64,000 nt of DNA from Niastella populi (GTDB taxonomy: Bacteria > Bacteroidota > Bacteroidia > Chitinophagales > Chitinophagaceae), in the NCBI RefSeq assembly GCF_002078015.1, contig NZ_LWBP01000024.1, positions 1-64,000 of the forward strand. The letters are read 5' to 3'. The notes below the pieces were generated by a model. That model was not told the origin of the DNA. It saw only the letters and a program-made list of their open reading frames with translations, and did not search any database. The position numbers were made by a program, and so were the translations under genes. Below are positions 1 to 64,000 of this stretch, one piece after another; the first letter of the stretch is position 1; every line of letters starts with the position of its first letter.

Positions 1-660
1 CGCTTTCGGCTTTCTGCTTTCGGCCTTCGCTTTTGCTTTGGATCTTCGGCTTTTTGCTTTCTGCCTTTGGCCTTAGGCTTTAAGCTGTATTCCGTATTTG
101 CTTTTGCTTACAGCTTGAAGCTTACAGCTTACAGCTGTATTCGCTTTCGGCTTTCGGCCTTCGCTTTTGCTTTGGATCTTCGGCTTTTTGCTTTCTGCCT
201 TTGGCCTTAGGCTTTAAGCTGTATTCCGTATTTGCTTTTGCTTACAGCTTGAAGCTTACAGCTTACAGCTGTATTCGCTTTCGGCTTTCGGCCTTCGCTT
301 TTGCTTTGGATCTTCGGCTTTTTGCTTTCTGCCTTTGGCCTTAGGCTTTAAGCTGTATTCCGTATTTGCTTTTGCTTACAGCTTGAAGCTTACAGCTTAC
401 AGCTGTATTCGCTTTCGGCTTTCGGCCTTCGCTTTTGCTTTGGATCTTCGGCTTTTTGCTTTCTGCCTTTGGCCTTAGGCTTTAAGCTGTATTCCGTATT
501 TGCTTTTGCTTACAGCTTGAAGCTTACAGCTTACAGCTGTATTCGCTTTCGGCTTTCGGCTTTAAGCTGTATTCCGTATTTGCTTACAGCTTATAGCTTG
601 CAGCTTGCAGCTGTATTCCTTTTAGGCTTTTGCCTTGCCGTTTCACGATTCTCCCCTTGC
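1..660. repeat. 134-bp tandem repeat array (about 4 copies) with degenerate tail
   Basis: The motif tcgctttcggctttcggcc recurs at 141, 275, 409 and 543, an exact 134-bp period. The first copy carries a 7-bp extra segment (tttctgc), and the copy starting at 543 is internally deleted. Each unit is itself made of shorter words such as cttacagctt, agctgtattc and tttgctttctgcc. The + strand is pyrimidine-rich and poor in A. No convincing gene lies in it: the open frame across 469-720 is only repeat read-through. A related but non-tandem stretch with the same words is at 14590-14730. The array is cut by the window edge, so its full length is unknown. Confidence 0.9.
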
Positions 661-707
661 CAATTGACAATTGCCCTTTATTTTTACCCGCCGATTCAAA
701 CAAAAGC

Positions 708-715
708 TACATTTT
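708..715 (+). promoter_or_regulatory. possible -7 element upstream of pepP
   Basis: TACATTTT lies 17 bp before the pepP start and is one base off the Bacteroidota -7 consensus TAnnTTTG. No clear -33 TTG was found. Confidence 0.3.
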
Positions 716-732
716 TATAAAACATCTATTAC

Positions 733-2025
733 ATGAAGTATCTGCCGCTCGATCCTGTCATTTTTATCCAAAACCGTAAAAACTTTGTGGCACGAATGGA
801 TAAAAATGCTATTGCCATCTTCAACAGCAACGATGAACTGCCCACCAATGGCGATGCCCTGCACCGGTTCAAACAGAACAGCGACCTGTACTGGTTGTGT
901 GGTATTGACCAGGAAGATACCATGGTGATCCTGTTTCCCGGTAATCCCGACCCGAAATACCGCGAAGTGCTGGTATTGGTTCGCCCCAACGAAATGAAGG
1001 AGAAATGGGACGGAAAGCGGTTGCGGGCAGAAGAGGCTAAGAAGATCTCGGGCATTTCGACCATTATTTGGCTCGATAGCCTCGATGCGGCATTACAGGG
1101 CTGGATACATATGGCTGATACCATTTACCTCAATACAAACGAGAACGACCGCAAGTCGAGCCTTGTACCGGTGCGCGATTACCGTTTTGCCGAAACCATG
1201 AAACAGCGCTATCCGCTGCACCAGTATAAACGCAGCGCCCGTATCATGAAAGACCTGCGGGCCATTAAATCGCCACAGGAAGTAGAGGTAATAAAGAAAG
1301 CAATAGATATAACCCATAAGACGTTTGAGCGTGTGCTTAAATTCATTAAGCCGGGGGTAATGGAGTATGAGATAGAGGCGGAGATCTGGCATTCGTTTTT
1401 GTCGCATCGCGCCACCGGACCGGCTTATGGCAGTATTATAGCCAGTGGCGACAACGCCCGCATACTGCATTATGTGAATAATAACCAGGAATGTAAAGAT
1501 GGCGACCTGGTACTGATGGATTTCGGCGCCGAGTATGGCGGTTATTGCGCCGATCTTACCCGTACCGTACCGGTGAATGGTAAATTCAGCAAACGCCAGC
1601 GGGAAGTATATGTCGGTTGTTTGCGCCTGCACGACTATGCGAAAAGTATACTGAAACCTGGCATCAGCATTCTCGATTACACCGATAAAGTTGGGTTGGA
1701 AGCAACCAAAGTATTTGTGAAACTGGGTTTGTTGAAACCATCAGACGTAAAGAACGAGGACAAGGACAACCGGGCATACCGCAAGTATTTATATCATGGC
1801 ATTTCGCACCATTTGGGAATCGATGTGCATGACCTTGGAACACGCACCGAGCCTATAAAACCCGGAATGGTATTTACGATTGAACCCGGTATTTATATAG
1901 AGGAAGAGCAAATGGGTATCCGTATCGAAAACAATGTGTGGATAACCAAAACCGGTAACAGAGACCTGATGTCGAAAATTCCCATCAGGTCGGAAGATAT
2001 TGAAGCCATCATGAGAAACAGATAG
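733..2025 (+). CDS. pepP: aminopeptidase P family protein (Xaa-Pro aminopeptidase)
   Basis: 430 aa, the usual length for aminopeptidase P, a cytosolic dinuclear-metal exopeptidase that removes the N-terminal residue before proline. The N-terminal third is the AMP_N domain and the C-terminal part is the pita-bread creatinase fold. The five metal ligands are visible: Asp263 (LMDFGAEYGG), Asp274 (ADLTRT), His359 (GISHHLGIDVHD), Glu384 (TIEPGIY) and Glu399 (RIENN). The ATG at 733 is the first start in frame and gives a complete N-terminal domain. It heads a same-strand run toward pssA and purS. A repeat-bounded four-helix bundle element begins directly after its stop. A second paralogue lies at 28426-29826. 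Family assignment is firm; the physiological substrate is not known. Confidence 0.93.
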   Translation: MKYLPLDPVIFIQNRKNFVARMDKNAIAIFNSNDELPTNGDALHRFKQNSDLYWLCGIDQEDTMVILFPGNPDPKYREVLVLVRPNEMKEKWDGKRLRAEEAKKISGISTIIWLDSLDAALQGWIHMADTIYLNTNENDRKSSLVPVRDYRFAETMKQRYPLHQYKRSARIMKDLRAIKSPQEVEVIKKAIDITHKTFERVLKFIKPGVMEYEIEAEIWHSFLSHRATGPAYGSIIASGDNARILHYVNNNQECKDGDLVLMDFGAEYGGYCADLTRTVPVNGKFSKRQREVYVGCLRLHDYAKSILKPGISILDYTDKVGLEATKVFVKLGLLKPSDVKNEDKDNRAYRKYLYHGISHHLGIDVHDLGTRTEPIKPGMVFTIEPGIYIEEEQMGIRIENNVWITKTGNRDLMSKIPIRSEDIEAIMRNR

Positions 2026-2540
2026 CAAATTTGCAAATTTGAAAATGTGCAAATGTAAAGCGTACAATGGGAAAAGCTCTGGCAGGTAGTAACTTTTGTT
2101 AATCAAAAAAGAATTTTATGCAAAAGGAACTATTAGATCAAAATCCCATTCTTAAACTTTCTTTTGATTTTTCATTGTTGGTAATTAGTTATTGTGAGCA
2201 TCTGGAACTCAGCAGAAAGTATGTGATTGCCCGTCAATTGTTGAAATCCGGAACGGCTATAGGAGCCAATGCCATGGAGGCACAAAGTGCTGAAAGCAAA
2301 GATGACTTCATTCATAAAATGAAAGTGGCGGCAAAGGAGGCTGAGGAAACTCAATATTGGTTAATGTTGTGTGATTATTCGCCAAATTATCCGGAATGTA
2401 AAACCTTAATTTTGAAACTAGAGGAAATAAATAAGATACTTGGTAAGATTCTTTCAACATCTAAAAGAAAGTAATCTTTTTAGTTTTATTCTGATTTGTA
2501 TTTCATTTGCACATTTTCGCATTTACTAATTTTCTAATTA
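2026..2540. repeat. element A: inverted-repeat-bounded cassette carrying a four-helix bundle gene
   Basis: The space between pepP and pssA is filled by one unit. The left arm GAAAATGTGCAAATG (2041-2055) is the perfect 15-bp reverse complement of the right arm at 2504-2518. Outside the left arm, further copies of the word caaattt follow the pepP stop immediately. The gene at 2118-2474 lies between the arms. In a transcript the arms would pair into a long stem around the ORF, as in 23S rRNA intervening sequences (inference). Element B at 3548-4021 has the same layout. Confidence 0.75.
2118..2474 (+). CDS. four-helix bundle protein, 23S rRNA intervening-sequence (S23/IVP) family
   Basis: 118 aa, the usual size of this family of small helical proteins. 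They are known as ORFs inside 23S rRNA intervening sequences and are related to Avd of diversity-generating retroelements. Family hallmarks seen: the start LDQNPILKLSFDFSL, the segment GTAIGANAMEAQSAES and the segment KEAEETQYWLMLC. The protein is almost entirely helical by composition and has no signal peptide or catalytic motif. Molecular function is unknown; Avd-type members form pentamers that bind nucleic acid and reverse transcriptase, but no reverse transcriptase is in this window. The gene is intact, sits between pepP and pssA on the same strand, and is flanked by perfect inverted repeats. Its paralogue at 3616-3971 is frameshifted. Confidence 0.88.
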   Translation: MQKELLDQNPILKLSFDFSLLVISYCEHLELSRKYVIARQLLKSGTAIGANAMEAQSAESKDDFIHKMKVAAKEAEETQYWLMLCDYSPNYPECKTLILKLEEINKILGKILSTSKRK

Positions 2541-3305
2541 ATGAAACATATTCCGAACCTGTTCACGTTGATCAATTTGTTCTTTGGTTGTATTGCGATC
2601 ACCTATATACTGCAGAAGGGTATTATTATAGTGTCGAATGAGCAGGGTGACCAATTGATCGAGATCCCTGAAAAAATATGGCTGGGCTCCCTGTTCATTG
2701 CGCTGGCTGCGTTAGTTGATTTTTTAGACGGGTTTGTCGCCCGCCTGTTCGGCGCTACTTCCGCATTGGGCAAACAACTCGATTCCCTGGCCGATGTAGT
2801 GAGTTTTGGCGTAGCGCCCGGTATGATCATTTACCAGTTTTTGCGGTTGAGTTATTCGGCAGAACCCAATGGGGTAGAAGTGCCCATTATGATGCTGATG
2901 CCCGCATTCCTGGTACCCTGTGCGGCCGCATTCCGCCTTGGCAAATTCAACCTCGACGATTCACAGCAATATGGTTTCAAAGGCGTGCCTACGCCTGCAG
3001 CGGGTTTGCTTATTGCTTCATTTCCGCTTATTTACTGGTATTCTGAAACACCGGCAGCCGTAAGTTTGATGCAGAATAAATGGCTTTGGTATGCCATCAT
3101 TGTGGTGCTGAGCTATTTGATGGTGAGCAATTTGCCGCTGATGGCGTTGAAATTTAAAAATTTCTCGGTAAAAAGCAATTTACCCAAGCTTATTTTGCTG
3201 ATTGCGGCAATAATAGCGGCCATATTATTAAAATGGTTGGCAGTACCGGTTGTGTTTATTCTTTACATCATCTTATCTTTGGCCTTCAAAAATAAAACCA
3301 CATGA
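2541..3305 (+). CDS. pssA: CDP-diacylglycerol--serine O-phosphatidyltransferase
   Basis: 254 aa integral membrane enzyme that condenses CDP-diacylglycerol with L-serine to phosphatidylserine, the precursor of phosphatidylethanolamine. The CDP-alcohol phosphatidyltransferase signature DG-x2-AR-x8-G-x3-D-x3-D is complete (DGFVAR, then GKQLDSLAD). The GVPTPAAGL motif of bacterial type II PssA and several hydrophobic segments are also seen. It starts at the ATG that follows element A. Its stop overlaps the purS start in an ATGA junction, so the two are translationally coupled. No psd gene is nearby. Confidence 0.93.
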   Translation: MKHIPNLFTLINLFFGCIAITYILQKGIIIVSNEQGDQLIEIPEKIWLGSLFIALAALVDFLDGFVARLFGATSALGKQLDSLADVVSFGVAPGMIIYQFLRLSYSAEPNGVEVPIMMLMPAFLVPCAAAFRLGKFNLDDSQQYGFKGVPTPAAGLLIASFPLIYWYSETPAAVSLMQNKWLWYAIIVVLSYLMVSNLPLMALKFKNFSVKSNLPKLILLIAAIIAAILLKWLAVPVVFILYIILSLAFKNKTT

Positions 3306-3547
3306 CCTATACAGTTCAGGTGAAGGTAATGCCGTTAAAAGAATTGCTCGATCCGCAGGGAAAAGCCGTAATGGGTGGATTGCAAAATCTGGGATTGGGA
3401 AATATTCAGGATGTACGGGTAGGAAAGAACATCACCCTGCAGGTAGAAGCCAACACCCCTGATCAGGCAAAAACTATTGCCGAAGAAGCCTCCAGAAAGT
3501 TACTCGCGAATCCGGTAATGGAGTACTTTGAAGTCGTAATTAGCTAA
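3302..3547 (+). CDS. purS: phosphoribosylformylglycinamidine synthase subunit PurS
   Basis: 81 aa, the full length of PurS. PurS is the small subunit that bridges PurL and PurQ in the ATP- and glutamine-dependent conversion of FGAR to FGAM in purine synthesis. Sequence hallmarks are VKVMPLKELLDPQGKAV, NIQDVRVGKNI and the C-terminal EEASRKLLANPVMEYFEV. It overlaps the pssA stop by 4 bp. purL and purQ are not in the window. Its stop codon lies inside the word repeat that begins element B. Confidence 0.92.
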   Translation: MTYTVQVKVMPLKELLDPQGKAVMGGLQNLGLGNIQDVRVGKNITLQVEANTPDQAKTIAEEASRKLLANPVMEYFEVVIS

Positions 3548-4021
3548 TTAGCTAATGTGCTAATTAGCTAATGGAATACTCTGATAGTAGCAGCTTTTGA
3601 TTATATAAATATTTTATGCAAAAGGAGCTGCTTGAAAAAAATGCGATTCTAAAACTTTCTTTCGATTTTTCTCTGAAAGTTATTGACTATTGTGAAAGAC
3701 TGGAGAGTACCAGGAAATTTGTAATCAGTAAACAGTTGCTTCGGCGGGCACATCAATATGTGCTAACGCTATGGAGGCGCAGCATGCTGAAAGCAGGGGT
3801 GACTTTATACACAAAATGAAGATAGCTGCTAAGGAAGCAGACGAAACACAGTACTGGCTTATGTTATGTGATAACTCGCAGAGTTATCCTGATTGTAAAG
3901 GTCTTATTGTAAAACTGGAAGAAATTCAAAGAGTGTTAAATAAAATTTTGTCTTCTTTAAAAGGACGATAATTTTTTAGAAAAATTTGTCTTTCATTAGC
4001 AAATTAGCACATTATCGAATT
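3548..4021. repeat. element B: inverted-repeat-bounded cassette carrying a broken four-helix bundle gene
   Basis: The left arm AATGTGCTAATTAGCTAATG (3554-3573) matches the reverse complement of 3994-4013 at 19 of 20 positions. The word attagcta is repeated, starting within the purS stop region. The right arm ends 8 bp before the rsmI ATG. The internal gene (3616-3971) is related to the one in element A, but the arm words differ from those of element A (tagctaat rather than tgcaaat). Confidence 0.75.
3616..3971 (+). pseudogene. four-helix bundle protein (S23/IVP family), single-base frameshift
   Basis: This is a paralogue of the gene at 2118-2474. The first frame (3616 on) gives KELLEKNAILKLSFDFSL through FVISKQLLR. 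The second frame (ATG 3771, stop 3971) gives MEAQHAESRGDF through KEADETQYWLMLC. Aligned codon by codon, the DNA lacks one base between 3744 and 3745. Restoring one base yields the expected GTSICANAMEAQ-type segment. The rest of both halves is well conserved, so the lesion is recent, a sequencing error, or a recoding site; no slippery run is present, which argues against recoding. It lies inside element B between purS and rsmI. Confidence 0.85.
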
Positions 4022-4687
4022 ATGCTGTACATCGTGCCAACACCTATAGGCAATTTGCAGGATATTACGCTCAGGGCCCTGGAGGTGTTGAAGCATGTTG
4101 ATCTCATACTGGCTGAAGATACCCGCACATCGGGTAAACTGTTAAATCACTACCAGATCTCGAAGCCGCTCACCGCCTATCACATGCATAATGAGCACCA
4201 GGTGGTACAACATCTTACCAACCAGTTGCGCGAAGGCAAAACCATGGCCATGATCTCCGATGCCGGCACACCCGGTATCTCCGATGCCGCATTCCTGCTG
4301 GTACGTGAATGCATAAAACAGAAAATAAAAGTAGAATGCCTGCCCGGCGCAACCGCCTTTGTACCCGCTCTCGTCAATAGCGGACTACCCATGAACCGCT
4401 TCGTTTTTGAAGGTTTTCTTCCACCCAAAAAAGGCCGGCAAACCATGCTTAAACGGCTTGCCGAAGAAGACCGCACCATGATCATTTATGAATCTCCGCA
4501 CCGCCTGCTGAAGACCCTGCAGGAATTTGTACAGTACTTCGGAGCCGACCGCCTTTGCAGCGTTAGCCGCGAGCTCACCAAAATGTTTGAAGAAAATGCT
4601 CATGGTACTTTACAGGAGCTGGTTGAACATTTTCAAAAAAAGGATGTTAAAGGTGAAATAGTGATCGTGCTGGCGGGAAAAGAATAA
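4022..4687 (+). CDS. rsmI: 16S rRNA (cytidine(1402)-2'-O)-methyltransferase
   Basis: 221 aa SAM-dependent methyltransferase of the tetrapyrrole-methylase fold that 2'-O-methylates C1402 in the ribosomal P site. Motifs: VPTPIGNLQDITLRALEVL at the N-terminus, LAEDTRTSGKLL, MISDAGTPGISDA and PGATAFVPALVNSGL, then FEGFLPPKKGR. The open frame extends to 3986, but homology begins at the ATG at 4022; the upstream codons belong to element B. It is slightly shorter than E. coli RsmI, which carries an extra C-terminal segment. Last gene of the same-strand run from pepP. Confidence 0.93.
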   Translation: MLYIVPTPIGNLQDITLRALEVLKHVDLILAEDTRTSGKLLNHYQISKPLTAYHMHNEHQVVQHLTNQLREGKTMAMISDAGTPGISDAAFLLVRECIKQKIKVECLPGATAFVPALVNSGLPMNRFVFEGFLPPKKGRQTMLKRLAEEDRTMIIYESPHRLLKTLQEFVQYFGADRLCSVSRELTKMFEENAHGTLQELVEHFQKKDVKGEIVIVLAGKE

Positions 4688-4889
4688 TCAAGAAGTACGA
4701 AACAATATCCTAAAACAAAATATAATGTATGAAGTACAATGTCTGGTCCTTCCTGCATTATTATCCGTATCCTTAAATGATTCAGGCGTCATTTAACAGG
4801 TAGCTTACATGATTTCCACAACTTTAAGTTTTCTTTTTCAGTCCGGGGATTGAAATTTGCATCGATAACATCCATAAATACGCATTAGT

Positions 4890-5345
4890 ATGAAAAAATT
4901 CGTTTATTACTCTCTGGCCCTTTGTTTGGCTTTCACCATATATGGTACCGCAAACGCACAGATGCGCAAACTGCCAGCTGAAGTTACCGAAGCCTTCAGA
5001 AGTAAATACCCCACCGCGTTGAACGTGGAATGGCGCGACCGCCTCACCGGGTTCACCGCTGTTTTTGACCTCGATAAAGTACATTACGAAGCTAAGTTCA
5101 CCAATAAAGGATTCTGGCAAAGCACTGAGAACGAGATAGAGGAAGAAGAACTTCCCGCGGCTGTAAAAGATGGATTTCAAAAAAGTAAATACGCCGAAGA
5201 ATGGACCATAGAAAAAATATATAAGTTAGCCCTGCGTGAAGACAAAACCCAGTACCGCCTTGAAATTGAAAAGAGCGATATTCAGAAAAAGAACCTGCTT
5301 TTCGATCCCACCGGCCGGTTGCTGAGCGATAAGATGACACTGTAA
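4890..5345 (+). CDS. secreted PepSY-like domain protein
   Basis: 151 aa with an N-terminal signal peptide (about residues 1-23, ending TANAQ) and a mature domain of the PepSY-like (BLIP-like) type common in Bacteroidota. Visible are the repeated pattern of LPAEVTEAFRSKYPTA followed by WRDRLTGFTAVFD, and LPAAVKDGFQKSKYAEEW followed by an acidic strand. That gives two tandem PepSY-like units. Likely periplasmic; function unknown. Monocistronic, with a hairpin downstream at 5376-5404. Confidence 0.75.
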   Translation: MKKFVYYSLALCLAFTIYGTANAQMRKLPAEVTEAFRSKYPTALNVEWRDRLTGFTAVFDLDKVHYEAKFTNKGFWQSTENEIEEEELPAAVKDGFQKSKYAEEWTIEKIYKLALREDKTQYRLEIEKSDIQKKNLLFDPTGRLLSDKMTL

Positions 5346-5375
5346 GCCAACAATCAATAACTTCCATATAAATAA

Positions 5376-5404
5376 GATCCCCGATAGATAATCTGCCGGG
5401 GATC
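5376..5404 (+). terminator. hairpin downstream of the PepSY-like gene
   Basis: GATCCCCG (5376-5383) pairs with CGGGGATC (5397-5404) across a 13-base loop, followed by a weak T-rich stretch (attgtttta). A plausible rho-independent terminator with a poor U-tract. Confidence 0.5.
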
Positions 5405-5588
5405 ATTGTTTTACAACCGGAATGGCCCGTACGCATTCCGTTTATACAAACAAGTTTCACTTCAGTATGCTTTGACTAATGACCGCTAATAACTTATAAC
5501 CCACAACTTATAACTTACAACTATATATCATTTTTCTTTTTTCCCTACCTTCCGCACGTGAAAACTATTTTATTCTAAAACCAATGAA

Positions 5589-7610
5589 ATGATGCGTAAT
5601 AAGATCTATACGCTTGTATTGTTAAGTCTGGCAACAGTGTCGTCATGGGCGCAGCCAGACCGGTGGCAGCAACGGGTGAAGTACACGATGGATATTGCCA
5701 TGAATGTTACCACCAACAGGTTTACCGGCAAACAACGGCTTGAATATACCAACAACTCCCCCGATACCCTCAAAAAGGTGTTCTATCATCTATACTGGAA
5801 CGCTTTTCAGCCCAATAGCATGATGGATAACCGCAGCCGGGCGCTGGGGCAGAAAAAGATCAACAACCGGCCCGACTGGGATGGCCGCGTGCGCGACCGC
5901 ATTCAGTACCTGAAAGAAGATGAGATCGGTTATCAGAAAATCGGCTCCCTTAAAATGAATGGCGTTGCCCAGAAGTACAATGTGCAGGAAACCATTCTGG
6001 AAGTACAGCTTTCACAACCCATTCTTCCCAAAACAAAAGTGGTGTTTGAAATGGATTTCGAAGCGCAGGTGCCCCTGCAGATCCGTCGCAGCGGCCGCGA
6101 CAACCCTTCTACCGGTGTGCGTTATTCAATGAGCCAGTGGTACCCTAAAATGTGCGAGTACGATTATGAAGGCTGGCACCCCACACCTTACGTTGCCCGC
6201 GAGTTCTATGGCGTTTGGGGCGATTATGAAGTGAACATTACCATCGATAAGAATTATATGATCGGTGGTACCGGTTATTTGCAAAACCCCAACCAGATCG
6301 GGTTTGGTTACCAGAGCCCGGGAGTTAAAGTGGCCAAACCAACCGGCCCAACGCTTACCTGGCGTTTCGTTGCCCCCAATGTGCACGACTTTATGTGGGC
6401 GGCCGATCCTGAATATGCCCATTTAACCCGTACCATTGCCGGCGGACCGATTATTCATGTTATTTATAACAGCGATGAAGCCCACCTGCGGAAAGTGTAT
6501 GGTGAGTTAACCGATGAGAAAAAGAAAAGCTACGGCAGTGCAGAGAATTATATCAGGGATTTTCATACCCAATGGAACCGCGTTGCCGATGTGGCAGTGA
6601 CCGTTCTGCCCTTTATTGAAAAGAAATTCGGTGCCTATCCCTACAAACAATATACGTTTATACATGGAGGCGATGGCGGTATGGAATATCCCATGAGCAC
6701 CCTTATTGTTGGCCCCAGCATAGGCACGGCCATTCATGAATGGATGCATAGCTGGTACCAGATGATGCTGGGCACCAACGAATCGGAATACGCATGGATG
6801 GATGAAGGCTTTACCAGTTACGCTTCTTCGCTTGTAAGCAATTACTATCAAACCGTTACCAGTTCAAAAGCTACGGAAAGCGAAGCAGGTACCGGTCCGC
6901 GTAAGAAAGTGCTGGTTGATTCACTGGCCGAAAGCAAATCGTATATTGGCCAGGCCAACCCGCATGAAGATGCGTATGACAATTACTTCGGTCTTGTATC
7001 GAGCAGGCTCGAAGAACCACTTACCACCCATGCCGATCATTTTGAGACCAACATTGCCTATAGCATTGCCTCTTATTCAAAAGGGCAGGTGTTTATGGAG
7101 CAGCTGGGTTATATTGTAGGTGCACAGGTACGCGATAAGATCCTGCTCGATTATTACAATCAATGGCGCTACAAACATCCCAATGTAAATGACTTTATAC
7201 GGGTAGCTGAAAAGGCCAGCGATATACAGCTCGACTGGTACCGCGAATATTTTGTGAATACCACCAAAACGATAGATTATGGTATTGATAGTTTGTGGGA
7301 AGAAGGCGGTAAAACAAAGATCAGGCTGCGGCGCATTGGCAATATGCCCATGCCTGTAGATGTGCTGGTAACGTTTAAAGATGGCAGCAAACTAATGGCC
7401 TACGTGCCTATGTACCTGATGTTTGGCGCCAAACCGGTTGAAGACGCTGCCATACCCCGTAACGTATATGAGCCGTGGAAATGGACGCATCCCCAGTATA
7501 CGTTCGAGATCAACCGCCGCCTTACCGATCTGAAGGTGATAGAAATAGATCCTTCTATGCGTATGGCCGATGTGGAGAGGAAGAATAATAAGCTGGATAT
7601 ACCATGGTAA
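5589..7610 (+). CDS. M1 family zinc metallopeptidase
   Basis: 673 aa with a signal peptide (to about residue 21, SSWAQ). Gluzincin motifs are complete: GGMEYP exopeptidase-type motif, His383-Glu384-x-x-His387 (HEWMH) and the third zinc ligand Glu406 (MDEGF), 18 residues after HExxH. The N-terminal beta domain precedes the catalytic domain. The short ATG at 5584 runs into a stop, so the start is at 5589. Secreted or periplasmic aminopeptidase acting on peptides. Followed by element C and a strong bidirectional terminator shared with the convergent response regulator. Confidence 0.9.
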   Translation: MMRNKIYTLVLLSLATVSSWAQPDRWQQRVKYTMDIAMNVTTNRFTGKQRLEYTNNSPDTLKKVFYHLYWNAFQPNSMMDNRSRALGQKKINNRPDWDGRVRDRIQYLKEDEIGYQKIGSLKMNGVAQKYNVQETILEVQLSQPILPKTKVVFEMDFEAQVPLQIRRSGRDNPSTGVRYSMSQWYPKMCEYDYEGWHPTPYVAREFYGVWGDYEVNITIDKNYMIGGTGYLQNPNQIGFGYQSPGVKVAKPTGPTLTWRFVAPNVHDFMWAADPEYAHLTRTIAGGPIIHVIYNSDEAHLRKVYGELTDEKKKSYGSAENYIRDFHTQWNRVADVAVTVLPFIEKKFGAYPYKQYTFIHGGDGGMEYPMSTLIVGPSIGTAIHEWMHSWYQMMLGTNESEYAWMDEGFTSYASSLVSNYYQTVTSSKATESEAGTGPRKKVLVDSLAESKSYIGQANPHEDAYDNYFGLVSSRLEEPLTTHADHFETNIAYSIASYSKGQVFMEQLGYIVGAQVRDKILLDYYNQWRYKHPNVNDFIRVAEKASDIQLDWYREYFVNTTKTIDYGIDSLWEEGGKTKIRLRRIGNMPMPVDVLVTFKDGSKLMAYVPMYLMFGAKPVEDAAIPRNVYEPWKWTHPQYTFEINRRLTDLKVIEIDPSMRMADVERKNNKLDIPW

Positions 7611-7696
7611 TTAGCTAATGTGATAATGAAATACAGGCACGCGATTGTTCAGAAGGCCGCGCAGAGGCATTATCAAATTATCGAATTATCACATTA
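7611..7696. repeat. element C: short inverted-repeat element without a gene
   Basis: TAATGTGATAAT (7616-7627) is the perfect reverse complement of 7685-7696. The right side continues with repeated words (attatcaaattatcgaattatc). The interior is about 57 bp of ordinary-composition DNA. The arm syntax (AATGTG plus a repeated tail) is the same as in elements A and B, but there is no internal gene. Confidence 0.65.
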
Positions 7697-7725
7697 AAAA
7701 GCCCCCGCACAGCGGGGGCTTTTTC
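7696..7725. terminator. bidirectional rho-independent terminator
   Basis: AAAAAGCCCCCGC (7696-7708) and GCGGGGGCTTTTT (7712-7724) form a GC-rich stem flanked by A and T runs. It serves both the M1 peptidase gene (+) and the response regulator (-). Confidence 0.9.
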
Positions 7726-7879
7726 TCTAATAAGGTTATAGATAAACAGAGCACAGGATGGTTAAATGGCATGAAGTATTTGATGTTACAACCTGTTGCA
7801 AAGCTAGCCTCGTATTACATTTTAAACAATACTACTTTGTGGGTAATTTTGCTGTTGCGCTTTGCTTTATTCCTTCCCT

Positions 7880-8524
7880 TTAGCGGCCAAAGAACTTGTT
7901 TATGGCCTCTACGCGGTTATTTACATGCAGCTTTTCGTATATATGATATACGTGTTTACGCACTGTTTCCTGGCTGATGAACAGGCTCGCTGCAATTTCT
8001 TTATACAACATGCCCTTGGCCAGTAACTCGAGAATTTCTTTTTCGCGGTTCGATAAAACACTGAGCGAATGCTCTGCCGCCTCTGCACCTGCTTTATTTT
8101 GTTGAAAGGCCTGCACTACTTTCCGGGCTATCTGGCTGCTCATGGGCGCGCCGCCTTCCTGCAGTTCTCTTATGGCTTCCAGTAGTTTATGCGGCGCTGT
8201 CTTTTTCAGAATGTATCCGCTGGCGCCTGCGGTCAACGCCTCGAAGATCTTTTCATCGTCTTCATACACGGTACACATCATGAAAAGGATATCGGGATAT
8301 TCTGCTTTCAGGTGCTTCACCACATCTATCCCGCTTTCCCCTTCACCCAAATTGATATCCATCAGCACAATCTGCGGTTTCAGATCAGGGATCTTAACCA
8401 TCGCTTCTTCTGCCGACGAACAACTTCCCAACAACCGGTAACCTTCCGACATAGTAACGATCTGTTCAAGTGCAGATCGAATATCTTTCGTATCATCTAC
8501 GATACATACAGTAATATCCATCAT
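7880..8524 (-). CDS. NarL/FixJ-type response regulator
   Basis: 214 aa. An N-terminal receiver domain has the acidic pair Asp10/Asp11, the phospho-acceptor Asp56 (VLMDINLG) and the conserved Lys in YILKKTAP. It is followed by a LuxR-type helix-turn-helix (LSNREKEILELLAKG, then KEIAASLFISQETVRKHV). The open frame runs up to 8584, but the receiver begins at MMDITVCIVDD, so the start is 8524 or 8521. No histidine kinase is adjacent, so it is an orphan here. The convergent terminator at 7696-7725 lies downstream. Confidence 0.92.
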   Translation of the reverse strand: MMDITVCIVDDTKDIRSALEQIVTMSEGYRLLGSCSSAEEAMVKIPDLKPQIVLMDINLGEGESGIDVVKHLKAEYPDILFMMCTVYEDDEKIFEALTAGASGYILKKTAPHKLLEAIRELQEGGAPMSSQIARKVVQAFQQNKAGAEAAEHSLSVLSNREKEILELLAKGMLYKEIAASLFISQETVRKHVYHIYEKLHVNNRVEAINKFFGR

Positions 8525-8644
8525 GGTACAAAGTTCAGTTTTTTGCGGGAACGTAAAATACCACTTTGAGGTAGTTTTACCCACTGTAAATAAATATACT
8601 TATTGTTACGCACTGATAGTTAAAGCTGTAGCGGAAGGGCCATT

Positions 8645-9295
8645 TTATGCCGGTACATACAACATAAACTTCTCCCTGAAATACGCTTCCTGGAATATCT
8701 CGAAGATCTCCATAACACGCGGGCGGCAGCCGCTTTCGGAGATCTCTGCATGCAGATCACCGCCTTTTAAACAGATTAGCCCGGGCTGATTACCGGGGTT
8801 ATTGGGGTTTGGCTTTTTCAACAGGGGCTTCGACCACGTCCACAGGTCTTTTAATGGTGCAACAGCCCTGGATACTACAAAGTCAAATTTCCTGTCTTTG
8901 ATTTCTTCGATCCGGCCATGACGCGTGGTAACGTTTTTAAGCCCCAGCCCTTCGGCTACGGCGTCCACCACCTTTATTTTCTTGCCAATACTGTCGACCA
9001 GGTGAAATTTCACCTCGGGAAAAAAGATGGCCAGAGGTATGCCCGGAAAGCCGCCACCCGTGCCAAGGTCAACAATGTTTGAACCGGCAGGGAAATCAAA
9101 AGCGGTGGCAATCGTCAATGAGTGCAGCACATGCTTTTCGTAAAGGCTGTCGAGGTCTTTGCGCGAAATAACGTTGATCTTGCTGTTCCAGTCGGTATAC
9201 AGTTCTTCCAGCAGGCTGAACTGTTGTAACTGAGCGTCGGTAAAGTCACTGAAATACTTTGTAATCAGTGCCAGGTTTTGTTGGGCTTTCTCCAT
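8645..9295 (-). CDS. rsmG: 16S rRNA (guanine(527)-N(7))-methyltransferase
   Basis: 216 aa SAM-dependent methyltransferase that modifies G527 of 16S rRNA. Motifs seen: LYTDWNSKINVISRKD, HVLHSLTIA, the SAM-binding DLGTGGGFPGIPLAI, and VSRAVAPLKDLW. The ATG at 9295 matches the family start and overlaps the 3' end of the upstream glycosyltransferase by 31 bp, indicating one transcript. Loss of RsmG in other bacteria gives low-level streptomycin resistance (family knowledge). Confidence 0.94.
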   Translation of the reverse strand: MEKAQQNLALITKYFSDFTDAQLQQFSLLEELYTDWNSKINVISRKDLDSLYEKHVLHSLTIATAFDFPAGSNIVDLGTGGGFPGIPLAIFFPEVKFHLVDSIGKKIKVVDAVAEGLGLKNVTTRHGRIEEIKDRKFDFVVSRAVAPLKDLWTWSKPLLKKPNPNNPGNQPGLICLKGGDLHAEISESGCRPRVMEIFEIFQEAYFREKFMLYVPA

Positions 9296-10404
9296 AATGA
9301 AGGAGCAAAGATGAAATAATGTATGAACATCCAGATATCTAATAACCACCACCAGTAAAAAAGATCTTTTTCATTCATCCTTTTCATGGCGTTATAGTAA
9401 ACTACCGCCTGCCATAAAAAGCGCAGGCCAAATACGCCGAGGGTAATACGCCAGTCGAAAAAGAACATGCATAATACAAACAGCGGGTACAGTAAAAAGT
9501 GTGATGTTGAATATAATCCCAGCAGGAACTTATGAACAGGTTTGTAGAATTTGCCGGTGCTATAGTGGCGGTTTTTTTGCCTGATCCAGTCGCTGAATTT
9601 GCGTTTCGGTTCCGACAAAGTAAATGCATCGGGATCGAGCACTACATTCACGTTGTGTTTATTGGCAACCTGGTTGATGAACAGATCGTCGTCGCCGCTG
9701 GCCACATGGTTGATGGATGAAAAACCTTTTGTGCGAAAGAACAGTTCGCGTTTATACGACAGGTTCCGGCCCACACCCATATACGGTAACCCGGCCAGTG
9801 CGTATGACATGTATTGCAGGGCCGAATGCCAGGTTTCGAAACGGATAAGTTTATTGAGGATGCCGGGCTTTTTATTGTAAGCTCCATATCCCAACACAAT
9901 TTCAACACCATCGTGATAGGCGTCCTGCATTTTTTGCAGCCAGAATTCCGATGCAGGCACACAATCGGCATCGGTAAGTAATAATATTTCGTGTTTGGCT
10001 TCTTTTATACCGATAGACAAAGGATATTTTTTACCGGGAATACCCAGCGCCTCCTGCTCGAGGTTGATGGCCTGCAGGTTCTTCCATGTCTTTTTAAATT
10101 CATCGAGCAGGTAACGTGTTTCGTCCTGGCTGTTGTGATTTACAACAATAAGTTCATGCGTTGTTGGGTAGGTTTGAACCAATACGCCGGGTAAATATTT
10201 GGTAAGATTATTCGCTTCATCGCGGGCGCAAACAATAATGCTCACCGCATGTGTTTGAGATTTGTCTTTTGGCGCTTCTTTAAAGAACGCCACCCTTCTG
10301 AAAAAAGCTATATAATAAATTATCTGGATCAGCGTAACCAGACAAAAAAGAGAAAACAGGATCCAAGGCCACCAGGTAATAAAAAACGTTTGTATCTCGC
10401 CCAT
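9265..10404 (-). CDS. glycosyltransferase family 2, membrane anchored
   Basis: 379 aa with one N-terminal membrane helix (about residues 8-32) and several hydrophobic helices at the C-terminus (about 300-365). The GT-A fold is between them: VSIIVCARDEANNL, the nucleotide-sugar/metal motif TDADC, the acceptor motif GDDDLF and the QKNRHYST segment equivalent to QxxRW. This resembles processive or polymer-type GT2 enzymes; donor and acceptor are unknown. The start is placed at the ATG at 10404 just before the membrane helix. It overlaps rsmG. Confidence 0.87.
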   Translation of the reverse strand: MGEIQTFFITWWPWILFSLFCLVTLIQIIYYIAFFRRVAFFKEAPKDKSQTHAVSIIVCARDEANNLTKYLPGVLVQTYPTTHELIVVNHNSQDETRYLLDEFKKTWKNLQAINLEQEALGIPGKKYPLSIGIKEAKHEILLLTDADCVPASEFWLQKMQDAYHDGVEIVLGYGAYNKKPGILNKLIRFETWHSALQYMSYALAGLPYMGVGRNLSYKRELFFRTKGFSSINHVASGDDDLFINQVANKHNVNVVLDPDAFTLSEPKRKFSDWIRQKNRHYSTGKFYKPVHKFLLGLYSTSHFLLYPLFVLCMFFFDWRITLGVFGLRFLWQAVVYYNAMKRMNEKDLFYWWWLLDIWMFIHYFIFAPSLWRKPNKTWH

Positions 10405-10806
10405 AAAAGCAATTAATTTAGGCACGGTTCCGTGAAGGTTTTGCACGAAAATATGATAAACTAATGAGTTTTTAATTTGAAGTTGTACCCAGACAAAAGA
10501 ACAGGCCGCTCGTAATAAAAAGGGTTAGGCAATAAAGTGAAACAGTTACCAGTTCACAGTTCACAGTTCACAGTTTACAGTTCACAGTTTACAGTTCACA
10601 GTTTACAGTTCGCAATGCAGGCCAATGGCTGTTTGTCAGCCATTTCCCATAGAGCAGAGAGTTTAGCTGCGCCATCGTGATGGCAGGCCTGGTTGCCGGG
10701 GTGTTTACCGGTTTTTGTCAACTGCCAATTGCCAACTGCTCACTTCCCGGTAACTGGTGCCCGGTAACCGGTAACCATTATCTTTGCAGGCTAATTTTTT
10801 GAAACA
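10405..10806. repeat. intergenic region with 7-9 bp word repeats (cagttca/cagttta)
   Basis: No gene is visible in this 400-bp gap. From 10548 to 10613 the words cagttca and cagttta alternate eight or nine times. Further on are near-repeats caactgccaattgcc and ggtaactgg/ggtaaccgg (10718-10776). A short inverse match exists between agttacc (10541-10547) and ggtaact (about 10750). Possibly another, more decayed member of the inverted-end elements. Confidence 0.6.
10779..10786 (+). promoter_or_regulatory. -7 promoter element for tgt
   Basis: TATCTTTG matches the Bacteroidota -7 consensus TAnnTTTG exactly and lies 20 bp before the tgt start. No clear -33 element. Confidence 0.5.
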
Positions 10807-11946
10807 ATGGCCGCACTACAATTCACTTTACAACATACCGATGATCAGTCAAAAGCAAGGGCAGGACATATTGTCACCGATCATGGTGAAATAGCAACAC
10901 CCATCTTTATGCCTGTAGGTACGGTTGGCAGTGTAAAGGCCGTGTCTCAGCAACAGTTGCGGGAAGAAGTGAATGCATCCATCATTCTGGGCAACACCTA
11001 TCATTTGTACCTGCGCCCCGGCACCGAAGTGCTGCAAAAAGCCGGTGGTTTACACCGGTTTAAAGGGTGGGACAGGCCCATTCTTACCGATAGCGGCGGC
11101 TACCAGGTGTTTTCGCTGGCCGGCACCCGCAAGATCACCGAAGACGGGGTCGTGTTCCAGTCGCATATCGATGGGTCGCGCCATTTGTTCACGCCCGAAT
11201 CGGTGATGGATATTCAACGCTCCATCGGGGCCGACATCATTATGGCTTTTGATGAATGCCCGCCATATCCCAGCGATTACAAATATGCCGAAAAGTCGAT
11301 GCACCTTACGCATCGCTGGCTCGACCGGTGTTTTACCCGTTTTAACCAAACACCCGATAAATACGGGTATACGCAAAACCTGTTTCCCATTGTACAGGGC
11401 AGTACGTATACCGATCTGCGAAAGGCTTCCTGCGAATACATTGCTTCCAAAGACGCCACCGGAAATGCCATTGGCGGATTGAGCGTTGGCGAACCCGACA
11501 ATATGCTGTACGACCTGTGCGGTCTTTGCTGCGATAACCTGCCGGCGCATAAACCGCGTTACCTCATGGGCGTGGGCACGCCCTGGAACATTCTGGAATG
11601 TATTGCGCTCGGCGTGGATATGTTCGATTGTGTAATGCCTACCCGCAATGGCCGCAATGCCATGCTGTTCACTTCACAGGGGGTTATCAATATCGATAAC
11701 AAGAAATGGGAGAGCGATTTCACTCCCATCGATAACGGCATCGATGCGCATATCAGCAATCATTATAGTAAAGCCTACCTGCGGCACCTGGTGAAATCAA
11801 AAGAGATACTGGGTTTAACCATTGCCAGCGTGCATAACCTCGCGTTCTATCTATGGCTCGTACGCCAGGCCCGCGGGCATATTATGCAAGGTGATTTTAT
11901 AAGTTGGAAAAATGAGATGGTGCCGAGGCTGCAAACGAGATTATAG
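10807..11946 (+). CDS. tgt: tRNA-guanine transglycosylase
   Basis: 379 aa TIM-barrel enzyme that exchanges guanine-34 for preQ1 in tRNAs with GUN anticodons, on the queuosine path. Motifs: ARAGHIVTDHGEIATPIFMPVGT, LGNTYHLYLRPG, LTDSGGYQVFSL and the nucleophile region MPTRNGRNA. The C-terminal zinc site is unusual: where most bacterial enzymes have a CxCxxC segment before NYSRAYLRHL, this protein reads GIDAHISNHYSKAYLRHL with no cysteine. I recall similar cysteine-free forms in other Bacteroidota, so the enzyme is probably functional. No other queuosine gene is adjacent. Confidence 0.94.
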   Translation: MAALQFTLQHTDDQSKARAGHIVTDHGEIATPIFMPVGTVGSVKAVSQQQLREEVNASIILGNTYHLYLRPGTEVLQKAGGLHRFKGWDRPILTDSGGYQVFSLAGTRKITEDGVVFQSHIDGSRHLFTPESVMDIQRSIGADIIMAFDECPPYPSDYKYAEKSMHLTHRWLDRCFTRFNQTPDKYGYTQNLFPIVQGSTYTDLRKASCEYIASKDATGNAIGGLSVGEPDNMLYDLCGLCCDNLPAHKPRYLMGVGTPWNILECIALGVDMFDCVMPTRNGRNAMLFTSQGVINIDNKKWESDFTPIDNGIDAHISNHYSKAYLRHLVKSKEILGLTIASVHNLAFYLWLVRQARGHIMQGDFISWKNEMVPRLQTRL

Positions 11947-12102
11947 CGTTTATGGTTTAGGGTTTGTTGTTTGTGGTTGCTGCCGCGCTTTGAGCCTGCT
12001 GACCCAATTCGAAACTGCTGCGAATTCGGGATGTTAAAATACAGGCGGCCTTCCCGAATAAAAGAACCATAAACCACAAACAACAAACCACAAACAGTTC
12101 AA
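11947..12102. repeat. element D: inverted word-repeat element between convergent genes
   Basis: GGTTTGTTGTTTGTGGTT (11961-11978) is the perfect 18-bp reverse complement of 12072-12089. The element fills the whole space between the tgt stop and the sialidase stop. The interior holds AACTGCTGCGAATTC (12013-12027) and CCTTCCCGAATAAAAGA (12049-12065), which recur at 13583-13635. ATTCGGGA and TCCCGAAT inside it can also pair. Confidence 0.75.
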
Positions 12103-13344
12103 TTACGGTTCCGTATTCCCATTTAAGATCCAGGGAAGATTGAACTTATGGAATTCGATCGATTTATTACTGGTGCTGCTGCTGTGAACATTCTCATTGA
12201 TCTCGATTAATGCGCCAACACAATAATCGGCCGTTTTCACCATACAGGAGTAACCGCCTTTGGCAACGGTAATATTTGCATAATCGCAGGTGTTCCAGTT
12301 AAAAATGGCTCTGCTTCTGGCCCAGGTTAAACCCTCGTCATAACTGATGCGCACGGTCATATTGCAGCGTTGATCGATATCATTGGGGTTCAGGAACATT
12401 ATTCTGGCAGGTGCATCGGTATTGTACCGCATCATTGACCCTTCACACTTGGGATCGGTTAAGGCGTTATCCGGTGCAAATGCGCCAAAGCCGCTCTCGA
12501 TTGTGCCAAATGATTTTCTTCTTTTTTTGGCGGTTGCCCATGTGCTGCTATTGGGCCGGTCATTTCTTAACAAACGGCCATCCATCAGTTCAACAATAGT
12601 GCTTTCATCGGTGGTGCCCGGTATCAACTGGTACTTCCAGGTAACGCCATGATCATCGCTGTAAATATTTCGGCCCAATGCAGAAATAATAAGCCGGCCT
12701 GGGTGGTTATAAGTTGTTCTGATGCCAATGCCGGGGCCCACAGCATCCCATTTATAAGTGGGTGGTACCAGGGTGCTGGTAAGGTCCCACGGCGACGACC
12801 AGGTAGCGCCATGATCATCGCTGTAGGAGGCATATACTTTCCGGTCGCCCCAACTGTCAAAATCACTCCATTCGTCAATAGCGCCATCGTTCCAGCACAT
12901 AAACAGCCATACGCGGCCGTTGGTACCCTGGCTGGCGTCATATACCGCTGTGGGGTTTCCCCAGGTGCCGTTTCCACTGGCGGCTACTTCACCAAGTGCA
13001 GTCCACGAGGCGCCATTATCAAACGATCTTTTGAACACCACGTTGATATCGCCATAATCACCGGGGTTCCATCTTCTGCCTTCTGCGAAGGCAATGAGGG
13101 TGTTGTTTTTGGTTTTGATGATCGAAGGAATGCGAAACGAGTGGTAAATACTTTCATTGCCTCCATCAAAAAGCCGCATACTGGTGTGAATAGCGGTGGC
13201 TTCCGTTGCCGGGGTACGATCGCTTTCCGGCTCAATAGCTTCGGTGCGCTGTTGCTTTTTATGGCAACTGAAAGACAGCATCAGCAGGAGTAAAGGCCAT
13301 GCCGGAAAGAACCGGTTATGGCAGGTCAATTCGTTAGATTTCAT
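12103..13344 (-). CDS. sialidase-family lipoprotein (exo-alpha-sialidase-like)
   Basis: 413 aa. The N-terminal lipobox ends LSFSC (Cys27 from the ATG at 13344), so it is an outer-membrane or periplasmic lipoprotein. The six-bladed sialidase fold is marked by the FRIP motif (HSFRIPSII) and four Asp-boxes: SFDNGASW, SDDHGATW, SDDHGVTW and SYDEGLTW. Candidate triad arginines are in FRIP, in GIGIRTTY and in TVRISYD. The ORF can be extended two codons to a TTG, but the ATG is preferred. It would cleave terminal sialic acid or a related nonulosonate; no nan genes are nearby. Related repeat segments flank both ends of the gene. Confidence 0.85.
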   Translation of the reverse strand: MKSNELTCHNRFFPAWPLLLLMLSFSCHKKQQRTEAIEPESDRTPATEATAIHTSMRLFDGGNESIYHSFRIPSIIKTKNNTLIAFAEGRRWNPGDYGDINVVFKRSFDNGASWTALGEVAASGNGTWGNPTAVYDASQGTNGRVWLFMCWNDGAIDEWSDFDSWGDRKVYASYSDDHGATWSSPWDLTSTLVPPTYKWDAVGPGIGIRTTYNHPGRLIISALGRNIYSDDHGVTWKYQLIPGTTDESTIVELMDGRLLRNDRPNSSTWATAKKRRKSFGTIESGFGAFAPDNALTDPKCEGSMMRYNTDAPARIMFLNPNDIDQRCNMTVRISYDEGLTWARSRAIFNWNTCDYANITVAKGGYSCMVKTADYCVGALIEINENVHSSSTSNKSIEFHKFNLPWILNGNTEP

Positions 13345-13678
13345 AAGCAATTAATTTAGAAGTTGTAGTTTATGTTCTACATAATAAAGTAAGAAATTTA
13401 TGATGACATCCCCAAAAAGAATTTCCAGGCAATGGGATGGCGGGCTGAATATTTCTTTTAGCTGTATGATATTTAAAATAATAGAAGGGGTGGAGCGGTT
13501 GCCATAAAAAAGCCTGCGGTGGTATCCTGCAGGCTTATATGTAGAACTTAATTGTTACGTCTTCTGTTTGAAGAGCCATAAGAACTGCTGCGAATTCAGA
13601 AAGTTTGAATCTACTCAACCTTCCCGAATAAAAGAGCAATAAATCACAAACCATAAACCACAAACCAAACTGGGGCAC
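13345..13678. repeat. intergenic region with terminator and repeat segment related to element D
   Basis: No gene is seen. AACTGCTGCGAATTC (13583-13597) and CCTTCCCGAATAAAAGA (13619-13635) repeat the element D core with identical 36-bp spacing but a different 21-bp centre. They are followed by the words aaccataaaccacaaacc up to 13665. The rest is upstream sequence of the sialidase gene and the hairpin at 13510-13536. Confidence 0.7.
13510..13536. terminator. hairpin downstream of the esterase gene
   Basis: AAGCCTGC (13510-13517) pairs with GCAGGCTT (13529-13536), with an A run on the left that acts as a U-tract for the minus-strand esterase gene. Probable terminator. Confidence 0.6.
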
Positions 13679-14464
13679 TTACCTTTTTTGCTTAAAGAGC
13701 CAGGGTAGTAATTGAGGTTCTAAGAACGCATTGTCCCAGCTATTATGTCCCACGCCGGGGTATTCGGTATATTTTACCCTGGCGCCGGCGGCTTTCAATA
13801 CATTGTACATTAAGCGGGAATTGCCTACAGGAACAGCCTGGTCTTTATCGCCGTGGAAGATCCATATCGGGAATTTCTTTGCATATACCGTTACCTTTTG
13901 CGGGTCGCCGCCGCCGCAAATGGGAAAGGCGGCTGCAAAGAAATTAGGTTTCCGCCATAACAGCTCAAACGTGCCCATACCTCCCATTGACAATCCGCCG
14001 AGATAGATCTTTTTGGTATTAACCGTTCCGCCTGCTGCCAGCGAATCGAGCAACTGGCTAACCATGCCGAGAGCGGGGCCGATGGGTTCTTCGGAAGGGA
14101 AGCTGAATTTGCCGAGCGAGTCTACTTTGTTTGGTTCCCGTTTGATGCGCGACCAGAAATCGGTGGCCGGGCATTGGGGATATATCACAAAGGCCGGGAA
14201 TTGTTGCCTGCGGGCAGAATCGGCAAAAAGTTTTCCGCCATGGATGAGCTGGCGTTCGTTATCGCTTCCCCGTTCGCCCGAACCATGGAGGAACACGATC
14301 AGCGGGTATTTTTTGTTGGCCTGGTAATTTGCCGGGTGCAGCATGCGGTACCGGAGCGTATCGGCGCCTTTGATAAATTCCTTTTTTTCATACAGGTTAT
14401 TGTCCTGGGCCATCAGCTTATTCATTGCAGAAATGAGGATGAGTAAGGTGAGAATTTTTTGCAT
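13679..14464 (-). CDS. secreted alpha/beta-hydrolase (esterase/prolyl oligopeptidase-like)
   Basis: 261 aa with signal peptide (to about residue 19, KLMAQ). Catalytic features: oxyanion motif FLHGSGERG, nucleophile elbow GLSMGGMG, acid in HGDKDQAVP and histidine in GVGHNSWD. This arrangement is that of the dienelactone hydrolase/PHB-depolymerase-like esterases that often accompany polysaccharide degradation. The substrate is not predictable. Monocistronic on the minus strand. Confidence 0.85.
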   Translation of the reverse strand: MQKILTLLILISAMNKLMAQDNNLYEKKEFIKGADTLRYRMLHPANYQANKKYPLIVFLHGSGERGSDNERQLIHGGKLFADSARRQQFPAFVIYPQCPATDFWSRIKREPNKVDSLGKFSFPSEEPIGPALGMVSQLLDSLAAGGTVNTKKIYLGGLSMGGMGTFELLWRKPNFFAAAFPICGGGDPQKVTVYAKKFPIWIFHGDKDQAVPVGNSRLMYNVLKAAGARVKYTEYPGVGHNSWDNAFLEPQLLPWLFKQKR

Positions 14465-15009
14465 CGTTATTTCATAGTTTTTAGGTCTGAGTTGTTCAGT
14501 TATTCAGTTGTTCAGTTATTCAGTTGTTCAGTTATTCAGTTGTTCAGTTTGGGAGAACCGTTCTTTCGGCCAGGAGTTCCACGGGCGCTGAAGCCTGCTG
14601 CCGTTTTCCAGCTTTCGGCTGTATTTACAATCAGCGTGCAGCCTGCATTTGCCTTTGGCTGCATTTGCTTACAGCTTATGGCTTACCGCTTACAGCTGTA
14701 TTTGGCTTCAGGCTTTCTGCTTTTGCCTTTAGACGTACCGCATGAAGCGTGCCGTTTGTTGCCGGTAAGCCGGTAATGCCAGCAGGCCGCCGCATTCACC
14801 ATTGACCATTGACCATTCACCATTCGAAAGGTACAGGATTAGCATTAAATTGAGGTTACCATTTACCTATTGCCTGTAGCTCCCGCTTTCGCTACGGACG
14901 GGCAAGGATTGCCAATTGGTTCTTAAAGTTTAATTAGAGTTCATTAAAGTCTACCAAACTGCCCATTTTTCGACTACATTTGCCCCGCCGTACATGTGCG
15001 TTTTATTGA
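14465..15009. repeat. 545-bp intergenic region with several word-repeat blocks
   Basis: Three blocks are visible. 14489-14545: alternating cagttgttcag/ttattcag words. 14590-14730: words shared with the 134-bp array at the left edge (gcttacagctt, acagctgtattt, ggctttctgc). 14796-14825: caccattgaccattgaccattcacc. No gene is supported; the open frames here are repeat artefacts. The right end carries the promoter of the downstream permease. Confidence 0.65.
14975..14982 (+). promoter_or_regulatory. -7 promoter element for the LptF/LptG gene
   Basis: TACATTTG is an exact TAnnTTTG match 27 bp before the start codon. No -33 TTG was found at the usual distance. Confidence 0.5.
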
Positions 15010-16110
15010 ATGATAAAAAAAATCGACTGGTACATATTAAAAAAGTTCATTTCTACGACTGTGTTCATGGTACTGATCTTTTCGGTAATTGCCGTGGCGA
15101 TCGATACCAGTGAGAAAGCTGATGACTTTGTAAAATCGGGTTTGCCAACATCCAAGATCATAACCCTGTATTATTTCGGATTCGTCCCCTTCATCATATC
15201 CATGATCTTTCCGCTGATGGTATTCATCGCGACCATTTTTTTTACCTCCAAAATGGCAGGCAAAAGTGAGTTGGTGGCCATTCTGGCCGGTGGGGTCAGG
15301 TTCAACCGGATGCTGCGCCCCTACTTTTTAGGGGCCTTGTTCCTTGGCGGCATTTTCTGGGTGGCAACCCAGTTCTGGATTCCTAAGGCCATGTTGTTGC
15401 GCGCCAATTTTCAGTCAACCTATATCGACAGTAAAAGCTCTTACGAACAGGGAATAGCGGCACAGCGTACCCGCAGCTATTATTTCAGGGTAAACGCCAA
15501 TACGTTTGCCGGTATGCGCAATTACGATACCAGCAGCAAATCGGCCAACGATTTTTACCTCGACAGGCTCAATGGTACCAAACTGGTTTATAACCTCCGC
15601 GCCGATTACCTGCGTTGGGATACAGCCAAAAAGATCTGGAAACTGCAGAACGTTACCGAACGGAAGATCGATGGGGCAAAAGAGATAACGAAGGTCACTT
15701 CTGAAATGACCATGAACCTTAACCTGAAGCCAAACGAGATCAAGTTCGATAAATACCTGAAAGATAAAATGACCACGCCCCAACTGGTGCAGTATATCAG
15801 AAGCGAGGAGTCGAGAGGGGCGGAAGGATTGAACGATTATAAAGTAGAACGGTACCGGCGCGACGCTAATCCCATATCAGTGTTCATTCTTACCTTTATT
15901 GGCGCGGTTATAGCATCGCGTAAAACAAGAGGCGGGAGCGGATTGCACCTGGCAGTGGGTATTATTGCGGCCGCATTTTTTGTTGTAATGGATAAGTTCT
16001 CACTTACCTTTTCAACAAAAGGAAATTTTCCGCCGCTGCTGGCAGCCTGGACGCCTAATATTCTGTTTTCTATATTCGCTATTTGGGTGTATCGTATTGC
16101 ACCAAAATAA
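15010..16110 (+). CDS. LptF/LptG family permease (lipopolysaccharide export)
   Basis: 366 aa, the family length. The N-terminal membrane helices (KKIDWYILKKFISTTVFMVLIFSVIAVAID; helices near 12-35, 55-78 and 100-120) are followed by a periplasmic jellyroll-like region (about 130-265) and three C-terminal helices (about 290-365). LptF and LptG form the transmembrane part of the LptB2FG transporter that moves LPS from inner membrane to the LptC/A bridge. Sequence alone does not tell LptF from LptG. No lptB is nearby. Confidence 0.88.
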   Translation: MIKKIDWYILKKFISTTVFMVLIFSVIAVAIDTSEKADDFVKSGLPTSKIITLYYFGFVPFIISMIFPLMVFIATIFFTSKMAGKSELVAILAGGVRFNRMLRPYFLGALFLGGIFWVATQFWIPKAMLLRANFQSTYIDSKSSYEQGIAAQRTRSYYFRVNANTFAGMRNYDTSSKSANDFYLDRLNGTKLVYNLRADYLRWDTAKKIWKLQNVTERKIDGAKEITKVTSEMTMNLNLKPNEIKFDKYLKDKMTTPQLVQYIRSEESRGAEGLNDYKVERYRRDANPISVFILTFIGAVIASRKTRGGSGLHLAVGIIAAAFFVVMDKFSLTFSTKGNFPPLLAAWTPNILFSIFAIWVYRIAPK

Positions 16111-16182
16111 ACATATGCATTAAGGAAATATTAATATATGCGAACGATTGTTGTTTTATTTCAATAGTTTCCGTTGCTGAAT

Positions 16183-16190
16183 TAATTTTG
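16183..16190 (+). promoter_or_regulatory. -7 promoter element for citrate synthase
   Basis: TAATTTTG matches TAnnTTTG exactly and would give a leader of about 75 nt before the start at 16271. Confidence 0.45.
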
Positions 16191-16270
16191 CCGTTTTGTG
16201 AGGGTTTGTTATAACTTTAGCCAAGTTTTTCGCCTCATTATTACATATTTACAAATAATCATACTGCATC

Positions 16271-17596
16271 ATGGGAATTCTTAAAGATAGGTTTAAGGTA
16301 AAGGCAGAAGCCTCTGCAGCCGAGTTAAAAGAACTGTTAAAGCAACATGGTAACAAAAAGATCGGGGAAGTACATTTGTCTCAGATTTACCAGGGTATGC
16401 GCGGCATAACCGGCCTGGTGTCAGAAACATCATTGCTCGATGCGAAAGAAGGTATCCGTTTCCGCGGATATTCCATTCCCGAACTGCAGGCAAAGTTGCC
16501 AAAAGTACCCGGTGGCACCGAACCATTACCTGAAGGACTTTTTTACCTGATGCTTATAGGCGAGCTGCCCGATGAAGAAGCGGTTTCCTATATCACTGCA
16601 AGCTGGCAGCGCCGCTCACATGTTCCCAATCACGTATTTGCAGCCATCGACGCTTTGCCAATTACAGCGCACCCCATGACGATGTTTGTAACCGGCATCA
16701 TGGCCCTGCAAACCGAAAGTAATTTCGCCCGCCGCTATGCAGATGGAATGAGCAAAAAAGACTACTGGGATGCCGTGTTCGACGATTCAATGGACCTCAT
16801 TGCCCGTTTGCCCCGTGTAGCAGCTTACATTTACCGTCGTAAATATCACAACAATCAACATATTCAGCCCAATGGTTTGCTCGACTGGGCCGGTAACCTG
16901 GCACACATGCTCGGTTACGAAGATGACAGCTTCAAAGCGCTCATGCGTTTGTACATGACCATCCATGCCGACCACGAAGGCGGTAACGTATCGGCGCATA
17001 CGACGCACCTGGTAGGTTCTGCACTCAGCGATCCTTACCTGAGCCTGGCAGCAGGGATGAATGGTTTGGCCGGTCCCTTACACGGTTTGGCTAACCAGGA
17101 AGTGGTGAAATGGATCATGGAAATGCAGAAAGAACTGAAATCCGAAGTGCCTACCAAAGCACAGATAGAAGGTTACGTACGCAAAACCCTTGGCGAAGGA
17201 AAAGTAGTTCCCGGTTACGGACATGCAGTGTTGCGTAAAACCGATCCCCGTTTCACCGCACAGATGGATTTTGCCAAACGTCATTTTGCCAACGATCCGC
17301 TGGTACAGATCGTTTGGGATGTTTACGAGGTGGTTCCGCCAATTTTAGAATCGCTGGGCAAGGTGAAGAACCCATGGCCTAACGTAGATGCGCACAGCGG
17401 TGCACTGCTGGTTCACTACGGAATGAAGGAGTATGAATTCTATACCGTATTGTTCGGCGTTAGCCGTTCGCTGGGTGTACTGGCCAGCCTTATCTGGGAC
17501 AGAGCGCTGGGTTTTGCCATCGAGCGTCCGAAGTCAGTGACTACCGACCTCGTAAAAGCATGGCTCGAGGGCAAAGACGAGATCTGGGGCGATTAA
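16271..17596 (+). CDS. gltA: citrate synthase, mitochondrial type
   Basis: 441 aa; condenses acetyl-CoA and oxaloacetate to citrate. Catalytic residues are His271 (GPLHGLANQE), His318 (VPGYGHAVLRKTDPR) and Asp373 (NVDAHSG). They align almost without gaps with pig His274, His320 and Asp375. Long stretches such as GMRGITGLV, EGIRFRGYSIPE, HADHEGGNVSAH and VLFGVSRSLGVLA are those of the eukaryotic mitochondrial enzyme, not of the hexameric NADH-regulated GltA of E. coli. A dimeric enzyme not inhibited by NADH is expected (inference). Monocistronic, with terminator at 17633-17656. Confidence 0.95.
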   Translation: MGILKDRFKVKAEASAAELKELLKQHGNKKIGEVHLSQIYQGMRGITGLVSETSLLDAKEGIRFRGYSIPELQAKLPKVPGGTEPLPEGLFYLMLIGELPDEEAVSYITASWQRRSHVPNHVFAAIDALPITAHPMTMFVTGIMALQTESNFARRYADGMSKKDYWDAVFDDSMDLIARLPRVAAYIYRRKYHNNQHIQPNGLLDWAGNLAHMLGYEDDSFKALMRLYMTIHADHEGGNVSAHTTHLVGSALSDPYLSLAAGMNGLAGPLHGLANQEVVKWIMEMQKELKSEVPTKAQIEGYVRKTLGEGKVVPGYGHAVLRKTDPRFTAQMDFAKRHFANDPLVQIVWDVYEVVPPILESLGKVKNPWPNVDAHSGALLVHYGMKEYEFYTVLFGVSRSLGVLASLIWDRALGFAIERPKSVTTDLVKAWLEGKDEIWGD

Positions 17597-17995
17597 TGGT
17601 ATCACCAACAACTATTCAAAGCTTTTTATACGAACCCTGCCGCAAGGCGGGGTTTTTTATTGCGCCAGGGACGGTGCCCTTCCAAAGGCGTCCACCCCGG
17701 TTGTTAAAGTGAGCCGCTTCCGGAGATTCTCCGGGAGATCGACCCACCTCTGCGTCAGCGGTGTTTACTCCGGTTTGTACGGCGAGCGGCCCGGTGAAAG
17801 CGCCCCCATCGGAAGCCCTGTCAATCACCTCTCTTCCACCTCTCATCCTGGGGTCATCCTGGGGTTATCCTGGGGTTATCCTGGGGTTTTCTTAGGGTTT
17901 GAACCCTATGATGACCCGAAGAATGCCCTAAGAAAACCCCGGGATCAAAGGTTGTATGTAGAATAATCATTATATTTATGGTATAAAACGATTGT
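17597..17995. repeat. intergenic region with 11-bp tandem repeats and a 15-bp inverted repeat
   Basis: After the terminator is a GC-rich stretch with no gene. Four copies of an 11-bp unit (ATCCTGGGGTT, first copy ending TC) run from 17845 to 17888. Overlapping their end, GGGGTTTTCTTAGGG (17883-17897) is the perfect reverse complement of 17926-17940. The block ends about 55 bp before the start at 17996. Confidence 0.85.
17633..17656 (+). terminator. rho-independent terminator of citrate synthase
   Basis: AACCCTGCC, loop gcaa, GGCGGGGTT, then TTTT. One G-U pair in the stem. Confidence 0.85.
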
Positions 17996-18310
17996 ATGGC
18001 CATAAATAAAAGTATCTTCTTCAAGTTGTCGGGACAACTGAACAAAGAAGTGGTTTTCAAGCAGTATGGTGATAAAACCGTAGTGAGCAAATATCCCGAT
18101 ATGAGCAGGCGGGTGCTTACCCCAAAACAATTACGAACGCAGGAAATAATGGAGCGCGCAAATTATAAAGCCAAATTCATAATGGCTGATGAAGAATTGA
18201 GCCGGGCCGCCCAGGTTCGATTGAATGTTACCCGTAACAAATTATATACTGCCCTGGTGAAAGAATATTTCAGCATGGCCAAACAAAATGAGGCTGAAGA
18301 AGAGATGTGA
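17996..18310 (+). CDS. conserved hypothetical protein, 104 aa
   Basis: Basic, mostly helical soluble protein with the motif FKQYGDKTVVSKYPDMS, which I recognise as a recurring feature of small uncharacterised Bacteroidota proteins. The remainder (LTPKQLRTQEIMERANYKAKFIMADEE) is charged and helix-forming. No signal peptide or catalytic motif. It is single, downstream of the 11-bp repeat array. Function unknown. Confidence 0.7.
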   Translation: MAINKSIFFKLSGQLNKEVVFKQYGDKTVVSKYPDMSRRVLTPKQLRTQEIMERANYKAKFIMADEELSRAAQVRLNVTRNKLYTALVKEYFSMAKQNEAEEEM

Positions 18311-18367
18311 TGTTTCAAAATAAACCGCGCTTTCAATACATCGACAAACACGTTGGTGCATCGCCTT

Positions 18368-19033
18368 TTACCGCGCCCTCACTGTTTTTACCAACTGCTT
18401 ATATTGCTCAGGCAGTTTTTCCTTTCTCTCAAAAATAGTATCGATGCGCGGTTTTGAGATATCGAGCAGCGTGTAGTAATCAGCGGTTTCAACAGTAGTG
18501 TCTTTCGGGTTATCGGCACTGTTATCGTGGCCCTGGTGCTCCCATATGAGGGTTTGCAAACGCTTGCTGCTATCCCTGAAGATCCATGAGTTCAGTTCTG
18601 CGAAATCGCCTGCATCGCCCCAGCTTTCTCCCAGCTCGATATAATTGGTAAAAGTGTCTTTTTTAATATCGAAAAAGAACAGTTTTATGGAAGAGGGCAC
18701 ATATTCGGAAGGCGTTCGGGCAATAAGCCCCAGCCGGTTGCTGTCGATAACGAATTTATAAATGCCGAATAATTGCGGCGGCTGGTTGAAATGCCGTTGC
18801 CGCATATCTTCAGGGAACAACATGGCGCCGGCGCTATCTATCTCTTTTCCATTGAACGGACTATCGCCGTCCTTTGGCGACGCCACATCGAGCGTATCGA
18901 TACCGATGTTATAGAAATAAGCAAACAACCTGTTGTATTTGCTATCTTTTGTACCAGGTTTCGAGTTGATAGCTTCCCGCTGGCCGCAACCGAAAGCAGC
19001 GCACAGGCATGTAAGGTAGAGCAGTTTTTTCAT
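18368..19033 (-). CDS. hypothetical lipoprotein, 221 aa
   Basis: A short signal sequence ends in the lipobox AFGC (Cys16). The mature part has no motif I recognise; it is rich in aromatic residues and includes YVPSSIKLFFFDIKKDTF and ELGESWGDAGDFAELNSW. It lies in a minus-strand group with the next three small genes (18368-20317), which may form one transcript. Not recognised. Confidence 0.7.
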   Translation of the reverse strand: MKKLLYLTCLCAAFGCGQREAINSKPGTKDSKYNRLFAYFYNIGIDTLDVASPKDGDSPFNGKEIDSAGAMLFPEDMRQRHFNQPPQLFGIYKFVIDSNRLGLIARTPSEYVPSSIKLFFFDIKKDTFTNYIELGESWGDAGDFAELNSWIFRDSSKRLQTLIWEHQGHDNSADNPKDTTVETADYYTLLDISKPRIDTIFERKEKLPEQYKQLVKTVRAR

Positions 19034-19048
19034 GATGATAACCGGGGC

Positions 19049-19378
19049 TTACATTATAATTAAGGTTACTAACAGGCCAAGTAGCATTATGACACACAAA
19101 GCCAGCGACAGCCACTTCAGGATCTTATTGGTACGGCTCGAACCATTTATGATGGTTCTGTAAACAACCACTACGGCCAGGATCAACGACAATGCCGTAA
19201 TGGGCGCGAAAACAAATAAATTGAATTCAAAAGGCTGAAGCTCCAGGTTGAACGAATCTTTAAATACCCACTCGTAAACGAATTTCAGGTTAATGACGAA
19301 TGCAACCAGCAAAAGCGCCATGCCGGTAAGCGCCAGGTCCCATACCTGTTTTTTGATCGTTACTTTGGATGTTGTCAT
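19049..19378 (-). CDS. hypothetical membrane protein, 109 aa
   Basis: Three predicted transmembrane segments: LALTGMALLLVAFVI (about 14-30), FVFAPITALSLILAVVVVY (about 54-73) and WLSLALCVIMLLGLLVTLII (about 88-108). A basic cytoplasmic loop (SSRTNKILK) separates the last two. 15 bp upstream of the lipoprotein gene, same strand. Function unknown. Confidence 0.65.
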   Translation of the reverse strand: MTTSKVTIKKQVWDLALTGMALLLVAFVINLKFVYEWVFKDSFNLELQPFEFNLFVFAPITALSLILAVVVVYRTIINGSSRTNKILKWLSLALCVIMLLGLLVTLIIM

Positions 19379-19399
19379 AGGTAATTGGATAAATTGGTT

Positions 19400-19882
19400 T
19401 TAACAGCCGCCGGTGCCTTTTACTTTAAACGTTGCATCTGTTTTGTTGCCGGTAAGTTGTAACGTGCCCTTATAGGCAGCACCCTCGTCATATTGTTTAA
19501 CCATTTTCAGTTTCAGAGTTACTTTATAACCGCTGCCACGAAAAATATGTACGAAGTCCTTCCCGGTTATTGCCGTTAGCCCGGCGGTATCTCTTGTAAG
19601 GCGAATTTCCTTTCCTTTTATTTTAATGATGGTATTGTCGCCGTAATCGGTAGCAAAAATATATTTGTCTTTTGATTTGCAGGTATCGTAGGTGAGCAAT
19701 TCGGCGCAGCCATCGATAAAGGCCGGCATGCGAAAAAGGTCTAGTTTAACATTGCTCTTTTTGGCCTGTTCATTTTTTTTGCCGGTCTTCTTAACCGAAC
19801 CGGCTTTCTTTTTGGGGGCATCATCATTGGTGCAACAGGTTAACACCAGCAAAGCCAACAGGGCGGCTATTATTTTTTTCAT
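19400..19882 (-). CDS. hypothetical lipoprotein, 160 aa
   Basis: The start is placed at the ATG at 19882 because it begins the signal sequence MKKIIAALLALLVLTCC; the longer frame to 19945 adds an unlikely extension. A lysine-rich linker (residues 20-45) follows the lipidated cysteine. The C-terminal part contains YGDNTIIKIKGKEIRLTRD and four cysteines. Not recognised. Confidence 0.65.
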   Translation of the reverse strand: MKKIIAALLALLVLTCCTNDDAPKKKAGSVKKTGKKNEQAKKSNVKLDLFRMPAFIDGCAELLTYDTCKSKDKYIFATDYGDNTIIKIKGKEIRLTRDTAGLTAITGKDFVHIFRGSGYKVTLKLKMVKQYDEGAAYKGTLQLTGNKTDATFKVKGTGGC

Positions 19883-19957
19883 ACAGTGGGTTATGATTAT
19901 GCTTCCTGCCTTAAATTGTTTTATTTTGAACAATATACTGCACAATATAATACAAGC

Positions 19958-20317
19958 CTACCGCTCAACGTCAAGTATCTTCCCTTCTTTCTGCATAACG
20001 CGAAGCGTTTGTCTGGTAAACGCGATCTCTTCTTTTGCAAATGGTTTTTCTTTTAACTGGGAAAGCCCCTTCTTTTTATCCGTTTCAAATTCGTTAATAT
20101 TAACAAACACCGAATCGCCCTGTATGCGCGAAACTCTCAGCAGCGTATACTGGCTGTTCTCCGTTGCCATTTCGTAAATGTCGCCGGGCTGCGGAAGTAA
20201 AAGAAGTTGAGCGATCCTGCGGTCGTTGTTTGTGACAATTTTGCGCCATACCAAAAATGAGGCGGCTACCAACAGCGGGCTTAAGAACCATAGTTTGCGA
20301 TCGATGCGAAAGGACAT
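19958..20317 (-). CDS. hypothetical protein with one N-terminal membrane helix, 119 aa
   Basis: A basic N-terminus (MSFRIDRK) leads into one helix (LWFLSPLLVAASFLVW). A small, likely beta-rich domain follows (GDIYEMATENSQYTLLRVSRIQGDSVFVNINEFE), then a charged tail. Unknown function; first of the minus-strand group ending at 18368. Confidence 0.65.
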   Translation of the reverse strand: MSFRIDRKLWFLSPLLVAASFLVWRKIVTNNDRRIAQLLLLPQPGDIYEMATENSQYTLLRVSRIQGDSVFVNINEFETDKKKGLSQLKEKPFAKEEIAFTRQTLRVMQKEGKILDVER

Positions 20318-20718
20318 AGAATGTTTTTTAAAGGATATTGCAGGTTGATAAAACGCTTTATCAATGAATTTACTATAGCCAAAATAGAAAATTATTTAAA
20401 CATATATAGTAAATGTTTTGAATGTTTTCTGCGGGCTGCGGTTCAGGAATCGATCACCAGCGATTGGGGATTTACAGCAGGCGGAGCCTTCTGCGCATTC
20501 TTCTTCAGTAAATTACACCATGCGGAAAATAAACATATCATCGAAAAAATGAAAACAAGGACTGCCAGCCGCTGAGCGCCTTTAAGCATATTAGTTTGTT
20601 TGGGTAGGGTTGAAAATGCAATGCGGTTACGATAATGGCTAATGATAAACTGCATTTCCCGGCGAATTACCCCACCGCGGCCAGGGAATATGCCGGTTTT
20701 AGTTCCGGATAAACAACA
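20318..20718. other. intergenic region, possible small gene only
   Basis: About 400 bp between two minus-strand genes. Apart from the 48-codon frame at 20443-20589, I see no gene, strong hairpin or repeat. Confidence 0.5.
20443..20589 (-). CDS. possible small single-pass membrane protein, 48 aa
   Basis: From the ATG at 20589 the frame reads MLKGAQRLAVLVFIFSMICL, one hydrophobic helix, then a basic, proline-containing tail (KKNAQKAPPAVNPQS). Composition suits a small membrane protein, but there is no homology evidence. Confidence 0.35.
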   Translation of the reverse strand: MLKGAQRLAVLVFIFSMICLFSAWCNLLKKNAQKAPPAVNPQSLVIDS

Positions 20719-23610
20719 TTAATGATCGAGCATGGAAAGCCATTCTGCCTTTGTAATGGAAGTAAAGAAAGAGGCTTCGGATTTCAGCAGGTCGTTCGAC
20801 AACGCTCTTTTTGTAGCCTGCAGCTTTATTATTTTTTCTTCAACCGTATCCGGACAAATCAACCGTACAGCCATAACCGCCTTTTCCTGCCCAATGCGAT
20901 AGCTGCGGTCAATTGCCTGGTTCTCAACTGCCGGGTTCCACCAGGGATCTACCAGGTAAACATAATCGGCTTCGGTTAAATTTAAACCGGTGCCGCCGGC
21001 CTTCAGGCTTATCAGGAAAACCCGCACCGAAGCATTGTTTTGGAAATTATTCACGACAGATTCTCTGTCTTTTGTACTGCCGGTGAGGTATTCATAGGCG
21101 ATGCCCCTGTCTTCGAGCTCATGCTTTATCAGCCCCAGCATGGAAACAAATTGCGAGAACACCAGTATTTTATGGTTTTGCGCTTTATTGTCGATTTGCT
21201 CAAGCAGGGTTTCAATTTTGGCGGAATTGTCGCCATATAATTTTTCGTCCTGCAGTAAAAGCGGGGAGTTGCAGATCTGCCGTAACCTGGTTAAACTCCT
21301 TAATACGTGTATGCTGTTCTTTGGAAGCTCTTCTTCAGTAACGCCGGCAATATAATCGCGAAATTCTTTTTCATAGGCCTCATACACCTTGCGCTGCGCT
21401 TCTTCCATGGGGCAATACAACACCATTTCGGTTTTTTCGGGAAGCTCCCGCGCCACATCTCTTTTGGTTCTTCTTAAAATAAACGGCGCTACTTTCTTCT
21501 GCAACTGCAGGGCATGCCGGCTGCTTTTGAATTTATCTATCGGTATCGAGAACAGGTCTCTGAATGATTGTTTATTGCCCAGCAAACCGGGGCAGGCAAA
21601 CGATAACTGGGCATACAGATCGAACGTATTGTTCTCAACCGGCGTTCCGGTAATGGCTATTTTATTACGCGATTGCAACTGCCGCGCGGCATAATAACGT
21701 TGCGAATCGATGTTCTTGATGTTTTGCGACTCGTCGAGAAAAATATAGTTGAACCTGTATTTGATAAGAAAGGTAATGTCTGACAGCAGCGTGCCGTAAG
21801 AGGTGAGTATTATTTCATACCTGTCGAATTCCGTAATGTCTTTTATTCTTCCGGCGCCATATAAAGTGAGTATGGTAATGGAAGGAGCGAATTTTTTTAC
21901 TTCATCCTGCCAGTTGAAAATAAGCGAAGTGGGAACTACCACCAGGTTGGTGTTCTGCCGTGCCTTCTTTCGTTGTGATAAAATAAACGCAATGATCTGA
22001 AGTGTTTTTCCAAGACCCATGTCATCGGCCAGCACCCCGCCGAAATTAAAATCATCGAGCAGGTTAAGCCAGGTAAGCCCCTGTTTCTGGTATTCGCGCA
22101 GGGACGCGTTCAGGTCTTCCGGAACGTCTGCTTCATTATACAGGTCAACCTGTTTTAGTTTTGATTCGAATGCGGCGATCTCCTGTTTAACCGATTCATC
22201 CAACTCATCATCCCTGAAAAGGAGTTTTACTTCTTCGTAATTGAATTTCGGGATCTGTAAAACCTCATCAACAATTTCAGCCGCATTGAAGTATGCTGAA
22301 AACTTTTGTAACCATTCGTCGGGAAGAATGCCCAGCGTGCCATCATCGAGCTGTACGAATTTGTTCTTGTTCCTGACAGACGTGTGTAGTTGCTTCAACG
22401 AAGCTTTCTTTTTTCCAAAACGAACATCGAGGCTGGTATTGAACCAGTCGAGCCCGCTGATGACCCTGATGGCTATTTTTGCTTTGTTGCCATTCAATTT
22501 ATTTCCCTTGAGCTGGTTAAAACCCAGCACGGTGATGCCTTCGGTTTGCCATTGTTCAAAGGCATTCAGGAACCAGCCTTCATCTAAAAAACGGCGTTTA
22601 TGCAGGTAGAAATAGGGCAGGTCGGTTTCGAGCTGTTCTTCAAAATCGGCGTGTTGTTGCAAAAGCAGGGCAATGAAATTCACTTCTGCATCGCGGTCGC
22701 GCTCAACCGCAAACACTTCGCCTTCGCTGTCCTGTGAATAGATCTGTCTTTTGGTAAGCACCGGAATTTCTACTTTTCCGTATTTCAGCACTGGATTTAT
22801 AAGCACGTAATTGTCGAGGTCGCTCAGGTAAATGAACCTTTCCAGTGAGTCGTTGAACCCGCCTTGCGCCTTTTGTGATTTGCTGCCCGGCTCATGAAAG
22901 GTGTAATCGACATAAACGCTGTCTTCCAGCTTTGACAATATATTTTGTTGAACGCCGGCATATTCCGACTCATGCAGTTTTAAACCGGCAGGTTGCTGCC
23001 GGAAGAACCGCGCCATTTTCACCAGGTGAAATTTGGAAAGCAGGTGAAGTGATCCGCCGCGTAGAATAAAGTAATCGTATTTGATCTCGATATCGCTGAA
23101 TGCATAGGTTTTTTGTTCTATCCTTATTTTCGGTAAAATGAAATACCATTCGTTTTCCCTTCTAATGGTAAGGGTAATGTCATTGACGGGCTCGCCGATG
23201 TTGATCTCTTTTAAGGAACCGGCCACCACATTTTCCGAGAACCCGGGTTCATGATAAAAGAACCGCAGCGAGAGGGGATTGGTCATTACGGTTTTGAGCG
23301 CTTCGATATCGGCGGGCGATTTTGCCGCGGTGGGATTGTTCTGGAAACGGCTCAGGGCGGTAAGGAATTTGAGCTCTTCCAGTTGTTTTGCTTTCAGGGC
23401 GGCATCATAAGGGTTCACCAGTTTGAGCGGGTTCTTCAGTTTACCCGATTGCGTGGTAGCCGCCTGGTAAAGCTCCAGCGTAAGTTGTTTGTGGAACCGG
23501 TAGTTCTTCAACACAACAATATGGTCTTCTTTGTCGAGTGAAGGTGCCGGAGCCGCAACCTTGCGCTCATCCGTTATCAGTTGCTCCTGCAGATCTTTTA
23601 TATTACCCAT
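20719..23610 (-). CDS. SNF2-family DNA-dependent ATPase/helicase
   Basis: 963 aa. The N-terminal half (about 1-500) is the poorly conserved bacterial SNF2-associated region. The SF2 motor follows: Walker A in LADDMGLGKTLQI (about residue 530), motif II DESQ (about 626), motif III TGTPVENN, and C-terminal motifs GGTGLNLTEAD and DPWWNPAVENQAIDRSYRIGQ. It is a double-stranded DNA translocase that remodels protein-DNA or RNA polymerase complexes; the exact partner is unknown. Monocistronic, with a divergent ADP-ribosylglycohydrolase gene 65 bp upstream. Confidence 0.93.
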   Translation of the reverse strand: MGNIKDLQEQLITDERKVAAPAPSLDKEDHIVVLKNYRFHKQLTLELYQAATTQSGKLKNPLKLVNPYDAALKAKQLEELKFLTALSRFQNNPTAAKSPADIEALKTVMTNPLSLRFFYHEPGFSENVVAGSLKEINIGEPVNDITLTIRRENEWYFILPKIRIEQKTYAFSDIEIKYDYFILRGGSLHLLSKFHLVKMARFFRQQPAGLKLHESEYAGVQQNILSKLEDSVYVDYTFHEPGSKSQKAQGGFNDSLERFIYLSDLDNYVLINPVLKYGKVEIPVLTKRQIYSQDSEGEVFAVERDRDAEVNFIALLLQQHADFEEQLETDLPYFYLHKRRFLDEGWFLNAFEQWQTEGITVLGFNQLKGNKLNGNKAKIAIRVISGLDWFNTSLDVRFGKKKASLKQLHTSVRNKNKFVQLDDGTLGILPDEWLQKFSAYFNAAEIVDEVLQIPKFNYEEVKLLFRDDELDESVKQEIAAFESKLKQVDLYNEADVPEDLNASLREYQKQGLTWLNLLDDFNFGGVLADDMGLGKTLQIIAFILSQRKKARQNTNLVVVPTSLIFNWQDEVKKFAPSITILTLYGAGRIKDITEFDRYEIILTSYGTLLSDITFLIKYRFNYIFLDESQNIKNIDSQRYYAARQLQSRNKIAITGTPVENNTFDLYAQLSFACPGLLGNKQSFRDLFSIPIDKFKSSRHALQLQKKVAPFILRRTKRDVARELPEKTEMVLYCPMEEAQRKVYEAYEKEFRDYIAGVTEEELPKNSIHVLRSLTRLRQICNSPLLLQDEKLYGDNSAKIETLLEQIDNKAQNHKILVFSQFVSMLGLIKHELEDRGIAYEYLTGSTKDRESVVNNFQNNASVRVFLISLKAGGTGLNLTEADYVYLVDPWWNPAVENQAIDRSYRIGQEKAVMAVRLICPDTVEEKIIKLQATKRALSNDLLKSEASFFTSITKAEWLSMLDH

Positions 23611-23675
23611 GAAAGACGGTCTGAATTTGGCGGCAAACTACGTAAATTCACATTTTTAATCTGTATTACTTCTCT

Positions 23676-24566
23676 ATGTCATCTTTCCTTTACACCATGG
23701 CGTTGGCCGACAGTTACGGCATGAAATACGAGTTTGTGCAGCATGCAACAACAGCCGGGCCTGCCGACCTGGTGCATGGCAGCCATCCTGAATTTACTGA
23801 ATATATAAAGGGAAATTACTCAGACGATACGCAAATGTCGTTGGCAAATATGGAACTGTTGCTGACGAAAATGACAGCATCAGGGAAGTTTTACATCACT
23901 GTTGAAGATTTTGTGCGGGCCTGGCTGAGCACATTTAAAAGAGACCCGCATCCTGGTTACTCCAAGCATATGTACAGGCTGTTGGCAGATTCGGAAACTG
24001 CGGAAGATTTTATAACCCGGCTCGATGCCACGGGTGGTACTACCAGTGGGGCGGCAATGCGTGCCGGCGTTTTTGGCGTAATACCCGAAATTGAGCAGGT
24101 GAAGCATCTGGCGTTGCTGCAGGCCCGTATAACGCATGATACGCCGGCGGGTACCACTTCTGCATTGGCGGTTGCGCTCTCTGTTCATTACCTGCATCAT
24201 GGCGGCAGCAGGCAGGGGCTTGAAAATTTTCTGGCTGCACAACTGGGGGCCCAGTGGCGGCAGAACGGGTATGTTAACGATATGTCGAACGGTATGTATA
24301 TCGTTGGTCAGGCTTTAAAGGCGTTGATGAATGCCGCAACTTTGTCGCAGGTGTTGCTGCATGTCGTAAACCAGGATGAAACATCTGATACAGACACCGT
24401 TTGCGCCATTGCGGCCGTTATAGCATCGCGTAGTACCGATTGGGCGAACGACCTGCCTGTGGCTTTGGAAAACGGTCTGGAGAACGGGACTTACGGCGCA
24501 GATTACCTGAAAATGATCGACAGGTCGGTAGCCGCGTTTTTTTCGCGCAGGGCGCTTTATAGTTAA
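23676..24566 (+). CDS. ADP-ribosylglycohydrolase family protein
   Basis: 296 aa, family length. The metal-binding motifs are present: YSDDTQMSL near residue 50 and SDTDTVCAIAAVIASR near residue 240, with DTPAGTTSALAVAL between them. These coordinate two Mg ions in ARH-type hydrolases that remove ADP-ribose from proteins or small molecules. The usual N-terminal GDALG reads ADSYG. Single gene divergent from the SNF2 gene; no partner ADP-ribosyltransferase is visible. Confidence 0.87.
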   Translation: MSSFLYTMALADSYGMKYEFVQHATTAGPADLVHGSHPEFTEYIKGNYSDDTQMSLANMELLLTKMTASGKFYITVEDFVRAWLSTFKRDPHPGYSKHMYRLLADSETAEDFITRLDATGGTTSGAAMRAGVFGVIPEIEQVKHLALLQARITHDTPAGTTSALAVALSVHYLHHGGSRQGLENFLAAQLGAQWRQNGYVNDMSNGMYIVGQALKALMNAATLSQVLLHVVNQDETSDTDTVCAIAAVIASRSTDWANDLPVALENGLENGTYGADYLKMIDRSVAAFFSRRALYS

Positions 24567-24657
24567 TCTTCAATTGTAACCATTTTTTTGTACTCCGCGG
24601 CGCCATAATGCTTTATTTAATAACCCGTTTAGAAACAACCGGTAACCCCTAAACAGC

Positions 24658-25677
24658 ATGATAAAAATAGTTTCATCCATTTCAATGAAGACCGGCATTT
24701 TAGCAGTATGTGTGTACGGTGTGGCAGGCTGTTCGGGCCTGCCGGAAAAAAAGCGCTCATCAAAATCGATCAATGAAATAGTAACCGAAATTACAAAGAC
24801 CAACGTATTGATGGGAGATGCTGTAGGTTATGGTATAGAGCGCCCGGAACAATGGGACAGATACGAGGAGCTGCGTTTACGGGCAGGCGACAAAGAACTA
24901 ATGGCCCTTACCAGCGATACAAATGGCGTTGTGCGCTGTTATGCCTTTCAGGCCCTGGCTAATAGAAAAACAGCCGATCTTTTCCCCATTGTGAGGCAGC
25001 ATCTTGCAGATACGGCATTAGTAAAAACATTGGATGGTTGTTCGGGCGGTTCTCAGAAAGTAGGCGACTTTTTTCTTGAAACTATTACCATCAATAAAAG
25101 AGCGTGGAAGTTGAACGTTGATCAGAAAGCGGTTATTGATAGTTTACTGATCTTTGAAAACGGTAACCGGCTGAACGCAAGAGACAAACTGCTTTCAGCA
25201 GTTGAACCTGAAGAAAAGTACTACAAACGGCTACGGCAATTGGCAATAATGGAAAATAGCAGGCCGGCTGTGGTAGCATTGTCGAAATACAGGAGGACGC
25301 AGGATAAACCTTTAATAGAGGCATTACTTAAAGACCCTTACGGCCAGGCATATGGCTTCAATTCGGTCCGTAATTTTCCTGACCGGTCCTTTTACCCTTT
25401 TCTGGAACAATCCCTAAAAAGTGAAGTAACGAAGAATAATAGGGGTAATGATGAGCGGCTGCAATTGCTCTACGAAGCAATTGTGCAATACAAAGATGAA
25501 GCCTCCCGGAAGCTGTTGAAGTTGGCATTAAGCGAAGCAAAGGATATGCAGTATATCTACCATTCCGATTACCTTCAAATGGCGCTCAAAAAGTACCCGG
25601 CAGCTATCTACGAAGGAATTGTTAACCCCGTATTTACAGGCGTTCCGAAAAGTAATCTTTCCTCCAATAAAAGGTGA
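24658..25677 (+). CDS. hypothetical lipoprotein with HEAT-like helical repeats
   Basis: 339 aa. A lipobox GVAGC follows a hydrophobic signal; the start could also be the ATG at 24685. The mature protein is alpha-helical with repeated units of HEAT character, for example TNGVVRCYAFQALANRKTADLFPIVRQ, RPAVVALSKYRRTQDKPLIEALLKD and DEASRKLLKLALSEAKD. Probably a periplasmic scaffold; no enzymatic motif. Specific family not recognised. Confidence 0.7.
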   Translation: MIKIVSSISMKTGILAVCVYGVAGCSGLPEKKRSSKSINEIVTEITKTNVLMGDAVGYGIERPEQWDRYEELRLRAGDKELMALTSDTNGVVRCYAFQALANRKTADLFPIVRQHLADTALVKTLDGCSGGSQKVGDFFLETITINKRAWKLNVDQKAVIDSLLIFENGNRLNARDKLLSAVEPEEKYYKRLRQLAIMENSRPAVVALSKYRRTQDKPLIEALLKDPYGQAYGFNSVRNFPDRSFYPFLEQSLKSEVTKNNRGNDERLQLLYEAIVQYKDEASRKLLKLALSEAKDMQYIYHSDYLQMALKKYPAAIYEGIVNPVFTGVPKSNLSSNKR

Positions 25678-25753
25678 CCGTAATACAAAAACATTACTTC
25701 TCCCGGCCAATCCCGGCCGGAACCGTAAAGCTTATATTATTTCACCTATGTTT

Positions 25754-26176
25754 TTAGCCGGCAACGGGTGTTTTCTCAAGCGGCGTAAGCACTTGTCCCA
25801 GTTGCTGGTACATGTTCAGGAAATCAAAGTGATTCCAGGCTTCTGCAATCTTTCCATCTTCGGTCCTTACCATACACAGGCCTGAAAACTTTACCTGTTT
25901 CCCGGTTTCTGCATGTACTGCGGTAACCTCGGTATGGGCGCATTCCATATTGTCCTGGGAAATAACGTCCAGCACTTCTATATGAATATCATGAAACTGG
26001 TCCCTGAAGTTGTTATAAAAAGCTTTGAAGCCTTCAATGCCTTTGGGGCCATCGGCTGAATTTATTCCGTGAGCAAAACAATCGTGGTTGGCCAATTCGT
26101 CAATTGCCTGTTCGTGGTTATTGTTCCATACTTCCTGGAACCAGCGATGGCAGAGGGTTGTTGTTACGTCGCGCAT
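25754..26176 (-). CDS. SnoaL-like (NTF2-fold) ester cyclase-type protein
   Basis: 140 aa with the cone-shaped NTF2 fold pattern: N-terminal helix FQEVWNNNHEQAIDELANHDCFAHG, middle FKAFYNNFRDQFHDIHIEVLDVI, and strands ending KIAEAWNHFDFLNMYQQLG. The Asp and His positions resemble SnoaL-type polyketide cyclases. The family has many functions, so a catalytic role is uncertain. Monocistronic, upstream of the tRNA on the same strand. Confidence 0.8.
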   Translation of the reverse strand: MRDVTTTLCHRWFQEVWNNNHEQAIDELANHDCFAHGINSADGPKGIEGFKAFYNNFRDQFHDIHIEVLDVISQDNMECAHTEVTAVHAETGKQVKFSGLCMVRTEDGKIAEAWNHFDFLNMYQQLGQVLTPLEKTPVAG

Positions 26177-26335
26177 AAAAGTAGATTTTAAGATGAAAAA
26201 CAGGAGAGCACGAAAGGGGATAGAGATTGTATTAGGGGATACTATGTTACGAAAATTTAATGAGAAAAGATCGGGTATTTTTCACGTATTTGAAAGTGCG
26301 TGGTGAATGGCGCCGGCAGCCCTTGTGATTTGGAA

Positions 26336-26365
26336 CAAAAAAAGGCCCGCATTGCTGCAGACCTT
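26336..26365 (-). terminator. terminator downstream of tRNA-Ala
   Basis: On the minus strand AAGGTCTGC, loop AGCAAT, GCGGGCCTT form a 9-bp stem with two G-U pairs, followed directly by a T run. Confidence 0.7.
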
Positions 26366-26374
26366 TGAAAGATG

Positions 26375-26448
26375 TGGAGGATATCGGGGTCGAACCGATG
26401 ACCTCTAACATGCCATGCTAGCGCTCTAGCCAACTGAGCTAATCCCCC
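26375..26448 (-). tRNA. tRNA-Ala, anticodon GGC
   Basis: 74-nt cloverleaf: acceptor GGGGGAT/ATCCTCC with the G3-U70 wobble that identifies alanine tRNAs, D-arm GCTC/GAGC, anticodon stem CTAGC/GTTAG with loop ATGGCAT (anticodon GGC), and T-arm ATCGG-TTCGACC-CCGAT. Discriminator base A73; CCA is not encoded. Reads GCC and GCU codons. Confidence 0.95.
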
Positions 26449-26539
26449 ATCTAAGAACTTTTAAAAATAAACAAGTCGTTTATTTTTGAGTTTGCAAATA
26501 TAGACCTATCCCTAATTCGAACCAAATAAAAGCTGCACC

Positions 26540-27199
26540 CTATTTTTTTCCCATCTTGCCAACCCACTCAGCCGTAGCCTTCACCAGCATACTCATAGTA
26601 TCCTGTTTCCCGGCCTTAAAACTATGATCGGCGCCCTCCAGCTTTACCAGTTTCGCTTTTTTGAGCGAACCGCATACTTCCGCTATCAGTTCCCATTGGG
26701 CAAGGGTATCTTTGGTACCCTGTAAAAAAAGCATTGGCACCTTTATTTCTTTCAAATGTTCGGCCCGGTCAATCGATGGCTTGCCGGCCGGGTGCAATGG
26801 AAACCCATAAAAAACAATCCCCTTAACCCCGGTATCGGGATGGGTTGCCAGGTACTGCGAGCTCATACGGCCGCCAAACGATTTGCCCGAAGCGAACAAG
26901 GGAAGATCGGGAAACAGGTCGTGCGCTTTCATTATCGCCGCTTCAATGGTCTGGTGCGCTACCGCCGGCGTATCGGGGCGGCCTTTCTTATTCTCGGCAA
27001 AGGGAAAATTAAATCGCATGGTGCCAATACCTGCCGCCGACAATGATCCCGACAGTGAAACCATAAAGGAATGGTCCATACCCGCACCGGCGCCATGCGC
27101 CAGTGTCAACAGGCAGGTGGCATTTGGGGGAACGTTGTATTCCGCGGTAACTTTTCCTATGGTATCGGAAACCTGTAATACGATCCGTTTGGAGCTCAT
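26540..27199 (-). CDS. alpha/beta-hydrolase of the KANL3/Tex30 type
   Basis: 219 aa. Motifs: LTLAHGAGAGMDHSFM at the N-terminus, nucleophile elbow ASGKSFGGRMSS, acid in FLQGTKDTLA and His in EGADHSFK. The elbow GKSFGGR is typical of the small KANL3/Tex30-like hydrolases found in many bacteria. Cytosolic (no signal). Substrate unknown. Confidence 0.85.
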   Translation of the reverse strand: MSSKRIVLQVSDTIGKVTAEYNVPPNATCLLTLAHGAGAGMDHSFMVSLSGSLSAAGIGTMRFNFPFAENKKGRPDTPAVAHQTIEAAIMKAHDLFPDLPLFASGKSFGGRMSSQYLATHPDTGVKGIVFYGFPLHPAGKPSIDRAEHLKEIKVPMLFLQGTKDTLAQWELIAEVCGSLKKAKLVKLEGADHSFKAGKQDTMSMLVKATAEWVGKMGKK

Positions 27200-27229
27200 A
27201 CGAACTGTTTAAGAAAGCTAAGGTAACTA

Positions 27230-28276
27230 TTAATATATTCTACCTGAAAAAGGATCGATAGTGTAAAAATGCATATTGTACGGGCCGGTTGACGGCATAT
27301 AAAAGATCCCATTGGTATATTGATATAGCAATGCTCTTCCCAGTGAATTGTTTTTTGCTTTTACTTCTTTGTCGGTGGAACCAAACACATAAAATGAATG
27401 GCCGACAGAAAATATCGGACACAGGTTCCCATCGAGCATAGCGTAGCATAGGTCACCGTTACAAAAGCCCCACATTTTTCGCGAGTAATACGATTTACCT
27501 GTTTCGTCCTTCAGGTACAATTGAAAGCCTGTACCATCGGTTTGAACATCATAGTTGGAAATAGATGGCTGGTTATTTCTGAACTCGTCAATACTGGCAT
27601 ATACGCCTTTACGTAAGATGCGTGCCGTATCCATGGGAAAATTATATTGTAACCTGTTCAGTGAATCAAGCTGGCTGAACGTGAAGGTTCTTCTTTTTTT
27701 CGCCTGTTCCTCATCCGTAGCCGCTATCTTTTTTATAAAGTCAAAAAACAGATTGGTCATTTTGATCCTGGCCACATCCTTTACATGATAGGGAGAAGTG
27801 ATAACGGTGTCGAGATACGCATAGGGAAGGTAGCCCTGGTCCGTTTTAAGAAATGCCTCGCCACGAAATTCCATGCAGCCTATTCCTTTTGACCTGTTCT
27901 CCATTCTCGGTGCATCTTTTAGATTGTAAAGCCATAATTTTTTTATTATGATAAGGAACGGGCGCGTGCCTGCCGGATCAGCATAGTGATTCATGAATCC
28001 GGCAATATGCCGGCTTGCGCCGTTATCAAAAACAAATTCATACCGTTGCTTATCCATGCCCCAAAAACCGGCTCTTGTAGTGTCTGGCCTGAAATCCGCT
28101 ACTTCAAAATGGGAGAAAACAGGTGGGATCTTTTCTTTTGCCGGTGCGTGGCTGGTTGAAAGCATTAAATGATTGCGGCCGCATTGGTCATTCAGGAAAC
28201 GCTGATGCGCAGAATCTGTTTGGGACATGGCTGGCAGATACAGGCTGCAAAATGCGATCAATGGCAACAGTTTCAT
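27230..28276 (-). CDS. hypothetical secreted protein, 348 aa
   Basis: Signal peptide MKLLPLIAFCSLYLPAMSQ, then a beta-rich body with no recognised motif. Visible segments are RYEFVFDNGASRHIAGFM, YLDTVITSPYHVKDVARIKM and MWGFCNGDLCYAMLDGNLCPIF, the last with three cysteines. It is 30 bp from the hydrolase gene on the same strand. Not recognised. Confidence 0.65.
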   Translation of the reverse strand: MKLLPLIAFCSLYLPAMSQTDSAHQRFLNDQCGRNHLMLSTSHAPAKEKIPPVFSHFEVADFRPDTTRAGFWGMDKQRYEFVFDNGASRHIAGFMNHYADPAGTRPFLIIIKKLWLYNLKDAPRMENRSKGIGCMEFRGEAFLKTDQGYLPYAYLDTVITSPYHVKDVARIKMTNLFFDFIKKIAATDEEQAKKRRTFTFSQLDSLNRLQYNFPMDTARILRKGVYASIDEFRNNQPSISNYDVQTDGTGFQLYLKDETGKSYYSRKMWGFCNGDLCYAMLDGNLCPIFSVGHSFYVFGSTDKEVKAKNNSLGRALLYQYTNGIFYMPSTGPYNMHFYTIDPFSGRIY

Positions 28277-28425
28277 GGATCTGATCGGGTTTAAGCTGTA
28301 ATTATACGAAAATCAGTTAATCAATACTAGTGACTCGTTACCGTTTGCGCCATTCCAGACTGCCGTTGCAGTGAGTTGCGTTGCAGAATAATTTTCCCTT
28401 CTTCCGGTTGCGTAACAGCGATATG

Positions 28426-29826
28426 CTAAACGTTTCGTAATGATTCTATTTCCGTGAGCTTTTTGGGCAGTGATTTGCCGAGTTTCTGACTTCCGTTTGC
28501 AGTGATAATGTAGTTGTCTTCAATACGTATGCCTCCAAAGTTACGGTAATCGTTCAGAAATTCGTAATTGATGAACGATGTATGTTTTTGTTCTGCTTTC
28601 CAACGGTCGATCAATTCGGGAATTATATATATACCGGGTTCAACTGTAAGCGCAAATCCCGCCAGTAACGTCTTTCCAAGACGAAGCGATTTCCAGCCGA
28701 ACTCCGTACTTTTCTTCAGTTTATCATCATAACCTACCAGCGGTTCGCCGAGGTCTTCCATATCATGCACATCCAATCCTATCATGTGCCCAAGCCCGCA
28801 CTGGAAGAACATGGTATGGGCGCCGGCTGCCACAGCCTCTGTTGCATTGCCTTTCATCAGGCCCACTTCGATCAATCCTTCGGCCAGTTTGATGCAGGCC
28901 TGGGTATGCACTTCTTTATATTGTATGCCGGGTTTAAGCAATGATACTGCATGGTCAAGCGACCCCAGCACCACGTTGTACAGATCGCGCTGGCGGCTGG
29001 TAAATTGTTTACCTGCAGGAAAGGTACGGGTAAGGTCGCCGGCATAATGCATGCTGGTTTCTGCGCCTGCATCAACCAATACCATTTGTCCGTCCTGGAT
29101 GGTATTGCCATGATAGTGATTGTGCAGGGTTTGTCCGTTTACGGTTAAAATAACGGGGTAGGAGAGCCTGCCGTTGTTGGCGAGCGCTATCGCTTCTACC
29201 TGTGCCGCCAGTTCATATTCTTTCATGCCGGGGCGGGCATTCCGGATGGCCGCCAGGTGCATATCGGCGCTGATGGAAACCGCTTTGTCCATTTCAGCTA
29301 TTTCCCGTTCTTCCTTTATTTCACGCTGCGCAATAACCGAACGGATCAATTTTTCAGATACGAACTGTTTTAATTCGGCAATGGACGTACCCAGTAATGC
29401 CGCCAGTTTTATTTTGTTCTCCGGCCGGTAAGGCGGTAAAATGTGTATCGGGCGTTGGGCCTTTCGCGCTGCTGCCAGCAGGCTGGCCAGCTTTTCGCCA
29501 TTCGCGCTCTCTGCTATTCCTGTTGATGCTGCCAGATCCTGGATCTGGGGTTGCGGTCCGGTCCAGATGATATCATCGATACCGGCGTTCTCCCCAAACA
29601 ATATTTCTTTATCCTCGTCGAGGTCAAGTATCACTGCCAGCCCGGGCTGATCGATGCCGGCATAATACAGAAAAGTGCTGTCCTGCCTGAAGGGGTAGCA
29701 GTTGTCCTTATAGTTCATGCTGCTGTCTTCGTTTCCCAGCAATAAAACAATTCCATTGGTAAGTGTTGACTTCAACTGCCGGCGGCGCGCTGTATATACC
29801 TGACGTTCGAAAAGATGTGGGTTCAT
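28426..29826 (-). CDS. aminopeptidase P family protein (second paralogue)
   Basis: 466 aa from the ATG at 29826 (MNPHLFERQVYTARRRQLK); the frame to 29880 adds a non-homologous extension. Metal ligands are in LVDAGAETSMHYAGDLTRTF (two Asp), GLGHMIGLDVHD (His), LTVEPGIYI (Glu) and IRIEDNYI (Glu). Longer than the protein at 733-2025 and more like the E. coli PepP class. No signal peptide, so cytosolic. Confidence 0.92.
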   Translation of the reverse strand: MNPHLFERQVYTARRRQLKSTLTNGIVLLLGNEDSSMNYKDNCYPFRQDSTFLYYAGIDQPGLAVILDLDEDKEILFGENAGIDDIIWTGPQPQIQDLAASTGIAESANGEKLASLLAAARKAQRPIHILPPYRPENKIKLAALLGTSIAELKQFVSEKLIRSVIAQREIKEEREIAEMDKAVSISADMHLAAIRNARPGMKEYELAAQVEAIALANNGRLSYPVILTVNGQTLHNHYHGNTIQDGQMVLVDAGAETSMHYAGDLTRTFPAGKQFTSRQRDLYNVVLGSLDHAVSLLKPGIQYKEVHTQACIKLAEGLIEVGLMKGNATEAVAAGAHTMFFQCGLGHMIGLDVHDMEDLGEPLVGYDDKLKKSTEFGWKSLRLGKTLLAGFALTVEPGIYIIPELIDRWKAEQKHTSFINYEFLNDYRNFGGIRIEDNYIITANGSQKLGKSLPKKLTEIESLRNV

Positions 29827-29928
29827 GTAGTTTTTTGCACAAATTAACGAATAAGGCGGGTGATGGGATAAAAAAGCCATTCTGTAGAAACAGAACGGCG
29901 TTATTGATCGTACCCTTAAAAACTATCT

Positions 29929-31206
29929 TTAATTTCTTTTTACGATTGGTTGAATGCTTATCTCTTTTCCGTTCACTACTTTGATGTAGTAGGTGCCTGC
30001 AGGTACATCAGACATGGCGAGAATGGCACTTTGCTGTATGTTGAATATTTTTATTATGCTGCCGTTGGTGTTCAGTAACTGGCCGTTCACCCTTTTATTT
30101 TGCCAGTTTTGCGGAATCGAAATGTGCAGCTCATTTACTACCGGGTTGGGATAAGCTGCGATCTTTGCACTGTCGCTTCCGTTTCCCAGGCGAACGAATT
30201 TCGTTTCCGAATATTTGAACCTGCCGTCTTTGTCAACCATTTTCAGGCGGTAGTAGATCACTGCTGCTGCTGAATTTTTGATCGCATCCTTATATGAATA
30301 GTTATTCAAGCCTGTTACTTCTTCGGCCGGGAACAACAGCGCGGCCTGCTCATAGTTCTTATTATCGTAACTTCTTTCTATGCAATAGTGACTAAGATTT
30401 TGTTCCTGGCTGGCGCTCCATGTAAGCCATACTTTTTCATTTGCCAGCTGGGCCGTAAAGCCGGCCAGTTTTGCTGCCAGAACGATCGGCTGCAGTTCGT
30501 TGCCTCTCATGTTCAGGCTAAACAAATCGTTGCCGCTCCAGCCATTCTGATGTTGATAAAAACCTACCCGCATGGTTACGGTTGTGGGGGCCGAAGAACT
30601 TACCCTGAACATTTGCGTGGAATCGGTTTCATCGATACCCTGTCCGCCTGTTGGGTTCGAATTTGTTGCGGTACCCCATACCATATCTCCATCCTGGCTG
30701 ACAGCTACCTTTGGAGTGCTGCTGCAGTATGCCCAGGTAGGGTTGGCCACCGTTATGGAATTGAATTCGGTCATCTGGTTGCTGCCATCGAGCCCCATGA
30801 ACACACTGCTGAAATTAAACACAGGTGTAGGAACGGTGGTGCCAACGTTTACAAAGGTGATCGTAAATACCGCGTAATGATAACCGAGGCCGCCGGTTGA
30901 CTGCAGTTGCGGTTGTAGCGCTGTGGTAGAAGCACCGGATGGTGTAGCATCTATATCATACAGTGATACCCCGATCAGGCTGTCGACTTTCACCAATGCA
31001 TCTATCAATCCGCCGGAAGTAAGATTTGAGAACCTGTAAACACATCCTGCCTGATTGGCCGTCCCTGATTCTACCGTTGGTGTATTGAATTTCAGGTTTT
31101 GTGCCACTGCCGCCGTGCTATATATATAAAGAGCAAATAGTAATAACGCAATTCTTTTAATTGCAGGCAATCCTGTTTTGGAAAGTACCGGGTACAATTG
31201 ATTCAT
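29929..31206 (-). CDS. secreted protein with type IX secretion (type A) sorting domain
   Basis: 425 aa. Signal peptide to about residue 35 (STAAVAQ). A beta-rich middle is followed by a FN3-like domain (LAGFTAQLANEKVWLTWSAS). The C-terminal sorting domain of about 75 residues has the hallmarks AYPNPVVNELHISIP and VPAGTYYIKVVNG. Such proteins cross the outer membrane by the type IX system and are attached or released. Function of the body unknown. Confidence 0.85.
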   Translation of the reverse strand: MNQLYPVLSKTGLPAIKRIALLLFALYIYSTAAVAQNLKFNTPTVESGTANQAGCVYRFSNLTSGGLIDALVKVDSLIGVSLYDIDATPSGASTTALQPQLQSTGGLGYHYAVFTITFVNVGTTVPTPVFNFSSVFMGLDGSNQMTEFNSITVANPTWAYCSSTPKVAVSQDGDMVWGTATNSNPTGGQGIDETDSTQMFRVSSSAPTTVTMRVGFYQHQNGWSGNDLFSLNMRGNELQPIVLAAKLAGFTAQLANEKVWLTWSASQEQNLSHYCIERSYDNKNYEQAALLFPAEEVTGLNNYSYKDAIKNSAAAVIYYRLKMVDKDGRFKYSETKFVRLGNGSDSAKIAAYPNPVVNELHISIPQNWQNKRVNGQLLNTNGSIIKIFNIQQSAILAMSDVPAGTYYIKVVNGKEISIQPIVKRN

Positions 31207-31688
31207 ACTTGTGGTTTGTAAGGGTGATACAAAAGGTAAATACGACCACAGGTATTGGAAGTTAGTATGGACTTATTCAGTGGATTTTGGAATTGGTATA
31301 GGAGGAACTAAGGCCGTAAATAATTATTTACGATAAGAAATACGTTGGAATGGATTGTGTTTTGTAGAAACGGGCCTTATTCAGTAGGAGATTGGGTACG
31401 AATACTTGATTAAAATATCTAATACAAATATTGAGATGTTTTTTCAATTATGCAAGTACCCGGCTATATTTTTTGGGATTATTGATCCTGGATAAGCAAA
31501 AGCTAAACGAAGGCAAAAGGCGAAAGGCGAAAGGCGGAACGCAAAACGTTGAAGGCTAATCCCGAATGTCGGGTTGTAAGGTTTAATCGGGAAGAACGCA
31601 TTTCGGAGGCAGGCGTTAAGCGTTAAGCATAAAAAAAAGGTGGATCAACCGGTCCACCTTTTTTTTATATATGCATTTCGCAGGTATT
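31207..31688. repeat. intergenic region with short word repeats
   Basis: No gene visible. 31500-31560 contains aggcaaaaggcgaaaggcgaaaggcgg words and 31608-31630 contains gcgttaagcgttaagc. The stretch 31560-31600 carries cccgaatgtcggg. A terminator closes the region at 31631-31666. Confidence 0.6.
31631..31666. terminator. bidirectional-looking rho-independent terminator of the NHL-repeat gene
   Basis: AAAAAAAAGGTGGA (31631-31644) and its complement TCCACCTTTTTTTT (31653-31666) around an 8-base loop; the A run is the U-tract for the minus-strand gene. Confidence 0.9.
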
Positions 31689-33842
31689 TTATGGGAGCAG
31701 TTTCACATAACCTCTTGAGGTTACCTTTCCTGTTTGAAGGGTTCCGGAGATTACGTACTTGTAAGTACCCGCCGGAGCTTTGGCGCTGCCGATAGTACCG
31801 GTCCAGCCTTTATTGATATCAGTTGTTGTGAAAACAACTTTACCGGCTGCGTTAAGCACCTGAAGGGATCCCAGTGTAAAGTCGGGGTCAACTTCAGGAA
31901 GCTTGAATACCGGGCCTTTCGAAATTGAAATCGATGCAGGCATTGCTATTCTTTTAAGTACGGTTACTGTTACCTCGGCCGTTCCGGTGCAACCACTGGC
32001 GTTTGTGCCGGTTACTTTATAAGTAGTGGTTTTTGCTGGTTTAACGATCGGGTGGGCGGTAGCTGATCCGGTTACGCCGCTGGTTGGCGACCATGAGTAG
32101 CCGGTGATCTGGTTTTCGCTGATGGCCGATAATTTAGCGCTGAAGCCTTCAAAGATCTTTATTTCAGAGTTTGTTTTTACTTCAGGAGCGGTACCCATTT
32201 TCACTACAATTTCGTTTGAAGTGATTGCCCCGCCGGTGCAACCTGTGGCGCTTGTAAGCACGCAGCTTACTTTATCGCCATTTACCAGGGAAGCGTTTGA
32301 GTAGGTAGGGCTGTTGCTGTTGGCATCGTTCCCGTTAACCATCCATTTGTAAGCCGGGGCCGCGCCGCCATTGGTCACTTTTACCGTGAACGCAGCAGGC
32401 GAACCGATACACATACCGTTCAGGGCAGGCGTAATTGCCAGTGTTGGGCTTGAACCGCCGGTAACTGATAATGTCGCCTTGCTGGAGAACATTGTTTTAC
32501 ATGCGTTATTGGCCATAACCCTAAACTGGTTATTGTTCATTTTATCGGTGATGCTGTTAACAGTAAGTGAGGTGGTAGTTACACCTGAGAAATTTGCACC
32601 ATCACTCAACTCGATCCATTCGCCGGTTGAAGGCTGGAACTGTTGCCATTGATAGTTATCGGCGTTGTTGGCTGCAACTGTAAAGGTTACGCTGCCGCCT
32701 TTACAAACGCTTTTGCTGAGCGGCTGCTGATCGAACGAAGGCGATGGAACAGTACAGCTTGAAACGATCTCACGGATGGTATTGTTATAGCTATCAGTGA
32801 TGAATACGTTACCCGCAATGTCGGTAGCGATACCGATGGGGTACCATATTTTAGCCAGGATAGCAGGACCGCCATCACCGGCATAATCGGGCGAACCATT
32901 ACCAGCGATGGTAGTGATGATACCTTTATTATTGATCTTTCTGATAGCGTGGTTTTGATAGTCGGAAGCGTAAACGTTACCGGCAGGGTCCACAGCGAGG
33001 CCCTGAGGCGAACCGATCTGGAACTGCGCTTTGGTGGCAGGGCCATTATCACCGCTGTAACCGGCAACACCGGTTCCGGCAAAGGTGGTAATGATACCGC
33101 TTGGGTTTACTTTACGGATCACAGAGTTTGAAGGGTCTGCAATGTAAAGGTTGCCAGAGTAGTCTACAGCTATACCTGCAGGTTGGGTAAGCAGGGCTTT
33201 GGTGGCAGGGCCGCCATCACCCGCGTAACCGGCTCTTCCGGGCACACCCGCTACAGTAGTGATGACACCGCTTTTAGTTACTTTTCTGATCACCTTGTTC
33301 GAAGCGTCGGAAATGTACAGGTTGCCTTCTTTGTCAACAGCTACGGCAGTAGGACGATACAACTTGGCTTGTGCGGCAGGACCGCCATCGCCACTGAAAC
33401 CTTCAGTACCGTTACCGGCGAAGATCGTCATGATACCTGAAGTGGTTACTTTTTTGATTACCGATGCATTGTAGTCGGCAATGTAAATGTTGCCATCGTT
33501 GTCGATGGTCATACCAGTAGGCTGAGCTAACTGGGCTGCGGTGGCGGGCCCTCCGGCACCGGCGGTTCCCGCAGTACCATTACCGGCAACAGTATTAACG
33601 ATACCGTTTGAGTTTACTTTACGGATAACGTGGTTACGCATATCCGCTACGTAGAGGTTACCGTCGTTATCGGTAGCCACCGCTCTCGGTTGGTTAAATC
33701 TGGCATTGTTGGCCGGGCCAGCATCACCCACATATCCGGGGGAGCCGATAACGCCGGCAACAGTTGTAATGGTTTGCGAGTTCGCTACAGAACTGCTTGC
33801 GAAAGCAATCAGGCTGCTAAATACAATCTGGTTGAGTTTCAT
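31689..33842 (-). CDS. secreted NHL-repeat protein with C-terminal type IX sorting domain
   Basis: 717 aa. Signal peptide to about residue 22. Six tandem NHL repeats (about 25-365) of the form AVDxxGNLYIADxxNxVIRKV followed by GIITTVAGNG and YAGDGGPA; these make a six-bladed propeller. Two Ig-like/PKD-like segments follow (about 370-610) with paired cysteines. The C-terminal 80 residues (GSLQVLNAAGKVVFTT and AGTYKYVISG) resemble a type B (gliding-motility-type) sorting domain. Likely a large surface protein; ligand unknown. A near-consensus -7 (TAACTTTA) lies about 35 bp upstream on the minus strand. Confidence 0.87.
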   Translation of the reverse strand: MKLNQIVFSSLIAFASSSVANSQTITTVAGVIGSPGYVGDAGPANNARFNQPRAVATDNDGNLYVADMRNHVIRKVNSNGIVNTVAGNGTAGTAGAGGPATAAQLAQPTGMTIDNDGNIYIADYNASVIKKVTTSGIMTIFAGNGTEGFSGDGGPAAQAKLYRPTAVAVDKEGNLYISDASNKVIRKVTKSGVITTVAGVPGRAGYAGDGGPATKALLTQPAGIAVDYSGNLYIADPSNSVIRKVNPSGIITTFAGTGVAGYSGDNGPATKAQFQIGSPQGLAVDPAGNVYASDYQNHAIRKINNKGIITTIAGNGSPDYAGDGGPAILAKIWYPIGIATDIAGNVFITDSYNNTIREIVSSCTVPSPSFDQQPLSKSVCKGGSVTFTVAANNADNYQWQQFQPSTGEWIELSDGANFSGVTTTSLTVNSITDKMNNNQFRVMANNACKTMFSSKATLSVTGGSSPTLAITPALNGMCIGSPAAFTVKVTNGGAAPAYKWMVNGNDANSNSPTYSNASLVNGDKVSCVLTSATGCTGGAITSNEIVVKMGTAPEVKTNSEIKIFEGFSAKLSAISENQITGYSWSPTSGVTGSATAHPIVKPAKTTTYKVTGTNASGCTGTAEVTVTVLKRIAMPASISISKGPVFKLPEVDPDFTLGSLQVLNAAGKVVFTTTDINKGWTGTIGSAKAPAGTYKYVISGTLQTGKVTSRGYVKLLP

Positions 33843-34254
33843 GGGATTATCAGGATTAGTTTAATAACAGTAAAGTTATATACCTCGAAAAAATATAAAA
33901 AGTTTCATTATTCAGCAAATACTGGTAATGAATGATATCAACAGTGTAAAACTATCTCTACGGTTCGTAATTCTTCTATCGTAATTAAACCACGATTCAC
34001 AGATGTGGTAAGCCTTAAGATGGGAGCGGAATAACGGCGTGTGCAATCGGGTTGTCCTTTTTCTTTTCGGGCCGAAGTTTTCCGCACTGTTCACCTCACA
34101 GGCGTAGTGTTTATTTGCATATGTTATGATCTGGTACTCAATTTTCGGCAGATGGCTTTACCACAGTGCGCTTGCTACAAATCCCCGGTAGTGAGAACTA
34201 AAAAACGGTCAATCATATATATTATTGTTTCGAAAATGCACAACAGTAGTTTTA
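33843..34254. other. intergenic region, nothing further recognised
   Basis: 412 bp. Apart from the possible promoter of the NHL-repeat gene at the left end, I see no gene, tandem repeat or strong hairpin. AT content is higher than in the neighbouring genes. Confidence 0.5.
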
Positions 34255-35052
34255 CTAAGAGAACAGGTTTTTTTGCTCCGTACTTTCATCAACGCCCAGT
34301 GGCGGCAGATTTGGCCAGGTGAACGGTGCTGTTTTATCCTGATTATCAGGGCGGGGTTTGGTAGAGCGAATGGTAAATACAGGCCAGTAATCGAGTGTTT
34401 CCGAAGGCATTTCAAAATCAAGAACCTGTTGTATATCTTCATCTGTAAGGCCGGGCTGCAGCCATCGCATCTCCAGTTCTTTCGGCAAAAACATCGGCAT
34501 GCGGAAAACATTGGGGCCGCCATTGTGAATTTGCTTCATAACGCTATTGGCAGAACGCGTGATAAGTGTAAAGGTACCTTTTATTTCGCCGGTCTCCACA
34601 TCGGGCAGGGGAGAATAATGGTATAAACCGGGGATGCAGAACATGGGCCGGTCTTTCAGCCGTATGAAATACGGAACTTTATTTTTCCAGCCTTTTATTT
34701 CGCGGTGCTCATAGATACCTGTTACGGGTATCAGACATCTTTTTGAACGGATCCTTCTCCAGAACGATTTTTTGTCATTGATGATCTTCTCGCTTTGTGC
34801 ATTGCACATGTATTGCCGGCTTTGTTTTACTTTCTCCGGCGTATTCATGTAATCGGCAATAACGCCCCATTCAAAGGATTTTAGCTTGTAAGTATCATCT
34901 TCAAAAATGATCACCGGGTATTTCCGGTACGCCTGTGCCATTACGTGAAGCGTAAGATCGAAATCTATCGGCAACTGGGCGTCAACCACCAGGTCGGGCA
35001 GGTAATCGGTTATCAACTGAACGTTCGATGAAAAAGAAATATCGTAACACAT
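34255..35052 (-). CDS. SOS response-associated (SRAP/YedK/HMCES) protein
   Basis: 265 aa. Cys2 directly after the initiator Met (MCYDISF) is the residue that links to abasic sites. Other family motifs are NAQSEKI, the SRAP-typical RCLIPVTGIYEH and LITRSANSVMKQIHN followed by RMPMFLP. SRAP proteins form a stable crosslink with abasic sites in single-stranded DNA and protect them. Last gene of the umuD'-umuC operon, 3 bp after the 163-aa gene. Confidence 0.93.
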   Translation of the reverse strand: MCYDISFSSNVQLITDYLPDLVVDAQLPIDFDLTLHVMAQAYRKYPVIIFEDDTYKLKSFEWGVIADYMNTPEKVKQSRQYMCNAQSEKIINDKKSFWRRIRSKRCLIPVTGIYEHREIKGWKNKVPYFIRLKDRPMFCIPGLYHYSPLPDVETGEIKGTFTLITRSANSVMKQIHNGGPNVFRMPMFLPKELEMRWLQPGLTDEDIQQVLDFEMPSETLDYWPVFTIRSTKPRPDNQDKTAPFTWPNLPPLGVDESTEQKNLFS

Positions 35053-35055
35053 GCA

Positions 35056-35547
35056 TCAAAAATTTTCAATGTCTGCAAGCGGTAATTTCACTTCGTGGAT
35101 CCCGTACTTCAAGGTAATGAAAAGTTCGCCAAACTGAACAAAAAGATCGGCCTTCACGCCGTCCTGCCTGGCGGGCGTCCACTTTAATTTTTGATCGATG
35201 TAGTGGCGGATCTTTGCAGCAACGGGCGCTGTTGGTTTCCATGCCTGCTGTACTATGGGGCTGTACACTTTAAAACCTTCGGGCTGGCCTGCAGCAATAA
35301 ATAATTTGCGGTAATGCGCTTCCTCGGCAATGTTGTATAAAAACCGGTTAGAATCGTTTTCGAGCGTATCGTAATGGGTTTTTGCGCGGCTGTAATCGGT
35401 ATAGTGGGTAAATAAAAAAGCGGCTTTGTTGAGCGGGTCCAGTTGATTCTTTCCCCGTTGGTATGTCTGGCGCACAAAAAAATGATTACCCGCTTTTATA
35501 AGCGACTCCAGCAAACGGGTTGTAAGCAAAACAAACGGGTTGTGCAT
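35056..35547 (-). CDS. uncharacterised protein of the SOS-mutagenesis operon, 163 aa
   Basis: No known domain recognised. The N-terminus is helical and basic (LLTTRLLESLIKAGNHFFVRQTYQRGK), the middle is rich in Tyr and His, and the C-terminus has a beta-hairpin-like LFVQFGELFITLKYGIHEVKLPL. Spacing of 3 bp to umuC and 3 bp to the SRAP gene shows translational linkage. A role with the translesion polymerase or in DNA repair is inferred from context only. Confidence 0.75.
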   Translation of the reverse strand: MHNPFVLLTTRLLESLIKAGNHFFVRQTYQRGKNQLDPLNKAAFLFTHYTDYSRAKTHYDTLENDSNRFLYNIAEEAHYRKLFIAAGQPEGFKVYSPIVQQAWKPTAPVAAKIRHYIDQKLKWTPARQDGVKADLFVQFGELFITLKYGIHEVKLPLADIENF

Positions 35548-35550
35548 GGC

Positions 35551-36822
35551 TCAGATGTTTATCGTTAGCACTTCCTCTATACGGGTGGTATAACAGGGCG
35601 ATAATTTCAACTGGCGCAATTTCCATCGCGTGCCAAATCCCTGCAGGGCAAACCGTAATGCATTTTTCCCAAACGATCTGTTCACCGTGTCCACTACCTG
35701 CATCAGCTGCGAATTCCGTGCCCTGTTTTCCGTATCGAACATATTGTATTGTATCTTTTCGGCCGGCACCAGTTCCATGGCGGTGCAACCGGTTTTGTTG
35801 TAATTATAACCCGGCCGGTAAATGGTTTCAAAGCCCTGCCGGGCCTGCCGTATCAGTTCGTTGGTGCTGTTGGTTGCTTCGGGCAGCTGAATGGTAAGCG
35901 AACGAAAATACTGCGGCTCGTTGCTGCGGTGCGCATTGGTTTGCACAAAGATCTGGATGGCATTTGTAGCCAGCTGCTCACTGCGCAGCTTAGCCGCAAC
36001 CATAGCGGTAAAATTGGCCAGGGCTTCCATCACTTCATTTTTGTCGCTGAGCACTTTACCAAACCCGCGGGCAACGCACACCATTTTCTTTTTGGCCGGC
36101 ATTTCTTCGAACGGAATGCATGAAATACCTTTCAGCTCATTGTACATGCGCTGCCCCACTACCGAAAGGTTCTTTCTTATCCATTCTTCCGGCGCCCGCG
36201 AAACATCCCAGGCCGTTACAAAACCGTTGCGCGTGAGCAGTTTCGTATATTGGCTGCCGATACCCCAGATGTCGTTCACCGCCGTATTTTGCAAAGCGAA
36301 CTGCATTTTTTCCTCGGTGTCGATGCAATACACGCCCGCCTGTTTATTTCTTTTCTTCACCAGCCTGTTGGCCATTTTGGCCAGTGTTTTCGACGGGGCA
36401 ATACCTATGGAAACCGGGATGCCCACGTTTTGCATTATCATATTCCTGATGGTATGGGCGTAACCGGTTACATAGTGGTGCCTGAAAGAAGTGAGATCGA
36501 GGAAGGCTTCATCGATGGAATATACTTCCAGCCGGTCGGTATATTGCGACAGGGTGGTCATTACCCTGTCGCTCAGATCGCCATACAAGGTATAATTGGA
36601 AGAAAAAACCGATACGTTATGTTGTTGTAACAGGGATTCAATAAGAAAGGAGGGCGCGCCCATTTCAATTCCCAGCGCCCTGGCCTCGTCGCTGCGGGCA
36701 ATTACACAACCATCGTTGTTGCTGAGCACCACAATGGGCTTGTTTTGCAGCCCGGGCTGAAAAAGCCGTTCGCACGATGCATAGAAATTATTACAATCAA
36801 CCAACGCGATCATTTTTTTCAT
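35551..36822 (-). CDS. umuC: Y-family DNA polymerase V catalytic subunit UmuC
   Basis: 423 aa, same length as E. coli UmuC. The palm/finger motifs DCNNFYASCERLFQP and YSIDEAFLDL carry the catalytic acidic residues. SIGIAPSKTLAKMANRLVKK and the helix-hairpin segment WGIGSQYTKLLTRNG follow. The C-terminal tail RWKLRQLKLSPCYTTRIEEVL is the UmuC-type end. It performs error-prone synthesis past lesions together with UmuD' and RecA. The start overlaps the end of umuD' by 26 bp; the second Met (36813) is an alternative. Confidence 0.94.
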   Translation of the reverse strand: MKKMIALVDCNNFYASCERLFQPGLQNKPIVVLSNNDGCVIARSDEARALGIEMGAPSFLIESLLQQHNVSVFSSNYTLYGDLSDRVMTTLSQYTDRLEVYSIDEAFLDLTSFRHHYVTGYAHTIRNMIMQNVGIPVSIGIAPSKTLAKMANRLVKKRNKQAGVYCIDTEEKMQFALQNTAVNDIWGIGSQYTKLLTRNGFVTAWDVSRAPEEWIRKNLSVVGQRMYNELKGISCIPFEEMPAKKKMVCVARGFGKVLSDKNEVMEALANFTAMVAAKLRSEQLATNAIQIFVQTNAHRSNEPQYFRSLTIQLPEATNSTNELIRQARQGFETIYRPGYNYNKTGCTAMELVPAEKIQYNMFDTENRARNSQLMQVVDTVNRSFGKNALRFALQGFGTRWKLRQLKLSPCYTTRIEEVLTINI

Positions 36823-37174
36823 ATTTAAACTTTACTACCACTGCGGTTACCACACCCCATACCTGCATGTTCATTTCTTCTGTGACTACCAATGGTTTGT
36901 ACATGGGGTTCTCGGGGTGCAGCACCAGGCTTTTCCGCGTTTGAACAATACGGCGGACGGTAAATTCGCCATTTACCACCGCCAGCACGATCATGCCGCT
37001 GACGGGTTTTACCGACCGGTCAACCACCAGCAGCGAATCGTGTGGTATGCAGGCATTGATCATACTATCGCCCGAAACCCTGAAATAAAAAGTGGCGGTA
37101 GGGTGTTGCACCAGGTATTGCGACAATTCAATTACATCCTCCTGGTAATCTTTGGCCGGAGACGGAAAACCCAT
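36797..37174 (-). CDS. umuD: UmuD'-like subunit of DNA polymerase V (pre-truncated, catalytic Lys replaced)
   Basis: 125 aa of the LexA/UmuD S24 fold. The sequence starts MGFPSPAKDY, colinear with E. coli UmuD from Gly25, the first residue after the Cys24-Gly25 self-cleavage site. The inhibitory arm of 24 residues is therefore absent. The upstream frame has no other ATG, GTG or TTG before a stop at 37205-37207. Ser37 (SGDSM) aligns with catalytic Ser60. The residue aligned with Lys97 is Arg74 (EFTVRRIV instead of EFTVKKLQ), with no gap in between. Thus self-cleavage is both unnecessary and probably impossible. It should dimerise and activate UmuC directly. Overlaps umuC; two palindromic operators lie upstream. 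Confidence 0.88.
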   Translation of the reverse strand: MGFPSPAKDYQEDVIELSQYLVQHPTATFYFRVSGDSMINACIPHDSLLVVDRSVKPVSGMIVLAVVNGEFTVRRIVQTRKSLVLHPENPMYKPLVVTEEMNMQVWGVVTAVVVKFKYEKNDRVG

Positions 37175-37196
37175 AATTATTTGTTTGGTTGCAGTA

Positions 37197-37204
37197 CAAA
37201 AATA
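37197..37204 (-). promoter_or_regulatory. -7 promoter element of the umuD' operon
   Basis: On the minus strand TATTTTTG is an exact TAnnTTTG match 23 bp before the umuD' start. It overlaps the first operator by two bases. Confidence 0.55.
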
Positions 37205-37242
37205 CTAAGATATTTAGTAGTTTTGTACTAATATATTTAGTG
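37203..37242. promoter_or_regulatory. two 17-bp palindromic operators (TACTAA-N5-TTAGTA)
   Basis: Site 1, 37203-37219: TACTAA gatat TTAGTA, a perfect palindrome. Site 2, 37226-37242: TACTAA tatat TTAGTG, one mismatch. Centres are 23 bp apart, about two helical turns. They lie over and just upstream of the umuD' -7 element, where a LexA-like or XRE-type repressor would block transcription. The identity of the repressor is inference. Confidence 0.7.
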
Positions 37243-37479
37243 GAAAACTTTTTGTTTTTAGTGCTCCACTTCCTGTTCTTAAGCGTGTGGGGGAGAAGAT
37301 AATGCTGATAAAATGCAGATGCTGAGCGGCTTTAGTAACAAGTTTCCGGTGGATGATCACTGTACCGTTCGTAATTAAAAAAGTTATAGCGACAACCAAA
37401 AAAAGAACATGTTATAACAAAGAAAGTACAAACCATCCTTTATGCTTTTTCAATATGAATTTGTTTTTTTCTTTGATAC

Positions 37480-37764
37480 ATGGAAAGAGATCCACGATAT
37501 AAAGCAGTTAAAATATTGATCGAAGGGCGACATATAACCGAATTCAAGGAAATCTTTACCCATGTTCCGAAAACTATAATGGCTCACGACCTGGGGACCA
37601 ACAATAACCGGATGACGCGTTTGATCGAGCACGTTGAGCAGTTTACGTTAGCAGAGTTATACAAGATCAGCAATCTGTTGGATGTGGATTATAAGACGAT
37701 CTTTTCGCTTGCGCATACACAACATTTCGGTAATGACAAAAGGGGCAGAAAAGTAAAACCTTGA
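37480..37764 (+). CDS. small XRE-like helix-turn-helix protein, 94 aa
   Basis: The core DPRYKAVKILIEGRHITEFKEIF followed by PKTIMAHDLGTNNNRMTRLI resembles the lambda-repressor-like fold of short Bacteroidota regulators that have no extra domain. FTLAELYKISNLLDVDYKTIFSLA gives helices 4-5. It is divergent from the umuD' operon and may bind the operators there, though the distance (about 240 bp) leaves this open. The end is basic (KRGRKVKP). Confidence 0.7.
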   Translation: MERDPRYKAVKILIEGRHITEFKEIFTHVPKTIMAHDLGTNNNRMTRLIEHVEQFTLAELYKISNLLDVDYKTIFSLAHTQHFGNDKRGRKVKP

Positions 37765-38207
37765 ACCGGCAACAACTGATACGCTGTAAACCGGTTATCC
37801 TATTATGTCCGCCTTATCCATAAGCGCCCACTTACTCCGCAATGGCGGCGGTGGGTCAGGCACCGACTCCTCCCATGTCCATAAATGATTAGTAGCCCGG
37901 AGGGGTATGAGGGCTGTCCTGGTTACAACCGGGATGGCCCTTTGTATTTTGGGGAATGGCTGGCTGGTAGCGAGTGGGCAAACGGCAAACGTGAAACGTG
38001 AAACGGCAAACCTCAGCGCGGCGTACGTCGGCGATCGGCAATTCGCCTTCGCCCGGGCCACGGCGAACCAGCCGGCACCCCCTGACCATCCGAAGCGAAG
38101 GCGAAGGAGGAGCGATCGGCTTAAAATTGAGACACTGAAAGGCCGGATATCAATCTCAAATATCGCAAGTCTTTTCACGTTTCACGTTTCGCGAGGCCAT
38201 TCACAAT
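37765..38207. repeat. element E: GC-rich intergenic region bounded by inverted word repeats
   Basis: AAACGTGAAACGTGAAA (37987-38003) is the perfect 17-bp reverse complement of 38173-38189. Between them is a GC-rich interior with a further inverted pair (cgccttcgc near 38043, gcgaaggcg near 38095). Left of the arms is about 200 bp without recognisable features. A minus-strand frame of 127 codons crosses the element but looks like compositional read-through. Confidence 0.65.
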
Positions 38208-41200
38208 TCACGCATGAACAATCCTGTTGGCCCATTTCTTCAACACCAGCACCAGGTCTGCCGGGTTCACCGGTTTGCTTAAATAGTCGTTCATGCCGGC
38301 CTGCAGGCATTCCTCTTTGTCTTCCTGCATGGCATTGGCCGTCATGGCAATGATCACCGGTTGCGGCCGTGAAGCTTCTTTCCTGATGATTTGTGTGGCT
38401 TCCAGGCCATCCATTTCAGGCATTTGCACGTCCATCAAAATTATGTCATACGGTTTTTGTTCCTGCATGTGTACCGCCTGTTCGCCATTTTCGGCCAGGT
38501 CGAATTGATAGCCCAGTTTATTTAAAATGGCCGTAGCCACCGCCTGGTTGAAGGGATTGTCTTCGGCGAGTAATATCTGCAGGGGATATTGCGTGGCAAA
38601 TTCGGCTTGCAGCACGTTCGGAGTTGCTGTTTCTTTTTCCGCTGCCCCGTTAAACGTATTGCTGAGGGTGTTCAAAATGTATTTACACAAAACCTGTTGT
38701 TTAACAGGTTTCGTCAATACGAAGTTGAAGAGGTCGCGGTGTTCTTTGCTGAGGTCGTCGCCAATCGAGCTCAATAGTATAACGGGCAAATGGGGATAGC
38801 GATCGCGAATATGACCGGCGAGCTCAACACCCGGCATTTCGGGCATATGCATATCGGTTAGTACCAGATCGGGGTGCGGGCCGGTGGCCAATAACTCCAG
38901 CGCCTGGTTGCCCGACTGGGCTATAATGGGTTGCAGTTGCCAGAGTTCCAGTTGCGTTTTCAGTATTTTTCTGTTGGTGGCGTTGTCATCCACTACCAAT
39001 ATTCGTTTGCCGGCAATGTCCTGCATGTTCACAGATGTTTCTTCCCCTGAATCATGGCTGGCGGCTTTTGTGGCTATGGCAAAAGCAAAAACAGATCCCC
39101 GGCCGGGTTTGCTTTCCACTTCAATATAACCGCCCATAAGCCTGATCAGTTTTTCACAAATGATAAGCCCCAGTCCCGTACCGCCATATTTGCGGGTAGT
39201 GGAATGGTCAACCTGTGAAAAGGCTTTGAACAGGCGCTCCAGTTTATCTTCAGGTATACCGATGCCGGTATCGCGCACTTCAAATCCCAATTGAACGCCT
39301 CCGTGTTTATACATATTCATCAGGTATACCCGTACAAATACTTCGCCGGCATGCGTGAATTTAATGGCATTTCCAACCAGGTTAATTAGTATCTGGCGCA
39401 AACGGGTACTGTCGCCGGTGATCCTGTCCGGTACCTTGCATTCGATCTGGTAAACGAGATCGAGCCCTGTTTGTGCTGCCTTCGGCGCAAACATGTCAAG
39501 CACTTCCTCGATGCAGGTACGCAGGTCGAATTCTTTTTCTTCCAACTCCATTTTCCCCGATTCTATTTTGGAAAAGTCGAGTATATCGTTGATTACGGTA
39601 AGCAGGTTTTCACCGCAGGTTTGAATGGTTTCGGTATAGGAACGCTGTTCGCCGGTAAGCGAAGTTTGCCCAAGCAGCGAGGCCATGCCAATGACCCCGT
39701 TCATGGGTGTACGTATTTCGTGGCTCATGGTGGCGAGGAAGATGCTTTTGGCTTTATTCGCCTGTTCCGCTTCGGCGCGCGCCTGCTCTGCATCTTCGCG
39801 GGTGCTGCGTTCTACATTGATGGCACATTCCAGTTGCCGGGTGCGTTCGCCTACCAGCCTTTCCAGCGCTGCGTTGTGTGCTTTAATGCTGCGTACACGG
39901 TAGCTGTAGATGAGTAAAATGCCGGCAACAAGACCAATGCCGCATAACAGTTGAAACCAGAGGGTTGAATAAAATGGCGGCAGAATGGTAAGTTGAATGG
40001 AAGCCATACGGGAGCTCCAGGCGCCGTCGCTGTTAAGCCCTTTTACTTCCAACGTATAGTTTCCGGCATCAAGGTTCGTGTACGTGGCAGTGCGGCGGGT
40101 GCCCACATAGTTCCAGTCTTTATCGAAGCCTCTTAGTTTGTATGCGTATTGTTTTCTCTCTTTGGTGGTATAGTTGAGCGATACGAAATCAAATGAAATT
40201 ACCGAGCTTTTATACGACAGTACGATGCGTTTTGTTTCACTTACCGGCCGGGTAAGCGGGGAGTCGGGATCGAGCTCGTCTGCCACCGGTACTTCTTTAT
40301 TGAATATCTGGAAACCGGTAAACATCAGCGGCGGTTCATACAATTGCCGTTGAATGCTGTCGGGGAAAAATTCATTGAAACCATTCACTCCGCCGAAGTA
40401 CAGGTAACCTGAACGGCTTTTCAGCACGGAAGTGCCGGTAAATTCATTGGATTGCAGCCCGTCGGCAACGGAAAACTTTTTACAGTCACCGGTAACCGGG
40501 TTAAACCGGCAAATACCATGATTGGTGCTAAGCCATAAGTTGCCTTTGCCGTCTTCGGCTATACCGAAAATGATATTGCCTGGCAATCCATCGCGCATGG
40601 TATACGATCTGAACCGGTTGGTAGCAGGGTTGTAGCAATTCAGGCCATAATGTGTGCCGATCCAGATGTTTTTGTATTTGTCTTCGTGAATGAAGTTGAT
40701 CTGGTCACTGCTTATACTGTTGTTTTTATCAGCGTGGGTAAAGCGCGTGAACAGGCCTGTTTTTTTATCGAACCGGTTGATGCCGCCTTCAAAAGTTCCG
40801 ATCCAGATATATCCTTTGCTATCCTGCACGATATTTAATATGCGGTCATTGCTGATGCTGTTGCTGTTGGTGCTGTCGAACCGGTAATTGGTGAAAGTGC
40901 CGGTTTTAATATTGTATTTGTCAATGCCCTGGCCATACGTGCCAAACCACATTTCCTTATCTGCATCCTGCATAATGGCGCAAACATTGTTACCGGCAAG
41001 GCTGTTGCGAACATTTTCTTCGTGCTTCAGGTGCCGGTAGGTATTGTTCTTTTCGTTGTACACGGTTATGCCGCCTCCGTAAGTGCCCATCCACACATTG
41101 TGGTCTTTATCGCCGAACAAACTGATGACCACATTGCCGCAGATGCTGTTGGCATTTCCTTTTTGGTGAGTGAACCGTTTGAATTGTTTGGTGTGGGGGT

Positions 41201-42392
41201 TGAACCGGTTCAATCCACCGCCATCGGTTCCCAGCCAAACGAAACCATCGGCGCTTTCACAAATGCCCAGCATTTTGTTATGGCTAAGGCTATGGGGCGA
41301 ACTGCTATGCTTGTAGTGGGCAAATTTGTTAAACCCTTTGCTATGTAAATTTATACCGCCATTGTAAGTGCCTACCCACATATTTCCCTGCCTGTCTTTG
41401 TAAACTGAGTAAATGGAATTATTGGTAAGGCTCCGGTCATCGATATCGTCCTGGGTATAGGTAGAAAAATTGCCTGTTTCGGGGTTCATGATACTTAATC
41501 CGCCGTTCTCGGTGCCTACCCAGATCTGGCTGGCATCGTCTTCTGCAAGCGCGAAAACAACGTCGATGGGTAAACTGTTGGCCTTGGCAGCATCATGCCT
41601 GAAATGACGGAATCCGCTTTGGCCGGTTTCCATTACATTCAATCCGCCGCCCACCGTACCGATCCAAAGCCGGTGGCGGCTGTCTTCAAAAAAGCTGCAG
41701 ATATTGTTGCCCGAAATAGACCTGGGTTCAGCCGGGTTGTGCCGGAACCGGGTGAAAGTGCCGGTTTTTTTATTGAAAAGGTTCAATCCGTTGCGCAGGG
41801 TGCCTGCCCACAACCGGTTGCGGCTATCTTTATAGATCGTTGTTACGAAGTTGTCACTGATGCTATTTGTATCGTTTTTGTTGAAAACATATTTCGTAAC
41901 CTGCCTCGTTTTGAGGTTAAGCTGGTTCAGTCCGCTGGTTTGTGTGCCTATCCATAACAGGCCGTCTTCATCAAACCGAAGAGAGGTAATAAAATTATCG
42001 CCGATGCTGTTGGTGTTTTTTCCCCGGTACCTGTAATGGGTAAATTTTTTTGTGTGCCTGTCGAACCGGTCAACGCCGCCGCCCCAGGTGGCGATCCAGA
42101 GGTTTCCACTGGTATCTTCAATAATGTTTTTGATAAAGTTATGGCTGAGGCTGTTTGTGTCGGCTGAGCTATTCTTATACACGGTAAAGCCATAGCCATC
42201 GTACATATTGATGCCATCCTTTGTGCCAAACCACATAAAGCCCCTGCTGTCTTGCAGAATACAGGTAACATTGCTTTGGGAAAGCCCATCGTTTATTCCC
42301 AAATGCTCAAAGCGGAGTTGTGGTTGTTGTGAGTATGCAACAAACCCATGGCAACATTGTAATACCAGCAGCAGGCTCACTATGTATTTCAT
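38208..42392 (-). CDS. hybrid two-component sensor kinase with periplasmic propeller and two receivers
   Basis: 1394 aa. Signal peptide to about residue 21. Many two-component-regulator propeller repeats (about 30-690; [18 protein letters not shown] type) form two seven-bladed propellers, then a Y_Y_Y domain (about 730-795). One membrane helix is near 805-825, followed by a coiled linker. HisKA has the phospho-acceptor His near 891 ([11 protein letters not shown]). The HATPase has [13 protein letters not shown] and KYGGTGLGL. Receiver 1 has its Asp near 1177 ([11 protein letters not shown]) and receiver 2 near 1317 ([13 protein letters not shown]). The protein ends after receiver 2, without the AraC-type DNA-binding domain or Hpt domain. 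Divergent from the first susC, it is probably the sensor of this locus, but it needs a separate output protein. Confidence 0.92.
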
Positions 42393-42794
42393 TATCTGAT
42401 CAACCTGTGATCTGCCGCTTGTTTTTTATGGTTGTTTGGGACGGGAGATCCAGGCAGCTAAGGAACGCCTCACAAAGGTGATTGTATATCATGCTATTGG
42501 GTGTTTCTATGTAAATAAGGAATTGTAAGGAGCCCGCTACATGTTAGTATGTATTTCTGAAAAATATCACTGCGGTCTTTCACGTGGTACAACGTGTATG
42601 TTGATAGTGTAAAACGCTTATTGTCAGTACGTGAATGGTTGTTTTTTAAAGAAAACAGCCAGTAAAAATTTATACAGGAGAGCTGCAATCGCATTGGTAA
42701 GATAGTTTAATATAATGCCAAACTAACAATAACGCGTAGTGTTTGTTGGTGGTAATTTGGTAGTGCTTATAGATCGCCGCCAAAACTAACGATT
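42393..42794. promoter_or_regulatory. divergent regulatory region between hybrid sensor and susC
   Basis: 402 bp with no gene; it must hold the promoters of both flanking genes. No exact TAnnTTTG match is seen; TAATTTG at about 42755 and TAGTGTTTG at about 42737 are off-consensus by spacing. Confidence 0.45.
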
Positions 42795-45700
42795 ATGACA
42801 CCGACTTGCCCCGCCCCAACGAGGTGGATAGCAGCGCTTTGCTGTTTACTATTCACTATGTATGGCGCTTATGCCCAGGAGCCGCCCGCTTATTCAATAT
42901 TTCAAAAACAGCCGCCGGTTATTCCGTTACGGGTTTATACTCCCCCGCCGCCCGATAATGAGGTAAGAGGAACCGTTACCGATTCGGCAGGCAGCCCCAT
43001 GCCCGGTGTTTCCGTTTTTGTAAAAACACAAACCGGCACCGGAACAACCACCGACATCAACGGTAAATACATCTTATCGGTCCCAAATGATAATGTAGTG
43101 CTGGTGTTTTCCATGGTAGGCTTCGACATCCAGGAAATACCGGTAAAAGGAAAAGAAGTGATCAATGTACTATTGAAGCGCGCCTCCAACTCATTGAACG
43201 ATGTAGTGGTAGTTGCCTATGGCAAACAACGAAAACGCGATATCGTTGGCTCCATGACCACTATCAGTCCCGAAGAATTGAAAGTGCCTTCCAGTAATCT
43301 CACCACAGCCCTTGCCGGCCGGTTGGCAGGTGTCATTGCCTATCAAACAACCGGTGAGCCGGGGCAGGACAATGCCCAGTTCTTTATACGCGGCGTAACC
43401 ACCTTTGGTTATAAAACATCGCCGCTTATTCTTATCGATGGTGTTGAGTATACCGCAACCGACCTCGCCCGTATTCAACCCGATGATATCGCCAGTTTTT
43501 CCATTATGAAAGATGCTACGGCCAGTGCTTTATACGGCGCCCGTGGGGCCAATGGGGTTATACTGGTAACCACCAAAGAAGGAAAACAGGGAAAGGCCAA
43601 AGTGTATATCCGCTTCGAGAACTCCGTTTCACAACCAACCAAAACCGTACAATTGGCCAACCCCGTCACTTATCTCAAACTGCACCAGGAATCGGTATTG
43701 ACGCGCAACCCGCTGGCGCCGCTTCCTTATTTGCAAAGCAAGATCGATTATACGCAACTGGGAGTAAACCCGAACATGTTTCCCGCCGTTGACTGGATGG
43801 AGATGTTGTTTAAGGATAGGGCAACCAACCGGCGGGGTAATTTCAGCGTTAGCGGGGGCGGACAGATCGTCAACTATTTTCTCGCCGGTTCTTTTACACA
43901 GGACAACGGGATCTTAAAAGTAGACAAACGCAATAATTTCAATAATAACATTAACCTGAAAACGTATAACCTTCGTTCGAATGTCGGATTGAAAGTAACC
44001 CGCACTACCGATGTGATGGTACGTTTATATGGCACCTTCGATGATTATAATGGTCCGGTCGACGGCGGTTCGGGGTTGTATAGAAAAGTGATGCGAACAA
44101 GCCCTGTATTATACCCGGCATATTATCCCGTTGATTCAGCGCATCAGTTTGTAAACCATATTATGTTCGGCAATTTCGATAAGGGAAATTACCTGAACCC
44201 CTATGCCGATATGGTGTCGGGTTATAAGGACTATAACAAGTCGCTGATGTCGGCCCAGTTCGAAGTACGGCAGGACCTTTCCTTTGTTACCCCCGGGCTG
44301 GCCGTTCGTGCATTTACGAACATCAACCGCTCTTCTTATTTCGATGTATCGCGCAGCTACAATCCTTTTTATTATAGCGCAAATGCGTATGATAAATACA
44401 CCAACACATATCAGTTAATGGTCATCAACCCCGACCAGGTGGGCGCCGGTGCAGTGCCGCAGGGCGGCACAGATTATTTGGGCGCGCCCGTTGGCGGTGA
44501 TAAAACAGTAACCTCCAACTTTTATTTTGAAGGCGCAGCCAACTATAACAGAACGATTGAAAAACATGGCATCAGCGGGTTGATGGTGGTTACCGCGCGG
44601 AGCCGGCAGGAGGGCGACACGAAAACATTGCAGAAGTCGCTGGCATATCGCAATATGGGTGTTTCAGGCCGCGCCACCTATTCGTTCGACAGCCGGTATT
44701 ATGCCGAATTCAATTTCGGTTATAACGGCTCGGAGCGGTTTTATAAAACCGAACGTTTCGGGTTCTTCCCTTCGGTGGGTATGGCCTGGTATGTTTCCAA
44801 TGAAAAATTCTTCGATCAATATAAATCGGCGATCAATAAACTCAAACTCAGGGCCACCTATGGCCTGGTTGGCAATGATGAGATCGGAAGCGCCGACGAT
44901 CGTTTTTATTACCTGAGCGATGTGAACCTGAACAGCACGGCCAATAATCCTGCATTCGGTACCGATGGCCGTTATACCCGCAATACCATTGCCATTAACC
45001 GCTATGAGAACAGGGATATTACCTGGGAAACGTCAAGGAAGGCCAATTATGCCATGGAGCTAAGCCTGTTTGGCAAATGGGATATTATTGCGGAGTATTA
45101 TACCGAGAAGCGGTATAATATCCTTATGGGCCGTACCTATATTCCCTATACACTGGGGTTGCAGGTTGATCTGGAAAATAATCCGCCCAAGGCCAATGTG
45201 GGCGAAGCATCGGGGCATGGGATCGATATCTCCGTTGAATATTTACAAAACTTTGGTAAGAACCTGCTGGTGCAGGCCCGCGGTAATTTCACCTACGCCC
45301 GCAGCCGGCTCGATAAAAATGAATCCCTGCAATACGGAGATGAGCTCTTCTACCTCAACCGCACCGGTTATCCTATTTCGCAGGCATGGGGATATATAGC
45401 AGAACGCCTGTTTGTCGATGACGAAGAAGTAAAGAACGCACCGGCGCAAACTTTTGGTGATTATAAAGGCGGTGATCTCAAATACCGCGATGTAAATGCC
45501 GATGGAGTGGTTGATAAACTCGATATGGTGCCGCTGGGTTATCCCACTACACCCGAGATCACCTACGGGTTCGGTGTTTCCGCCAAATACAAAGGGTTCG
45601 ATATTTCCACCTTCTTCCAGGGAACGGCCCGCCGTTCTTTCTGGATAGACGTACGGGCCACCGCTCCGTTTGTATCGTACCGGTATAGCGGAAGCGAACT

Positions 45701-46067
45701 GCCCGGTTACATTCTGCAAAACCAGTTATTGCAGGCATATGCCGATGATCACTGGTCTGAAGAGAAGCGGAATTTATACGCCCTGTGGCCCCGCCTGAGC
45801 CCGGTGCTGAATGGAAACAACAGTCAAACCAGTACCTGGTTCATGCGCAGCGGCGCCTTTTTAAGGTTGAAACAGCTTGAATTGGGTTATACCCTCCCGA
45901 AAAGAATTGCCGGAAAAATTCATATCGAAAATGTGCGGTTGTATGCCAACGGTACCAACCTCATCAACTTCAGCCAGTTTAACTTATGGGATGTTGAGCT
46001 GGCCGGCAATGGGTTGAACTACCCTATACAAAGAGTGGTCAACGCCGGCATTCAGGTATCGCTGTAA
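42795..46067 (+). CDS. SusC/RagA-type TonB-dependent outer membrane receptor
   Basis: 1090 aa. Signal peptide to about residue 28 (YGAYAQ). A CarboxypepD_reg-like domain (about 55-130; VRGTVTDSAGSPMPGVSVFVK, FSMVGFDIQEIPV) is followed by the plug (DVVVVAYGKQRKRDIVGSM, ALYGARGANGVILVTTK) and a 22-stranded barrel to the C-terminus (VVNAGIQVSL). No STN domain. It imports oligosaccharides with its SusD partner 18 bp downstream. First gene of the locus. Confidence 0.94.
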   Translation: MTPTCPAPTRWIAALCCLLFTMYGAYAQEPPAYSIFQKQPPVIPLRVYTPPPPDNEVRGTVTDSAGSPMPGVSVFVKTQTGTGTTTDINGKYILSVPNDNVVLVFSMVGFDIQEIPVKGKEVINVLLKRASNSLNDVVVVAYGKQRKRDIVGSMTTISPEELKVPSSNLTTALAGRLAGVIAYQTTGEPGQDNAQFFIRGVTTFGYKTSPLILIDGVEYTATDLARIQPDDIASFSIMKDATASALYGARGANGVILVTTKEGKQGKAKVYIRFENSVSQPTKTVQLANPVTYLKLHQESVLTRNPLAPLPYLQSKIDYTQLGVNPNMFPAVDWMEMLFKDRATNRRGNFSVSGGGQIVNYFLAGSFTQDNGILKVDKRNNFNNNINLKTYNLRSNVGLKVTRTTDVMVRLYGTFDDYNGPVDGGSGLYRKVMRTSPVLYPAYYPVDSAHQFVNHIMFGNFDKGNYLNPYADMVSGYKDYNKSLMSAQFEVRQDLSFVTPGLAVRAFTNINRSSYFDVSRSYNPFYYSANAYDKYTNTYQLMVINPDQVGAGAVPQGGTDYLGAPVGGDKTVTSNFYFEGAANYNRTIEKHGISGLMVVTARSRQEGDTKTLQKSLAYRNMGVSGRATYSFDSRYYAEFNFGYNGSERFYKTERFGFFPSVGMAWYVSNEKFFDQYKSAINKLKLRATYGLVGNDEIGSADDRFYYLSDVNLNSTANNPAFGTDGRYTRNTIAINRYENRDITWETSRKANYAMELSLFGKWDIIAEYYTEKRYNILMGRTYIPYTLGLQVDLENNPPKANVGEASGHGIDISVEYLQNFGKNLLVQARGNFTYARSRLDKNESLQYGDELFYLNRTGYPISQAWGYIAERLFVDDEEVKNAPAQTFGDYKGGDLKYRDVNADGVVDKLDMVPLGYPTTPEITYGFGVSAKYKGFDISTFFQGTARRSFWIDVRATAPFVSYRYSGSELPGYILQNQLLQAYADDHWSEEKRNLYALWPRLSPVLNGNNSQTSTWFMRSGAFLRLKQLELGYTLPKRIAGKIHIENVRLYANGTNLINFSQFNLWDVELAGNGLNYPIQRVVNAGIQVSL

Positions 46068-46085
46068 CGACAAAAAAATAAACCA

Positions 46086-48026
46086 ATGAAAAATTTAAAA
46101 ATATTACTGACAATGTTGCTGGCGATGGCGGCGGGTTCCTGTAAAAAGTACCTCGATGTGGTACCCGACCAGGTAGGTACCATTGATAATGCTTTCACCC
46201 AACGAAGCACCGCTGAGAAATTCCTGTTCACCTGTTACTCCTATCTGCCCAGGCATGGCGATATGGACGACAATCCTGCATTCAATGCGGGCGACGAAGT
46301 ATGGTATATGGACCCTATTCGCGATGTGGATGCCGACTACTGGAATATTGCCCGCGGTATGCAGAACGTGGCCAACCCCCTGGGAAGTTACTGGACGGGT
46401 AAGAACCAGGGACTAAGATTATTTACCGCTTTACGCGACTGCAACATCTTCCTTGGCGGTATAGACAGGGTGCGCGACATGGAAGCCATTGAAAGGGAAC
46501 GGTGGAAAGCGGAAGTGACATTCCTGAAAGCCTGTTATCATTTTTACCTTGTTCGCATGTACGGCCCCATTCCCGTCATAAGAGAAAACCTGGCTGTAGG
46601 CAGTGCCCCCGAAGACGTGCAGGTGCCGCGGGAACATGTAGATAGCTGCTTCAGTTATATAGTTCGGTTGCTCGATGAGGCCGCTGCCAATGACGCCCTG
46701 CCGGCAAAAATCATAGGCACCGAAGGAACTGAGCTGGGAAGGATCACCAAATCGATCGTGCTGGCCATGAAGGCAAAAGTGCTGGTAACGGCTGCAAGCC
46801 CGTTATTTAATGGCAACGGTGATTTTGTTTCTCTGAAAACCGGAGGAAAGGATGGCGGCGTTCCCCTCATAAACCCCATAGCCGATCAAAAGAAATGGGA
46901 AACGGCGGCCGCCGCCTGTAAAGAGGCTATCGATTTCTGCCATAGTAATTTTTATTCTTTACAGCGATATAATCCGGCATTGAACCCCGGCTGGATCATC
47001 AACGATACCATCAAAACACAACTGGGCATCAGGATGGCAGTAACCGAAAAGGAATTCAATACCGAAGTGATCTGGGCCAATACAACAAGCAGGGCCACCG
47101 ATATACAACGCTGGACGATGCCCATACTGGCCGGTGGTGCGGTAAGCGGCAGCGGGCCAAAAGGCATTCTGGCACCGCCTATAAAAATGGCTGAATTGTT
47201 CTATACAAATAACGGTGTGCCCATTACGGAAGATAAAACCTGGGATTATGCCGGCCGGTTTCAATTGAAAACAGCGACGGGCGCCGATACATTTTACATC
47301 AAAAAGAATGAACAAACGGTGAAGCTGCACTACGATCGTGAGCCCCGTTTTTATGCCAACCTGGCCTTTGACCGTGGCATCTGGTTCGGTAACTGGATCA
47401 ATAACCACTCCATCAGCAATATGCTGTTTGTAAAAGCAAGAAGGGCCGAGTTTGCCGCGAGGCAGGGCGTAAGTAATTTTTCGGTTACTGGTTACTGGAT
47501 CAAAAAGCTGGTAAGTATGGGTACGGTGGGTGCCGCCGATGGCAATGTTACCGGTAGCAATCAAACGCCATATCCATGGCCCGAGATTCGCCTCGCCGAT
47601 CTGTACCTGTTGTATGCGGAAGCATTGAATGAAGTGAACGGTCCGGGCAATGAAACATACAAATGGATAGATGAGGTGAGGAGCAGAGCCGGCTTGCCCG
47701 GCGTAGTTTATAGCTGGGAAAATTTTTCGACCCAAAGTACCAGGCATACATCAAAAGCCGGGTTGCGCGACATCATTCACCAGGAACGATTGATTGAGCT
47801 GGCATTTGAAGGGCAGCGGTTCTGGGATCTGAGAAGATGGCGTGAAGCGCATATTGTTTTGAATGCGCCAATCCGCGGCTGGAGCACCGAACAACAGGAA
47901 GCAGCCGCCTATTACAAACCGGTAGTTCAGTGGACACAGACCTTTAAGCTGCGCGATTACTTCTGGCCCATTGACCAGGATGAAATACTCAGGAATAAAA
48001 AGTTGTTGCAGAATCCCGGCTGGTAA
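46086..48026 (+). CDS. SusD/RagB-type outer membrane lipoprotein
   Basis: 646 aa, at the long end for SusD proteins. Lipobox AAGSC, then KKYLDVVPDQ typical of the family. N-terminal TPR-like helices include ALRDCNIFLGGI and KACYHFYLVRMYGPIPVI; the C-terminal RagB part has the EIRLADLYLLYAEALNEVNG and QERLIELAFEGQRFWDLRRW motifs. It is the lid of the SusC transporter and binds glycan at the surface. Confidence 0.93.
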   Translation: MKNLKILLTMLLAMAAGSCKKYLDVVPDQVGTIDNAFTQRSTAEKFLFTCYSYLPRHGDMDDNPAFNAGDEVWYMDPIRDVDADYWNIARGMQNVANPLGSYWTGKNQGLRLFTALRDCNIFLGGIDRVRDMEAIERERWKAEVTFLKACYHFYLVRMYGPIPVIRENLAVGSAPEDVQVPREHVDSCFSYIVRLLDEAAANDALPAKIIGTEGTELGRITKSIVLAMKAKVLVTAASPLFNGNGDFVSLKTGGKDGGVPLINPIADQKKWETAAAACKEAIDFCHSNFYSLQRYNPALNPGWIINDTIKTQLGIRMAVTEKEFNTEVIWANTTSRATDIQRWTMPILAGGAVSGSGPKGILAPPIKMAELFYTNNGVPITEDKTWDYAGRFQLKTATGADTFYIKKNEQTVKLHYDREPRFYANLAFDRGIWFGNWINNHSISNMLFVKARRAEFAARQGVSNFSVTGYWIKKLVSMGTVGAADGNVTGSNQTPYPWPEIRLADLYLLYAEALNEVNGPGNETYKWIDEVRSRAGLPGVVYSWENFSTQSTRHTSKAGLRDIIHQERLIELAFEGQRFWDLRRWREAHIVLNAPIRGWSTEQQEAAAYYKPVVQWTQTFKLRDYFWPIDQDEILRNKKLLQNPGW

Positions 48027-48052
48027 TTTTTAAAACACTAAACCTGTTTGCA

Positions 48053-49321
48053 ATGAAACTAAGTAAACATATTATAACAGGCTGCCTGCTGGTTGTAATA
48101 ACCATGTGCGCCTGTAAAAAAGATGAGCGCAGCCCGCTTTCAAAAGACAAAACAGCGCCTGATCCCATCCGGAACCCACAGGTGACCAACCTGGCCGGCG
48201 CCGCATTGATCACCTACACCTTACCCGGTAATGAAAACCTGCTGTATGTAAAGGCGCTGTATACCCTGAACGGGCAACAGAAAGAAGTAAAAGTATCCAT
48301 GTTCCAGAATAAGTTGCTGGTTGAAGGTTTTGGAAATACCGATGAACGGGTGATTGACCTGTATGCGGTAAGCAGAAGTGAAATAATGTCTGAACCGGTT
48401 TCCGTAACTATAAAACCATTGACGCCGCCAATTGTGAATGTGTTCAAATCATTAAAAACCGATTCAACCTTTGGCGGTATCAATGTTAAGTATGTGAATG
48501 CCGATTCGGCCAATATTGTATTTGAAGTACTGGTGGTCGATTCGGCTGGCGACTGGCAGCATGTTGACTTTAATTATACCAGCATGAAACAGGGCGCTTT
48601 CAATATCCGCGGCTTTCCCCCGGTTGAGCGTACCTGGGGTATTTATGCCAGGGACCGTTGGGATAATCACAGCGATACATTGAAAGTGAAAATAACGCCG
48701 GTTTACGAGGAAGCGCTCGATAAAACCAGGTTTAACGATGTGCGAAACAGTTTTGCCGGCTTCATCCCGCAATTCGATCCACTGCCCAATTCGGGTTTGA
48801 ATATGGTGAATGCCGTGGATTATTCCGGCAGCTATCCGATGAGAAATTTGTACGACGGTAACCATACCAGCATGTTCCATACAAAAGAAAAATATGATCT
48901 GCCGGTATGGATACCCATCGACCTCGATAAAAGCGGCGCTTCAAAATTTGTGCTTAGCCGTTTTAAGATATGGCAGCGCACCGGAGCATATATTTTCAAT
49001 CATGGCAACCCGCATCATTGGGAAATATGGGGCACCAACAAACCGAATGTGGTAAGCACCGATCCCAATAACACCGATCCCAACACCGGTTGGGTAAAAC
49101 TCGGTGAGTATGTAATGACCAAACCATCGGGCTGGGAAGTAGGTCAGAATTCAAATGAAGATGTACAGGCCGCCGCCGGCGGGCAGGAGTTTGAATTGCC
49201 CAATGGTATACCGGCTGTGCGCTATATAGGCTGGAAAAATATCGACAGCTGGGGTTCCATCGACGGATTTACCGGGTTCTTTCATTTGTTCGAATTATCG
49301 ATCTGGGGACAGAAAAAGTAA
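48053..49321 (+). CDS. PUL accessory lipoprotein with DUF4959, DUF5126 and DUF5000 regions
   Basis: 422 aa. Lipobox TMCAC (Cys21). The three-part architecture commonly follows SusD genes: a DUF4959-like FN3-type N-terminus (DKTAPDPIRNPQVTNLAGAAL), a DUF5126-like middle (VKYVNADSANIVFEVLVVDS, ERTWGIYARDRWDNHSDT) and a C-terminal discoidin-like DUF5000 domain (about 255-420; YDGNHTSMFHTK, FKIWQRTGAYIFNHGNPHHWEIWG). Presumably a surface glycan-binding protein. 26 bp after susD in the operon. Confidence 0.85.
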   Translation: MKLSKHIITGCLLVVITMCACKKDERSPLSKDKTAPDPIRNPQVTNLAGAALITYTLPGNENLLYVKALYTLNGQQKEVKVSMFQNKLLVEGFGNTDERVIDLYAVSRSEIMSEPVSVTIKPLTPPIVNVFKSLKTDSTFGGINVKYVNADSANIVFEVLVVDSAGDWQHVDFNYTSMKQGAFNIRGFPPVERTWGIYARDRWDNHSDTLKVKITPVYEEALDKTRFNDVRNSFAGFIPQFDPLPNSGLNMVNAVDYSGSYPMRNLYDGNHTSMFHTKEKYDLPVWIPIDLDKSGASKFVLSRFKIWQRTGAYIFNHGNPHHWEIWGTNKPNVVSTDPNNTDPNTGWVKLGEYVMTKPSGWEVGQNSNEDVQAAAGGQEFELPNGIPAVRYIGWKNIDSWGSIDGFTGFFHLFELSIWGQKK

Positions 49322-49336
49322 ATATAGGGTGGCGCC

Positions 49337-49367
49337 GGGTGGGCCGCCTTCAAGGGGCGGCTCACCC
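49337..49367 (+). terminator. strong hairpin between accessory lipoprotein genes
   Basis: GGGTGGGCCGCC (49337-49348) pairs with GGCGGCTCACCC (49356-49367), one G-U pair, 7-base loop, no T run. It could attenuate or stabilise the upstream mRNA rather than end it. Confidence 0.55.
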
Positions 49368-49415
49368 TGAGGAGGCATCTCAATTTTTAATCGGCGTATT
49401 AACCAAATCAAATGT

Positions 49416-50126
49416 ATGCGAGTAAATAATTATTATACCTACCAGTTCTTCATAACTGTCTGTTTTGTATTGCTGATGGCATGCAGCAAGATGGACGATA
49501 CCTATGATGACTTTATTAAAGACGGAGAAATTGTATACATCGCCCGGGTTGATTCTGCCAGATCGTATCCCGGCAACAACCGCATGGGCCTCTCGATGCT
49601 GCTGACCGCCGACCCGCGCATCAGTAAAATAAAAGTGTATTGGGATGCAGCCGGACAAACCGATTCTACGGAAAAAGCGGTACAGCGATCTCCCGGGATT
49701 GATACCGTCAGGTTCTCTTTCGACAAACTTCCCGAAGGCACCTATACCTTTTACATCTATAGCCATGACAATGCCGGGCACCGGTCGGTAAAAACAGATG
49801 TGATTGGAACGGTATATGGCGAAAAGTATATTGCCCAGTTAGTAAACCGAACTATCAAAAGCAGTACTTATGATGATATTGCCAAAACCGCTACGGTTAA
49901 ATGGTTTGGAGCAGGCGCCGATATAATTGGTGAAGAAATTATATATACCGATCTGCAGGGTTCGGTAAGAAAACAATATTACAAACATGCAAGTGTGGCA
50001 GATAGCATCTGCCTTTTGCCCGATTACAAACAGGGGGACAGCTTTCAGTTCCGGACTTTGTATAAACCGGTACCCAATGCCATCGATACTTTTTATTCTG
50101 GTTATGAGAACCGGTTGGTACCCTGA
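49416..50126 (+). CDS. DUF4998-type lipoprotein
   Basis: 236 aa. Lipobox LLMAC, then SKMDDTYDDFIKDGEIVYI, the typical opening of DUF4998 proteins of SusC/D operons. Two FN3-like regions are seen (KIKVYWDAAGQTDSTEKAV and LPEGTYTFYIYSHDNAGH are in the first). Likely surface glycan binding or assembly. Lies in the operon 95 bp after the previous gene, separated by the hairpin at 49337. Confidence 0.8.
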   Translation: MRVNNYYTYQFFITVCFVLLMACSKMDDTYDDFIKDGEIVYIARVDSARSYPGNNRMGLSMLLTADPRISKIKVYWDAAGQTDSTEKAVQRSPGIDTVRFSFDKLPEGTYTFYIYSHDNAGHRSVKTDVIGTVYGEKYIAQLVNRTIKSSTYDDIAKTATVKWFGAGADIIGEEIIYTDLQGSVRKQYYKHASVADSICLLPDYKQGDSFQFRTLYKPVPNAIDTFYSGYENRLVP

Positions 50127-50330
50127 CTATGACATCGTTCTTTCCGATACAGTTAGTTAAAACAACGGAGGCGGCGGTCGTGCCGCTTCCCCTTATTTAC
50201 GCAATCGTTCCCGGAAATGTTTCTGCCAAAATAGTTGAATGAATAGCGAACTGTCGGTGCAAAGCCTGTCACAATAATTGGTTAGTTGCATTAGGAAAAC
50301 CAGGCATGTTACAAGCTGGTACTTTTACTG

Positions 50331-51908
50331 ATGCATATGAAAAGAATTGCTATTGGTGTAGCCTTATTATTCGGTATGATCAGGGTGAATGCATTGCCAG
50401 TGATCGATATCGATATTACCCGTTATGGAGCGGTAGGTGATGGCAAAGTACTAAATACGATCGCTATTCAAAAAGCTATTGACGATTGCCATCGGCAGGG
50501 TGGTGGTAAAGTTGTTTTTCCCGCAGGCGCCTGGCTGTCGGGCACTATTGTATTAAAAGATAACGTAACGCTGCGTTTCAATAAAGATGCACGGCTGCTG
50601 GGCAGCACCAATATAAATGATTATCAAAATATTGACCCGTTTACCGATGGGCTGGGCATCGACGTGGGTTGGGCATTGCTGGTAGCGGTTGATGCAAAAC
50701 ACATAGTCATCGAAGGCGAAGGGGCTATCGACGGGCAGGGCGCCAGATTAAAAGAACAGCAAATTGCAACCGATACCCGGCCCGAATCGGAGCGATGGGG
50801 CCGCAGGCCGTTTTTAGTGCGTATTGTACGGTGTGAAGATGTAACGGTAAAAGGCATAACGCTTAATTATGCAGCCGCGTGGACCTCGCATTATTTTCAA
50901 AGCAAAAATGTACATATTGAAAATGTAAAGATCGTAAGTCATGGCGTAGCACACAACGACGGCATCGATATAGATGGTTGCCAGAACGTGCAGATAAAAA
51001 ATTGTGATATCATCAGTGGCGATGACGCGCTTTGTTTTAAGACCACCTCCAGTAAAATGGCCTGCCGCAATATTGTAGTTACCGGTATGCGATTGAAAAG
51101 CAACCAGGGCGCCATAAAAATGGGTACCGAGTCAATGGCGCCGTTCGAAAATATTACGATCTCCGATTGCTATATCTATGACACTAAAAATGGCGGCATA
51201 AAATTATTGACGGTCGACGGCGCGCATTTACGCAATGTGCACATCTCGAATGTGAAGATGGTTGACGTAAGAACGCCTATGCTGATCCGCCTCGGATCGC
51301 GTTTGAGTGTTTTTCGAAAAGGAAAGGATGTGCAGCAATCAACAGGTACACTTGAAAATGTTGTAATAAAGAATGTAAAAGCAAAAGCATCGGCCAACGC
51401 CCAGTTAACACCTCCCTCGGGCATTTTGATCACCGGCGTACCCGGCCATTACATCACCAATCTTACGCTCGAAAATATCGAGATCGACCTGGCCGGCGGC
51501 GGTACGCCGGAACATGCGCGGCAGCATGTGCCCGAGGCTGTTGATAAATATCCCGAAGTAAAAACATTTGGCCCGCGGGCGCCCGCTTATGGCGTATGGG
51601 CCAGGCATGTGAAAGGGTTAACCCTGGCGAATATCACCCTGCGGCTCGATAGCAACGACCGGCGGCCGGCATTTATCTGCGAAGATGGAAAAGATGTGGT
51701 CATTTCGGGTTGCAATATCCCTGAAACATCCGGCGCCGCCGCCATCATTCGCCTCGAAAATGTTGAACGGGCTCATATCAGTAAGGTGAAAGTAAAAGGA
51801 ACGGCCGATGCCCTGGTTGGTGTGGAAGGAAACAGCAGCGATATAAAACTGGGAAAGAATAACACGCCGGGCATCAGGAAAAAAATACAATCGGCTCCTC
51901 CATTATAA
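50331..51908 (+). CDS. glycoside hydrolase family 28 (polygalacturonase-like)
   Basis: 525 aa. Signal peptide to about residue 20. Right-handed parallel beta-helix: ITRYGAVGDGKVLNTIAIQKAI and GGGKVVFPAGAWLSGTIVLK at the N-terminus. Catalytic acids are Asp210 (HNDGIDIDGC) and Asp231/Asp232 (SGDDALCFK). The usual SHG/GHG motif is replaced by NQG (Gln259; NQGAIKMGTES), and RIK by GIK. That places it in an atypical branch, perhaps acting on rhamnogalacturonan rather than homogalacturonan (inference). Start at 50331 or at the ATG at 50337. Confidence 0.87.
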   Translation: MHMKRIAIGVALLFGMIRVNALPVIDIDITRYGAVGDGKVLNTIAIQKAIDDCHRQGGGKVVFPAGAWLSGTIVLKDNVTLRFNKDARLLGSTNINDYQNIDPFTDGLGIDVGWALLVAVDAKHIVIEGEGAIDGQGARLKEQQIATDTRPESERWGRRPFLVRIVRCEDVTVKGITLNYAAAWTSHYFQSKNVHIENVKIVSHGVAHNDGIDIDGCQNVQIKNCDIISGDDALCFKTTSSKMACRNIVVTGMRLKSNQGAIKMGTESMAPFENITISDCYIYDTKNGGIKLLTVDGAHLRNVHISNVKMVDVRTPMLIRLGSRLSVFRKGKDVQQSTGTLENVVIKNVKAKASANAQLTPPSGILITGVPGHYITNLTLENIEIDLAGGGTPEHARQHVPEAVDKYPEVKTFGPRAPAYGVWARHVKGLTLANITLRLDSNDRRPAFICEDGKDVVISGCNIPETSGAAAIIRLENVERAHISKVKVKGTADALVGVEGNSSDIKLGKNNTPGIRKKIQSAPPL

Positions 51909-52059
51909 AGGAAATAACCACTATACTTTTTTCACCAAAACAGTTGCTATATGAGAAACGAAGTAATACACGATAAAGCGCCTCCTGTTGCGTAGAACCC
52001 TCACCGGCCGCATACCCTGTGATGATTGCTCTATTTCTTAAATAGTTAAATAATGCTGT

Positions 52060-55000
52060 ATGTTAAAAACTACGAACCTGCAACGCAGCGGGAATGGGGT
52101 CCCCATGCCTCAACGAAAGACCTTCCTGGTCTTATGTATATTTTTTTATTCATTGCTGGTAGCTAACCTCACGCACGCACAGGTACCGGAAAATGAAAAA
52201 ACCGTCACTATACAAGGCACCATAAAAAATGAAAGCGGAGCGCCCCTGTCAGGCGTTTCTGTAGTTGTAAAAGGAACCACCAATGGAACTACTACAAAAG
52301 AAGATGGCGCTTTTCAGATCGTAGCCCCGGTGAACAGTACGCTGTTTGTTTCAATGGTGGGATATGTAAATAAGGAAATACCTGTGGGCCGCACCGGCCA
52401 GGCCGGCCTTGCCATTGCCCTGAGCGCTGATAAACTCGAAATGGATAAGGTAATTGTAGTGGGATATGGTACGCGGCGGAAATCCGATATTACCGGTTCA
52501 ATTGTTTCCATCAGTGAACAATCTATCAAAGATGTTCCTTCCTCCAACCTCGCTGCTGCCATCCAGGGGCAGGGCGCCGGTATAGATATTCAGCGAAGCG
52601 GTGCCAACAGCAAACCCGGCGCTACCCCCAATATCCTCATCAGGGGTTCGCGATCGTTAGGCGCCAGTAATTCACCGTTGATCGTTGTAGATGGTATTCC
52701 GTTCAACGGCAATATCAATGATCTTAACCAGGATGATGTGGCCTCGGTTGAGATCCTGAAAGATGGTTCTTCTACGGCCATCTATGGTTCACGCGGCGCC
52801 AACGGGGTAATACTGATCTCTACCAAACGCGGCAAAACCGCCAAACCCGTCTTTACCTACAGCGGATATGTGGGCAGCAGCCGCCTCACCAGAAAATTCC
52901 CGGTAATGAACGCCGCTGAATTTGCCGATCTGAAGAAATGGGCCAATATCATTGCCAACCCGGGCAGGTATACCGGTCTCGACGATCCGCTGTTCCTCAC
53001 CAACGGTGTGTTTGACCCCGCTGAAGTAGAAGGAATAAAGACAGGCCGCAATACCGACTGGCAAAGCCTGATCTACAAAACAGGTATCATAACCGATCAT
53101 CAGCTGGGTGTAACCGGCGGTTCCGATAAAACACAATACGCTGTGTCGGCTGGCTACTTTAACCAAACAGGCATTTATCATGGACAAAGTTTTGAACGAT
53201 ATACCGTCAAACTGAGTATCGACCAGCAACTGGGCCGGATGTTCAAAGTAGGCCTGAACTCGTTGAATACCTATACGGTAAGAAAGGGAGAAAGCGCCAA
53301 CCCCATGGCGCAGGCGCTTCGCGCCAGTCCGCTCGCTTCCCCATACGATAGCGCCGGTAATATCCTGAACACCTATGTTCCCGGAAGCGCCAACCAGGTG
53401 TGGAACCCGTTGGCCGACCTGATACCCGGTGCAGCGGTAGAGAACAGGAAACGCCTCGGAACATTTACTACCATGTACCTCGAAGCGAACCTGGTAAAAG
53501 GATTGAAATACCGGCTGAACGCCGGCGCTGAGATCAGGACGGATATTTATGGCAACTTCTACTCCGATAAAACCAGTTTCAGGGTTAACCAGGGCGGCTC
53601 CGCATCCAGTAACAGAACCAATTTATCGAACAACTATACAATAGAAAACCTGCTTATTTATGATGCTGTCGTAGCGCAGCGGCATAAAATAAATTTTACC
53701 GGTTTGTACAGTCTGCAGGAAGTAGCCTCGCAGCAAAACCAGTTCGACAATACCAATATTCTCGCCGATTACCTTGCATATTTCAACCCCACCTATGCGT
53801 CGAACCTGAAAGGAAGCGGCAGCACATCCAAAGCGGATATCCTTTCTTATATGGGCCGGTTGAACTATGGCTTTGATGATAAATACCTGTTTACGTTTAC
53901 CATTCGCGCCGATGGTTCATCGCGCCTGGCCGAAGGAAACAAATGGCATTCATTTCCCTCGGCCGCTTTTGCCTGGAATGTAAGCCGGGAGAATTTCATG
54001 CAGCATATCACTGCCATCAGCAACCTGAAATTCAGGGCCAGCTACGGCAGCGTAGGGCAGCAGTCGATCGATGCCTTTCAAACGCTGGGTCAATTGAGGG
54101 GCCTTGTTTATAATTTCGGCGGCACCATGGTTACCGGCGCTTATTTAAGTTCTACCGTTAACCCAACGCTCACCTGGGAGTATACGAAAACCGCCAACCT
54201 TGGAATTGATTTTGGTTTATTGAGCAATCGCATCACCGGTTCAATTGAAGTATATAAAGCGTCCACCAATTCATTGTTATTACCGCAAACATTGCCGCCT
54301 ACTTCGGGTATTCCAAACCCCATCGTTAGCAATGTTGGTAAAACCGAGAACCGGGGCATTGAGATACATGTAAGCACTACCAACATTCAGGCGAAATCGC
54401 GCAAGGATTTTAACTGGACCAGCGACTTCAACTTCTTTATCAATCGCGGAAAAATAACCCAACTGTCGGGCGACGTAACAAAAGACGTGGCCAATGGCTG
54501 GTTCGTTGGCCAACCGATCGATGTGTATTATGATTATAAACGCTTAGGCATCTGGCAGAACACTGCTGAAGATTCAGCCGCCGCAAAAGCATTGGGCTTA
54601 TCGGTATCGGGCAATTCATCGGTTATAGGAACCATAAGGGTGGCAGACATCAGCGGTGCCGACGGAAAACCCGATAGCCGCATCAATGCTACGCACGACA
54701 GGATAATAGTAGGCACCAGCCAGCCCAAATGGGAAGGCGGCACCACGCAGCGTTTTGCTTTCCGCGGTGTTGATCTTACGGTAGTGGCGTTTGCAAGATG
54801 GGGTTATACCATGAACAGCAGTTTGTATGGCGGTGGTTTTGTAAATACCTACCAGGGTACCTATAACAATGTAAAAACAAATTACTGGACACCCCTGAAC
54901 CGCGAGCCCTGGAATCCCAAAGCAAATGCCAATGCCACCAACCCATTGAACCGTTCGGTAATGAGTTATTTCGACGGCTCGTTTGTAAAGATCAGGAGCA

Positions 55001-55206
55001 TAAGCCTGGGTTATAATCTCGAGCCGGCATTGGTAAAACGCATGGGGGCGCAGAACTTCCGGGTATACGCTACCGCAGCCGATCCCTTTATTTTATTCTC
55101 GCCATATCGCAGAGCAGGCGGAATTGACCCTGAAGGATCGGGAACGGTAGGTATCGATACCCCACCTACGTGGTCGCTGATCTTTGGCGTTAACATGTCG
55201 TTTTAA
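52060..55206 (+). CDS. SusC/RagA-type TonB-dependent receptor (second)
   Basis: 1048 aa; a start at the ATG at 52105 would place the signal peptide (MPQRKTFLVLCIFFYSLLVA) at the very N-terminus and is a good alternative. CarboxypepD_reg-like domain (VTIQGTIKNESGAPLSGVSV), plug (KVIVVGYGTRRKSDITGSI, AIYGSRGANGVILISTK), barrel and C-terminal LIFGVNMSF. No STN domain. Its SusD partner follows 24 bp on. Confidence 0.94.
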   Translation: MLKTTNLQRSGNGVPMPQRKTFLVLCIFFYSLLVANLTHAQVPENEKTVTIQGTIKNESGAPLSGVSVVVKGTTNGTTTKEDGAFQIVAPVNSTLFVSMVGYVNKEIPVGRTGQAGLAIALSADKLEMDKVIVVGYGTRRKSDITGSIVSISEQSIKDVPSSNLAAAIQGQGAGIDIQRSGANSKPGATPNILIRGSRSLGASNSPLIVVDGIPFNGNINDLNQDDVASVEILKDGSSTAIYGSRGANGVILISTKRGKTAKPVFTYSGYVGSSRLTRKFPVMNAAEFADLKKWANIIANPGRYTGLDDPLFLTNGVFDPAEVEGIKTGRNTDWQSLIYKTGIITDHQLGVTGGSDKTQYAVSAGYFNQTGIYHGQSFERYTVKLSIDQQLGRMFKVGLNSLNTYTVRKGESANPMAQALRASPLASPYDSAGNILNTYVPGSANQVWNPLADLIPGAAVENRKRLGTFTTMYLEANLVKGLKYRLNAGAEIRTDIYGNFYSDKTSFRVNQGGSASSNRTNLSNNYTIENLLIYDAVVAQRHKINFTGLYSLQEVASQQNQFDNTNILADYLAYFNPTYASNLKGSGSTSKADILSYMGRLNYGFDDKYLFTFTIRADGSSRLAEGNKWHSFPSAAFAWNVSRENFMQHITAISNLKFRASYGSVGQQSIDAFQTLGQLRGLVYNFGGTMVTGAYLSSTVNPTLTWEYTKTANLGIDFGLLSNRITGSIEVYKASTNSLLLPQTLPPTSGIPNPIVSNVGKTENRGIEIHVSTTNIQAKSRKDFNWTSDFNFFINRGKITQLSGDVTKDVANGWFVGQPIDVYYDYKRLGIWQNTAEDSAAAKALGLSVSGNSSVIGTIRVADISGADGKPDSRINATHDRIIVGTSQPKWEGGTTQRFAFRGVDLTVVAFARWGYTMNSSLYGGGFVNTYQGTYNNVKTNYWTPLNREPWNPKANANATNPLNRSVMSYFDGSFVKIRSISLGYNLEPALVKRMGAQNFRVYATAADPFILFSPYRRAGGIDPEGSGTVGIDTPPTWSLIFGVNMSF

Positions 55207-55230
55207 TTTTTACCATCCAAACAGTGAATT

Positions 55231-56949
55231 ATGAAAAAGATATTCATATACTGCAGCTGTCTGCTATTAGTTGCAACCGGTTGCAATAAGAAACTAAAGG
55301 AGGAACCCAATTCCATTCTGGTACCGGCATTTTTTCAAACCAGCCAGGGCTTGCAGGCCGGTCTCGATGCCGCCTATGGCGGCATGCGCAACTTTTGGGG
55401 CGCACAGGAATTGTTTACCGCTACGGTAATAGGCACCGATGAGTTCATGCGCGGGGTAGACGGCAACAGTGATATTAATTTGTATAGCTATACCTCAACC
55501 CATGGCACCCCTACCACGTTATGGCGGGCTGCCTATGTTTTCATCAATACCTGCAACGGGGTCATCGACAATGCCGATAAAGTTGAGCTGCCTGCCGCTA
55601 CGAAAAACAAGATGGTGGCCGAAGCTAAGTTCCTGCGGGCCAACCTTTATTTTATTCTAGTACAGTTCTGGGGCGATGTTACGTTGAATAGTAATTTTCA
55701 ATCGGAAGCTGTCACATCGGCAAAGCGCGACCCGCTGAAAGATGTATATGATCTTATAGAACAGGACCTGAAAGATGCGATTGCGGTTTTACCTGCAGGC
55801 CCCAAAAGCAATGGCGTGCTGCCCGGTAAAGCAACTGCGGTAGCTGCAAAACATGTACTGGCAAAAGTGTATTTAACCAGGGCCGGTTCGGCGGCAAAAA
55901 AAGCCGATGATTACCAGAACGCATATAACACAGCGGTAGATATCATCGACACCAGGGCGTCGCTTGGCTTGAATTTGGTAGCCGACTTCGGTAAGATCTT
56001 CGCCGAAGGGAACGAGGAGAATGAGGAAGTGCTTTGGAGCGTGCAGCACACAACGAACATCGCTTACAACGGACCGAACAACAGTGGCATTTCAAACTTC
56101 AGTGCCGATAATGTATTGAACCATATGTGGGTTGGCCAATATGAAAAGCGGCCGGGTATGATCCGCAGCACACCGTATGGCCGTCCGTATATCCGTTGCG
56201 TTCCCACGCGCTGGGTAACCGATACGGTGTTTAAAGAAAAAGTGAACGACACCCGTTACAGCAAAACATTTCAAACGGTATGGTATGCCAATAATCCCGA
56301 TCCAAAAGGGTATCCGGTATGGCCCAATCCATTACCGGCCGGCGCCCCTGCAGGCGCGGTTTCCGGTCAGCCGAAATTTAAGTTTGGCGATACCGCTATT
56401 TATATGCCCGGCGTGGATGCAGGCGATGCAGCGATCGCGGCAGCGCCTTACCTGCTGGTGCCGCCGCGTAAGTATGATAATACACTGTCGGCAACCATGA
56501 TGAAATATTTCGATACGAAACGGGCCGATCTCAATTCGCCTTCGGTGCGGCCGGTGATCGCTTTCAGGCTGGCAGAAACTTACCTGATGGCTGCTGAAGC
56601 CGCCTTTATGCTGGGTAATATGACCGATGCAGTGAAATATATAAACGCGGTGCGGGAAAGAGCTGCCTATCCAACGGGCAATGCAGCGGCCATGGATATA
56701 TCGGCGGCTGATCTTTCAATAGATTTTATACTCGATGAACGTACCCGCGAACTGTGCGGTGAAAATGTACGCTGGTGGGACCTCGTGCGTACCGGTAAAT
56801 TATTACAGCGGGTGCGGTTGCATAACAAGGAAGCGGCGGCCAATATCATCGACAGGCATGTGTTACGGCCCATTCCGCAGGCGCAGATCGATGCTACCAC
56901 TACAGGCGATCCGTATAACAATAGTATGTATTTTCCATTATGGAATTAA
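55231..56949 (+). CDS. SusD/RagB-type outer membrane lipoprotein (second)
   Basis: 572 aa. Lipobox LVATGC (Cys18), then NKKLKEEPNS. Typical helices NTCNGVIDNADKVELP, AEAKFLRANLYFILVQFWGDV and, at the C-terminus, FRLAETYLMAAEAAFMLGN and DFILDERTRELCGENVRWWDLVRTGKL. Pairs with the preceding SusC. Confidence 0.94.
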   Translation: MKKIFIYCSCLLLVATGCNKKLKEEPNSILVPAFFQTSQGLQAGLDAAYGGMRNFWGAQELFTATVIGTDEFMRGVDGNSDINLYSYTSTHGTPTTLWRAAYVFINTCNGVIDNADKVELPAATKNKMVAEAKFLRANLYFILVQFWGDVTLNSNFQSEAVTSAKRDPLKDVYDLIEQDLKDAIAVLPAGPKSNGVLPGKATAVAAKHVLAKVYLTRAGSAAKKADDYQNAYNTAVDIIDTRASLGLNLVADFGKIFAEGNEENEEVLWSVQHTTNIAYNGPNNSGISNFSADNVLNHMWVGQYEKRPGMIRSTPYGRPYIRCVPTRWVTDTVFKEKVNDTRYSKTFQTVWYANNPDPKGYPVWPNPLPAGAPAGAVSGQPKFKFGDTAIYMPGVDAGDAAIAAAPYLLVPPRKYDNTLSATMMKYFDTKRADLNSPSVRPVIAFRLAETYLMAAEAAFMLGNMTDAVKYINAVRERAAYPTGNAAAMDISAADLSIDFILDERTRELCGENVRWWDLVRTGKLLQRVRLHNKEAAANIIDRHVLRPIPQAQIDATTTGDPYNNSMYFPLWN

Positions 56950-57092
56950 TCCCTGTTCCCGTGCGTCATTGGCGCGTAAACGTTAGGGCCGAAACAATAC
57001 GGCTGATGGTGAATAAAGTTACCTGTTGACTAGTATAACCGGTTTTGGGGGTACGTCAATAAGAAGAACAAGAACTGTAAAAAACAAGATAC

Positions 57093-58232
57093 ATGAATAG
57101 AACGATCAAATGCCTGTTACTGGCAATTGGCATTGTGCAATTGCCACCCATTATTTGCGAGGCGCAATCAAAGAAAGCAAAGGCGGAGAAATGGCCGGCC
57201 GGTACTTCCCCGCAGGAAGTAGGCAAACGGGTGGCGGAACACTTTGTGGTAACGCCGCACACGAATTTTGGCCGGTCAACCCCACCCAAAGTGATCACGT
57301 ACCCCGAAACCTGCACCTGGTACGGCGCGCTTACGTTCGCCAGGCAAACCGGCGATAAAGAACTGGCGAAAAAACTGGCGCAGCGGTTTGAACCCCTGCT
57401 GGGCGCACAGGATACGCTGATACCCAAACCCGATCATGTCGACTATACCGTGTTCGGCGCAGTACCGCTGGAATTGTACATGCAAACGAAAGATAAACGA
57501 TACCTCCGGTTAGGGCAGGGTATTGCCGATAAACAATGGGGACCGCCCGAAGGACCGCGCGTAAAACCGGAGTCGCATGAATTCTATAACAAAGGCTACA
57601 CCTGGCAAACGCGCATGTGGATAGATGATATGTTCATGATCACCGCCGTGCAGTCACAGGCTTACCGCGCCACCGGTGATAAAAAATACATTGAACGCGC
57701 TGCGAAGGAAATGGTGTTGTACCTCGATTCATTGCAAAGACCCAACGGGTTGTTTTACCATGCGCCCGATGTGCCCTATTTCTGGGGCCGCGGCGATGGC
57801 TGGATGGCGGTTGGTATGGCTGAATTGCTTCGCTCGCTGCCTAAAGACAACCCCAACCGCGAACGCATTATGAAAGGGTACAAAAGCATGATGGCCTCCT
57901 TACTTACCTACCAGGCTGAAAGCGGCATGTGGCGGCAACTGATCGATGATGAGGCATCGTGGCCCGAAACATCCTGCACCGGTATGTTCACCTTTGCCAT
58001 GATCACCGGTGTAAAGAACGGCTGGCTCGATGCTGCCACCTACGGCCCCGCCGCCCGTAAAGGCTGGCTGGCATTGGTCTCATACATCGATGAGCATGCC
58101 GATGTACACGAAGTGTGTGAAGGCACCAATAAAAAGAACGACCGGCAATACTATCTCGATCGTAAACGCAATATCGGCGACCTCCACGGCCAGGCGCCTA
58201 TTTTGTGGTGTGCTACGGCCTGGTTGAGATAG
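57093..58232 (+). CDS. glycoside hydrolase family 105 (unsaturated rhamnogalacturonyl hydrolase)
   Basis: 379 aa with a signal peptide to about residue 24 (ICEAQS). (alpha/alpha)6 barrel. WIDDMFMI (Asp178/Asp179) corresponds to the YteR catalytic Asp region, with GRGDGWMAVGMAELL and EASWPETSCTGMFTFAM as further family motifs. It hydrolyses the delta-4,5-unsaturated galacturonyl residue left by pectate or rhamnogalacturonan lyases. No lyase is in the window, so one is expected beyond it or elsewhere. Confidence 0.9.
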   Translation: MNRTIKCLLLAIGIVQLPPIICEAQSKKAKAEKWPAGTSPQEVGKRVAEHFVVTPHTNFGRSTPPKVITYPETCTWYGALTFARQTGDKELAKKLAQRFEPLLGAQDTLIPKPDHVDYTVFGAVPLELYMQTKDKRYLRLGQGIADKQWGPPEGPRVKPESHEFYNKGYTWQTRMWIDDMFMITAVQSQAYRATGDKKYIERAAKEMVLYLDSLQRPNGLFYHAPDVPYFWGRGDGWMAVGMAELLRSLPKDNPNRERIMKGYKSMMASLLTYQAESGMWRQLIDDEASWPETSCTGMFTFAMITGVKNGWLDAATYGPAARKGWLALVSYIDEHADVHEVCEGTNKKNDRQYYLDRKRNIGDLHGQAPILWCATAWLR

Positions 58233-58281
58233 GGGTTAGTTGATTAGTTGACGAGTTTACTGGTTGACAAGTTGACAAGAT

Positions 58282-58308
58282 GGGTCGCCCTCCGAAGGGC
58301 GGCTCACC
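58282..58308 (+). terminator. hairpin after the GH105 gene
   Basis: GCCCT-CCGA-AGGGC core extended by ggt/acc, similar in sequence to the hairpin at 49337. It is preceded by word repeats ttgattagttgacgag and gttgacaagttgacaag (58236-58280). No T run follows. Confidence 0.45.
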
Positions 58309-58362
58309 TTATTACTAAAGAGAAGCCTCTTACTGATGGCCCACCTAAAACGCGATCGCTTC

Positions 58363-60408
58363 ATGAAAAATACTTTTTGTTTAATAGCATCGATCATATG
58401 CTTTACGGCTTTATCCGCACAACAAACCGACCTGCCGGCACAGCACGACCGCTGGAAGATAATGCCCGATGGCAGTATTGAATGGACAATTGATAACCGC
58501 CTGCCGCATAACGAGCATTTGGAAATGAGCGGTGAAAAAGTGGCGTTGTGGGTACAGTACGGGGTGAATGAGAACGGGCAGTCGGCTGTAAACCGCACCA
58601 TGGTATTTCCCACCTTCCGCCTGTTACCCGTGCGCACCATTGCCAGTATGATGTACAACGTTACAGATGACGAACTACCCAGGTTCCTGGTCAACGACAA
58701 ATTGTTAAAGGCCGGCGTATACAATGCTGCTGCCGTAACCGGCCTGCCTGAAAAAGTGACCGGCATAAGGCAAAAAGGAATTTTACAGATCAGAAGCGAA
58801 ATAGGGAAAGACCGGACTTTACTGTTACAACGTACCCTTTTCCCTTCAACAGATAAACCCGTGGCCATTGAAAAATGGGTCTTCACCAATGCAGGAAAAC
58901 AACCGGTAAAAATTGAAATGGAATACCTGTACAGGGAAACAAAACCGGCAATGGCGCGAACTACGCCTGTGCAACACCGCTTTGTTGTCTCTACCCTGAA
59001 TGAAGGCCTGAGAACCGTGGCGCCGGGCGATTCCGTGCAATTCGCCATACTTTATCAGGCGCTCAATAAGAACAACCCGCTGGCCACTATCGACGTTAAC
59101 CACGAACTCGACGCCAGGCAGGGAAGGTTGTCGAACATTGTATCCCTCATGCAGCTGGAAACGCCAGACCCCGTTCTGAATACGGCATTTGCCTTTGCGA
59201 AAATGCGGGCAACGGAAAGTATTTATAAAACAAAGGGCGGTTATTTACACGGGCCGGGCGGATTGCGATATTACGCTGCTATCTGGGCGAATGACCAGGC
59301 TGAATACATTAACCCTTTCTTTGCCATGCTGGGCGATGAGGTGGGAAACCAGTCGGCCATGAATGCTTACCGGTGGTTTGCCCGGTATATGAACGATGAA
59401 TATAAACCCATTCCCAGTTCCATAATCGCCGAAGGCGATGCTACCTGGCATGGCGCCAAAGACAGGGGCGATATGGCTATGATAGCCTATGGGGCCGGCC
59501 GTTATGCATTGACGTATGGTAATATAGATTCGGCAAAAGTATTGTGGCCGCTTATTGAATGGTGCCTCGAGTATGAGAATAGAAAACTGAACGAACATGG
59601 CGTAGTGGCCAGTAATAGCGATGAACTGGAAGGACGCTTCCCCGCCGGTAAAGCCAACCTGAATACCAGCATCCTGTATTACGATGCGCTCAGGTCTGCG
59701 GTTATGTTGGGTAAATTATTATCGGTTCCCAAAACACAAACAGAAAAATATGCAAAGCAGGCGCAGGCAATGCGAATGAACATCGATAAATTCTTTGGCG
59801 CCACCGTGGAAGGGTTCAATACCTATAGGTACTATGAAGGTAATGACACGTTAAGGGCCTGGATCTGCTCTCCATTGATCGTAGATATCTTCGACAGGAA
59901 AGCAGGCACCATCGCGGCTTTGTTCTCTCCGCGTTTATGGACGGCAGACGGCCTCGCTTCCCTGGCCGGCAACACTACTTTCTGGGACCGCTCCACATTA
60001 TATGCATTGCGTGGCGTGCTGGCTGCCGGTGAAACGGAAAAGGCGATGACCTTCCTGCGTTATTATTCGCAAAGAAGGTTGTTGGGTGAACATGTGCCTT
60101 ATGCCGTGGAAGCATACCCTGAAGGAAACCAGCGGCATTTGTCGGCCGAGAGTGGTTTGTATTGCAGGATCTATACGGAAGGGTTGTTTGGCATTCGCCC
60201 CACAGGCTTCAACGGTTTCGATTGTACGCCGCGGTTACCCAATGGCTGGAACCGGATGGCATTGCGCAATTTGCATTCATTTGGGAATGTGTTCGATATA
60301 GTGGTGAGCAGGGCCGGCGCCGGCAGGCTGAATATTAGCATAAAAAAAGATGGCAAAGAGAAAAACTATTTAATAAAAGAAGGCGCCACACAAAAGGTCC
60401 TGCTTTAG
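58363..60408 (+). CDS. six-hairpin glycosidase-like secreted protein
   Basis: 681 aa from the ATG at 58363, which starts the signal peptide (MKNTFCLIASIICFTALSAQ); the frame extends 9 codons further. N-terminal beta-sandwich (about 20-250), then an (alpha/alpha)6-toroid-like domain (about 260-600) with GGLRYYAAIWANDQAEY and SSIIAEGDATWHGAKDRGD, which carry candidate acid residues, and a C-terminal beta domain. The fold is like GH78/GH63-type enzymes, but I cannot assign a CAZy family. Position in the locus suggests action on pectin side chains or rhamnose units. Confidence 0.75.
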   Translation: MKNTFCLIASIICFTALSAQQTDLPAQHDRWKIMPDGSIEWTIDNRLPHNEHLEMSGEKVALWVQYGVNENGQSAVNRTMVFPTFRLLPVRTIASMMYNVTDDELPRFLVNDKLLKAGVYNAAAVTGLPEKVTGIRQKGILQIRSEIGKDRTLLLQRTLFPSTDKPVAIEKWVFTNAGKQPVKIEMEYLYRETKPAMARTTPVQHRFVVSTLNEGLRTVAPGDSVQFAILYQALNKNNPLATIDVNHELDARQGRLSNIVSLMQLETPDPVLNTAFAFAKMRATESIYKTKGGYLHGPGGLRYYAAIWANDQAEYINPFFAMLGDEVGNQSAMNAYRWFARYMNDEYKPIPSSIIAEGDATWHGAKDRGDMAMIAYGAGRYALTYGNIDSAKVLWPLIEWCLEYENRKLNEHGVVASNSDELEGRFPAGKANLNTSILYYDALRSAVMLGKLLSVPKTQTEKYAKQAQAMRMNIDKFFGATVEGFNTYRYYEGNDTLRAWICSPLIVDIFDRKAGTIAALFSPRLWTADGLASLAGNTTFWDRSTLYALRGVLAAGETEKAMTFLRYYSQRRLLGEHVPYAVEAYPEGNQRHLSAESGLYCRIYTEGLFGIRPTGFNGFDCTPRLPNGWNRMALRNLHSFGNVFDIVVSRAGAGRLNISIKKDGKEKNYLIKEGATQKVLL

Positions 60409-60427
60409 CTGTTCCAATTGATTGTAA

Positions 60428-60470
60428 AAGGCCTGTAAGGGTCGATCGCCGATCGACCCTTACAGGCCTT
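60428..60470. terminator. perfect 21-bp-arm palindrome at the end of the locus
   Basis: Arms 60428-60448 and 60450-60470 are perfect reverse complements around one central base; key parts are AAGGCCTGTAAGGG and CCCTTACAGGCCTT. It lies 20 bp after the last stop codon. Followed by cgctatttta, a weak T tract. Either a terminator or a palindromic repeat of REP type. Confidence 0.75.
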
Positions 60471-60594
60471 CGCTATTTTACGCCGGCAGCCCATGCCGGT
60501 TTCAATGTTGTTGCCATTATTTCGGTCAGCACATTTTTAAGGGCAGCCCGGGGTGCTATATTTTTATAGCATATATCCTTATCTGCAATAATAT

Positions 60595-60602
60595 TATTTT
60601 TG
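60595..60602 (+). promoter_or_regulatory. -7 promoter element of the sigma-factor gene
   Basis: TATTTTTG, an exact TAnnTTTG match 44 bp before the ATG at 60647. Confidence 0.45.
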
Positions 60603-60646
60603 CAGGGTAACCAGCATTAGCCCGGCCGCGTTTCGCCTTGCACAAT

Positions 60647-61240
60647 ATGGATTATCAACAGCTAAGTGATGCACAATTGCTTGAATCGATCAGAGGGAAT
60701 GATACCACTGCTTTTAAGGTCCTGTACGACAAGTATTGGGAAGAGCTGTACATAAAAGCCTGCAAACGTGTGGATAAAGATGAAGCGAAAGACATGGTGC
60801 AGGAAGTAATGACCACTTTGTGGCGCCGCCGCAACGATGTGATTGTGCATGACGACGGTCAAATTGCCCGTTATCTTCATACTGCCATTAAATACCGCGT
60901 GATCAGTCATTACGCTTATTCCGCCAACGAGGTCCCCAATAGCGATCTGTTCGATGCATTGAACAGCCAGGAATTTGCAAATGCACTTGAAACGAAGGAG
61001 TTAAGTGAACTGCTTGAACAGGAGATCAGCCGTCTGCCGCCGCGGATGCAACAGATCTTCAGAATGAGCAGGGAAGATGACTTCTCCATCACTGATATTG
61101 CGCGCCAACTCAGTTTGTCGGAACAAACCATTAAGAACCAACTGACCGAGGCGCTGAAAAGGATCAGGGAATCCATTAAACAAAACGATTACGGCGACTG
61201 GGTTTTTGTTTTTATCCTTTTACACTACGCTTCTCATTAA
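60647..61240 (+). CDS. ECF-type RNA polymerase sigma factor
   Basis: 197 aa from the ATG at 60647; a TTG at 60638 would add three residues. Region 2: AFKVLYDKYWEELYIKACK, KDEAKDMVQEVMTTLWRRR. Region 4: LPPRMQQIFRMSREDDFS, ITDIARQLSLSEQTIKNQL. Of the Bacteroidota sigma-70 family that works with FecR-like anti-sigma factors and STN-containing receptors. The FecR gene follows on the same strand. Confidence 0.93.
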   Translation: MDYQQLSDAQLLESIRGNDTTAFKVLYDKYWEELYIKACKRVDKDEAKDMVQEVMTTLWRRRNDVIVHDDGQIARYLHTAIKYRVISHYAYSANEVPNSDLFDALNSQEFANALETKELSELLEQEISRLPPRMQQIFRMSREDDFSITDIARQLSLSEQTIKNQLTEALKRIRESIKQNDYGDWVFVFILLHYASH

Positions 61241-61375
61241 CCGCTATCTATCCTCATTTTAACAGTGCTAAAGAATATTAGCACCGCATCCCTGTCTCAT
61301 GCAGATAAGGGCCGGAAATTTTTTTTTAAATGCTATAGTACCAGAACACCTTTTTTCGGATACATAATTAAACAG

Positions 61376-62326
61376 ATGGCTTTGAACGGAGAAAATATCA
61401 AAAGGATCTTCAAAAAATACCTGCTTGGCAGTACCAGTGCAGAAGAAAGATCGGCGATCGATAATTGGTACCGGTCGCTCGAAAATATAACGCCTGTAAA
61501 CCTTTCTGACCAGGATCGGGAAGCCACAAAACAGGAGATCTGGGAAAGCATAGTGCCGGCACTTGTAATAGAAAGAAAAGCGCGGGTAATACCGGTGTGG
61601 CTGAAAGCAGCTTCCTGGGCCGCGGTAATCGCAGGCATCTGTGTGGCCACTTTTCTTTTTATAAAACCGGCAAAGCAGGGTGCGCTTACTTATAAAACCG
61701 TGACCACAAAAAACGGGGAAAGAAGGGAAGTGACCATTCACGACGGTACCCGCCTTACCCTGAATGCCGGTACCACCTTGCGTGTGTACGATGATTTTTC
61801 GAAAGAGCGCAGGATCGACCTGGTAGATGGCGAAGTATTCTTTGAAGTAAAACGGGATGAGCGCAAACCGTTCAGGGTCCACAGCAACGATCTCACTATT
61901 TCCGTACTTGGTACCTCGTTCGATGTATCGGCTTATACGGCCATGAAAAAGATCAGCGTAGGCGTTGTAACCGGTAAAGTTGGTGTAACAAGAGATACGG
62001 CTACCCTGGACGTACTTACAAAAACCAGGCAGCTCAATTATAATACGGAAACACACGCTTATACTACCGGCACTACCGATGCATTGCTGCTGGCCTGGCG
62101 CGAGGGCAGGGTGGTGTTGAACGACCTGTCGTTCCCCGAAATGGCGGTACTGATGAAAAAGAATTTTGACATCGAAGTGCAAACGAACGACAGCCGCATT
62201 GAAAAAACAAAATATACCACAGAACTGCCTGCTTCCATGGCTGCTGCCGACGCCGTAGAGGTACTGGCCGCCATTCATCAACTGAAAGTTCAAAAAACAG
62301 ACGACCATACTTTTTTATTTAAATAA
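61376..62326 (+). CDS. FecR-family anti-sigma factor
   Basis: 316 aa from the ATG at 61376 (MALNGENIKRIFKKYLLG); the frame extends to a GTG at 61265 but homology starts here. N-terminal cytoplasmic anti-sigma region, one membrane helix (about 77-96, AASWAAVIAGICVATFLFI), the periplasmic FecR domain (VTTKNGERREVTIHDGTRLTLNAG, GEVFFEVKRDERKPFRVH) and a C-terminal DUF4974 domain (LNDLSFPEMAVLMKKNFDIE). It holds the sigma factor until the receptor signals. Confidence 0.92.
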   Translation: MALNGENIKRIFKKYLLGSTSAEERSAIDNWYRSLENITPVNLSDQDREATKQEIWESIVPALVIERKARVIPVWLKAASWAAVIAGICVATFLFIKPAKQGALTYKTVTTKNGERREVTIHDGTRLTLNAGTTLRVYDDFSKERRIDLVDGEVFFEVKRDERKPFRVHSNDLTISVLGTSFDVSAYTAMKKISVGVVTGKVGVTRDTATLDVLTKTRQLNYNTETHAYTTGTTDALLLAWREGRVVLNDLSFPEMAVLMKKNFDIEVQTNDSRIEKTKYTTELPASMAAADAVEVLAAIHQLKVQKTDDHTFLFK

Positions 62327-62365
62327 CGAGAGCCCTGATTTTCAATTAACCAAATTAAAAGCTGT

Positions 62366-64000
62366 ATGAAACAACTGCTTGCCATTGAAAAGAGAAAAAG
62401 GCGTATTCCTTTATGGCTTTTTCTTTTTCTAATTCCGTTTTCTTCGCTGAACCTGCTTGCGTATACAGGGGAAAGCCAGATCCTTAAAAAAACCAATGTA
62501 ACCGTTCAGTTCAGGGGCGGCTCCCTCGATGCCGCCATCAGTGAACTGCAGAAAGCCTCGCGAGTTGCCTTTGCTTACGACAGGCAAATACTGAGCCGGT
62601 ACAAGATCGGGCCCTTCGAGGTTCGAAAAGAAAATCTTGAAAGCGTTTTGCAAAAGCTATTGCGGAACAAACCCCTTGATTATTCGGAGGTGAACCGGGT
62701 GGTGGTGATCACCAAAAAACAGGAAGAGCTGATCCATCAGACCGCTGCTGTTACCACAAAAGAAGAAATAATGGTAAGCGGGTTGATCACTGATGAGAAC
62801 CGGCTGCCCATGGCCGGGGTGAACGTCACCGTTAAAGGTACGCTCACCATGACCTCAACCGATGCAAAGGGCCGGTATAAGATACTGGCAGAATCACCAC
62901 AAACAGTGCTGGTGATAAGTTACGTTGGCTATGCTACAGAAGAAATTACAGTGGGCGACAGATCAACCATCGATCTGCAGATGAAACCGGGCGTAGGTAA
63001 AGACCTGGCCGAAATAGCGGTGGTGGGTTTTGGTTCAAAACAAAAAAAGATCAGCCTGGTGGGCGCACAGTCTACCGTAAAAGTAGAAGAACTGCACCAG
63101 CCGGTAGCCAATGTAAGCACCATGCTGGCGGGCCGCGTATCGGGCGTAGTGGGCGTGCAGCGTTCGGGTGAGCCCGGCAAAAGCAGCGCCGATATCTGGA
63201 TCAGGGGTATTGCCACCAGCTTCGGTAACTCCTCTTCTCCTTTGATATTGGTTGATGGGGTAGAACGCGATATCAATACCATCGACCCCGAAGACATAGA
63301 GTCCTTTACCATTCTCAAAGACGCTGCCGGTACCGCCGTATATGGTGTACGTGGCGCCAATGGCGTTATATTCATAAAAACAAAAGCCGGTAAGGTGGGT
63401 AAACCCCAGATCTACTTCGATTATAGCGAAGGGGTGAACACATTTACAAGGAAACCTGAAATGCTGGGCGGTATCGATTATATGAAACTGGCCAACGAAG
63501 CATTGACCACCCGCAACCAGGCGCCCATGTTTACCCAGGAATACATCGATAAAACCGCATCGGGCCTCGACCCCATGGTATACCCGAATGTTGACTGGAT
63601 AGACGCCGTTTTCAATAAATCAGGCCATACCCGTAAGGCCAACCTCAATGTGAGCGGCGGGGTCGACAATGCACAATATTATGTGTCCCTTGCCTATTTT
63701 GGCGAGAGCAGCTTTTTGAAGACCGATGACATGGCGCAGTACAATAGCAAACTGCATTACGACCGGTATAACGTAACCACCAAGTTGAATATGAAGCTTA
63801 CAAATACCACTAAAGCCGAAATAGGCGTAATGGGGTATTTTTCAACAAGGAACGCGCCGTATGAAGATCCTTCCACCATTTTTGCCAGCGCTATGGCGGC
63901 AACGCCTGTCATGTACCCGATCATGTACCCGGGCGGTATTGTGCCTGGTATAACCTCCAATGGCGCTTCTATTAACCCGTATGCACAACTGACACGCTTC
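62366..64000 (+). CDS. SusC-type TonB-dependent receptor with STN domain (partial, runs off the window)
   Basis: 545 codons open to the window end. Signal region to about residue 35. The STN (secretin/TonB short N-terminal) domain (about 45-118) reads NVTVQFRGGSLDAAISELQ and AFAYDRQILSRY. A CarboxypepD_reg-like domain (about 132-210; VSGLITDENRLPMAGVNV) and the plug (IAVVGFGSKQKKISLVGA, AVYGVRGANGVIFIKTK) follow, and the barrel begins. The STN domain allows signalling to the FecR protein 39 bp upstream. This is the transducing receptor of a sigma/anti-sigma-controlled uptake system; its SusD partner should follow beyond 64000. Confidence 0.93.
   Translation, partial: MKQLLAIEKRKRRIPLWLFLFLIPFSSLNLLAYTGESQILKKTNVTVQFRGGSLDAAISELQKASRVAFAYDRQILSRYKIGPFEVRKENLESVLQKLLRNKPLDYSEVNRVVVITKKQEELIHQTAAVTTKEEIMVSGLITDENRLPMAGVNVTVKGTLTMTSTDAKGRYKILAESPQTVLVISYVGYATEEITVGDRSTIDLQMKPGVGKDLAEIAVVGFGSKQKKISLVGAQSTVKVEELHQPVANVSTMLAGRVSGVVGVQRSGEPGKSSADIWIRGIATSFGNSSSPLILVDGVERDINTIDPEDIESFTILKDAAGTAVYGVRGANGVIFIKTKAGKVGKPQIYFDYSEGVNTFTRKPEMLGGIDYMKLANEALTTRNQAPMFTQEYIDKTASGLDPMVYPNVDWIDAVFNKSGHTRKANLNVSGGVDNAQYYVSLAYFGESSFLKTDDMAQYNSKLHYDRYNVTTKLNMKLTNTTKAEIGVMGYFSTRNAPYEDPSTIFASAMAATPVMYPIMYPGGIVPGITSNGASINPYAQLTRF

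Follow-up and report, generated by a model that had tools for sequence, protein, structure and literature searches.

A chromosomal umuC-linked gene of Niastella populi that probably encodes UmuD' directly behind a pair of LexA-type operators

The DNA analysed here, referred to as the window, is a stretch of 64,000 nt from the start of contig NZ_LWBP01000024.1 of Niastella populi. It contains the genes umuD', umuC, orf163 and SRAP (SOS response associated peptidase), in this order and all in the same direction, with two operator matches upstream of umuD'. The features are as follows.

36797..37174, minus strand: umuD' gene, 125 aa; NF007621 match at 144.8 bits, S37 kept and R74 in place of Lys97
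37169..37174, minus strand: Met-Gly start codons of umuD', from the translation and the alignment with UmuD'
37064..37066, minus strand: S37 codon (equivalent to Ser60), AGT, from the PDB alignment and codon table
36953..36955, minus strand: R74 codon (equivalent to Lys97), CGC, from the PDB alignment and codon table
35551..36822, minus strand: umuC, 423 aa, with IMS, IMS_C and DUF4113 domains
35056..35547, minus strand: orf163, a conserved unknown protein of the umuDC operons of this group
34255..35052, minus strand: SRAP gene (PF02586, 113.1 bits)
37197..37204, minus strand: TATTTTTG, a possible Bacteroidota -7 promoter element, by inferred function
37205..37217, minus strand: proximal operator, CTAA-N5-TTAG (motif of PMC8565304), of which the last three bases are an in-frame TAG
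37228..37240, minus strand: distal operator, CTAA-N5-TTAG (motif match), 23 bp from the proximal operator

The product translated from the minus strand of 36797-37174 opens with MGFPSPAKDY. Its best phmmer matches in the PDB are E. coli UmuD' and UmuD (E about 1e-27), and residues 2-113 align with UmuD' (1umu) at E 1.5e-27. The alignment is gapless from Gly2, which corresponds to Gly25, to R74, the sole gap falling after I76, and it pairs S37 with Ser60 and R74 with Lys97, as the original prediction had proposed. The first codon is the position directly after the E. coli UmuD cut site, so the proposed start was borne out by both translation and alignment. An upstream stop had been said to rule out an arm and this also holds: there is no in-frame ATG, GTG or TTG between the umuD' ATG and the in-frame TAG at 37205-37207, which is the 11th codon upstream and leaves 10 open codons before the ATG. 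Peptidase_S24 is the only domain match of the product in a profile search. The protein scores above the curated cut-off of 110 bits for NF007621 (UmuD, Pol V autoproteolytic subunit); the arm with a C/A-G cut site that is typical of this family is absent, and the Ser-Lys dyad is incomplete, with Ser present and Lys replaced by Arg. Methionine aminopeptidase normally removes Met before Gly or Ala, and the processed N-terminus would be Gly-Phe-Pro-Ser-Pro, the same as in cleaved UmuD'. Taken together, the data make it very probable that 36797-37174 codes for UmuD' itself, the form in which the DNA polymerase V subunit is activated.

The umuC gene overlaps the 3' end of umuD' by 26 nt. It is the only close UmuC match in the genome of N. 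populi; the two others (31% and 26% identical) look dinB-like. Matches to orf163 and SRAP are often found downstream of umuC in relatives, armed and armless alike, suggesting that the operon probably came first and that the arm was lost later. The orf163 product matches no family in Pfam or NCBIfam, and its confidently predicted fold (pLDDT 90.5) has no clear PDB match; it is possibly an unknown partner of Pol V. At two further loci in the family (L018 and L006) a UmuD-like gene is followed by orf163 without a umuC match between them. Upstream of umuD' there is a divergent 94-aa ORF (37480-37764), which is 90-94% identical in all seven Niastella/Longitalea relatives and has only a sub-threshold match to HTH_26.

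We take TAnnTTTG to be the Bacteroidota -7 promoter element, and TATTTTTG, which abuts the proximal operator 22 nt before the ATG and is exact in seven of eight species, may act as one. Two operators upstream had been predicted and both are present, at 37205-37217 and 37228-37240. They match the published Bacteroidetes LexA box: the available text of PMC8565304 describes CTAA-N5-TTAG as the non-canonical box, with binding by the regulator of P. actiniarum demonstrated in a gel shift, and predicts large Chitinophagaceae regulons under non-canonical LexA. The window has two matches to this motif against a mean of 0.72 in shuffled sequences, but two or more were found in 15 of 100 shuffles and so the box count in the window alone is not significant. 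There is no genome-wide enrichment either, with 50 sites in 8.6 Mb versus 104 for the reversed control pattern. Among these 50 sites, however, there are only two pairs spaced 23 bp apart, at the umuD' locus and at C145:15681-15716. It is the pairing of the boxes, rather than their number, that goes beyond chance. The second pair precedes a dnaE2-like, orf184, dinB-like operon (L354:1195-5368; names from ORF reading), which is probably a second SOS-controlled mutasome.

The N. populi genome also encodes a LexA candidate, a protein with HTH_3 and Peptidase_S24 domains in a profile search (L357:874-1623). KAAAGYL, which includes an A-G site, GDSM and the Lys can be seen by eye, and the cut site and Ser-Lys dyad look intact. 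There is a CTAA-N5-TTAG box (C191:49626-49638) 4-16 nt before its ATG. These domains, motifs and box assign the protein to the HTH plus S24 type of LexA, as a candidate orthologue of the published regulator.

The MGFPSPAKD start, the Arg, the overlapping umuC and both operators are common to seven named Niastella/Longitalea genomes. The boxes lie at -69/-46 in all seven, and the estimated umuC offset is -23 in six and -10 in one. The room of 11 codons upstream of the ATG recurs in all eight species. Across the 28 pairs formed by the seven relatives and the window, dN (0.02-0.07) is far below dS (0.30-1.04), showing that umuD' is maintained by purifying selection. This is a conserved gene and not an error. 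The nearest proteins beyond Niastella/Longitalea are armed, apparently cleavable UmuD proteins from umuDC operons of Chitinophagaceae (L005, which is the same as L204, and L205 to L208). They are 60-63% identical to the window protein and their genes carry a LexA box; umuC, orf163 and SRAP follow in L204 and L206 to L208, as in the window, and orf163 and SRAP were not seen in L205, where the contig piece is short. Unlike the window protein, L204 to L208 have a 28-aa arm with an A-G cut site and keep both Ser and Lys.

In order to place the gene among its relatives, we read all 136 UmuD-like matches (E 1e-10) found in 120 of 195 genomes of the family. Ten are clearly armless. Two others are short but N-terminally diverged, and both have Arg: L028, which starts three residues before the aligned position, and L380, classed as short, which starts one to four before it (earliest ATG four residues out). 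Neither has a umuC match in its flanks and both stand outside the ten, although L028 is counted as armless in the arm-change and codon/dN-dS analyses. A further 27 matches are armed with Ser and Lys. One (L021) has a 10-residue arm, Ser and Arg, and one (L378) has an arm, an A-G site, Cys at the Ser position, and Arg. The remaining 95 are armed proteins of the N-A-T-G-F kind, all with Arg, including one cut by a contig end (L382) that was put in this class by its C-terminal half. L040 is counted as armed, its start being missing because the contig ends; L096 is counted as armless because a box lies between the gene and an earlier ATG that would give an arm of 28; and L379 contains a run of N.

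Position 97 is Lys in 27 of the 136 matches and Arg in 109. All ten clear armless proteins have Arg, and Lys is found in 27 of 29 armed umuDC-type relatives. There is a umuC within 400 nt at nine of the ten armless loci. The Ser is lost in five (L014, L018, L022, L096 and L108) and retained in the window clade. Six of the ten begin with Met-Gly, three with Met-Ala and one with Met-Leu; as Met is normally removed before Gly or Ala, the mature N-terminus would in most cases coincide with the one that the cut creates in E. coli. A similar split is seen at named loci (80 kept of 114 relatives), with Arg in all ten armless and Lys in 68 of 70 armed proteins; ten of these 80 loci share a UmuD core with family loci, and Longitalea arenae and Longitalea luteola are linked to family loci by identical cores. 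One of the scan patterns contains the Ser60 position and all omit position 97, so of these two residues Lys alone has a count that escapes this bias. In the wider phylum we sampled 48 loci, made up of the 28 best new matches and 20 picked, several of them for low scores or short frames. Among the matches listed, none of the 48 scored as armless. An arm together with Ser and Lys is present in 41, and the other seven (L144 to L150) are armed with Arg and with Ala or Gly at the Ser60 position (Gly in L144, L145 and L149). L124 and L141 of this sample have no usual start codon and are counted as armed; in L141 a stop lies 10 codons before, with arm-like residues after that stop.

The suggestion that loss of the lysine fits a lost need to cleave survives only in part. 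The contrast between the armless proteins and their armed umuDC-type relatives agrees with it. However, the commonest class in the family, with 95 members, keeps its arm and has Arg as well, so Lys can be lost where the arm is not, and Arg does not single out armless proteins. The proposed check, an alignment of start position against the Lys/Arg site, gave Arg in every clear armless protein but also in the commoner armed class. Additionally, wherever Lys is replaced in the family Arg takes its place, in most cases with a CGN codon, although the Arg codons vary. This looks like maintenance and not decay, and Arg is perhaps kept for structure. Supported branches provide only two independent pairs of arm and Lys states. 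Arm loss and Arg go together consistently, but two pairs are too few for significance in a sign test.

The armed Arg class of the family has an arm of about 28 residues. The Ser is absent in 88 of the 94 members that show the site (Ala in 86 and Thr in two), there is a umuC within 400 nt in 66 of 95 (50/72 plus 16/23), and the genes usually carry a LexA box. By sequence, these are apparently uncleavable UmuD proteins. We found no published account of such a dyad-less armed class in the open-licence literature. One member, L002 (L355:4172-4726, C224), is in the N. populi genome and has a LexA box. Its umuC is missing, whereas Longitalea arenae has a umuC between the same neighbours (L356:3092-4375), and in the UmuD tree L002 is on a longer branch than its two kin.

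Of the family loci, only the first 111 were used for trees of UmuD and UmuC. The UmuD tree (121 columns, dyad columns excluded) places the window trio in a supported group that also contains two armed loci, L005 and L006, and the unusual L028, whereas L008/L010/L014/L022 lie elsewhere; it requires at the fewest six changes of the arm, L028 counted. A UmuC tree of 126 rows, made by a quick method, retains just five members of the armed Arg class and omits duplicates and rows lacking umuC (such as L006, L018 and L028); it has at least five changes of arm state, and in it L022 does not group with L008/L010/L014. For AU tests the rows of this tree were reduced to 80 (46 further rows left out). Two groupings were rejected, one uniting every armless row (p 7e-13) and one joining Niastella/Longitalea to L008/L010/L014 (p 6e-4). 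These tests, in which the groups were chosen after the tree had been seen, thus reject the view that armlessness arose only once.

The window locus resembles E. coli umuD in having an adjoining umuC and a damage-response operator upstream. It differs in that E. coli makes UmuD and then cuts it at Cys24-Gly25, whereas here there is no arm and Lys97 is Arg. A closer precedent is found in phages. The genes for P1 HumD, N15 gp26 and their HK140 and D6 counterparts, among others, start directly at MGFPSPA (in HK639 the annotated start is three codons upstream), and the available part of PMC7092418 presents P1 HumD as a short form of UmuD that is already activated. This trait, a short form encoded directly, is present in the window protein, which scores 85 bits with the HumD profile NF051876, below its curated cut-off of 120. 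In contrast with the window protein, P1 HumD, N15 gp26, HK140 and D6 keep Lys. The phage genes stand alone, with no umuC match in the fetched 2-kb flanks, whereas umuD' of the window overlaps umuC. UmuDAb of Acinetobacter is, in the available text of PMC8565304, an S24 relative of UmuD that acts in SOS control; it has an extra N-terminal DNA-binding part, and the window protein begins at the S24 linker without such a part. We found no published chromosomal umuC-linked gene encoding UmuD' in the open-licence literature. Directly encoded UmuD' is known from phage P1, and its linkage to umuC on a chromosome appears to be a new variation on this theme.

With no usual start for an arm, the N-terminus of UmuD' and LexA boxes upstream, the best reading of the locus is the one originally predicted, in which self-cleavage would be bypassed and control would be transcriptional. 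UmuD' would dimerise and bind UmuC as soon as both were made, the RecA-driven self-cleavage step being skipped. Repression by the non-canonical LexA would be the main damage-sensing gate, moving the RecA-cleaved switch to LexA alone, and RecA activation of the assembled polymerase would be a second gate. We hold this whole proposal, drawn from sequence comparison, to be likely. In the available text of PMC4552617, E. coli umuD(K97A) leaves UmuC at the membrane with Pol V mutagenesis strongly inhibited, and UmuC is most soluble with UmuD'; direct synthesis of UmuD' should therefore free UmuC at once. The UmuD arm carries a ClpX signal, according to the available part of PMC5342242, so an armless dimer may be long-lived. 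The further claim that polymerase V would be active once made is too strong. E. coli UmuD'2C still requires RecA and ATP, as far as the available text of PMC6511836 goes, and by analogy the RecA step probably remains here.

The best-surviving alternative, which we regard as unlikely though compatible with direct synthesis of UmuD', is that an armed, catalytically dead UmuD encoded elsewhere pairs with the armless UmuD' and restrains it. The UmuD/UmuD' heterodimer would then serve as the switch in place of cleavage, and might do so by handing UmuD' over to a protease. In E. coli, UmuD' is brought to ClpXP by the arm of the UmuD with which it is paired (available part of PMC5342242), and N. populi itself encodes an armed dead UmuD with a LexA box (L002). 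Armed dead UmuD was found in 7 of 10 genomes with an armless UmuD' versus 5 of 23 with a cleavable UmuD (Fisher p 0.016, uncorrected for kinship), but it is absent from three of the ten, and L002, with no umuC neighbour and a longer branch than its two kin, resembles a decaying gene. An extended version, to which we give equally little weight, is that Niastella-type bacteria split the E. coli UmuD states between two genes, one for a permanently short UmuD' with umuC and one for a permanently armed UmuD that, with Ala for Ser and Arg for Lys, cannot be cut. The genome would then lack any UmuD capable of cleavage, and Pol V would be tuned by the ratio of the two, both under LexA.

It is improbable that the Arg-bearing S24 site has kept weak protease activity and cleaves a partner's arm in trans, so that some processing remains. 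Ser37 is kept in the window clade, and a LexA Lys to Arg mutant reportedly cuts slowly at high pH. E. coli UmuD arms can also be cut in trans within dimers (available part of PMC5342242). However, the Ser too is lost at five of the ten clear armless loci, and among matches at E 1e-10 none of the ten armless genomes has an armed UmuD with an intact dyad. That the start is misread, with an arm supplied from an unusual start or a frameshift, or that the gene is a remnant, is very hard to credit. Beyond the 10 open codons before the ATG, nothing was found in its favour. Against it, the in-frame stop belongs to an operator, the 11-codon room is the same in all eight species, the upstream sequence is taken up with both operators and a possible promoter element, and umuD' is under purifying selection.

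In the usual teaching, UmuD cleavage acts as a timer that delays mutagenic repair, and directly expressed umuD' is the construct that geneticists used to bypass it. Nature appears to have made the same timer-bypassing construct, more than once, in chromosomal umuDC operons. These bacteria offer a natural setting for studying the purpose of cleavage, whether activation by RecA is enough on its own and whether LexA can bear the full burden of control. The commoner armed dyad-less class raises the converse question of the role of a UmuD that cannot be cleaved.

Two minor observations concern the sequences compared. Armed UmuD proteins with Cys for the catalytic Ser and Arg or Ala for the Lys are found on three viral contigs (L281, L282 and L288) and at L378. 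Additionally, L243, which is titled Williamsia sp., has a UmuD identical to that of the Chitinophagaceae locus L018, and its title looks wrong.
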